Below are positions 1 through 34,309 of a stretch of DNA of 34,309 nt, one piece after another. The notes beneath the pieces are model-generated. The model was not told the origin of the DNA and made no database searches. It saw nothing but the letters and a program-made list of their open reading frames with translations. Numbering within the stretch: the stretch's first letter is position 1; the number at the start of each line of letters is the position of its first letter. Origin of the DNA: a bacterium. GTDB lineage: Bacteria > Omnitrophota > Gorgyraeia > Duberdicusellales > 4484-171. The position numbers and the translations under genes were made by a program. The DNA is taken from NCBI GenBank assembly GCA_021796115.1, contig JAJYOP010000019.1, positions 1 to 34,309 on the forward strand, in the 5' to 3' direction.

Positions 1-8
1 TGTTAGCT

Positions 9-47
9 AAAATTCAAAATGAGACTTTTTAAAATTGAAAAGTAGAC
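9..47. repeat. Left-end tandem terminal repeats of the IS
   Basis: Two direct copies of a 17-bp word, AAAATTCAAAATGAGAC at 9-25 and AAAATTGAAAAGTAGAC at 31-47, match at 14 of 17 positions with a 22-bp period. They are probably transposase binding sites. Confidence 0.7.
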
Positions 48-1291
48 AATCCTAGCTCATGCTTTTTGATTCTTTGTACATCGATGAGTTTATTGTTACC
101 CCAGAACCTTAATTCTATGAGTGTGTTGTTTAAGGGATATATGCGGATATTAATGGTTTGTCCTGGCTTAACATCCCTTAGCTTAATTGAGATGTTTTTA
201 ATGGTAACTTTGCAGTATTGATCAACTAAGCGGGTAGTCCTAAAGGCAAAGATGTCTTTATGGGTTAGATAAGGTGCTGGTATAGTGAATTGCCGGAATA
301 ATGATTTGCCCTGCTCTTTGGCATTTCGGAAACGTAAGTACGGTATTTCATCGGTTGTAGAATGTATCTGTCTATGGTTGTAACGGTCAAGCTCTGCATT
401 TAAGATACGCTGGCCATGGGCAATGGTCTTAACATTTTCCCTGATGCAGGAACGGATTATCCTATCCTGAAGCCATTGATAAGGTCTCTCAACTTTTCCT
501 TTTGCTTGCGGAGACAAGGCGTATATTGGCTTAATATGACAGTCAACTAAGACCTGTTTCCACTGAGGGTCTACATCGTCAGTAAACTTCTCAAACCTAT
601 TATGCAATTGGTCACGGCCTCTGACATACCGGAAGATAGAGTGACAATCCACATAATAAGAATATGCACAACCTTCTTTGATTGCAAGGGATTGCAAAGC
701 TTGGATATGCGCCCAGCTTGATTCATGTTCTTCAAACTTTCCGTAAGGTATATAACGGCTATAGTCATCCAAGGAAGTAATTAAACACCATTTTTTTCCT
801 GAAGCCGGAGCCCATAAGTGGTAAGAGGCATCGTGCTGGATAAGCTCGCCTATATAGCGGGTTAAAACTTCACGGTCGTGTACTTTTTTATGCTTCTTGC
901 GAGCAATATAAAAATCATGTTCCTTGGCATACTTAATGACAGTCGGCAATGATACGGCTTGACCATAGACTTTTTCCAACCGGTCTTTAACGTAGGAATA
1001 ATTATAGTATTTCAAAGGAATATCCTTATTTCCTATGGCCTCTTTGTCGATTTGCAGCTCTTTTATAATATTTTCTTCTACCAAAGGAGACAGCCTTTTA
1101 GGAGATTGCCTGGTATAGTTAATGGTAAAGTTAACAGGGTTATCCTTATATTCTTTCAATAACCTGAAGAATTGCGCTTTTTGAATACCTAAAAGTTCCT
1201 GGATGTATAGACGTTCAATTTCTTTGCTAATGTAGCGCTTGAATAAATCTTTAACCTGTTCAGTTGAAAAACTTTTGTGTATTTGAGCCAT
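29..1291 (-). CDS. IS transposase, rve/DDE integrase-core family
   Basis: Catalyses excision and insertion of the surrounding IS. The 420-residue protein has a predicted helix-turn-helix N-terminal region (about residues 10-130) and an rve-type RNase-H-like core. The catalytic acids are probably D154 in QHDASYHLW, D215 in YYVDCHS and E268 in AKGKVERPYQ. The last ~90 residues form a beta-rich C-terminal tail. I chose the ATG at 1291 rather than the upstream ATG at 1327 because AAAAAGGAG lies about 8 nt before it; the extra 12 residues (starting MSYTCNKK) have no such support. The stop lies inside the left-end repeats, so the last codons overlap transposase binding sites. No IstB-like helper is present, which argues against IS21. 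The frame is intact, so the element may be active. Confidence 0.9.
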   Translation of the reverse strand: MAQIHKSFSTEQVKDLFKRYISKEIERLYIQELLGIQKAQFFRLLKEYKDNPVNFTINYTRQSPKRLSPLVEENIIKELQIDKEAIGNKDIPLKYYNYSYVKDRLEKVYGQAVSLPTVIKYAKEHDFYIARKKHKKVHDREVLTRYIGELIQHDASYHLWAPASGKKWCLITSLDDYSRYIPYGKFEEHESSWAHIQALQSLAIKEGCAYSYYVDCHSIFRYVRGRDQLHNRFEKFTDDVDPQWKQVLVDCHIKPIYALSPQAKGKVERPYQWLQDRIIRSCIRENVKTIAHGQRILNAELDRYNHRQIHSTTDEIPYLRFRNAKEQGKSLFRQFTIPAPYLTHKDIFAFRTTRLVDQYCKVTIKNISIKLRDVKPGQTINIRIYPLNNTLIELRFWGNNKLIDVQRIKKHELGLSTFQF

Positions 1292-1336
1292 ACTTTTAAC
1301 CTCCTTTTTATTGCAAGTATAGCTCAAAAACAGGAT

Positions 1337-1390
1337 GTCTCATTTTCAGCTTTAATTGCTTAAAAACTGTCTCATTTTGAATTTTAATTG
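1337..1390. repeat. Right-end tandem terminal repeats of the IS
   Basis: A 22-bp word beginning GTCTCATTTT and ending AATTG occurs at 1337-1358 and again at 1369-1390, a 32-bp period. It is the reverse complement of the left-end word, so both IS ends carry doubled sites, with different spacing. Confidence 0.7.
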
Positions 1391-1436
1391 ACACAAGTTT
1401 TAATTTTCTTGATAATCGCCATATTCACGTTATAAT
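1388..1436 (+). promoter_or_regulatory. Two overlapping promoters for the phosphate operon, one with its -35 in the IS end
   Basis: Promoter A has TTGACA at 1388-1393, the last six bases of the IS, then 17 nt, then GATAAT at 1411-1416. Promoter B has TTGATA at 1409-1414, then 16 nt, then TATAAT at 1431-1436. Both point toward the PhoU-like gene at 1547. Predicted start of B is near 1443, giving a leader of about 105 nt. Motifs are seen; activity is inferred. Confidence 0.6.
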
Positions 1437-1443
1437 TATTACT

Positions 1444-1494
1444 CTCTTTTGCCATGGTGGTGTAATGCGCCACCATGGCAAAAGAGACGTCGCC
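1444..1494. repeat. Perfect 17-bp stem hairpin in the phosphate-operon leader; dispersed repeat
   Basis: CTCTTTTGCCATGGTGG (1444-1460) pairs perfectly with 1470-1486 across a 9-nt loop. The right half (1462-1494, GTAATGCGCCACC then TGGC then CGTCGCC) recurs at 12179-12212 with about 80% identity, so this is part of a dispersed repeat. It starts almost at the predicted transcription start of promoter B. Confidence 0.75.
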
Positions 1495-1546
1495 AGCGGT
1501 CGTTTTCATAACATTGTTCATCCAGGCACGATGAAAGGGGGTTTTT

Positions 1547-2173
1547 ATGCTTTTCAAATTCCTTCCCAAAGGATTCAACTTTTTCGATCTTTTCGACCGG
1601 CAAGTTAACTGCGCAGTAGACGCGGCAGATTATTTTAAAGAATTGATGTTGGAAGGAGTTACCTCTGAAGACGTTGTCCAAAAAATGGCCGCCATTGAGC
1701 ACCAGGGAGACGAAGTTTCCCATGAAATTTTTGAACACCTGAATAAAACCTTTATCACCCCTTTTGACCGCGAAGACATCCATGCTCTTGCCAAAGAGTT
1801 GGATAATATAACCGATATGCTCAATACAATCGTAAGCCGCCTCTGGGTTTATAAACTTGCCACAAAAGACGAAAATCTTGTAAAATTTTCTTTAGTAATC
1901 AGCGAATCGGTAAATGCGGTCAGCCGTGCCGTAAAGGGCCTGCGCAATACGAAAAACTCCAAATATATTCAGGAAGCTTGCGTTGAAATCAATCGCCTTG
2001 AAAATGTAGGCGATACGATGAGGGATGAAATGCTTGCCGAGCTCTTCGATAACGGAAAAAATCCCATCCTGGTTATAAAATTAAAAGAAATCTATCAAGA
2101 TGCGGAGACGGTTCTTGATATATGCGAAGATGTAACTCACGCCGTTGGTGCCATCCTCCTGAAACAGGCATAA
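1547..2173 (+). CDS. DUF47/PhoU-like phosphate transport accessory protein
   Basis: A 208-residue all-alpha protein of the DUF47 family (PhoU-like, TIGR00153 type). It is usually encoded directly before a PiT permease and is thought to modulate its activity at the cytoplasmic face. The sequence shows the repeated helical pattern with the acidic motifs typical of the family: HQGDEVSHEIF near residue 52, FDREDIHALAKELDNITD near 73-90 and RLENVGDTMRDEM near 149. Full family length. The start is supported by AAAGGGGG a few bases before the ATG. It lies 3 nt upstream of the PiT gene, so the two are surely co-transcribed. Upstream lie two candidate promoters, one borrowed from the IS end, and a leader hairpin. 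Confidence 0.9.
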   Translation: MLFKFLPKGFNFFDLFDRQVNCAVDAADYFKELMLEGVTSEDVVQKMAAIEHQGDEVSHEIFEHLNKTFITPFDREDIHALAKELDNITDMLNTIVSRLWVYKLATKDENLVKFSLVISESVNAVSRAVKGLRNTKNSKYIQEACVEINRLENVGDTMRDEMLAELFDNGKNPILVIKLKEIYQDAETVLDICEDVTHAVGAILLKQA

Positions 2174-2176
2174 TCT

Positions 2177-3169
2177 ATGACATTATTTATTCTACTTTTA
2201 ATAGCTCTTGCCCTGTTTTTTGATTTCTTGAATGGGTTTCATGATTCCGCTAATTCTATAGCCACTGTCGTTTCAACACGAGTGCTTTCCCCGCGCCAGG
2301 CGGTAATCTGGGCGGCTTTTTTTAATTTCATAGCCTTTTTCTTTTTCGGCCATCATGTTGCAAATACCGTCGGCAAGGGTATTGTCGATATCGCAATTAT
2401 CGATAACGTTATTATTTTAGGAACGCTTATCGGCGCCTGCAGTTGGAATGTTATTACCTGGTGTTTCGGATTACCCACCAGCTCTTCTCATGCTTTAATC
2501 GGGGGATTGGTAGGAGCCGCAGTTGTAAAAGCGGGGATAATGCCGCTTAAATGGCCCGGCATTTTAAAAACCGTTATCTTTATTTTTGTTTCGCCTATTT
2601 TAGGGCTTATTTTAGGCTGGGCATTCGGCATTCTGGTTTACTGGTTATTTCGCAAAAACGCCCCGCTGAAAATCGACCATATTTTTAGAAAAGGGCAGTT
2701 ACTTTCTGCGGCATTCTATAGTATGGGCCACGGTGGCAATGACGCGCAAAAAACCATGGGTATTATCGCCAGTTTGCTTTTTAGCGCCGGAATTCTCGGC
2801 AGAGAATTTTATATACCTCTTTGGGTTGTATTTGCCTGCTATACTGCTATTGCTCTGGGAACAATGTTTGGCGGCTGGCGCATTGTCAAAACCATGGGCC
2901 AGCGCGTAGCCAAACTTAAACCTGTGGATGGCTTCTGCGCAGAAAGCGGCGCAGCAGTTACCCTGTTTTTTGCTTCCCAGTTTGGCATCCCGGTGAGCAC
3001 AACCCATACTATTACCGGCAGTATTATGGGTATAGGTTCGCTGCGGCGTTTGAGTGCTGTGCGTTGGGGTGTTGCCGGAAAAATTGTCTGGGCCTGGATA
3101 TTAACGATTCCGTGTTCTGCTCTAATGTCAGCTGTAGCCTATGTGGTTTTGCGAAAGCTTCAAATATAA
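2177..3169 (+). CDS. pit: PiT-family inorganic phosphate transporter
   Basis: Low-affinity cation-coupled phosphate permease of the inner membrane (PiT/PHO4 family). The 330-residue protein is hydrophobic with about 10 membrane segments. It carries both halves of the family signature: GFHDSANSIAT at about residues 20-30 and GHGGNDAQKTMG at about 184-195, plus the GLPTSSSHALIGG motif at 98-110 and its mirror GIPVSTTHTITGS near 275, as expected from the inverted internal repeat. Length is typical of short bacterial and archaeal PiT proteins. It starts 3 nt after the DUF47 gene without a clear Shine-Dalgarno, so translational coupling is likely. Whether it moves phosphate with H+ or Na+ cannot be told from the sequence. 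Confidence 0.94.
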   Translation: MTLFILLLIALALFFDFLNGFHDSANSIATVVSTRVLSPRQAVIWAAFFNFIAFFFFGHHVANTVGKGIVDIAIIDNVIILGTLIGACSWNVITWCFGLPTSSSHALIGGLVGAAVVKAGIMPLKWPGILKTVIFIFVSPILGLILGWAFGILVYWLFRKNAPLKIDHIFRKGQLLSAAFYSMGHGGNDAQKTMGIIASLLFSAGILGREFYIPLWVVFACYTAIALGTMFGGWRIVKTMGQRVAKLKPVDGFCAESGAAVTLFFASQFGIPVSTTHTITGSIMGIGSLRRLSAVRWGVAGKIVWAWILTIPCSALMSAVAYVVLRKLQI

Positions 3170-3205
3170 CTTTCACAGTCCGGATAAGCAATATGGTAAT
3201 AAAAG

Positions 3206-3622
3206 ATGGCCGCAAAACGAAAAGTCACCTTTAAAATATTCGTCTTCCTGATATCCACTGATTTGCTGGAAACATTCGCCCAGTTTTGCTTTAAAAAAAG
3301 CACAACCTGCCAAAGCTTTTCCGGAATCGTGACTATTGCCCAGGCATATTTATTTATTAAAACAGTTATTTTCTCTCCTTTCCTGTGGCTGGCATTATTT
3401 TCTGTCTTACTTATCTTTACTATCTGGTCAACCATCCTTTCTAAAATTGATTTGAGCGTGGCTGTGCCTGTAGCAAGTTTTAGTTATATACTTGTGCCGC
3501 TTACATCGAGCATTTTCCTTCATGAAAAAATATCTAGCATTCGGTGGTTTGGCATTATATTCATACTTATTGGAGTAATACTTGTCTCGATGAGTACCGA
3601 CCATAAAAAAGAAATTGCATGA
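3206..3622 (+). CDS. Half-size DMT/EamA-like membrane subunit A
   Basis: A 138-residue protein with four predicted membrane helices, resembling one EamA half or an SMR/ArnE-ArnF-like subunit. The C-terminal stretch (SSIFLHEKISSIRWFGIIFI) carries the usual EamA pattern of an acidic residue in the loop before the last helix. It overlaps the next gene by 4 nt (ATGA), and that gene encodes a second protein of the same type, so the two probably form a heterodimer equal to a full 8-10-TM drug/metabolite transporter. Followed by glycan genes, an undecaprenyl-phosphate-sugar flippase role like ArnE/ArnF is a reasonable guess; small-molecule export is the alternative. No strong ribosome binding site is seen before the ATG at 3206. 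Confidence 0.75.
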   Translation: MAAKRKVTFKIFVFLISTDLLETFAQFCFKKSTTCQSFSGIVTIAQAYLFIKTVIFSPFLWLALFSVLLIFTIWSTILSKIDLSVAVPVASFSYILVPLTSSIFLHEKISSIRWFGIIFILIGVILVSMSTDHKKEIA

Positions 3623-3999
3623 AAGAACATATTTTTATTATCATAGGCCTGATTGCCTTGACCGATGTTTGCGATACTGTCGGACAATTGATTCTTAAAT
3701 CATCGATTAATAAAATAAACTGGCACATCAACACTCTCAAAAAGGCAATATTTTTAATAATTGAATTGCTTAAAATGCCGCGCATATGGTTTGGCTTCAT
3801 TTTAAGCGGAGTATCTTTAATTTTCTGGCTTATCGCTCTTACCAAAGCAGATTTGAATCTTGCTTTTTCTTTGGATAGTATGCGCTATATCATGATAGCC
3901 ATAGCCTCAATGTTATTTTTAAAAGAAAAAATAAGTAATGAGCGTTGGTTCGGTATTATCTTTGTAGTCTTTGGTATTGTGCTGGCTGCGCTCGGGTGA
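3619..3999 (+). CDS. Half-size DMT/EamA-like membrane subunit B
   Basis: A 126-residue four-helix partner of the preceding gene, sharing the ending pattern MLFLKEKISNERWFGIIF with it. The two proteins are clear paralogues from a tandem duplication, and the ATGA overlap implies coupled translation and equal dosage. Family knowledge says single EamA-domain proteins work as dimers. The substrate is unknown; proximity to sugar-modifying genes favours a lipid-linked sugar. The gene ends 5 nt before the left arm of a ~110-bp dispersed repeat (4005-4110). Confidence 0.75.
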   Translation: MKEHIFIIIGLIALTDVCDTVGQLILKSSINKINWHINTLKKAIFLIIELLKMPRIWFGFILSGVSLIFWLIALTKADLNLAFSLDSMRYIMIAIASMLFLKEKISNERWFGIIFVVFGIVLAALG

Positions 4000-4004
4000 T
4001 TATG

Positions 4005-4110
4005 AACCCCGCGCCCTTCCAAAGCAAAATATGTTTATCTGTAAAGACATAGAAAGGTTAATACAAAAAGTTTATTAAAAAAATGTTCCAAGAAAGGAAG
4101 GGCGGGGTGA
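4005..4110 (+). repeat. ~110-bp dispersed repeat with GC-rich inverted ends, copy 1
   Basis: Left arm ACCCCGCGCCCTTCC (4006-4020) pairs with GGAAGGGCGGGGT (4096-4108). The interior is AT-rich and aligns with the copy at 28218-28350: both contain CAAAATATGT, then ATCTG, then AAAGTT/AAGGTT and AGTTT blocks in the same order. The right end carries GGAAGGG followed by a start codon (GTG here, ATG in the other copy). Confidence 0.75.
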
Positions 4111-5279
4111 ATACCACCCAAGGTCTAACAGCTCGAATTACGAACAAAATATCCGATTTTCCTGAAGAAGACTGGAACAGTATTTCCCCACCTGTTTTAG
4201 AAAACTACAATTTCTTCAAAACTATCGATGAATCGAATTTCGAGCAATTTTCTTTCTTCTATATCCTTGTTTATGATAATAAAATTCCCGTTGGCGCTAC
4301 CTCATGTTTCCTTATGCGCTTTGCCCTGGATATGACAGTCTGCGGACCGCTTAAAGTAATTTTCAATTCGATCAAGAAAATACTCCCCGGCCTTTTAATG
4401 CCCAGGGTCTTAATGTGTGGTTTACCGATGGCTGCCGGCAGAATCGGCATTAGCAGAGAAAACAATCGTGTAATGGGTAAAATACATGAGTGCCTGGAAA
4501 AGATAGCGGAGAATGAAAAAGCAGCGATGATTATTTTCAAGGATTTTACCGGCGATTATGATAATATCCTGAAACCTTTTCTTAAAAAAAGTTTTTGCCG
4601 GATAGAAAGCCTTCCTTCCACCGACATGAAGATTAATTTTTCAAGCTTCAACGATTATTTGAAGACCTTAAGCCGATCATCAAGAGACGGGATAAAACGA
4701 AATTTTAAAAAAGTAGACGGCAAAATTAAAATCGATTTAGAGATTACAAACGCATTAAAAGAAGATATCCTGCCGGAGGTATACAGGCTTTATCTTGAGA
4801 CTTATGAAAAAAATGATATTGGCCTTGAAAAAGTGCCGATGGAATTTTTCAAAAACATTTCCCGTAATATGCCGGAAGAGGCCAAATATTTCCTGTGGAG
4901 AATTGACGGAAAAATTGCGGCATTTGCCTTGTGTCTGGTCCGCAAAGAATATTTTATCGATTACTACCTCGGTTTCGATTATAAAATAGCCCACGACTAC
5001 TATCTTTATTTTATCCGTTTCCGTGATTTGATGAATTGGTGCATCAAAAACGGTATAAAAAAATATGAAATGGGTGCAACAAGTTATGAAGCAAAACGGA
5101 GGCTTGGATTCAGCTTTATCCGCCTTTATTTTTACCTGAAGCACCGTAATCCCTTAGTTAATCTCTTTGCAGGCGTGTTAACTTCTTTTATGAAACCGGA
5201 GAATTTTGATCCGGTGTTTAAGAAGATGAATAAAACAGGCAAGAATTACAGCTGTTTCCCGTGGGGTTATACCAATTGA
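4107..5279 (+). CDS. FemAB/GNAT-like acyl- or aminoacyltransferase
   Basis: A 390-residue protein with the two-lobed acetyltransferase fold of the Acetyltransf_6/FemAB type. The C-terminal lobe (about residues 200-350) contains KYFLWRIDGKIAAFALCLV and the YYLYFIRFRDLMNWCIKNGI then YEMGATSYEAKRRLGF region typical of such enzymes, which transfer acyl or aminoacyl groups onto cell-envelope glycans or peptidoglycan precursors. Two starts are in frame: ATG 4083 and GTG 4107. I prefer GTG because AGAAAGGAAGGG sits just upstream and because the homologous repeat copy at 28345 has its ATG at the same place. No signal peptide, so it acts in the cytoplasm. The exact donor and acceptor are unknown; neighbouring epimerase and glycosyltransferases suggest a polysaccharide or lipid-sugar acceptor. 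Confidence 0.75.
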   Translation: MNTTQGLTARITNKISDFPEEDWNSISPPVLENYNFFKTIDESNFEQFSFFYILVYDNKIPVGATSCFLMRFALDMTVCGPLKVIFNSIKKILPGLLMPRVLMCGLPMAAGRIGISRENNRVMGKIHECLEKIAENEKAAMIIFKDFTGDYDNILKPFLKKSFCRIESLPSTDMKINFSSFNDYLKTLSRSSRDGIKRNFKKVDGKIKIDLEITNALKEDILPEVYRLYLETYEKNDIGLEKVPMEFFKNISRNMPEEAKYFLWRIDGKIAAFALCLVRKEYFIDYYLGFDYKIAHDYYLYFIRFRDLMNWCIKNGIKKYEMGATSYEAKRRLGFSFIRLYFYLKHRNPLVNLFAGVLTSFMKPENFDPVFKKMNKTGKNYSCFPWGYTN

Positions 5280-5304
5280 CGCATTATCTTTTTTCCACTA
5301 TAAT
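5276..5304 (+). promoter_or_regulatory. Sigma-70-type promoter upstream of the epimerase gene
   Basis: TTGACG at 5276-5281, a 17-nt spacer, and TATAAT at 5299-5304. The -35 overlaps the stop codon of the preceding transferase gene. The predicted transcript starts near 5311, about 45 nt before the ATG at 5356. Confidence 0.65.
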
Positions 5305-5355
5305 CATTATTTTACAAGAAAATTTTCCACAGATAAGTAAGAAATAATAATTATC

Positions 5356-6429
5356 ATGAAAAAAACAGTTCTGGTTACCGGTTCCGCGGGCTTAGTCGGG
5401 TCTGAATGCGTGCGTTTTTTCAGCCAAAAAGGCTTTGAGGTCGTTGGCATCGACAATAATATGCGCATGGCATTTTTCGGCAAAGACGGTTCTGTCGAGT
5501 GGAATAAAAAACTGCTTTTAGAAACTATTCCGGACTATCTCCATTACGATATAGACATCCGCGATAAATCCGCGATTGAAGATTTAATTTCCAAATACAA
5601 ATTTGACTTAATTATCCATACCGCAGCCCAGCCATCGCATGACTGGGCTGCGCAGGCGCCATACGTTGATTTCGGTATCAACGCCATAGGCACACATATT
5701 TTATTGGAAACTACAAGAAAACTTGCGCCGAAAGCAGTCTTTATCTATACCTCAACCAATAAAGTTTACGGCGATAATCCAAACCGGCTCCCCCTGGTTG
5801 AACTTGAGAAACGTTACGAACTCCCTGAAAACCATATCTATTATAAAGGAATAGATGAAACAATGAGCATCGATAACTGTCTGCACAGTTTATTCGGCGC
5901 TTCAAAGCTTTCCGCAGACATTCTCGTCCAGGAATATGGCAGGTATTTTGGCCTGAAATGCGCGGTCTTTCGCGCCGGTTGTATCACCGGAGCCTATCAC
6001 TCAGGCAGCCGGCTTCACGGTTTCCTTTCCTATCTTGTTAAGTGCTGTGCATCCGGAGAAAAATATATTATTTACGGCTATAAAGGAAAGCAGGTCCGCG
6101 ACAATATCCATTCTTTTGACTTAACCAATGCCTTCTATCATTTTTTCTTAACGCCCCGCTGCGGAGAAATTTATAATATCGGAGGAACGCGCATCGCCAG
6201 CGTTTCGGTTTTAGAAGCTATCGAGATTTGCAAAAAAGCCTGCGGTAAAAAATTAGCCTATGAATATGTGGATAAAAACCGTATCGGAGATCATATGTGG
6301 TGGATATCCGATGTTACTAAATTTAAAACACACTATCCGGATTGGAAACTGACCTACGATAAATACAGCGTGATTGATGATATAGTCCGCGGGGTAATTC
6401 GTTCAGGTGGTGTATCAGGTAGCGTGTAA
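5356..6429 (+). CDS. CDP-paratose 2-epimerase-like NAD-dependent SDR
   Basis: Extended short-chain dehydrogenase (357 residues) acting on a nucleotide sugar. The N-terminal Rossmann loop is GSAGLVG (residues 9-15), followed by the substrate-family hallmark DNNMRMAFFGKDGSVEWN (33-50), HTAAQPSHDWAAQ (88-100) and TSTNKVYGDNPN (132-143). These match CDP-paratose/tyvelose epimerase-like proteins found in O-antigen and glycan clusters. The catalytic YxxxK appears as FGASK, with F180 in the tyrosine position and K184 retained. No Shine-Dalgarno is visible, but a good promoter lies at 5276-5304. The last residues (GGVSGSV) are encoded by the edge of a palindromic repeat. The actual sugar product cannot be named from sequence. 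Confidence 0.8.
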   Translation: MKKTVLVTGSAGLVGSECVRFFSQKGFEVVGIDNNMRMAFFGKDGSVEWNKKLLLETIPDYLHYDIDIRDKSAIEDLISKYKFDLIIHTAAQPSHDWAAQAPYVDFGINAIGTHILLETTRKLAPKAVFIYTSTNKVYGDNPNRLPLVELEKRYELPENHIYYKGIDETMSIDNCLHSLFGASKLSADILVQEYGRYFGLKCAVFRAGCITGAYHSGSRLHGFLSYLVKCCASGEKYIIYGYKGKQVRDNIHSFDLTNAFYHFFLTPRCGEIYNIGGTRIASVSVLEAIEICKKACGKKLAYEYVDKNRIGDHMWWISDVTKFKTHYPDWKLTYDKYSVIDDIVRGVIRSGGVSGSV

Positions 6430-6453
6430 CACGTATCACGTGATACCTGTTAC
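6426..6453. repeat. 28-bp palindromic repeat built from GTATCACG/GTAAC words
   Basis: GTAAC then ACGTATCACGTGATAC then CTGTTAC gives a near-perfect 28-bp palindrome (26 of 28 positions). Further word copies flank it (GTATCAGG at 6412, GTGATAC at 6454-6460). It overlaps the stop codon of the epimerase gene. Confidence 0.75.
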
Positions 6454-6474
6454 GTGATACAGAATTAACATTGT

Positions 6475-7803
6475 ATGTTTTCTAAACTTTCTAAGTTCGA
6501 CTTCATCTTCTGGACAATTCTTGCAATTTTTGTCATCGCCATAGGTTTTACTCTTGCGCATCGCGATGGCAGGGATTTAAAAGTCGGGTTGTTCGGCGTA
6601 GAGCAGGTATTACAGAAAAAATCCCCTTATGATAACCCAAGCGACCCTAATCGCACAATCTTTCGCTATGCACCCGGAATAACTATCCTAGAATATCCAT
6701 TTCTTTTTAAAGCTAAAATGGTTGAGCCTTCTACCTTAGGCTTCGAAAATATAAAGCCATCGGTCTTTGCCTGGTATATTTTTGAAATTATCGCTATTTT
6801 TTTAAGCGCCAAACTAATCTTTAAGATTGCCCCGTCGCCATCAAAAGAATTGTCCCGGCGTAATTTAAAAATAGGCATGCTTCTGGCTTTACCTCTCATC
6901 GGTTATGAATTATCCAACAGCCAGAATAAGCTGGCAGCTCTTTTCTTTTTACTTACGGCAATCTGGCTGTTTAAGAAAAACCGGTGGTTTTTGTCGGCAA
7001 TTGCCTTTAACATTGCCATGACGATTTATATCCCGTTATCGTTTTTTGTTTTTTATTTTCTGATAAAGAGTAAAGGAAAATATATAATTCATTTTCTACT
7101 GGGGGCAATTGCAATATTTATCGTAATGCCTGCGCTTTTCTTTGGCTGGAATTTCAATATCTACCTGCTTAAGGAGTGGTATAGATGCAGTATTTCTCCG
7201 TTTTCCGCAGCGAATTCTTACGCGAGTTACGTTGATTTAAGGGTAAGCAGCCAGTCTTTACCAAGCGCAATAGGCAGGTTATTTGTTTTCGGCAAAACCG
7301 GTAATTTTAAATATCTTATTTCTCCTGAAGCGGTGCACACAATTATCCGGATATTTTCCGGTTTAATCCTTCTATTTTCGTGTATTGGCGCATTTTGTGC
7401 CCGTAAAAATGAAAAATTAGACGGCCTTGCTATTGCGACATTTTTGATTCTGGCTTTGATTATGCCGCAATATTGTATCTATTATACCTGGGCGTATTTG
7501 TTTGTGGTGTATTTTATAGTCTTTAATTATGTGAGTTTTCCGGCTGTTTCGTTACTTCAGAAAAAAGCTTTAATTATTTCGTTAGCTGTTTTATTCTTGT
7601 CAATTTGCCTTATCGGTATCCATTTCTTTAAACACTATTCTTTTATTTTCTGGGCGACATTTATTTTATGGGTTAAAATGGTAGCGGTAATGATAAATGA
7701 GGCCAACATTTTTCCAAGCCAAAAGCGAAGGGAAAATGTTAGTGCGAATTACCCCCACACCAATTATTTTAATATGTTTTATATGTATATACTAAAAAGT
7801 TAA
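6475..7803 (+). CDS. GT87/DUF2029-like polytopic glycosyltransferase
   Basis: A 442-residue membrane protein with roughly 10-12 hydrophobic segments, resembling the GT87 family of polyprenyl-phosphate-mannose-dependent mannosyltransferases (DUF2029). The large loop after TM1 with AHRDGRDLKVGLFGVEQVL and SPYDNPSDPNRTIFRYAPG (residues ~28-70) fits the family pattern in which an early loop acidic residue is catalytic. The GT2 gene downstream could make the lipid-linked sugar donor, a coherent pair. The natural C-terminus appears to be lost: after the last TM the frame reads through a hairpin and the left inverted repeat of a GIY-YIG unit, adding about 30 foreign residues (from NIFPSQKRREN onward) and ending at the nonsense codon inside the nuclease gene. 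Confidence 0.7.
   Translation: MFSKLSKFDFIFWTILAIFVIAIGFTLAHRDGRDLKVGLFGVEQVLQKKSPYDNPSDPNRTIFRYAPGITILEYPFLFKAKMVEPSTLGFENIKPSVFAWYIFEIIAIFLSAKLIFKIAPSPSKELSRRNLKIGMLLALPLIGYELSNSQNKLAALFFLLTAIWLFKKNRWFLSAIAFNIAMTIYIPLSFFVFYFLIKSKGKYIIHFLLGAIAIFIVMPALFFGWNFNIYLLKEWYRCSISPFSAANSYASYVDLRVSSQSLPSAIGRLFVFGKTGNFKYLISPEAVHTIIRIFSGLILLFSCIGAFCARKNEKLDGLAIATFLILALIMPQYCIYYTWAYLFVVYFIVFNYVSFPAVSLLQKKALIISLAVLFLSICLIGIHFFKHYSFIFWATFILWVKMVAVMINEANIFPSQKRRENVSANYPHTNYFNMFYMYILKS
7705..7740. repeat. Hairpin at the 3' end of the GT87 coding region
   Basis: AACATTTTTCC (7705-7715) pairs with GGGAAAATGTT (7730-7740), 10 of 11 positions, with a 14-nt loop. It immediately precedes the inverted repeat of the GIY-YIG unit and may be its outer boundary. 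Confidence 0.6.
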
Positions 7804-8047
7804 AAAGACCAAGACTTATATATAGGATTTACTAACGATCTAAATAAGAGAATAGAAGAACACAGTAACGGTTACGTTACGTCAACAAAATCAAGAAGAC
7901 CGTTAGGATTAGTTTATTGTGAAGGATATAAATCAGGCAAAGAAGCTCATAAAAGAGAGGAGAATTTAAAATTACATTCAAGAACCCTCGCCCAATTAAA
8001 AAAGCATATTAAAGAAAGTTCAAAATCATTGGTGTGGGGTTAATTCG
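7745..8047 (+). mobile_element. Inverted-repeat-bounded GIY-YIG nuclease unit
   Basis: CGAATTACCCCCACACCAAT at 7745-7764 is mirrored at 8028-8047 with 19 of 20 positions matching. The 303-bp unit contains only a GIY-YIG reading frame, and the right repeat encodes the nuclease's last four residues and stop. Outside the repeats are hairpins on both sides (7705-7740 and 8053-8131). The layout suggests a small mobile or formerly mobile unit; mobility is inferred. Confidence 0.65.
7774..8043 (+). pseudogene. GIY-YIG family endonuclease with an in-frame nonsense codon
   Basis: Conceptual translation gives 89 codons of a single-domain GIY-YIG nuclease (UvrC N-terminal/YhbQ-like). It begins MFYMYILKS, then a TAA at 7801-7803, then KDQDLYIGFTNDLNKRIEEH and further on RRPLGLVYCEGY and KREENLK. 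The catalytic hallmarks are present: the YxYIL and LYIG strands, the arginine in LNKRIEEH and the glutamate in REENLK. The stop replaces a residue where CAA (Gln) would fit, so a single C-to-T change would explain the break. Downstream of the stop the frame is completely intact to the TAA at 8041-8043, which points to very recent inactivation, recoding, or an assembly error. Such nucleases cut DNA structures and are found in repair and mobile elements. The gene has no evident ribosome binding site. Confidence 0.8.
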
Positions 8048-8052
8048 GTTAC

Positions 8053-8131
8053 GCAACTTTTCTGCGCCATGTCTGTCTACCAGGATGCCCTGTTGGGTTG
8101 CCCTTCGGGCAGTCTAGGCTTGAAAAGTTGC
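8053..8131. repeat. Inverted repeat with inner hairpin before the GT2 gene
   Basis: GCAACTTTTC (8053-8062) pairs perfectly with GAAAAGTTGC (8122-8131). Inside is a short GCCC-TTC-GGGC hairpin (8100-8110). The unit lies between the GIY-YIG element and the GT2 start, and accounts for the spurious upstream extension of that reading frame (ATG at 8069). Confidence 0.65.
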
Positions 8132-8140
8132 TACCTCATC

Positions 8141-8890
8141 ATGAAAACACAAAGTCTTTCCGTTGTCCTGATTGCGCACAACGAAGAACAAACTATCGGG
8201 CAAATGGCCTCTGGAATGCTTGAGGCTTATCCGGATGAAATTTTGGAAGTCGTCGTGGTCGACGATGCAAGCACCGACAAAACCGCGACAATAGTCGAAG
8301 CGCTTATGGCTAAAAATCATAAGCTGCGGCTCGTGAGAAGAGTGCCTCCCTGCGGAGTGGGGCGGGCGCTAAAAGACGGTTACAAAAACGTAAGTGCCTC
8401 TGCAGAATATATTATCTCGATGGATTCCGATTTTCTCGAAAATATCAAAGAAGTGTGCGGGTTGATTAATAAAATCGATGAAGGCTGTGACGGAGTTATC
8501 GGATCGCGCTTTATTGCCGGCGGTAAACTGATTAACTACCCGCGGCAGAAAAAAATCATGAATCGCTTGTTTCACATTATCGTAAGAACTTTATTCCGAA
8601 TTAAACAGCACGACCTTACTAACAATTTCAAATTATATAAAGCATTAATTTTTAAAACCCTGCCCTGGAAGAGCACCGGCTATTCCATGAACGCAGAAAC
8701 AGGCATATTGCCCATACTTGCCGGCTATGATATAAAGGAAGCGCCGGTCTCCTGGATTGGCCGCACCGAAGCCATGGGAGCGTCGAAGTTTCGTCTTTTT
8801 AAATCAGGCTTAAACTACGTCAGTGTTATTGCGCACAGTTTTTGGTTTTTGTTGCATAAATTTGCATATGCAAAAAAGAAAATTGACTGA
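8141..8890 (+). CDS. GT2 glycosyltransferase, dolichyl-phosphate-mannose synthase-like
   Basis: A 249-residue cytoplasmic GT-A enzyme that probably transfers a sugar from a nucleotide donor to polyprenyl phosphate. Motifs: SVVLIAHNEEQTIG (residues 7-20), VVVVDDASTDKT (37-48), the DxD-type SMDSDFLEN (93-101), and the acceptor-side region NAETGILPILAGYDIKEAPV with WIGRTE. A short C-terminal hydrophobic stretch may touch the membrane. The ATG at 8141 is the first giving a normal family N-terminus; the open frame from ATG 8069 reads through an inverted repeat and is rejected. No Shine-Dalgarno is seen. Its likely partner is the GT87 protein upstream, which would use the lipid-linked sugar. Confidence 0.88.
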   Translation: MKTQSLSVVLIAHNEEQTIGQMASGMLEAYPDEILEVVVVDDASTDKTATIVEALMAKNHKLRLVRRVPPCGVGRALKDGYKNVSASAEYIISMDSDFLENIKEVCGLINKIDEGCDGVIGSRFIAGGKLINYPRQKKIMNRLFHIIVRTLFRIKQHDLTNNFKLYKALIFKTLPWKSTGYSMNAETGILPILAGYDIKEAPVSWIGRTEAMGASKFRLFKSGLNYVSVIAHSFWFLLHKFAYAKKKID

Positions 8891-8906
8891 AAGGAGGTAA
8901 GGGAAA

Positions 8907-9686
8907 ATGCCAATAACGCAATTTCTGATATTAAAAATCCCAACTGTTCTTTTAGGCATAATCGTTATCGGCTGTGCTGTGCTTTTTGCTATATTCGGGG
9001 GCCTCTTGGTGCGCCGTTTCGTCCCTCATAAGCGGCTGCAGCTGCATCATGATGTGGCGGATCCTATTCTTGGCGCGCTTGCCGCAACCTATGCAGTGCT
9101 TGTAGCATTTGTCGTCGTTACCGTATGGCAGGGTTTCGATAAATCCAATGCGAATGTCCAGTTTGAAGCAAATTATCTTGCTGATGTTTACCAGGATTCA
9201 GAAGCTTTTTCTCCTGAATTTCACAAACGAGTCGGCGATTTAGTGCGTGAGTACCGGCAGGCAATAATTGATAAAGAATGGGAAAAAATGCAAATGGGAG
9301 AGATGAGCCCGGAAGTAGAAGAAATAATGCGGAAAATATGGGCAGAGTATACGACTTATGAGCCAAAGACGGCTATGGAAAAATCTTTCTTTGATGAATC
9401 CGTAAGCAAACTTAATTTATTGAGAGAATTAAGAAGGCAAAGAATAATGGATTCCAGAACCGGTCTTATACCGTTGCTTTGGTTTGTGCTGCTTGCCGGA
9501 GGTTTGACTACCATTTCTTTTACTTTTTTCTTTGGAGCAGAAAACTGGAAAGCCCAGACACTTATGTCGGTATTGCTTGCAACAACGATTTTTTTGATTC
9601 TTTTTGCCATAATGGAAATGGATTTTCCTTTTACCGGCGATATAAGAATATCTCCTGAGCCATTTAAAACGCTATTGTTGGATTAA
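8907..9686 (+). CDS. DUF4239-like membrane protein
   Basis: A 259-residue protein with two N-terminal membrane helices (about residues 10-30 and 50-75), a charged helical middle (80-185) and two C-terminal helices (188-210 and 218-240). This is the layout of DUF4239, sometimes called bestrophin-like. Family signatures seen: LHHDVADPILGALAATYAVLVAFVVVTVW, and MEMDFPFTGDIRISPEPF near the C-terminus. No function is established for the family; channel-like roles are only suggested. The start is certain because of AAAGGAGG about 10 nt upstream. It follows the GT2 gene by 16 nt and may share its transcript. Confidence 0.82.
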   Translation: MPITQFLILKIPTVLLGIIVIGCAVLFAIFGGLLVRRFVPHKRLQLHHDVADPILGALAATYAVLVAFVVVTVWQGFDKSNANVQFEANYLADVYQDSEAFSPEFHKRVGDLVREYRQAIIDKEWEKMQMGEMSPEVEEIMRKIWAEYTTYEPKTAMEKSFFDESVSKLNLLRELRRQRIMDSRTGLIPLLWFVLLAGGLTTISFTFFFGAENWKAQTLMSVLLATTIFLILFAIMEMDFPFTGDIRISPEPFKTLLLD

Positions 9687-9700
9687 AAATCTATAGTTGT

Positions 9701-10012
9701 CCACAGATGAACACAGATTGTAAATCGCAGATTATCACAGATAACTAATAAATATATCTGGAGAAATAACCAAGATCCAAGAAACAATAACCAAACAATG
9801 ACCAATAACCAATCCTTCGACTACGCTCAGGATTGTCCTGAGCGAATGAAACGAGTCGAAGGGCAAATCTCAATAACCAAACAAAAACCAACATCTTTGC
9901 TTGGTTATTGTTTATTGGATATTGTAATTTGTTTGTATCTTGTTTCTTGGTTATTGGTTATTTCTAGCGCATCTGTGTCCATCTGTGATTTACAATCTGT
10001 GGTTATCTGTGT
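9701..10012. repeat. Three-level nested inverted repeat filling an intergenic space
   Basis: Outer arms use the word CACAGAT: 9701-9746 against 9968-10012, sharing ACAGATTGTAAATC then CAGAT. Middle arms use AACCAATAACC words: 9761-9812 against 9901-9963. The centre (9814-9862) is a separate hairpin, CTTCGACT then CGCTCAGGA paired with TCCTGAGCG then AGTCGAAG. The centre word recurs at 13755-13808. The structure leaves only about 10 nt to each neighbouring gene. The open frame inside (9798-10016) is repeat translation, not a gene. Confidence 0.85.
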
Positions 10013-10019
10013 ATAAAAA

Positions 10020-11060
10020 ATGAAAAAAAATCATCGAAATTACAAAATCGGGGAGAAAAACATAGATAATTTAATTAATAAACTTGCCAAGCTTTCTGCT
10101 TTTCCCGACACCGAAGATTTACTACGGGAAATATTCACAACAGTTGCCAAGTTAGGCAAAGAATCAAATGATCGAGGCGATCTTAAGCTTGTCAATAACG
10201 CCCTCAAAGAGTTGCGTTATTCTTTTAAAGTGTTTTCTCCTTACCGGAACTTTAAAAAAGTTGTAATTTTCGGTTCGGCAAGGACGAAAAGGTCTTCAGC
10301 CGAGTATAAAATGGTTGAGGAGTTTGCCAGAAAGATATCCGCAAAAAAATATATGATTGTTACCGGAGGGGGCTCCGGAATTATGGAGGCAGGCAATAAA
10401 GGCGCAAGCCGCGGCAAAGATTTTGCTCTTAACATTCATCTTCCCTATGAGCAGGAGCCAAACCCCTATATAGACGAAAAAGAAAAACTTATCAGCTTCA
10501 AATATTTCTTTACCAGAAAGTTGATTTTTATCAAAGAGACCGATGCGACAGTGCTTTTTCCCGGAGGCTTCGGCACGCTTGATGAGGGATTCGAAATACT
10601 TACCTTAATCCAAACCGGCAAATCAAAACCAAGGCCGATAATTTTAATGGAGCCGGAAGGCTCAACTTATTGGCGTACCTGGCAAAATTTTGTGGATAAA
10701 GAATTAGCCAGGAACGGATTTATCAATCGAAACGACTTTAGCCTTTTTCGTATTGTCAATAGCATCGCAGAAGGGATTAAATATATAGAAGATTTTTACA
10801 AAATATACCATTCGATACGCTATACTTCCGGATTGACAATATTAAGGTTGAATAAAACTCCGTCGGAGGAAACGATAAAATTTCTGAATAAAAAATTCAA
10901 AGATATTCTAACTGGCGGAAAAATTTTGCTTAGCCCTCCGACAGAAGAGGAAACGCGAAAAGGCGAATGCGTTCTCCTTCCGCGCCTGGCGATGAATTTT
11001 AACTATCGCGATTACGGTAGGCTTTGCGAATTAATCCAGGATTTAAATAGATTGGCTTAA
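10020..11060 (+). CDS. LOG-family (lysine-decarboxylase-like) nucleotide phosphoribohydrolase
   Basis: A 346-residue cytoplasmic protein with the Rossmann-like LOG/TIGR00730 core. Motifs: VVIFGSARTKRSS (81-93), VTGGGSGIMEAGNKGASRG (114-132) and PGGFGTLDEGFE (181-192), the family PGGxGTxxE active-site motif. Characterised relatives cleave nucleoside 5'-monophosphates to base and ribose 5-phosphate; some act in cytokinin activation, others in nucleotide salvage. About 75 N-terminal and 90 C-terminal residues extend beyond the minimal ~190-residue LOG domain, so this is a larger multi-domain form. The start lies 7 nt after a nested repeat, with no Shine-Dalgarno; the hairpin boundary would sit in the leader. 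The annotation lysine decarboxylase would be wrong. Confidence 0.85.
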   Translation: MKKNHRNYKIGEKNIDNLINKLAKLSAFPDTEDLLREIFTTVAKLGKESNDRGDLKLVNNALKELRYSFKVFSPYRNFKKVVIFGSARTKRSSAEYKMVEEFARKISAKKYMIVTGGGSGIMEAGNKGASRGKDFALNIHLPYEQEPNPYIDEKEKLISFKYFFTRKLIFIKETDATVLFPGGFGTLDEGFEILTLIQTGKSKPRPIILMEPEGSTYWRTWQNFVDKELARNGFINRNDFSLFRIVNSIAEGIKYIEDFYKIYHSIRYTSGLTILRLNKTPSEETIKFLNKKFKDILTGGKILLSPPTEEETRKGECVLLPRLAMNFNYRDYGRLCELIQDLNRLA

Positions 11061-11097
11061 TCCCCCTCAATAATTTCACGAAGAGAGGATTTTTTTA

Positions 11098-12123
11098 ATG
11101 ATTTTTGCCGGACTACTTATCATATTAGCATTAGTCTTATTCCTGCCTTTTCTAACCAAGAAAGTAGAAGAAAATCTTGAAGTTTTTCTTTTCATTATGG
11201 GTTGTGTTGCTGTAAGCATAACCCGGCAATGGTCAACGTCTCTGATTAAGGAGGCATTTATCGAGCCGATAAAAATAACTCTCGCAGTTTTTCTTGCAGG
11301 TCTGGCATTCAGTTTCCTTCAGAAAGCCATCACGCATAATGTAAATAAAATAGCAAATGCTCTCGGTTTAAAAATATTTGCTTTTTTGCTGGTAGTTTTG
11401 CTCGGGCTAATATCGAGCGTTATAACCGCAATTATTGCCGCGCTGGTGCTTGTTGAAATAATTACCGCGCTTAAACTCGACAAGCAGAATGAAATTCGTT
11501 TGATTGTCCTTTCCTGTTTTTCCATAGGTTTGGGTGCGGCATTAACGCCGATAGGCGAACCGCTTTCAACTATCGCCATCGCCAAATTAAAAGGGGAACC
11601 CTTTCGTGCCGACTTTTTATTTTTGTTTAGGAATTTAGCAGGCTACATTATCCCGGGTATTGTCGCTTTTGGTTTATTAGGCAGTATTTTCATGCCTGAG
11701 GAGATTAAGGATATCCACGGTTTAAAGGAAGGGAATGAGGAGAAATTTAAAGATATTTTTTTAAGAGCCAGCAAAGTCTATGTTTTCATTATGGCGCTTA
11801 TTTTCCTTGGCAGAGGATTTAAACCTATCGTTGATCTTTGCGTTGCTAAAATGCCCTATCAGGGACTTTATTGGCTAAATTCGATTTCGGCAATCGTCGA
11901 TAATGCCACGCTTACCGCGGCAGAAATCGGTACGGCTTTAAGTTTGGTGCAGATCAAATCAGCGTTGATGGGCTTACTGATCGCAGGAGGAATGCTTATA
12001 CCAGGTAACATCCCAAATATCATTGCCGCCGGAAAACTAAAAATAAAAAGCTCGGAATGGGCTAAATTCGGTGCGCCGATTGGCTTGGCCGCAATGCTTA
12101 TTTATTTTTTCTTACTTCATTAA
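11098..12123 (+). CDS. DUF1646 family predicted cation permease
   Basis: A 341-residue inner-membrane protein with about ten hydrophobic segments, matching the DUF1646 family of predicted transporters related to ion-transporter-superfamily antiporters. Conserved-looking segments are TPIGEPLSTIAIAKLKGEPF (residues ~151-170) and DNATLTAAEIGTALS (~267-281), whose charged residues within membrane regions suggest cation translocation. GAGAGGA lies about 9 nt before the ATG. It is 37 nt downstream of the LOG gene and converges with the flippase gene. Substrate unknown. Confidence 0.75.
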   Translation: MIFAGLLIILALVLFLPFLTKKVEENLEVFLFIMGCVAVSITRQWSTSLIKEAFIEPIKITLAVFLAGLAFSFLQKAITHNVNKIANALGLKIFAFLLVVLLGLISSVITAIIAALVLVEIITALKLDKQNEIRLIVLSCFSIGLGAALTPIGEPLSTIAIAKLKGEPFRADFLFLFRNLAGYIIPGIVAFGLLGSIFMPEEIKDIHGLKEGNEEKFKDIFLRASKVYVFIMALIFLGRGFKPIVDLCVAKMPYQGLYWLNSISAIVDNATLTAAEIGTALSLVQIKSALMGLLIAGGMLIPGNIPNIIAAGKLKIKSSEWAKFGAPIGLAAMLIYFFLLH

Positions 12124-12150
12124 GACTTCTTAATCTCTTTTGCAATAATT

Positions 12151-12228
12151 CCGCGGGTTTGGCCCGTGGACTGGCAGCGTAATACTCCACCGTGGCGGAA
12201 AGGGGCGTCGCCCGTGCTTTAAGCGGGC
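12151..12228. repeat. Intergenic hairpins and dispersed repeat between convergent genes
   Basis: CCGCGGG-TTTGG-CCCGTGG (12151-12169) and GCCCGTGCTTTAAGCGGGC (about 12210-12228) form two GC-rich hairpins. The second has the CTTTA loop often seen in IS200/IS605 ends. The segment 12179-12212 is homologous to 1462-1494. The hairpins lie between convergent genes and could also end transcription, though no T-run follows. Confidence 0.65.
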
Positions 12229-12272
12229 GAAATAAAAATGACCAGCGGGTTTTGCCAGTGCGGGCTCCAGTT

Positions 12273-13559
12273 TCAGGTGAGTTTCAGCCTGCTTACCGTT
12301 AAATAGGTGATAGTGAATATTCCCGCCTCAATAACCGCAGTTGCAATCGCTGCTCCGGTAAAAGAAAAAGAATAAACCAGAAGAAAAATTAAAGGCAGAC
12401 CCACCATTGCCATAATTACATGGATTCTTGCGTAGATATGGGTTTTCCCGCAGACAAGTAAAAACTGCACACGAAAGGCATTGGCAACTACGAAAAATAC
12501 CGAGATAAGCAAAATTCTTAAAACCAGTACAGATTCCTGGTAGCTTTTTCCGCAGACTATTTTGACAATCAGGCCCGCAAAAATAAAAACAAGCGGCAAG
12601 CAAATCAAAGAGATATAAATGGTAATTTGCTGAACGCGTCGCATCATCGTAAAAGCTTTTAATTTGTTTTTGTGGAATATCTTTGACAAACGCGGGAAAA
12701 GGCTTTGCGTGAAAGAACTTAAAGGAAATGTCTGGCAGGCGCTTGAGATTTTTTCGGCAATCGAGTAAAAACCGGTGATGTTGTTGTTGGTTAAGAGACC
12801 AAGGATAAAGACACGCGTGTTTGTGTAGGCGTTAATCGCAGCTATTGAAATAAAAACATCCCATCCGGCGCGAAGCTGCTCGCGGATATTTTTGTACACT
12901 TCGAATTTGAACGTTACCTTAAAACCCCTAAAGGCTATATATTGGCCCATTATCCCGGTAATTAAAAAAACCGAGGAGTTTAGAAGCGGCACCATGAGAT
13001 AGTCTTGGGGGCCTTTGACATAGTAGAAAATGAAGAAGGCAAAAATAATACTTCCGATAATATTTAAATTGGTAATATACTTCATCTTTTCTTTTCCCTG
13101 AAAAAACCAGACCGGGAAAAGCGTATTACCTATGACTTGGCCGAAACTTAAAATATAAACCAGCCAGTCAGCCTTAAATTTAGGGATAAAATATACCATT
13201 GCGCCAAGCATCAATAAACTTAAAAAACTTAACAGCATTTTTACTATCATAACCGAAGAAAAAGCCCGGCATACTTTTGCATGCTCGTTAGTGCAAAGGG
13301 ATATTTCTTTCGTAGCAGTTATGCTGAAACCGTAATCGGTAAGAATCATAAAATACTGGATAAATGCCTGGGCAAAGGCAATCAAACCGAATTTTTCCGC
13401 GCCAAGAACTCTGAAAAGATAAGGCACAATTACAAGCGGAAGAGCATAGGTTACGATTTGTAAAAGCGATAGAGAAGCAGCATTAGAAAGCACTATTTTA
13501 CGCTCATGGGGATGCGCCATTTTGTAGGTTCTTTTGATGAGTTTTATCAGCGAAGGCAT
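12273..13559 (-). CDS. Wzx-type flippase, polysaccharide biosynthesis family
   Basis: A 428-residue integral membrane protein with 12-14 predicted helices in the MATE/MVF superfamily (Polysacc_synt type), which flips undecaprenyl-linked oligosaccharides across the inner membrane. Typical features: LSLLQIVTYALPLVIVPYLFRVLGAEKFGLIAFAQ split over TM1-TM2 (residues ~28-66), WFFQGKEKMKYIT near 145-158, and a mid-protein segment TGFYSIAEKISSACQTFP. AAAGG is only one base before the ATG at 13559, so the downstream ATG at residue 14 is an alternative start. It is the only non-IS gene on this strand and sits amid glycan genes on the other, fitting an exopolysaccharide or O-antigen locus. Confidence 0.88.
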   Translation of the reverse strand: MPSLIKLIKRTYKMAHPHERKIVLSNAASLSLLQIVTYALPLVIVPYLFRVLGAEKFGLIAFAQAFIQYFMILTDYGFSITATKEISLCTNEHAKVCRAFSSVMIVKMLLSFLSLLMLGAMVYFIPKFKADWLVYILSFGQVIGNTLFPVWFFQGKEKMKYITNLNIIGSIIFAFFIFYYVKGPQDYLMVPLLNSSVFLITGIMGQYIAFRGFKVTFKFEVYKNIREQLRAGWDVFISIAAINAYTNTRVFILGLLTNNNITGFYSIAEKISSACQTFPLSSFTQSLFPRLSKIFHKNKLKAFTMMRRVQQITIYISLICLPLVFIFAGLIVKIVCGKSYQESVLVLRILLISVFFVVANAFRVQFLLVCGKTHIYARIHVIMAMVGLPLIFLLVYSFSFTGAAIATAVIEAGIFTITYLTVSRLKLT

Positions 13560-13642
13560 ACCTTTAATTTATATTGTTTTAGAGATTAAGTCAAGTTTAG
13601 GTTACGAATGTTACACTGGGTTAGTTGTGTAAATTCCGCATC

Positions 13643-13941
13643 TAATGAAACTGACAAATTTTTTTGCTTCAGGTCAATTTTTTTCTGCCATAGGCGGATC
13701 CGCCTATGGCGGAAACGTCAAAGTTATTTTGTGTCTCGGCGGCTCGGAAATGGTTCGACTCGGCCTTTGGCCTCGCTCACCATCCTGAGCGAACGAAGTG
13801 AGTCGAAGGACTCGCCCCGCTCTTTAGCGGGGCTCAAACATCCTCGCCGTCCAAATACTTATTCCGCATTTGGATACCCTCGCCACAAAAGCATGCTTTG
13901 GCTGGAATCGACATTTCGCTCAAAAATTGTCAGTTTCATTT
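13643..13941. repeat. ~300-bp inverted-repeat unit made of composite hairpins
   Basis: TAATGAAACTGACAA (13643-13657) is mirrored by TTGTCAGTTTCATTTA (13927-13941). Inside lie a perfect 24-bp palindrome centred on GGATCC (13687-13710), a TTCGACTC/GAGTCGAA hairpin (13755-13808) sharing its word with 9814-9862, and GCCCCGCT-CTTT-AGCGGGGC (13815-13834) with an IS605-like CTTTAG loop. No protein-like frame. It resembles a MITE or a pile-up of small elements. Confidence 0.7.
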
Positions 13942-14200
13942 ATGTCTTTTCTCAAAGCTTGACCAGCAGGTGGCTTGGCTGTTTTCGAACAGCACGTAAA
14001 AAAATTTTGCGGGCATGGTTTGCCTGTGACCAAGGAATCGGTAAGAGCAAAAGTTTTTTTCCGAGCGCAGCCCTGCCACACCGGGGCGGGACAAGCGTTG
14101 CTGTGAGAAAACAGTCAAGACAGGACTTGCTGCTTTGCGAAATTTGCACAAAATCAATTAGACTGCCTTTATAACTTCAGCAGCTTTCGCAACCAAAATA
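13942..14200. other. Noncoding stretch with hairpin potential, function unknown
   Basis: No credible gene: open frames on both strands lack protein-like composition, ribosome binding sites and recognisable motifs. It contains a tight GCTGTT-TTCG-AACAGC hairpin (about 13978-13993), CCTGCC against GGGCGGG (about 14080-14098) and CTGT...ACAG. It lies just upstream of the GH1 gene promoter and could be an RNA, a leader fragment or another dispersed repeat. I see nothing that decides this. Confidence 0.4.
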
Positions 14201-14206
14201 TTATGA

Positions 14207-14212
14207 TATAAT
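14207..14212 (+). promoter_or_regulatory. -10 box giving a probably leaderless GH1 transcript
   Basis: TATAAT at 14207-14212 is followed by 7 nt and then the ATG at 14220, so transcription would start at or within a base or two of the start codon. No Shine-Dalgarno is present and the -35 region (near CTTTCG) is weak. Confidence 0.55.
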
Positions 14213-14219
14213 TACTAAT

Positions 14220-15455
14220 ATGATTAAATTTCCTAAGAATTTTCTCTGGGGCGCGGCAACAAGCTCGTATCAGGTTGAAGGAAATAATAAAAACGCCGAC
14301 TGGTGGCAATGGGAGAAACGGACTGGCAAAATCCAATCCGGCAATGCCTGCCGGCATTACGAACTTTACGAAGAGGATTTCGATATTGCCAGAAATTTAA
14401 GCCATAATGCCCACCGTATTTCTATTGAATGGAGCCGCATTGAGCCAAAAGAAGGAAAATTTTCTCATAAAGAGTTGCAGCACTACCTAGATGTCATTCT
14501 TGCTTTAAGGCGGCGTAATCTCGAACCGGTAGTTACGCTGCACCATTTTACCAATCCTGCCTGGTTCAGCAAAAAAGGCGGATGGGCAAACTTGCGTTCA
14601 ACCAAATATTTTCTGCGGTATTCGGAATTCATTGTAAAAGCTTTATCAAAACATGTCCATTACTGGATTACTATAAATGAACCAACCATATACATATCGC
14701 ACGCTTATATTTTTGGCGTCTGGCCGCCGCAAGAAAAATCATTGATTAAAGCAGCACAAGTTGAAGAAAACCTTGCTTTCGCGCATGCCCAGGCCTATCG
14801 CCTGATACACAAAATATATAAAAAATTCAAGCTTCTTGCGCCGGCGGTAAGTATTGCCCAGAATGTGATGGCATTTGTCCCCTTTGCTAATAGCCCCAAG
14901 AATAGGGTCGCTGCTTATTTAAGAGACAAAGCTTACAACCTGGGCTTTATCGAGCGGGTAATGCACCATAATATTTTAAGACGTAAGCCTTTAGATTTTA
15001 TAGGAATTAATTATTACTCACGGCAAATGGTTTCCGTAAAGGATTTTGGAATCGGCAGCATGGCGATGGATGTTTGTTATGATAAACATCATCGCGTGGC
15101 GAAAAATTCTTTGGGTTGGGATATCTACCCACAGGGCTTGCTTGATATACTTTTAGAACTTAAAACTTATGATCTGCCGGTAATGATAACGGAAAATGGT
15201 ATTTGCACTGCAAATGATAATCAGCGCTGGAAATATATTTACGATCACTTAAAATATATTCATTGTGCGATGGAGGAAGGGGTTGTGGTAATCGGTTATC
15301 TTTACTGGTCACTCTTGGATAATTTTGAATGGGACAAGGGTTTTAAGCCGAGATTCGGCCTCGTCGATATAAATTATAAAACTTACAAACGGCGCGTGCG
15401 GACCAGCGCTAAGAAATTTGCCAAAGTCTGCAAAACGGGTATTTTAGCCCGATAG
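14220..15455 (+). CDS. GH1 family beta-glycosidase
   Basis: A 411-residue (beta/alpha)8 retaining glycoside hydrolase of family GH1, typical of beta-glucosidases. N-terminal signature FLWGAATSSYQVEG (residues 8-21); acid/base glutamate E154 in TINEPTIY; nucleophile E325 in MITENGIC; HRISIEWSRIEP (65-76) and YLYWSLLDNFEWDKGF near the C-terminus are also classic. Slightly shorter than the common 440-480 residues, with the region around 225-250 compact. No signal peptide, so it acts in the cytoplasm on imported or internal glycosides. The start is defined by a TATAAT box 7 nt upstream, suggesting leaderless translation. It is followed by the cupin and UDP-glucose dehydrogenase genes with short gaps, so co-expression with sugar-nucleotide genes is likely. 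Exact substrate unknown. Confidence 0.93.
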   Translation: MIKFPKNFLWGAATSSYQVEGNNKNADWWQWEKRTGKIQSGNACRHYELYEEDFDIARNLSHNAHRISIEWSRIEPKEGKFSHKELQHYLDVILALRRRNLEPVVTLHHFTNPAWFSKKGGWANLRSTKYFLRYSEFIVKALSKHVHYWITINEPTIYISHAYIFGVWPPQEKSLIKAAQVEENLAFAHAQAYRLIHKIYKKFKLLAPAVSIAQNVMAFVPFANSPKNRVAAYLRDKAYNLGFIERVMHHNILRRKPLDFIGINYYSRQMVSVKDFGIGSMAMDVCYDKHHRVAKNSLGWDIYPQGLLDILLELKTYDLPVMITENGICTANDNQRWKYIYDHLKYIHCAMEEGVVVIGYLYWSLLDNFEWDKGFKPRFGLVDINYKTYKRRVRTSAKKFAKVCKTGILAR

Positions 15456-15494
15456 GAGCGGCTAAAGACTTAAGTAAAATCAGCGGAGAAAAAT

Positions 15495-15851
15495 ATGGAA
15501 TCCGGACATATGAATCGCGTCAAACGTCCCTGGGGCTATTATACGGTTATTAATCGGGGAAAGGGTTACAAGGTTAAACTGGTTGAGGTTCTGCCTAAAG
15601 AATCTTTGAGCCTTCAAAGGCACAGCTATAGAAGCGAGCACTGGGTGCTCGTTGAAGGCAGGGCCAAAATTAGTAACAATAAGAAAATTTTGTATTTAAA
15701 GCCTAACGAGAGCACATATATTCCTATAAGAAGCATTCATCGCCTGGCAAATGTAGGTAAAAAAATTTTAAAGATTATCGAAGTTCAATGCGGCAAGAAA
15801 CTCGTTGAAACGGATATAGAAAGATTCAAAGATAGTTATGGCAGGGCATAA
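15495..15851 (+). CDS. Stand-alone mannose-6-phosphate isomerase type II cupin
   Basis: A 118-residue single cupin domain like the C-terminal isomerase domain of bifunctional ManC/AlgA proteins. Motifs: RPWGYYTVINRGKGYKVK (residues ~11-28), SLQRHSYRSEHWVLVEG with the metal-binding histidines and glutamate (~38-54) and YIPIRSIHRLANVGK (~75-89). The enzyme would interconvert fructose-6-P and mannose-6-P for GDP-mannose synthesis, or serve as a free domain beside a separate pyrophosphorylase. GGAG a few bases before the ATG at 15495 supports that start; ATG 15510 is the alternative. Lies between GH1 and UDP-glucose dehydrogenase genes. Confidence 0.82.
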   Translation: MESGHMNRVKRPWGYYTVINRGKGYKVKLVEVLPKESLSLQRHSYRSEHWVLVEGRAKISNNKKILYLKPNESTYIPIRSIHRLANVGKKILKIIEVQCGKKLVETDIERFKDSYGRA

Positions 15852-15926
15852 TTAGCTTTAGGCTCTCGGCTCCGGCTAAAGAGCAAATTGGCTGGAGCAA
15901 AGGTTGTCTGATAATGGAGGTATGAG

Positions 15927-17306
15927 ATGTCGTTTAATAAAAAAATTCTCTGCATCGGAGCTGGCTATGTGGGTGGGTCATCTATGGCAATTTTTGCGCG
16001 TAAGTGCCCGGAATATAAAATTACCGTTGCCGACATTAACCAAGAGAGGATTGATGCCTGGAATTCAGATAATCTTCCAATTTATGAGCCGGGCTTATAT
16101 GAAATTGTCAAAGAAGTGCGCGGGAAGAATCTTTTTTTTACAATCGATATCGCCGCAGGGGTAAAAGAGTCGGATATTATTTTTGTCTGTGTGAATACTC
16201 CGACTAAAACTTTTGGCGCCGGCGCAGGCAAGGCGGCCGATCTCCAATATATTGAGAAGGTAGCACGCCTGATTTTAAAACACGCGGATTCTGACAAAAT
16301 TGTCGTTGAAAAATCGACCATACCGGTTAAAACTGCCGAAGCGATTTCAGAGATTCTCCATTCCAGCGGCGATAAAAAAGTTAAATTTCAGATTGTTTCT
16401 AACCCCGAATTTCTATCAGAAGGTTCAGCCATAAATGATATGGAAAATCCTGACCGGGTTTTGATTGGAACGGAAGAAACTCCGGAAGGAGAAAAAGCAA
16501 GAGATGAAATTATAGCGATTTACTCGCATTGGGTGCAGAAAGATAAAATAATCACGACAAGCGTCTGGTCTAGCGAATTATCGAAACTTGTTGCGAACGC
16601 ATTTTTGGCTCAGCGCGTATCATCAATTAATTCAATCAGCTTGCTTTGTGAAGCAACTGGCGCAAATGCCCTGGAGGTTGCCCGCGCCATTGGCAAAGAT
16701 AACCGCATCGGCGCAAAGTTTTTGAAGCCGAGCCCGGGGTTCGGAGGCTCTTGTTTTAAAAAAGATATTTTAAATCTTGTCTATATCGCCCAAAGCTACA
16801 ATTTGAACGAGGTGGCTGATTATTGGGAATCTGTAGTGCTGATGAACGAATACCAGAAAGACTGTTTTGTCAAACGCATGGTGCGGATAATGTTTAATAA
16901 TATTACCGGCAAGCGTATCGCTTTATTCGGTTTTGCTTTCAAGTCCGGTACCGGGGATACCCGCGAATCAGCAGCAATCGACATTGCCAAGAAACTCATT
17001 GAAGAAAAGGCAGATTTGGTTATTACCGACCCAAAAGCTCTTGCCAATGCAAAAGAGGATTTGGCTGAATATAAAGGCAAGGTAAGTTTTACAGCCGACC
17101 CTTACCAGGCATCATGCGGTGCGCATGCGATTGCCATTGTGACCGGGTGGGAGGAGTATAAAAATCTGGATTATAAAAAAATATACGAAACAATGGAGCG
17201 CCCGGCTTTTATTTTTGACGGTTGTAACTGTTTGGATTCCGGCGCGCTTTACGATATAGGATTTAATGTTGTTCCGCTTGGTCGCGGTGAATTAGTGCGC
17301 TGGTAG
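15927..17306 (+). CDS. ugd: UDP-glucose 6-dehydrogenase
   Basis: Oxidises UDP-glucose twice with NAD+ to UDP-glucuronate, a precursor for acidic polysaccharides. The 459-residue protein shows the full three-domain family plan: NAD loop GAGYVGGSSM (11-20), VNTPTKTFGAGAGKAADLQY (89-108), EKSTIPVKTAE (128-138), SNPEFLSEGSAI (158-169), ELSKLVANAFLAQRVSSINS (217-236) and the catalytic cysteine C276 in GFGGSCFKKD. The insert around residues 93-106, the dinucleotide pattern GGSSMAIFA and the overall length resemble the eukaryote-like UGDH branch rather than short bacterial Ugd. TGGAGGT lies 8 nt before the ATG. The other enzyme candidates (UDP-ManNAc or GDP-mannose dehydrogenase) fit the motifs less well. 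Confidence 0.93.
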   Translation: MSFNKKILCIGAGYVGGSSMAIFARKCPEYKITVADINQERIDAWNSDNLPIYEPGLYEIVKEVRGKNLFFTIDIAAGVKESDIIFVCVNTPTKTFGAGAGKAADLQYIEKVARLILKHADSDKIVVEKSTIPVKTAEAISEILHSSGDKKVKFQIVSNPEFLSEGSAINDMENPDRVLIGTEETPEGEKARDEIIAIYSHWVQKDKIITTSVWSSELSKLVANAFLAQRVSSINSISLLCEATGANALEVARAIGKDNRIGAKFLKPSPGFGGSCFKKDILNLVYIAQSYNLNEVADYWESVVLMNEYQKDCFVKRMVRIMFNNITGKRIALFGFAFKSGTGDTRESAAIDIAKKLIEEKADLVITDPKALANAKEDLAEYKGKVSFTADPYQASCGAHAIAIVTGWEEYKNLDYKKIYETMERPAFIFDGCNCLDSGALYDIGFNVVPLGRGELVRW

Positions 17307-17334
17307 CTCTATCGAACACGCCTGCCCGTAACGG

Positions 17335-17492
17335 TTTTTTAATCCCCTCCGCAAGAATCCCATGGCTCTAGGGCCATCCCTTCGGGATAGCCTGGGGATG
17401 AATCCAACCCTTCTCAAAGGGCTGGATGAATGCGTGCAGTCATATCTTTGCGTCGGGGGTAAAACCCGGTCTTAAAAACCGGTAAGGCTTAA
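17335..17492 (+). repeat. Structured dispersed element, copy 1 (IS200/IS605-end-like)
   Basis: Starts TTTTTTAATCCCCTCCGCA and contains a GGCT/AGCC-type hairpin region, then the conserved AGCCTGGGGATGAATCCA (about 17389-17406), the hairpin CCCTTCTCAAAGGG, GGATGAATGCGTGCAGT and TTGCGTCGGGGG, ending near AAAAACCGGTAAGGCTT. The start CCCCTCCGCA is nearly complementary to TGCGTCGGGG, closing a multi-hairpin fold. It lies between ugd and the tetR-type gene and occupies most of that 250-nt gap. Confidence 0.75.
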
Positions 17493-17524
17493 CTCCACCT
17501 TCGAACTCAGGTTCAAAAAATCCC

Positions 17525-17576
17525 TTGTAAAAAATAAAAATGAATATATAATCATAAATATGAACGTATATTCATT
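17525..17576 (+). promoter_or_regulatory. Promoter with overlapping palindromic operator for the exporter operon
   Basis: TTGTAA (17525-17530), 16-nt spacer, TATAAT (17547-17552), then 7 nt to the ATG at 17560. AATGAATATA (17539-17548) is mirrored by TATATTCATT (17567-17576), and TGAA-N6-TTCA (17561-17574) forms a tighter dyad. A TetR dimer bound here would cover the -10 and start site, so autorepression is likely. Confidence 0.65.
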
Positions 17577-18219
17577 ATTTGGGGAGCGGCTCCTGAACTG
17601 CAGAATGCCGTTTCCGGCAAATAGAAGAGAGAGGCACAGGCTGCTTCGGCGGGCAGACATCTTGAGGGCAGCCGAACACGTTTTTGCCTTAAAAGGCTAC
17701 CACAAGGCAACAGTGCAGGATATTGCCAAAGAGGCGCAATATGCAACCGGAACGGTCTATCTTTATTTTACCGATAAAGACGAACTTTATATGTCTATCG
17801 TGGAAGAGAAACTAGGCCATCTTTTGCTGCTGGTAAAGGAAAAACTGGCCAGAACAAAAAACGCCTTGGAAAAGATAGAATTAATTATTTACGAAGATTT
17901 GTCTTTTTTCGAAGAAAACCAGGATTTCTTCAGAATATTTATTTCAGAAGAGAGCCGGTGGTCGGCAAAAAGCAAATTTTCAAAATCGCAAATCGGGCTC
18001 AAATACAAAGAGTATTGCACGGAACTCATAAAAGAGGCGCAGGAACAAAATCTTATCAGGCGCGACCTTGAGCCGAAACAGATAAGCGATATGCTTGGTT
18101 CCATGGTTACCTCGTTCATTTTTGATTTAGTGCAAAGTAATTCGCGGGAGAAAATAGATCTAAAAAATATGGCAAGCATCATGCTGGATATGTTTTTGAA
18201 TGGAGCCAAGAAAAAATAA
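17560..18219 (+). CDS. TetR/AcrR-family transcriptional regulator
   Basis: A 219-residue one-component repressor. The helix-turn-helix spans about residues 30-75: ADILRAAEHVFALKGYHKAT then VQDIAKEAQYATGTVYLYF and TDKDELYMSIVEE, all typical for TetR. The remaining ~140 residues form the variable ligand-binding and dimer domain. It stands at the head of a TolC-EmrA-EmrB operon and so probably senses an exported compound and relieves repression. ATG 17560 lies 7 nt after a TATAAT box (leaderless); ATG 17605 (MPFPANRRER) is the alternative start and would leave the operator wholly upstream of the coding region. Gap to the TolC gene is 12 nt. Confidence 0.9.
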   Translation: MNVYSLFGERLLNCRMPFPANRRERHRLLRRADILRAAEHVFALKGYHKATVQDIAKEAQYATGTVYLYFTDKDELYMSIVEEKLGHLLLLVKEKLARTKNALEKIELIIYEDLSFFEENQDFFRIFISEESRWSAKSKFSKSQIGLKYKEYCTELIKEAQEQNLIRRDLEPKQISDMLGSMVTSFIFDLVQSNSREKIDLKNMASIMLDMFLNGAKKK

Positions 18220-18231
18220 TATTAGTAAGCT

Positions 18232-19695
18232 ATGTTAAACTCTAAACACGAAACACTAAACTCTAAACAAACTCGAAATAACAAATCACAAACTCTAAAC
18301 GTTTCGAGTTTCGAAGTTAGAGTCTGGAAAAAAATAATTGCAGTTATGTTTTTCTGTTTAATGATATATGGGGTCAGCCGTGCTTATGCATCCGGTTCGC
18401 CGGAACAGCCAAAAGAGCCGAGATTAATTACTCTTTCTCAAGGAATAGAAATGGTACTTAAGGATAACCGGCTGATAAAATCAGCACTCCCCGATAATGA
18501 AATCGCTTTCCAGGAATCGCTGCGCAGCCGTTCAGTATTGTTTCCGCAGGTAAGTGTCTTTGCCGAGAAAATTTTTTCCAGATACCCGCCGGCGATTAAA
18601 TTCGGAGATGTGGCAGTTGAAACCGGAGATAAAAATCCATTAAACTACGGCATAGATATATACCAGACTTTGTTTGATTTCGGCAAGAATTTATCCAATT
18701 ACCGCGCGTCGAAAGAATTATATAAAGCAATAGAAGCGCATACGGAGAGCGTTAAGCGGATTGCCGTGCTGGAATTTGTTACGGCGTATTTTAACCTTCT
18801 TGAGGCAGACAAGATGATTCTGGTATTAAAGAAAGAATCGGAGAGTTTGACCTCTTACCTTAGCGACATAGAGCATCTCTACGAAGAGGGGGTTGTGGTT
18901 AAGAATGATTTGCTTCCTGCGCGCGTGAGCCTGGCCGATGTAAAGCAAAGGTTGATTGCCGCGCGTAATGCCAGAGAAGTGGCGCTTGCCCGCCTGAATA
19001 ATATTCTCGCTTTGCCATTAAATGAAAATCTCGTGATACAAGATATAAACATGCAGCCAATGAAAGCTCCAGAAATCAGCAATGCCTGGGATATCGCCTC
19101 AAAGCAAAGGCCGGAAATTACTTTTTACAGCGACCAGATAAACGCCTCATCTTTTAGCGAAAGAGCAAAGCTTGTAGAGAACTGGCCGACTCTTTTTCTT
19201 GATACGGGCTACGCTTATAATCAAAATAGATACGTAATCCATGAAGCCAATACCTCAATTAATTTTGGCGTTAAAATGGATCTTTTCGACGGCGGCCTGG
19301 CACGGGCGGATTTACTCAAAGAACGCGCCAGAGGTGGACAACTTAAGGAACAGAAAGAAAAATTAATCGAAGATATAAAATTTGAAATCGAAGACAGTTA
19401 TTTCGGTTTTAAAAATGCGTCAGAAAAAATAGCAGTGGCAAAAGATTCGCTGGAAGAAGCAGACGAGAATGTGCGTTTTTATCGCGTAAAATATGCGGCA
19501 GGAAGCGCAACGCCTACGGATGTGCTTGGAGCAATAAGCCTCCAGACCAGGGCGCAGGTGAATTATTGCAGCTCCGAATACGAATTAAAACGTAGTTACG
19601 CAAAACTTATGTATTCCATGGGGATTGATTTAGCGTTAATATATGAAGTAATGGATAGAAAACATGGCGATACCGCAAAAACGCAAAATCGCTAA
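18232..19695 (+). CDS. TolC-family outer membrane efflux protein (EmrAB partner)
   Basis: Outer-membrane channel and periplasmic tunnel of a tripartite exporter, 487 residues in this reading. After a hydrophobic signal sequence (KKIIAVMFFCLMIYGVSRAYA, split around residues 33-53) come the duplicated OEP repeats of long amphipathic helices: EFVTAYFNLLEADKMILVLK in the first half and FEIEDSYFGFKNASEKIAVA in the second, with YGIDIYQTLFDFGKN and NFGVKMDLFDGGLARADLL as beta-strand turns. The first ~28 codons translate a CTCTAAAC/CGAAAC-word inverted repeat and are not protein-like, so the ATG at 18346 or an unrecognised non-ATG start just before WKKII may be the real one. Likely co-transcribed with the TetR gene. 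Confidence 0.85.
   Translation: MLNSKHETLNSKQTRNNKSQTLNVSSFEVRVWKKIIAVMFFCLMIYGVSRAYASGSPEQPKEPRLITLSQGIEMVLKDNRLIKSALPDNEIAFQESLRSRSVLFPQVSVFAEKIFSRYPPAIKFGDVAVETGDKNPLNYGIDIYQTLFDFGKNLSNYRASKELYKAIEAHTESVKRIAVLEFVTAYFNLLEADKMILVLKKESESLTSYLSDIEHLYEEGVVVKNDLLPARVSLADVKQRLIAARNAREVALARLNNILALPLNENLVIQDINMQPMKAPEISNAWDIASKQRPEITFYSDQINASSFSERAKLVENWPTLFLDTGYAYNQNRYVIHEANTSINFGVKMDLFDGGLARADLLKERARGGQLKEQKEKLIEDIKFEIEDSYFGFKNASEKIAVAKDSLEEADENVRFYRVKYAAGSATPTDVLGAISLQTRAQVNYCSSEYELKRSYAKLMYSMGIDLALIYEVMDRKHGDTAKTQNR
18237..18323. repeat. Inverted repeat built from CTCTAAAC and CGAAAC words
   Basis: The left arm has reiterated AACTCTAAAC and ACGAAAC words (18237-18300). The right arm GTTTCGAGTTTCGAAG then TTAGAGT (18301-18323) is the reverse complement. 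It overlaps the 5' end of the TolC reading frame. Confidence 0.7.
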
Positions 19696-19719
19696 AATTT
19701 CTTTACATTTTTGCGGTAT
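19670..19719 (+). repeat. 12-bp perfect hairpin between tolC-like and emrA-like genes
   Basis: ATACCGCAAAAA (19670-19681) pairs perfectly with TTTTTGCGGTAT (19708-19719), followed by TTTTTGCG. It spans the tolC-like stop codon. It could be a weak or regulated terminator, or an mRNA-stability element setting different levels for the channel and the pump. Confidence 0.6.
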
Positions 19720-19767
19720 TTTTGCGCCCCGGTGGTAGAAGTTCTATTAAGTAGCAGGAGAAAAAAC

Positions 19768-20775
19768 ATGGCAAACCAACTAAACAAAAAAGGCAAATTG
19801 ATTCATGCTGTTGTCATTGTGGTTATGATAGGCATCGCCCTCGGAGCTTTTTATATCATTAGCAACATGAATATCGTAACTACCGACGATGCTTATCTTG
19901 AAGGCAGAATCCACAGTATTGCGCCTAAAATATCAGGAACAGTCAGTCAAGTACATGTAGAAGATAATCAGAATGTCAAAAAAGGAGAGTTGCTTATCGA
20001 AATCGATCCCGCAGATTACGAGGCAAAAGTAAATGAGGCCGAGGCAAAATGGGAAGCAGAAGAGGCACGCTTAGTTGACGCAGAGGCAAATATAAATAGC
20101 ACGATAGCAAATCTCCAAATGAAGGTAACCTCTCTTCACCAGGCACTTCTTGATAAGAACAGGGCAGAAGCTCTTTATAAAGATGCAGTAATGCCAAAGG
20201 AAAAATATGAAAAAGTTATTACTGCTTATGATTTAGCCGTTAACGCGCTGAAAGCGGCAAAAGAACAATTGAAGAAAGCACGTTCGTTAAAAGATCTTGA
20301 ATTGTCATTGATAAAAGAAAAGAAGGCGGCGCTGGAAACAGCGCAACTTAATCTAAGTTATACGAAAATATATTCACCGGCAGACGGTTATGTAACCGAA
20401 AAGTCAGTTGAGGCCGGCAATCAGGTTCAACCAAGCCAGCCGCTCATGGCAATCGTTGCGCTTCGCGATATTTGGGTGGTGGCTAATTACAAAGAGACGC
20501 AATTAAAAAATGTCCGGGTTGGCCAAAAGGTAAGGATAAAAGTGGATACTTACCCGGGAAAAATTTTTACCGGCAGGGTGGACAGTATTATGGCCGGCAC
20601 CGGCGCCGCGTTTTCGCTTTTTCCTCCGGAAAATGCGTTGGGAAATTACGTTAAAGTAGTCCAAAGGATACCGGTGAAAATTATTTTCGACAAGTCAACC
20701 GATAGCCGGCATATTTTACGGGTTGGCATGTCTGTGGTGCCGCAAATTATAACTAAAGATGAGCAAGGTAAATAA
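19768..20775 (+). CDS. emrA: EmrA/HlyD-type membrane fusion protein
   Basis: Periplasmic adaptor linking the inner-membrane MFS pump to TolC. The 335-residue protein has one N-terminal anchor (LIHAVVIVVMIGIALGAFYI, residues ~12-31), the first lipoyl half (NIVTTDDAYLEGRIHSIAPK and VHVEDNQNVKKGELLIEIDP), a long coiled-coil hairpin (about 75-185), the second lipoyl half (LNLSYTKIYSPADGYVTEKS) and a beta-barrel (WVVANYKETQLKNVRVGQKV). The ATG at 19768 is preceded by AGCAGGAG 7 nt upstream, so the longer frame from 19711 is rejected. It overlaps the EmrB-like gene by 17 nt, a strong sign of co-translation. Confidence 0.9.
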   Translation: MANQLNKKGKLIHAVVIVVMIGIALGAFYIISNMNIVTTDDAYLEGRIHSIAPKISGTVSQVHVEDNQNVKKGELLIEIDPADYEAKVNEAEAKWEAEEARLVDAEANINSTIANLQMKVTSLHQALLDKNRAEALYKDAVMPKEKYEKVITAYDLAVNALKAAKEQLKKARSLKDLELSLIKEKKAALETAQLNLSYTKIYSPADGYVTEKSVEAGNQVQPSQPLMAIVALRDIWVVANYKETQLKNVRVGQKVRIKVDTYPGKIFTGRVDSIMAGTGAAFSLFPPENALGNYVKVVQRIPVKIIFDKSTDSRHILRVGMSVVPQIITKDEQGK

Positions 20776-22294
20776 ATGGATTGTCGCTTTAACCGTCGTT
20801 CTTCCCACGCTTCTTGAAGTTATTGATACTTCCGTAGTCAATGTTTCTATTGGCCATATCCGAGGCAGTCTTTCCGCCGGCCTTGATGAGGCAACCTGGA
20901 CAATTACCGCCTATCTTGTTTCCAATGCCATAATTATTCCTTTGACCGGATGGTTGAGTGGAATTTTTGGCCGGAAGAAATATTTGCTTTTTTCGGTAAC
21001 GCTATTTACGATAAGCTCTTTTCTCTGCGGAAGCGCCCGCTCTCTAAACCAACTGGTATTTTTCAGGATTATGCAAGGTATTGGCGGCGGAGCATTGCAG
21101 CCGCTTTCGCAGGCGATATTATTTGAAGCTTTTCCGCCTGCCGAATACGGCATGGCCATGGCACTTTTCGGCATAGGAGTTATGGTTGGCCCGATAGTCG
21201 GACCGGTTTTGGGCGGATGGATTACCGATAACTGGTCATGGAACTGGATTTTTTATATCAACATACCCATAGGGATTCTTTCTTTAATCATGATTTCCAT
21301 TTTTATTCACGACCCGCACTATATCAAAAAGATAAAAGAGAAGATAGATTATTGGGGCCTTAGTTTTGTTGTCGTTGGCATAGCCTGCCTCCAGATTGTG
21401 CTTGATAAGGGCCAGCGCGAAGATTGGTTCGCTTCGGATTTTATAACCAGGCTTGCAATCATATCTTTCGTTTCGCTGGTTTTGTTTGTTATCGTTGAGT
21501 TAAGGACTAAAGAGCCGATATTGAATTTAAGAGAGTTCAAGGATGTTTCGTTTACAAGCGCAAATATTATACAATGCGCGGGTTTTTTTGTGCTCTTTGG
21601 AAGCATTCTTCTCCTGCCGCTTTTTGTCCAGCAGCTTTTAGGCTATACCGCATTTCTCTCCGGAATGGCGCTTATGCCGGGAGGAATTGCTACGTTATTT
21701 ACGATGCCTCTTGCCGGAAAATTGGTTTCAAAGGTGAATTCCAAAGGGGTTTTAATTTCCGGTCTCCTTATTACTGCTTATTCTATTTTTATCATGGCGC
21801 GTTTTAATCTTTATGTTGACTATCATTTTGTGGCGATGTCACGAATCATTATGGGTATCGGTATGGGGCTAGTTTTTGTCCCGCTTGCCAGTATGGCCTT
21901 TAGCACTATCAAAAAAGAGGAGATGGGTAACGCCACAAGTATCTTTAACCTTTTAAGAAATATTGCCGGCAGTTTCGGGATTGCTTTTATGACGACAATA
22001 CTGGCCCGGCGCGCGCAATTCCATCAATTTCGTCTTTCCGAGCAGCTTAGCCCTTACAATCTTCATTATCAATTAGGCATGAATAAAGCCGCGACTGTTT
22101 TGGGGGCCAAAACCGGCGGCGCAAGCATTGCATCCGCTCACGGAGTAATCTACCAGCAAATGATGAGGCAAGCGAATTTATTTTCTTTCACCGATGCTTT
22201 CTATCTCGCTACTCTTATACTGCTTTGCGTTATTCCGCTGGTATTTCTGCTAAGACGGCCAAAGCACGGCGCAGAAAACGTTGCAGTCCATTAA
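20759..22294 (+). CDS. emrB: EmrB/QacA-type MFS multidrug exporter (DHA2)
   Basis: Proton-driven drug antiporter of the 14-helix DHA2 family, 511 residues. N-terminal VLPTLLEVIDTSVVNVSIGH (residues ~12-31) carries the DHA2 motif D1 (LDxTVVNVALP-like). GWLSGIFGRKKYLLFSVTLF holds motif A, FRIMQGIGGGALQPLSQAIL motif B and GPIVGPVLGGWITDNWSWNW motif C, which marks antiporters. A helix-rich C-terminal half with ASMAFSTIKKEEMGNATSIF follows. With the upstream EmrA-like adaptor and TolC it forms a complete three-part exporter under a TetR regulator. Substrates cannot be predicted. Confidence 0.93.
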   Translation: MSKVNKWIVALTVVLPTLLEVIDTSVVNVSIGHIRGSLSAGLDEATWTITAYLVSNAIIIPLTGWLSGIFGRKKYLLFSVTLFTISSFLCGSARSLNQLVFFRIMQGIGGGALQPLSQAILFEAFPPAEYGMAMALFGIGVMVGPIVGPVLGGWITDNWSWNWIFYINIPIGILSLIMISIFIHDPHYIKKIKEKIDYWGLSFVVVGIACLQIVLDKGQREDWFASDFITRLAIISFVSLVLFVIVELRTKEPILNLREFKDVSFTSANIIQCAGFFVLFGSILLLPLFVQQLLGYTAFLSGMALMPGGIATLFTMPLAGKLVSKVNSKGVLISGLLITAYSIFIMARFNLYVDYHFVAMSRIIMGIGMGLVFVPLASMAFSTIKKEEMGNATSIFNLLRNIAGSFGIAFMTTILARRAQFHQFRLSEQLSPYNLHYQLGMNKAATVLGAKTGGASIASAHGVIYQQMMRQANLFSFTDAFYLATLILLCVIPLVFLLRRPKHGAENVAVH

Positions 22295-22303
22295 CCCTTG
22301 GCG

Positions 22304-22331
22304 TTGTATTCCCTTCCATTGATGATATAAT
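22304..22331 (+). promoter_or_regulatory. Promoter giving a nearly leaderless 5'-nucleotidase-like transcript
   Basis: TTGTAT (22304-22309), 16-nt spacer, TATAAT (22326-22331), then only 8 nt to the ATG at 22340. No Shine-Dalgarno is present. Confidence 0.5.
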
Positions 22332-22339
22332 AAACCCGC

Positions 22340-24184
22340 ATGAGGCGTAATTATTTTTCTAAAGTAAAACCATTTTTCTGTAAAATCCCTCTTGCCGTAA
22401 CTGCGATTTCTTTTTTTGTTGGAATAATCCGGCCAGCCTTTTGTGAACCGCAAACAAAAACAGCGCCTGATTTAGTAATTCTTTTTACCCACGATTTGCA
22501 TTCGAATCTGGAAGAATACGCCATGCCGGAGGCCAGTGGCTCTGTTTCTGTCGGAGGATACGCGCGCCTTGCAACCGCAGTTAAGCGAGAGCGTCTGGGT
22601 AAAGAGCAAAACACACTTCTTCTTGATGCCGGAGATTTCAGCATGGGGACGCTTTTCCACGTTATCGATTCCGAAGCTTCCCCGGAACTGCGCGTCATGG
22701 GTGTTATCGGCTATGATGCTACAACGCTCGGCAATCATGAGTTCGACTTCGGGCCCGACAAATTAGCCTCAATCCTGATTACGGCAAAAAAATACGCTAA
22801 GCATAAGTTGCCGGCGATAGTTGCTTCCAATATGGTAACGAGCCCGCATCTAAAAGAACTGGCTTATTTTCGCAAGGCCTGCCGCGATTATCCGGTATTG
22901 CCCTACAAAATAATTGAGCGTAGCGGTTTAAAAATAGGGATTTTCGGTTTGATGGGCCAGGAAGCCGCTTTTTATGTTCCTGAAGCAAAGCCGGTAAGAT
23001 TCTCTTCGCCTGTAGAGGCCGCAGCTGCTGTTGTCGATGTTTTACGCGAAAGAGAAAAAGTCGATCTGGTTATCTGTCTTTCTCACTCCGGAACCTGGCC
23101 GGATAAACGCATTTCCGAAGATGAAATACTGGCCAGCCGCGTCCCCGGTATCGATGTAATCATCAGCGGTCACACCCACACTGTATTAAATCATTATCTA
23201 TATATAGGTAAGACTTATATCGTTTCCGCCGGTAGTTTCGGCAGGTATCTTGGCCGCCTGGAACTTAGCAAAAGCTCCGCCCTGGGGTTTAGCGCCGTCG
23301 GTTACCGGCTGATACCGATTACGGACAAATTTCCCAAAGACAAAGAAGTATACCTTTTGATTCAGTCATTCAAGAAAGAAATCAATCGTGATTATCTTAA
23401 AGCTTTTGGTTATTATTACGGCGAGCCTCTTGCCTACCTTCCTTTTCCGCTTACGGATTTTAACTGGGGCGCGAATAGCCGCGAGAAGCTCGTAACTTCC
23501 GGCCTTGGCGATTTAGTTACGGATGCGTTTCTTTACGCTGCCAAAAAAGCCGAAGGAAAAAGCTATCGGGATATTTCGCTTGTCGTTGAAGCCTTCGGGC
23601 AAATTCGTGTGCCGCTTGCCAGGGGCATTATTACCGTCAACGATGTTTTCCGGCTGATGAGCCTGGGCTTCGGGCCGGATACAAGAGCCGGAGCGCCTTT
23701 AGTCGCCTTCTGGCTTACCGGGAAAGAAATCAGGAATTTTCTGGAGTTGGAGACTACGCTTGCGCCGATAAGAGAAGATATGCATCTTCAAATAAGCGGC
23801 ATGCGTTTTTCCTACGATTCCCAGGCTCCGGAGTTCGAACGTATCCAAAAAGTAGAAGTCGAAACAGCAAATGGTAAGAGAGAACCATTGGATGATAACC
23901 GCTTATATCGCGTATGCACTAACTGGAAGACGATGCTGATGGGAGAAACCGTCAAAAAACTCTACAAGAGGAAACTCGAATTCGTGCCTAAAGATGTAAA
24001 CGGCAATCCGATAACTGACATGAAATCGGCGATAATTTATTTTGCCAAAAAGCCCCCTGTCGAATTGAAGGAGTGGCTCGCGCTGGCTTTATATTTAAAA
24101 AGCCTGCCTCCCGGAAAATCAGGTTTGCCTGAAATTCCCGGAAAATACCGTATGCCTCGAGTTACGGTAGAAAAAAGCCGATGA
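22340..24184 (+). CDS. UshA-like secreted 5'-nucleotidase/metallophosphoesterase
   Basis: A 614-residue exported phosphohydrolase of the 5'-nucleotidase/2',3'-cyclic-nucleotide phosphodiesterase family. A signal peptide covers about residues 1-35 (IPLAVTAISFFVGIIRPAFC). The N-terminal dimetal domain shows FTHDLHSNLEEY (D52, H54), LLLDAGDFSMG (D99), GNHEFDFG (N132, H133), CLSHSGTWPD and ISGHTHTVLNH. The C-terminal 5'-nucleotidase domain starts near residue 370, with GDLVTDAFLYAA and the substrate-binding segment following. It hydrolyses nucleotides in the periplasm for phosphate or nucleoside scavenging, which fits the PiT system elsewhere in the window. The sequence downstream of the signal cysteine is not a lipobox, so it is probably soluble. 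Confidence 0.88.
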   Translation: MRRNYFSKVKPFFCKIPLAVTAISFFVGIIRPAFCEPQTKTAPDLVILFTHDLHSNLEEYAMPEASGSVSVGGYARLATAVKRERLGKEQNTLLLDAGDFSMGTLFHVIDSEASPELRVMGVIGYDATTLGNHEFDFGPDKLASILITAKKYAKHKLPAIVASNMVTSPHLKELAYFRKACRDYPVLPYKIIERSGLKIGIFGLMGQEAAFYVPEAKPVRFSSPVEAAAAVVDVLREREKVDLVICLSHSGTWPDKRISEDEILASRVPGIDVIISGHTHTVLNHYLYIGKTYIVSAGSFGRYLGRLELSKSSALGFSAVGYRLIPITDKFPKDKEVYLLIQSFKKEINRDYLKAFGYYYGEPLAYLPFPLTDFNWGANSREKLVTSGLGDLVTDAFLYAAKKAEGKSYRDISLVVEAFGQIRVPLARGIITVNDVFRLMSLGFGPDTRAGAPLVAFWLTGKEIRNFLELETTLAPIREDMHLQISGMRFSYDSQAPEFERIQKVEVETANGKREPLDDNRLYRVCTNWKTMLMGETVKKLYKRKLEFVPKDVNGNPITDMKSAIIYFAKKPPVELKEWLALALYLKSLPPGKSGLPEIPGKYRMPRVTVEKSR

Positions 24185-24200
24185 AAAAGAGAAATCGGCT

Positions 24201-24226
24201 GTTGCTAAATTCTATAATTTTGCAAC
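24201..24226 (+). promoter_or_regulatory. 26-bp dyad overlapping a TATAAT box
   Basis: GTTGCTAAATTCT is nearly the reverse complement of ATAATTTTGCAAC (11 of 13 positions). TATAAT at 24213-24218 lies at its centre, 13 nt before the ATG at 24232. It may be an operator or a folded transcript start. A separate AGCCGAT/ATCGGCT hairpin (24176-24200) closes the preceding gene. Confidence 0.45.
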
Positions 24227-24231
24227 AATAA

Positions 24232-25083
24232 ATGAATAAGAAGAAAATACTCATGCAATCAGTCCTCGCACGTTCCAAAAATACGTTCATTTGCGAAAGG
24301 TTCGAGATACCATACCGGGTATTCGGCAAAGGCAAAGACGTTATCTGCCTGAATGGCGCGCAGCAATCGATGGCAATGTGGCTTTCTTTCGTAAAAAGAT
24401 TCGCTGGCCGTTTCAGGATTACTTTATTCGACTTTCCTCACCAGGGTAAAGCTAAAATTAATTACGGGTCATCCAGTGTTTCTCTTACCGAGCAGACAAG
24501 GATTCTGCACGCCGTAATTAAAGAAGCAGATATAAAATTTGCAGATATTTGCACGGCTTCTTGGGGAGGGGTGGTTGCACTTTCTTTCGCGATTTCTTTT
24601 CCGCGTTACATAAAAAGGCTTTTGTTGGCAAGTATCGGAATGAAGCCGAATACTTGTATGAAAGACGTAATTCTTAAAGGTGTGGCGATGAATAAATACA
24701 ACCGGCAGGCAATGGCAGATTTGTTGATAAATAGTTTCGGAGATAATTTACCGCAGGCACTCAAGAATCAGATTATTGCACAATTTCAGTCAATGTCTGA
24801 AGAAAGAATCCACGCATTCAGCGAACATGGCATGTCGGTAATATTTAATGAATCTTTAGACGGAGTGGTTCCGCTTTCAAAAGTAGCTAAAGAAACAATA
24901 CTTTTTTACGGCGAAAACGACAAAATTATCGATTATAAAGATGTCAGAAGCATGGCGAAGCAGATTCCGAATTGTATTATAAAAGTTATCCCTAAAGTAG
25001 GGCACTTCTTGCACCTGGAAGATGAAAAAGTTTTCGATACCTACGAAGAAATTCTCTTTCATGAAAATGTTCCCTTGCTCTAA
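24232..25083 (+). CDS. Alpha/beta hydrolase with RhlA-like SWGG nucleophile elbow
   Basis: A 283-residue cytoplasmic alpha/beta-hydrolase-fold protein. Putative catalytic triad: S110 in CTASWGGVVALSFA, an acidic residue in GENDKIIDYKD (D231 or D235) and H259 in VGHFLHLED. The elbow reads T-A-S-W-G, so the first glycine of GxSxG is replaced; the same SWGG pattern is familiar from RhlA, which makes 3-(3-hydroxyalkanoyloxy)alkanoates. The order of segments (FDFPHQGKAK after strand 4, late GHFLHLE) also resembles RhlA, but at low identity. An esterase or acyltransferase of unknown substrate is the safe reading. It lies 47 nt after the 5'-nucleotidase gene with its own -10 box, and about 315 nt before msrB. 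Confidence 0.75.
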   Translation: MNKKKILMQSVLARSKNTFICERFEIPYRVFGKGKDVICLNGAQQSMAMWLSFVKRFAGRFRITLFDFPHQGKAKINYGSSSVSLTEQTRILHAVIKEADIKFADICTASWGGVVALSFAISFPRYIKRLLLASIGMKPNTCMKDVILKGVAMNKYNRQAMADLLINSFGDNLPQALKNQIIAQFQSMSEERIHAFSEHGMSVIFNESLDGVVPLSKVAKETILFYGENDKIIDYKDVRSMAKQIPNCIIKVIPKVGHFLHLEDEKVFDTYEEILFHENVPLL

Positions 25084-25234
25084 CCACTTTAGCGCTGATT
25101 AACCTTGAAGTGTCGTAATGTGTAAAATAGTCAACAAAAAGAAGAAACCAGCCGTTCACAAAATATCCCTTAGGCATAAAATCTATTTCGATTGAAAAAG
25201 AACGCAGCCTGAAAAACGTTTTTATAATATTTGT

Positions 25235-25373
25235 TTTAATCCCCTCCGCAGCCCCACCGGGGGCGTCCTGCGGGACAGAAATCCCCGTGGCTTTAGCCTG
25301 GGGATGAATCCAGCCTTTCGAGAAGGGCTAGGTGAACGCGTCCAGTAATGTTTCTGCGTCGGGGAGGCTTCAC
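25235..25373 (+). repeat. Structured dispersed element, copy 2 (IS200/IS605-end-like)
   Basis: Starts TTTTAATCCCCTCCGCA as in copy 1. It contains GCCCC-ACC-GGGGGC and GTCC-TGC-GGGAC hairpins, then CCCCGTGGCTTTAGCCTGGG (IS605-type CTTTAG loop), AGCCTTTCGAGAAGGGCT, TGAACGCGTCCAGTAAT and TGCGTCGGGG, ending AGGCTTCACTC just before the msrB leader. It fills the gap upstream of msrB. 25084-25234 holds nothing I can identify. Confidence 0.75.
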
Positions 25374-25396
25374 TCTTTTTCGCAAATGGAGCTCTG

Positions 25397-25888
25397 ATGG
25401 CGAAAGAAAAAAATAATGGGAAAATTACCCTGTTTTCTGCGACAACAGGAAAATTAATTGAAATGGATAAGGTTTATCATACCAATGAGGAGTGGAAAAA
25501 ATTGCTTGCGCCGGAAGTCTATAAGGTAACCCGGCTTAAAGGCACAGAAATACCTTTTACCGGCCAGTGCCCTTTACCAAAAAAAGGCAAGGAAGGGATT
25601 TATCGCTGTGTTGATTGTGGTAACGATTTTTTCGCTTACAGCAGAAAGTTTGAGTCTGGCAGCGGCTGGCCTTCTTTTTTTGAACCGGTATCCCAACGCA
25701 ACATAAAAATAAAAGAAGATAAAAGTTTTGGCATGACACGGCTTGAGGTTTTATGCGCGCGTTGCGATGCGCACCTTGGCCATGTATTCGATGAAGGACC
25801 TCCGCCTACCGGAAAGCGCTATTGTATAAATGCCGCGGCGTTAAAATTCTATGAGACATCAAACATATTTTTTGACAAAGAAAAATAA
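25397..25888 (+). CDS. msrB: Peptide-methionine (R)-S-oxide reductase
   Basis: Repairs oxidised methionine by reducing the R sulfoxide, using thioredoxin. The 163-residue protein has the complete MsrB fold: WKKLLAPEVYKVTRLKGTE (33-51), the zinc site C71, C74, C120 and C123 (CVDCG and CARC), FESGSGWPSF (85-94), HLGHVFDEGP (126-135) and the catalytic cysteine C143 in GKRYCINAAALKF. No signal peptide, so it is cytoplasmic. GGAG lies 9-12 nt before the ATG. It stands between a structured repeat and a ferritin-like gene; together these suggest an oxidative-stress pair, although a hairpin repeat separates them. Confidence 0.95.
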   Translation: MAKEKNNGKITLFSATTGKLIEMDKVYHTNEEWKKLLAPEVYKVTRLKGTEIPFTGQCPLPKKGKEGIYRCVDCGNDFFAYSRKFESGSGWPSFFEPVSQRNIKIKEDKSFGMTRLEVLCARCDAHLGHVFDEGPPPTGKRYCINAAALKFYETSNIFFDKEK

Positions 25889-25907
25889 TTTATAAATATA
25901 TAGATTT

Positions 25908-25971
25908 AGGTTACGAAAGTTACGAAGGTTACATTTTAGTCACGAGGTTTTAAATGTAACTTTCGTAACCT
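25908..25971. repeat. Inverted repeat built from GGTTACGAA words
   Basis: Left arm AGGTTACGAAAGTTACGAAG then GTTACATTTTA (25908-25938). Right arm TAAATGTAACTTTCGTAACC then T (25951-25971). A related word stands alone at 13599-13613. The repeat fills most of the gap between msrB and the ferritin-like gene. Confidence 0.8.
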
Positions 25972-25991
25972 ACAACCAAAGGAGGTTTGCT

Positions 25992-26435
25992 ATGGCTAAT
26001 GTTAAAAAGGAACTTGTGGATATGGTAAATCATGCGCTTGAGCTTGAGCATGCGGCAAGAATCCAGTACCTTGCGCACGCCGAGCTCATTAAGGGTATTA
26101 ATGCGGAAAAAGTAATTGAACGCATTAAAGAAATTGCTTCCGACGAAGAAAAGCACGAAGGGATATTCCGTAACCTGCTCGGTAACTATCTTTCCGCAGA
26201 GGCGGTGATGTCTCTTGCTCCGACGCACAAAGCAAAAGAAACCAAAAAAATCCTTGAAGTTAACCTCAAGGCAGAGAAGGAGGCAATCGATTTTTATAAA
26301 GAGATTTATAAAAAGATCGTAGAGAATAAAGATAGCTTTCCCTATGAATTTGAAACGCTTGAGCACGAGGTCCGTCACGTAATTATCGACGAGCAAGAAC
26401 ACGTAGCTGAGCTTTCGGTACTGCTTGGTATATAA
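25992..26435 (+). CDS. Ferritin-like (rubrerythrin/DUF2202-type) diiron protein
   Basis: A 147-residue four-helix bundle with ferritin-like metal ligands. Helix 1 has LELEHAARIQYLAHAEL, helix 2 has IASDEEKHEGIFRNLLG (E-x-x-H), helix 3 has LKAEKEAIDFYKEIYKKI and helix 4 has IIDEQEHVAELSVLLG (E-x-x-H). This places it in the ferritin/rubrerythrin superfamily; there is no rubredoxin tail. Probable role in iron handling or peroxide removal in the cytoplasm, consistent with the MsrB neighbour. A perfect AAAGGAGG precedes the ATG by 6-7 nt. A strong terminator follows the gene at 26463-26505. Confidence 0.85.
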   Translation: MANVKKELVDMVNHALELEHAARIQYLAHAELIKGINAEKVIERIKEIASDEEKHEGIFRNLLGNYLSAEAVMSLAPTHKAKETKKILEVNLKAEKEAIDFYKEIYKKIVENKDSFPYEFETLEHEVRHVIIDEQEHVAELSVLLGI

Positions 26436-26462
26436 ACAATATAACTTGCAGCAATTGTTTCT

Positions 26463-26505
26463 ATCCCCTTGCCGCGAACTTAACCCCTCCGGCAAGGGGA
26501 TTTTT
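26463..26505 (+). terminator. Rho-independent terminator after the ferritin-like gene
   Basis: ATCCCCTTGCC (26463-26473) pairs perfectly with GGCAAGGGGAT (26491-26501) across a 17-nt loop, followed by a run of T (TTTTTATT). Confidence 0.9.
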
Positions 26506-26517
26506 ATTAGTGAAGCC

Positions 26518-26546
26518 TTGACAACATGAAATATCTACTATATCAT
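26518..26546 (+). promoter_or_regulatory. Near-consensus promoter for the AbrB-MacAB-TolC operon
   Basis: TTGACA at 26518-26523, 17-nt spacer, TATCAT at 26541-26546. The leader (about 75 nt) holds a direct repeat, ATTCATACG then TTTCATACTG, which could be a binding site for the AbrB-like regulator. Confidence 0.75.
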
Positions 26547-26625
26547 ATTATTCATACGTTTCATACTGAGCAGAGGAGTAGATACCATAATGCAGAAACA
26601 AAATAAATAATAGGAGGGGTAAAGT

Positions 26626-26865
26626 ATGAGTAAATTTGCTGGTCCGAAGCTGTTTGGGGCGGTTACTGTAGGGGAGCGGGGGCAGATTGTAATCCCTGCA
26701 GAAGTAAGAAAAATATATAGCATAAAATCCGGAGACAAGCTCATAGTTTTTTCCAAAAAGGCAGCTCCGATTTGTCTTGTCCCGGCAGAACAATTCAATG
26801 ATTTTCTTACACATATGAGCGAAATGCTTGCAAAAATAAAAAAGGATAATCCTGATATTAAATAA
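26626..26865 (+). CDS. AbrB/MazE/SpoVT-family DNA-binding regulator
   Basis: A 79-residue transition-state-type regulator with a swapped-hairpin AbrB domain: FGAVTVGERGQIVIPAEVRK then IYSIKSGDKLIVF (residues ~7-43). It has no partner toxin gene, so an antitoxin role is unlikely. It is the first gene of an operon with TolC, adaptor and ABC exporter genes, so it is probably their local regulator. GGAGGGG lies about 8 nt before the ATG. The downstream gene starts 1 nt after the stop, so regulator and exporter levels are coupled. Confidence 0.88.
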   Translation: MSKFAGPKLFGAVTVGERGQIVIPAEVRKIYSIKSGDKLIVFSKKAAPICLVPAEQFNDFLTHMSEMLAKIKKDNPDIK

Positions 26866-26866
26866 A

Positions 26867-28240
26867 ATGGAAATACTGTTAAGACGTAATAGAAATACGA
26901 TAGAAACACGGTTGGAATACGTTGGAAATCCAGCTGAAACGCAATTATATTTCTATGTATTTCTATGTATTTCTGTTCTATTTCTATCCAGTATATTTTT
27001 GTTTTGTTCTTCCGTTCATGCCGAAGAAACTCTCAGCTGGCAGGATTGTGTGAGAGAAGCTTCGAAAAATCATCCTGATTTAATTTCCGCGGAAGAAGTC
27101 ATCAAAGAAAACATGGCCCAGAAGAAAATCACCGCAAGCACACTTTACCCCCAGGTTTCAGGCACCTTGAATGCTTCTACCGGAAGAAGCGACCACGGCA
27201 CAAGTAATACAGTCGGCGATACATATAGCTATGGAGGCAATGCCAGTCAATTAATCTTTGACGGAGGTAAAACCATAAACAATGTCCGGGCGGCCGAAGA
27301 AAATATAAAAGCCGCCGGAGAAGCCTACAGGTTTACTTCAACCGATGTCCGACTGCGCTTACGCACAGCATTTATTAATTTATTAAAGGCACAGCAGTCA
27401 GTGCTTATCTCGGAAGAAATTTTGAAAATACGAATTCAAAATTTAGGCTTAATTATGTTACGCTATAAATCAGGTTTAGAGCATAAAGGAGCGCTGCTTA
27501 CCGCAGAAGCAAATGTAGCAGAGGCAAAACTTGGCATCGCCTCATCAAAAAGAGATGTAATAGTTGCACAAAGACAGCTGGCTAAGGAAATGGGTAAAAT
27601 TGAAACAACTTCTATTACGGTAACAGCCCCTTTTGAGGTCGCAGAGTCTGAAGGAGAAAAGCCTGACTTTGGCGTTTTGGCCAAAAACAACCCCTCCCTT
27701 AAACAATTAATTGCCCAGGCAAATAGCGCAGAATTTTCTGTCAAATCAGCTTATGCTCAATTTTGGCCGACGCTTTCAGGCACAGCAAACGCCGGCAAAA
27801 ACGATGCGCACTGGCCGCCAAAAAACGACCAATGGGATTTGGGCCTTAGTCTTTCGTTTCCGATATTTGAAGGAGGATTAAGAACGGCAGAGGTAGCGCG
27901 GGCAAAAGCAACGCTGGCACAATTAACGGCCGAAGAGACGAGCACAAGAGACAGCATTATTTATACGTTAGAGCAGACCTGGGCTTTACTAAAAGATGCC
28001 ATTGATAATGTCGTAGTGCAGCGCGATTTGCTTGTTGCGACAGAAGAGCGTTCAAAAATTGCCCAGGCGCAATATTCAATCGGTTTTATTTCATTTGATA
28101 ACTGGACAATAATCGAAGATAATTTAGTAAGTGCCAAGCGTTCCCTGTTAAGCGCCCAGGCTGATGCGCTTCTTGCCGAAGCGAATTGGGTTAAGGCGAA
28201 AGGAGAAACATTAGAATATGAATCCAGCCCTTCTTATTAG
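26867..28240 (+). CDS. TolC-family outer membrane protein (MacAB partner)
   Basis: A 457-residue outer-membrane efflux channel. The signal peptide (about residues 28-52, FYVFLCISVLFLSSIFLF and then SSVHA) is encoded largely by the right arm of a TAGAAATAC-word inverted repeat, and the preceding 27 residues by the left arm. The mature part begins EETLSWQDCVREASKNHPDL, typical for TolC-like proteins, with the two OEP repeats visible at VRLRLRTAFINLLKAQQSVL and RDSIIYTLEQTWALLKDAI. The stop codon lies in the left arm of another dispersed repeat (28218-28350), giving the terminal residues ESSPSY. No ribosome binding site other than coupling with the upstream gene. It is the third component for the adaptor and ABC genes that follow. 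Confidence 0.85.
   Translation: MEILLRRNRNTIETRLEYVGNPAETQLYFYVFLCISVLFLSSIFLFCSSVHAEETLSWQDCVREASKNHPDLISAEEVIKENMAQKKITASTLYPQVSGTLNASTGRSDHGTSNTVGDTYSYGGNASQLIFDGGKTINNVRAAEENIKAAGEAYRFTSTDVRLRLRTAFINLLKAQQSVLISEEILKIRIQNLGLIMLRYKSGLEHKGALLTAEANVAEAKLGIASSKRDVIVAQRQLAKEMGKIETTSITVTAPFEVAESEGEKPDFGVLAKNNPSLKQLIAQANSAEFSVKSAYAQFWPTLSGTANAGKNDAHWPPKNDQWDLGLSLSFPIFEGGLRTAEVARAKATLAQLTAEETSTRDSIIYTLEQTWALLKDAIDNVVVQRDLLVATEERSKIAQAQYSIGFISFDNWTIIEDNLVSAKRSLLSAQADALLAEANWVKAKGETLEYESSPSY
26870..26998. repeat. Inverted repeat built from TAGAAATAC words inside a coding start
   Basis: Left arm GGAAATACTG then TAGAAATACGATAGAAAC (26870-26920). Right arm TATTTCTATGTATTTCTATG then TTCTATTTCTATCCAG (26947-26998). 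It lies wholly within the first ~44 codons of the TolC-like gene. Confidence 0.75.
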
Positions 28241-28350
28241 GAAAGGTTGGAATAAAAAACAAAATATGTATATCTGCAAAAACATGGAAAGTTGGGGTAA
28301 GAAAATAGTTTGTTAGAAAATTGTTTTAAAAAAGGAAGGGCTGGATGAAT
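28218..28350 (+). repeat. ~110-130-bp dispersed repeat, copy 2, supplying RBS and start codon
   Basis: Left arm ATCCAGCCCTTC (28222-28233) pairs with AAGGGCTGGAT (28337-28347). The interior matches the 4005-4110 copy (CAAAATATGT, ATCTG, AGTTTGTTAG). The right arm AAAGGAAGGGCTGGATG contains both the Shine-Dalgarno and the ATG of the adaptor gene. The arms also match a hairpin inside the structured elements at 17335, 25235 and 31381. Confidence 0.75.
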
Positions 28351-29313
28351 AAAAACAAAATTATCTTGATTCTATTGATTGTTGTTATCGCCGGCGGAAT
28401 TGTTTTCTTTAAATTTAATCACAAGAAAACGGCAAACGAAATAACTAGGGAGATAAATCCTGTTTTAGGTTCTATCCAGAATATTATTTCAACTACCGCA
28501 ACGGTTTTGCCCAAAAACCGGCTTGAGGTAAAACCCCCGGTTGGCGGCCGCATTGACAGTATCCTGGTTAAAGAAGGCGACAAGGTAAAAGTAGGCCAAA
28601 TTCTTGCCTGGATGAGCTCAACCGAAAGAGCGGCGCTCTTAGATGCCGCGCGCGGCCAGGGTCCGGATGAGCTAAAATATTGGCAGGAAGCTTATAAGCC
28701 TATACCTTTGCTTTCGCCGATAGACGGTGAGGTAATTGTCGCTACAACTCAACCCGGGCAAACCGTAACCACTACCGATGCAGTCGTTGTATTATCTGAT
28801 CACTTAATTGTCAGGGCTCAAGTTGATGAAACCGACATTGGCGGCATTAAGCTTGGGCAAAAAGCTCTGGTTACTCTTGATGCCTATCCGGATAAAAAAA
28901 TAAAAGCCAGCGTTGAGCATATTTATTATGAATCGCAGACAGTTAACAATGTTACGATTTATCAGGTAGACCTTCTGCCGGAAGAAGTTCCGGAATTTTT
29001 CCGTTCCGGCATGAATGCCACCGTAGAGTTTATCGTAAAAAGTAAAGATAATATTTTACTCCTGCCTCTTGAAGCAGTGCACAAGAGCAAAGATGAAAGT
29101 TTTGTTTATGTCGTAAATTCAGCAGGCGAACAAGTCAAGAGAGTTGTCACTACAGGCATGGCTGATGATAAAAACATAGAAATTGTTTCCGGCATCGGGC
29201 AAAATGACAAGGTTATTGTTAAGAGTAAAAAGTTTGTTATCCCCGCGGGCAACACGACCTCAAATCCATTCTTGCCTTTTGGAAGGAAGAGAAGTACCGC
29301 CACTAAAAAATAA
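28345..29313 (+). CDS. macA: MacA-like periplasmic adaptor with a shortened hairpin
   Basis: Membrane-fusion protein for the ABC exporter encoded next; 322 residues. It has an N-terminal anchor (IILILLIVVIAGGIVFF, residues 6-22), first lipoyl half (LEVKPPVGGRIDSILVKEGD, 60-79), second lipoyl half (LLSPIDGEVIVATTQPGQTV, ~122-141), a beta-barrel and a membrane-proximal domain ending in a lysine- and arginine-rich tail. Between the two lipoyl halves there are only about 30 residues (92-121), against about 100 in classical MacA, so the coiled-coil hairpin that normally meets TolC is reduced to a stub. RBS and ATG come from the right end of a dispersed repeat. The ABC gene begins 2 nt after the stop. 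Confidence 0.85.
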   Translation: MNKNKIILILLIVVIAGGIVFFKFNHKKTANEITREINPVLGSIQNIISTTATVLPKNRLEVKPPVGGRIDSILVKEGDKVKVGQILAWMSSTERAALLDAARGQGPDELKYWQEAYKPIPLLSPIDGEVIVATTQPGQTVTTTDAVVVLSDHLIVRAQVDETDIGGIKLGQKALVTLDAYPDKKIKASVEHIYYESQTVNNVTIYQVDLLPEEVPEFFRSGMNATVEFIVKSKDNILLLPLEAVHKSKDESFVYVVNSAGEQVKRVVTTGMADDKNIEIVSGIGQNDKVIVKSKKFVIPAGNTTSNPFLPFGRKRSTATKK

Positions 29314-29314
29314 A

Positions 29315-31282
29315 ATGATAGAGCTTAAAAATATTTCTAAAACCTATCAAATGGGGGAAGCTAAAGTTGAGGCTCTCTCCGATGTTTCGTTAAAAGTTTC
29401 AAGCGGGGAGTTCCTTGCAATTATGGGGCCGTCAGGCTCGGGTAAATCCACGCTTATGCATATCCTCGGGCTTCTTGACCGGCCCGATTCCGGCGAATAT
29501 TATCTTGGAGAAAAAAAACTGAATAATTTTGCCGATAATGAATTAGCCGCAATACGCAACCGGTTGATAGGTTTTGTTTTTCAGCAGTTTCATCTTCTCC
29601 CCAGGATGACGGCGCTTGAGAATGCAGAGCTGCCTCTGATTTATGCCGGAAAACGGCATTTGAAAGAAAGAGCAAAACAAAGAATCGAAGAAGTCGGTCT
29701 TTCGGCAAGAATGAATCATCGGCCAAACGAATTATCCGGAGGCCAGCAACAGAGGGTGGCTATCGCCCGTTCGTTAGTAAATGAGCCGCTGATTATTTTT
29801 GCGGATGAACCTACCGGCAACCTTGATTCAAAAAGCAAAGAAGAAATAATTTCCATACTTAAAACTTTAAACGAAAAAGGTAAAACCATTATTATGGTTA
29901 CCCATGAAAACGAAATGGCGGTGCATGCCAAGCGCGTCATCCGCATGCTTGACGGAAAAATTGTTTCCGATACAAAACAGACTCCTACGCCAAAGCCGCA
30001 AGAGGAAGCCCAGGCAGATAAATTAATTGACGAAGTATTGTCTAAACATGAGAAAAAGGCAAGGGAGATCCAGTTTTTTGAATATCTCCTTCAGGCCGGC
30101 CAATCAATGTTATCGCACAAGATGCGCTCTTTCCTGTCTATTCTCGGAATACTAATCGGCGTAGCCGCGGTAATTGCCATGCTTGCCGTTGGAACCGGCG
30201 CAAAAGAGTCAATCGAAAAACAATTATCATCTTTAGGGTCGAATCTTATTTTGGTAATGCCGGGTTCATCCAGGATTCATGGCATAGCTGGCGGCGCAGG
30301 TACGGTTACGCGTTTTACTTTTCAAGATGTTGCCGCCATCGAAAAGCTTCCTGAAGTAAAAAGAGTCAGCCCTTCAGTTAGCGGAAGAGGGCAATTAGTT
30401 TATGGAAGCAATAACTGGAGTACACAAGTAGAGGGTGATGGAGTAAATTATGCTGAAATTCGCGCCGCAACCCCTATAGAGGGAAGGTTCTTCACTGAAG
30501 AAGAAGTAAAAAGAAGAGATAAGGTAGCTGTCCTTGGGATGACGGTAGTAAAGCAGCTTTTTGGCGATGCCAACCCCATTGGCGAAACGATAAAAATAAA
30601 TCTAATTAATTTCAAAGTTATTGGGATACTTCCGGTAAAAGGCGCAACCGGTTTTCGTGACCAGGATGACATAGCAATTATTCCGGTTACCACAGCAATG
30701 TACAGGGTTTTTGGAAAAGATTATCTTGATTCGATTTCTGTGGAAGCAACGAGCCCTGATGCAATAGCCAAAATCCAGGATGATATAAGCAATATCATTA
30801 TAAAACAACATCACCTGGTTACGAAGGATGAGCAAGATACATTTCAAATACGCAATATGGCAGATATTAAAAATACACTGGAGGCTACCACAAAAACAAT
30901 GTCGTTACTCTTGGGCGCTATCGCCGCGATATCGCTTTTGGTCGGCGGGATAGGAATTATGAATATCATGCTTGTGTCGGTTACGGAGCGCACGCGCGAA
31001 ATCGGTTTGCGCAAGGCAATCGGCGCAACCAATAAAGATATCATGACGCAATTTTTAATCGAATCAGTACTGATGGCGTTTCTTGGCGGTATCTCAGGGA
31101 TTCTTCTTGGCTCAAGCATCGCTTTACTGATTACTGTTTTTGCCGGATGGCCAGTCAGAGTTGAAACATCTTCAGTAATTCTTGCCACCACATTTTCTTT
31201 GGTCGTAGGCATAGTCTTCGGGCTTTGGCCGGCGCGCCAGGCCTCAAACCTCGACCCAATCGAAGCTTTAAGATACGAATAA
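29315..31282 (+). CDS. macB: MacB-type ABC exporter (fused ATPase and permease)
   Basis: Mechanotransmission ABC transporter that, with the adaptor and TolC, would expel antibiotics, lipids or peptides from the periplasm. 655 residues. ATPase domain (1-225): Walker A GPSGSGKST, Q-loop FQQFHLLPRM, signature LSGGQQQRVAIARS, Walker B LIIFADEPTG and the H-loop VTHE. A charged linker follows (KPQEEAQADKLIDEVLSK region), then the permease with TM1 after SHKMRSFLSILGILIGVAAV, a periplasmic domain of ~220 residues, and three C-terminal TMs with TERTREIGLRKAIGATNKDI. The start at 29315 matches the family N-terminus (MIELKNISKTY); the open frame from 29183 overlaps the adaptor gene and is rejected. Confidence 0.95.
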   Translation: MIELKNISKTYQMGEAKVEALSDVSLKVSSGEFLAIMGPSGSGKSTLMHILGLLDRPDSGEYYLGEKKLNNFADNELAAIRNRLIGFVFQQFHLLPRMTALENAELPLIYAGKRHLKERAKQRIEEVGLSARMNHRPNELSGGQQQRVAIARSLVNEPLIIFADEPTGNLDSKSKEEIISILKTLNEKGKTIIMVTHENEMAVHAKRVIRMLDGKIVSDTKQTPTPKPQEEAQADKLIDEVLSKHEKKAREIQFFEYLLQAGQSMLSHKMRSFLSILGILIGVAAVIAMLAVGTGAKESIEKQLSSLGSNLILVMPGSSRIHGIAGGAGTVTRFTFQDVAAIEKLPEVKRVSPSVSGRGQLVYGSNNWSTQVEGDGVNYAEIRAATPIEGRFFTEEEVKRRDKVAVLGMTVVKQLFGDANPIGETIKINLINFKVIGILPVKGATGFRDQDDIAIIPVTTAMYRVFGKDYLDSISVEATSPDAIAKIQDDISNIIIKQHHLVTKDEQDTFQIRNMADIKNTLEATTKTMSLLLGAIAAISLLVGGIGIMNIMLVSVTERTREIGLRKAIGATNKDIMTQFLIESVLMAFLGGISGILLGSSIALLITVFAGWPVRVETSSVILATTFSLVVGIVFGLWPARQASNLDPIEALRYE

Positions 31283-31380
31283 ATTACCCCGCCTCACGAT
31301 CTTCAGCGGGGCCAATCCCCTTCAGGGATAATTCGCCAACGCACTTTTGTGCGCCTACGGCTTCAAATACAAGGTATTAG

Positions 31381-31500
31381 GAAGGGCCATCCCTTCTGGG
31401 ATGGCCTGGGGATGAAGCCAGCCCTTTGAGAAGGGCTGGATGAATGCGTGCAATAATATTCTTGCGTCAGGGGGCTAAAAACCGGAGAGGCTTCACTCGT
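31381..31500 (+). repeat. Structured dispersed element, copy 3 (IS200/IS605-end-like)
   Basis: GGCCATCCC-TTCT-GGGATGGCC hairpin (about 31385-31405), TGGGGATGAAGCCAGCCC then TTTGAGAAGGGCTGGATGAA, TGCGTGCAATAATATT, TTGCGTCAGGGGGC and AAAAACCGGAGAGGCTTCAC, all matching copies 1 and 2. The CCCCTCCGCA start is missing; instead a CCCCGC/GCGGGG hairpin (31287-31311) lies upstream. 31312-31380 holds nothing else I recognise. Confidence 0.75.
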
Positions 31501-31515
31501 ATTATTCGGGAAGGC

Positions 31516-31543
31516 TTGAATATGTCTTGGCTACTGTTATAAT
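31516..31543 (+). promoter_or_regulatory. Promoter for the histidine kinase gene
   Basis: TTGAAT (31516-31521), 16-nt spacer, TATAAT (31538-31543). The predicted start near 31550 leaves a leader of about 128 nt before the ATG at 31678, in which I see no gene. Confidence 0.5.
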
Positions 31544-31677
31544 TGTAATTGCTTCGCTAATACGCAATATTTTATTTCCTATTTTGCAAGAAACACCGTA
31601 TATCATTTTCCTATCTAAGGCGTATAAAGAAAGATGCTTAGCGCTATAGCTATAACTGCTAATGCTCCGATAATAAT

Positions 31678-33999
31678 ATGATTATTTCTACCATCGCCCA
31701 AGAAAAGGATATTACAGAACGAAAACACCTAGAAAATGAATGGCGTTGGAACGAACAATACAATTCTATTCTTTCCTATGCTGCCGCAGCTCTTTTAACC
31801 GCCAGGAATCCCCGGGCAATCATCAATAAGTTAAGCAAAAGGACGATGAAATTTTTAAAATGCCAGGTTTTTTTAAATTTTATGGCTGTGCCGGAAGATA
31901 AGCGCTTTTATCTTAATTCCTACGCAGGCATTCCAAAGAAAGAAGCTAAACGCATTGAATGGCTTGATTATGATGGCGCTCTATGCGGTTATGCGGCGTC
32001 CCGCCCCAAGCGTTATATTGCCGAAAATATTTTTGAAAAAAAGAATCCACACACTAATCTAATACGCAACTACGGTGTCAGGGCTTATTGCTGCTACCCA
32101 TTACAAATTGGGAAAGAAATCCTGGGAACGCTTTCTTTTGGAACCAAAAACCGCGATACCTTTAATCCGGACGAGATTTTGCTGATGAAATCCCTTACTG
32201 GCTTGATTGCTGTAGCTATACAACGCAAGAAGGCAGAGGATGCCATAAAGAAGGTTAATAAAGAGCTTGAAGTGCGGGTAAGAGAACGTACGCGTGATTT
32301 GGCAAGAACAAATGTACGTTTAAATAATGAATTGGCCGAACGCATTAAAACAGAAAAATTTATCCGTATAACAAATGCGCTGCTCAAACTTGCCGATCGT
32401 TGCCACGACAAAAAAGAATACATAAAAATAGCGTTGCGGCTTATGAAGAGCTGGGTAAGATGCGAATGCGCAGGCATACGTATTGTTGACGAGGAGAAAA
32501 GGATTCCTTATGAAGCCCACACAGGCTACAGCCATAGTTTCATGGAATCGGAGAATCTGCTTTCCCTTGAATCTGATTCCTGCGCCTGTACCCGGGTTAT
32601 TACCGGAAAATATCTATCATGGGACAAAAAAATTATTACCGAGTCAGGCTCTTTTTTTATAAACGATACAGATAAATTTTTAAAAACGCTTCCCAAGAAA
32701 GGTAAGAGCCACTACCGCGGTGTGTGTATGGCGGAAGGTTTTAAGTCAATAGCCGTTGTTCCTATCCGTTACAAGAATATTCCTATTGCTGCGATTCATC
32801 TTGCGGATAAACGTAAGAATATTTTTCCGTCGGATAAGGTTGATTCTCTAGAAAAGGTTATGCCTTTTATCGGCGATGGCATCCAGAAATTTAGCCTTAC
32901 CGAAAAGGTTGAACGCTCAAGCGAGTTACTTGAAAAAATATTCTCCAATACCAATTTTATGATCGCTTATCTCGACAGGGATTTTAATTTTATCAGAGTA
33001 AATAACGCATATGCGGCCGCTGACAATAAAACTCCCGAATTTTTTGTAGGAAAGAATATGTTTGCATTATATCCTAACGATAAAAACAGAGAAATTTTTG
33101 AACGCGTTGTTGAAAGAGGAATATTTGATTCGATGTTTGCCCAGCCTTTCCTGTATGAAAGGAATTATGAGCACGGATTAACTTATTGCGATTGGAGCTT
33201 GCAGCCGGTTAAGGATAATTCAGGAAAAGTTGAAGGGGTTATCCTGTGCCTGGTAGACATCACAAAAAGAAAACAGGCAGAAGGCGAGCTACTTAAAACA
33301 CAAAGGGAATTAAGCGCGGCCAAACGCCTCTCGGATATTGGCACACTTGCCGCAACGGTTGCACATGAGCTAAGGAATCCTTTGGCGGCGATGCGCATGG
33401 CGGCTTATAATATAAAAGTGAAAAGCGCCAATGATGATTTAGAAAAACATTTGGCGAATATCGAGAAAAAGATAACCGAAAGCGATCAGATTATCAATAA
33501 TTTGCTTTTTTATTCGCGGCTCAAAGTTTCCTCTTACCAAAAGATAAATATAAAAGACATACTTGAAGAGTGTGTGGAACATATCCGGCCGCAGTCGGAA
33601 AAAAACAATATCGAGATCCGCGCTTCCATAATAGATACACCAATGGAAGCAGATCCTTTGCAGCTGAACGAGCTTTTTGACAATATATTAAATAATGCTT
33701 ACGATGCTATTATTACAAAAAAAGGCCTGGGACGGATAGAAATTTCCACGGATATTCTCAACGGTAATTTTTTGGAAGTGCATATTTCCGATAACGGTGC
33801 AGGGATGAATAAAGAAAGCTTAAAAAGGCTGTATGAGCCATTTTATACGACTAAAGCCAAAGGCACCGGTCTTGGCCTGACGGTATGCTATCAAATCGTA
33901 AATCTGCATAAAGGAGCCATAGATATAACAAGTGAAGAAAACAAAACTACCACAGTTACGGTTAAGCTTCCTTTAACGCAGGGCGCAAATCTTTCCTGA
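31678..33999 (+). CDS. Cytoplasmic GAF-GAF-PAS hybrid sensor histidine kinase
   Basis: A 773-residue two-component sensor without membrane segments. Order: a PAC-like remnant (STIAQEKDITERKHLENEW, residues 4-22), first GAF (~30-170), a coiled coil (ELEVRVRERTRDLARTN near 195-212), second GAF (~220-410), PAS/PAC (~420-535, ending LVDITKRKQAEGEL), HisKA with phosphorylated H563 in VAHELRNPLAAMR, and HATPase_c with NELFDNILNNAYDAI, SDNGAGMN and KGTGLGLTV. It starts in the middle of what is normally the end of a PAS domain, with an in-frame stop at 31660-31662 just upstream, so an N-terminal sensor domain has probably been lost. There is no receiver domain and no response regulator in the window. 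No clear ribosome binding site. Confidence 0.9.
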   Translation: MIISTIAQEKDITERKHLENEWRWNEQYNSILSYAAAALLTARNPRAIINKLSKRTMKFLKCQVFLNFMAVPEDKRFYLNSYAGIPKKEAKRIEWLDYDGALCGYAASRPKRYIAENIFEKKNPHTNLIRNYGVRAYCCYPLQIGKEILGTLSFGTKNRDTFNPDEILLMKSLTGLIAVAIQRKKAEDAIKKVNKELEVRVRERTRDLARTNVRLNNELAERIKTEKFIRITNALLKLADRCHDKKEYIKIALRLMKSWVRCECAGIRIVDEEKRIPYEAHTGYSHSFMESENLLSLESDSCACTRVITGKYLSWDKKIITESGSFFINDTDKFLKTLPKKGKSHYRGVCMAEGFKSIAVVPIRYKNIPIAAIHLADKRKNIFPSDKVDSLEKVMPFIGDGIQKFSLTEKVERSSELLEKIFSNTNFMIAYLDRDFNFIRVNNAYAAADNKTPEFFVGKNMFALYPNDKNREIFERVVERGIFDSMFAQPFLYERNYEHGLTYCDWSLQPVKDNSGKVEGVILCLVDITKRKQAEGELLKTQRELSAAKRLSDIGTLAATVAHELRNPLAAMRMAAYNIKVKSANDDLEKHLANIEKKITESDQIINNLLFYSRLKVSSYQKINIKDILEECVEHIRPQSEKNNIEIRASIIDTPMEADPLQLNELFDNILNNAYDAIITKKGLGRIEISTDILNGNFLEVHISDNGAGMNKESLKRLYEPFYTTKAKGTGLGLTVCYQIVNLHKGAIDITSEENKTTTVTVKLPLTQGANLS

Positions 34000-34178
34000 T
34001 TTTCTGCGGTACCCCCCCAAAAAAACATCTAAATTTGGATGAAAGTTAATAATGAATTACTTACGTTAAGCGCTCCGGTAAGTAATGAAGTTTTGCCTGC
34101 GCAAAAAATAAAAATAACCTGATAGTTAAATGATTGCGCTGGGAAAATTATGTGAAAAAGCAAGTGGCTGGGGTTTAC

Positions 34179-34198
34179 TGGGGCTTCCCCATTTTTTT
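34179..34198 (+). terminator. Possible terminator downstream of the kinase gene
   Basis: TGGGG-CTT-CCCCA (34179-34191) followed by seven T (34192-34198). The stem is short and lies about 180 nt after the kinase stop; that space (34000-34178) holds no gene I can see. Confidence 0.55.
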
Positions 34199-34206
34199 AT
34201 TTTTAA

Positions 34207-34295
34207 GGACGGATGTCACGGATGATTGTGGATGCATACGGATAATTATAGGTTTTTTATCCGTCTGCATCCGCTAAAATCCGTTTGCCTCCGCC
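34207..34295. repeat. Inverted repeat built from CGGATG/GGATGCA words
   Basis: The left arm (34207-34245: GGACGGATGTCACGGATG, later GGATGCATACGGATAA) is mirrored by the right arm (34257-34295: TTATCCGTCTGCATCCGC, later ATCCGTTTGCCTCCGCC) over 39 positions with roughly ten mismatches. The 11-nt loop is TTATAGGTTTT. It lies at the window edge. Confidence 0.75.
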
Positions 34296-34309
34296 CCCTG
34301 AAGAATCAT

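Follow-up and report, generated by a model that had tools for sequence, protein, structure and literature searches.

A palindromic unit with a disrupted GIY-YIG gene

The window, i.e., the whole stretch of 34,309 nucleotides that was analysed, carries a mobile unit of composite type at positions 7695–8139, between an upstream host gene of the GT87 type (6475–7694, plus strand; PF09594, E 3e-9) and a downstream host gene of the GT2 type (8141–8890, plus strand; PF00535, E 2e-24). From left to right, the unit consists of an outer end AAATGA (7695–7700), conserved as the left end among composite units, a hairpin formed by AACATTTTTCC and GGGAAAATGTT (7705–7740), the left arm CGAATTACCCCCACACCAATTATTTT of an inverted repeat (7745–7770), a GIY-YIG frame (7774–8042, plus strand; PF01541, 51 bits), the right arm of the inverted repeat (8022–8047), a second hairpin formed by GCAACTTTTC and GAAAAGTTGC with a further repeat in its loop (8053–8131) and an outer end CTCAT (8135–8139) that adjoins the GT2 start codon at 8141. 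Units in other genera are built in the same way. When positions 7693–8142 were folded as a single strand, an outer stem with three arms was obtained (z −4.9 relative to shuffles).

Several features had been noticed in a preliminary description of this DNA made from the sequence alone. The inverted repeat, described there as 20 bp long, is real and longer: the arms span 26 nt, match at 24 of 26 positions (92% complementary), and their score was not equalled in any of 200 shuffles of the flanks. The right arm does, as proposed, code for the C-terminus and stop of the frame (..SLVWG*, stop at 8040–8042), and the hairpins reported on both sides fold with z scores of −2.5 (left) and −3.0 (right). 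The only gene in the unit encodes a PF01541 GIY-YIG protein, and the reported lack of a transposase was borne out: no Y1 (PF01797) HUH transposase is encoded. Two other identities considered for the unit or its palindromes were dropped, an anti-phage defence system since PADLOC gave no match, and integron attC sites or “GTAG” REP tags after inspection by eye.

The GIY-YIG frame is indeed a single PF01541 domain, but an in-frame TAA at 7801–7803 had been overlooked, and the copy is a pseudogene. The same codon terminates the GT87 reading frame, which enters the unit as the preliminary description had it; the fusion, however, takes in only the first 9 nuclease codons and yields no working nuclease. 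What the window contains is a small insertion element in a decayed state, consisting of palindromic ends and one gene, that of a single-domain GIY-YIG nuclease.

Related copies and dispersed repeats in the same genome

Targeted searches of the window's own assembly (1.72 Mb in 43 contigs, 88% complete) retrieved six GIY-YIG matches. A second copy of the window unit, of the same architecture, is located on contig C22 and contains the same TAA plus further stops. Between the two frames there are 29 base differences, distributed evenly across codon positions, with 5 synonymous and 18 replacement codons, which indicates that both evolved without coding constraint. Since the window and sibling genes are broken by the same stop, the copies would have spread either in trans or while an active source was still present; the proposal that the window nuclease drives its own spread does not hold for these two dead copies, neither of which can do so now. 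A third relative of the window nuclease in this genome (G000:C13:20056-20298, 43% identity) has an in-frame stop too.

The palindrome CCCCCACACC..GGTGTGGGGG was also found without a gene at about nine places in the genome; roughly 30 further places have the flanking hairpin. Altogether 32 hairpins of the left-hairpin type were collected; they have 21 different stems, and their arms co-vary (mean pairing 9.8 compared to at most 5.8 for shuffled partners). The loop of the right hairpin contains, at 8066–8118, another repeat, CCTAGACTGCCC..GGGCAGCCCAACAGGGCGTCCTGGTGGACAGGCATGG, i.e., there are repeats within repeats; it recurs in hairpin loops at C17:14790, C25:25200, C4:129630 and C8:15850.

Inverted repeats around solo GIY-YIG genes of other genomes

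The preliminary description had suggested that solo GIY-YIG genes may be packaged as inverted-repeat units, and had taken absence of the repeats around all other GIY-YIG genes as evidence to the contrary. We searched for such repeats in relatives, the close ones being Omnitrophota, and found them: an inverted repeat directly at the start and stop (score of at least 26) is present at 19 of 73 solo GIY-YIG loci, a score reached by 0.17% of 2920 control loci of the same shape. A scan of named genomes, with one subfamily as the query, gave a repeat (score of at least 24) at 73 of 80 loci, at least four of which were already in the earlier locus set, compared to 0.32% of controls. These 80 loci come from Omnitrophota, Patescibacteria, Planctomycetota, Desulfobacterota, a Woesearchaeote (an archaeon) and others, and their arms are mostly A[CT]CCCGTTAGAGA. 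For the subfamily to which the window nuclease belongs, 17 of 23 loci in the class have the repeat, and the window arm CCCCCACACCAATTAT recurs almost unchanged around related nuclease genes of six other genomes, namely five genomes of this search (G087, G096, G097, G135 and G146) and G004. The packaging of a solo GIY-YIG gene as a mobile unit is well supported, and the system is widespread.

Many solo GIY-YIG genes have no inverted repeat. Among them is a second class, in which the nuclease gene is located immediately upstream of an intact tRNA gene and is itself preceded by a copy of the first part of the tRNA (about 15–90 nt) (L025, L034, L043, L085, L090, L093, L096, L108, L111, L112, L113 and L114); these loci look as if the nuclease gene had inserted into tRNA genes whose 5′ half was then repaired. 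Two loci (L030 and L263; G053, Omnitrophica CG07) carry a nuclease unit fused in frame with a prepilin-type N-terminus (..SVTGFTLIE..). A sub-threshold match to the c-di-GMP-I-GGC riboswitch (L022:1824-2017) overlaps a region near a nuclease unit.

Occupied and clean insertion sites

A search of 58 relatives for the GT87 gene at the window's own site gave no orthologue, and we relied instead on pckA, which lies beside the C22 copy, and on five sites in another genus. In the congeneric species G001, pckA has the same neighbours and the unit is absent. Two species of one genus, G072 and G097, differ in the same manner at rtcB, nuoC, aroQ, parA and a membrane-protein gene: at each of the five sites, G072 contains a complete unit, and G097 has a clean junction. 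Since the sites in G097 and G001 are clean, it is the whole unit, hairpins included, that inserts.

These sites bear on a different account of the data, according to which the palindromes spread by other means and the nuclease acts as a homing endonuclease: it would cut a resident palindrome at its centre, and repair would then copy it into the break. Homing enzymes of the GIY-YIG type are well established, and palindromes outnumber gene-bearing units, as such an account would have it. It would also lead one to expect the sister species to retain the palindrome, yet at 5 of 5 sites neither gene nor palindrome is there, and the pckA site of G001 lacks the whole unit as well. The clean sites therefore make transposition more likely than homing into a resident palindrome, at least for the composite class, to which all of these sites belong, and the “homing-like” behaviour suggested in the preliminary description is disfavoured in that sense. 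Homing may still apply to the start-codon class of units described below, where gene-less and gene-bearing palindromes both show the same GA duplication at ATGA, a pattern that entry of the gene into an older palindrome would produce. On balance, we regard it as unlikely.

Gene-less palindromes, target duplications and start codons

The gene-less palindrome ACCCCGTTAGA..TCTAACGGGGT was found in 18 of the 58 relatives, with up to at least 28 copies per genome, and its reversed pattern, used as a control, in none of the 58. In a sample of gene-less palindromes, the flanking dinucleotides are mostly equal (AA/AA in 15, GA/GA in 14, TT/TT in 13, and others). Gene-bearing units have equal 2-bp flanks in 43 of 69 cases, compared to a permutation mean of 21.9 and a maximum of 31 in 5000 permutations. 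Many palindromes are placed in ATGA start codons so that the order is ATGA, palindrome, GA. In 25 of 27 gene-bearing cases (with one locus, L080/L245, counted twice), the right end provides the host gene with an in-frame ATG or GTG, and an in-frame ATG or GTG is likewise rebuilt by all nine gene-less non-tandem palindromes of G052. In three units (L027, L092 and L024), the unit's own nuclease starts at the host ATG. Start-codon palindromes of G052 (L178-L189) often stand in tandem with GA between each.

In the composite class, of which the window unit is a member, no significant target duplication is seen over 16 units; the insertion chemistry of this class may therefore differ from that of the start-codon class. 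Duplicated ribosome-binding sites (AAAGGAGTC, AGGAGG), considered as a composite-class target duplication, turned out to be single-site cases at chance level over the 16 units. A filler of ~90 nt in gene-less copies, considered as a remnant of the nuclease gene, is not derived from that gene, and this idea was rejected. A gene-less palindrome upstream of pckA in G014 (L239), ACCCAGCACTAATTTT, has the same arm as nuclease units of other genera (L040, L360, L361 and L366).

Another reading of the hairpins is that they represent a resident structured RNA or a translation-control leader, with the gene located there and not mobile as a unit. The units do directly precede ribosome-binding sites, and in G052 the right arm supplies the host gene with GGAGG plus GTG. 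A resident leader accounts neither for the clean sites in sister species nor for the 2-bp duplications and the tandem copies (L038 and L189), and a search of Rfam matched no family to the unit; we consider this explanation very improbable.

Pairing of nuclease and palindrome

Over 109 units, protein similarity correlates with arm similarity (Mantel r 0.79), with the proviso that permutation does not fully correct for shared descent. Without the largest class, the correlation is r 0.51 (p 0.0005, n = 30, with the same incomplete correction), whereas in the same 30 units protein similarity is uncorrelated with the sequence just outside the unit (r 0.003, p 0.48). A single genome, G072, harbours three subfamilies, and each has its own arm. 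At the level of sequence, the repeat tracks the protein subfamily and the outer flanks do not. Some palindrome-bearing genomes (e.g., G021) yielded no close nuclease.

The pairing is informative with respect to a third account, in which the hairpins owe their mobility to an unlinked Y1 (RAYT/IS200-like) transposase or to a host recombinase, with the nuclease as a mere passenger. RAYTs are believed to move REPs, which are palindromes (PMC2817692, PMC8266576), and Y1 transposases are present in 46 of the 58 relatives, with one in the window's genome. A palindrome specific to each nuclease subfamily is, however, not expected of a passenger. Moreover, of the 13 Y1 genes for which a frame was read, 12 are flanked by inverted repeats of their own that are different, the nuclease-linked palindrome occurs in none of 20 Y1 stretches, and the Y1 gene of the window's genome has no such hairpin alongside. 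Four genomes (G040, G055, G001 and G002) have nuclease units and no Y1 match; two of them are 94% and 98% complete, and the other two are 84% and 77% complete. This account is more doubtful than homing. RAYT-like Y1 genes of the same phylum (L215, L219, L229, L231 and others) are flanked by palindromes of their own (GGGACAGACACC type).

We favour, at a probability of roughly two in three, the view that the element is IS-like, that its non-autonomous derivatives are palindromic, and that its sole gene, the nuclease, is the candidate for the mobilising role. Judged by the co-segregation of enzyme and palindrome, the nuclease is likely to fill that role.

The nuclease and a possible mechanism

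Intact members of the family retain the catalytic residues Y5, Y16, R26, H30 and E62, and the nuclease fold is predicted with confidence (pLDDT 91). The solved structures nearest to the model are those of UPF0213 and of Slx1, a nuclease that cuts branched DNA; no match reaches E 0.001. I-TevI, which is also a GIY-YIG enzyme, leaves a 2-nt 3′ overhang (PMC5751168), and this fits since a 2-bp duplication would be expected to arise from such a stagger. The retained residues, the confident fold and the I-TevI stagger therefore make the nuclease the natural mobilising candidate.

A possible course of events is as follows. The nuclease would recognise its own palindrome, which may be extruded into a hairpin or cruciform, and would cut the target with a 2-nt stagger; the palindromic unit would then be joined in at the cut target. 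Gene-less palindromes would be mobilised in trans, like MITEs or REPs. In its strongest form, the proposal is that of a new kind of DNA transposable element with a single-domain GIY-YIG nuclease as its transposase. This enzyme would know its own palindrome, make cuts with a short stagger at start codons (ATGA) or ribosome-binding sites and act in trans on gene-less palindromes, and insertion would do no harm because the palindrome rebuilds the start codon of the gene entered; we judge the chances for and against this full form to be even.

Comparison with known systems and implications

A close parallel is provided by REP/RAYT systems (REPINs), in which a short gene lies between inverted palindromes, gene-less palindromes are dispersed, and enzyme and palindrome co-vary (PMC2817692, PMC3116915). 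The units described here likewise have a GIY-YIG gene between two inverted palindromes, the same palindromes dispersed, and co-variation of the two. They differ in that the enzyme is of the GIY-YIG and not the Y1 HUH type, and in showing target duplications of 2 bp and insertion into start codons; where the two systems occur together in one genome, their palindromes are different. Without a Y1 transposase and with inverted ends, the unit is distinct from IS200/IS605 elements as well. It shares with IS elements that have MITEs the inverted ends, target duplications (in the start-codon class) and gene-less derivatives, but lacks a DDE, HUH, serine or tyrosine transposase and encodes, in about 300–450 bp, a nuclease of 80–95 residues.

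Free-standing GIY-YIG homing endonucleases (I-TevI, I-BmoI and phage Seg proteins) have the same fold and, when compared to intact members, the same catalytic residues. Unlike them, the nuclease of the unit is a catalytic domain alone, with no further DNA-binding domain, and resides inside its own palindrome; the units are found at many unrelated genes, and those of the composite class have no fixed recognition site and clean sites without a palindrome. Slx1 and UPF0213 (YhbQ-like) proteins, also single-domain and nearest in solved fold, are cellular or repair proteins and are, to our knowledge, not packaged between inverted repeats.

Small GIY-YIG genes are abundant in uncultured phyla, and we found no account of them, or of units such as those described here, in the open-licence literature of PubMed Central. 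If these genes are mobile genes of palindromic elements, their abundance would be explained, one of the repeat classes of these genomes would be accounted for, and a type of transposase would be added to the short known list. The rebuilding of start codons would be a specific and testable way for an insertion to remain harmless.
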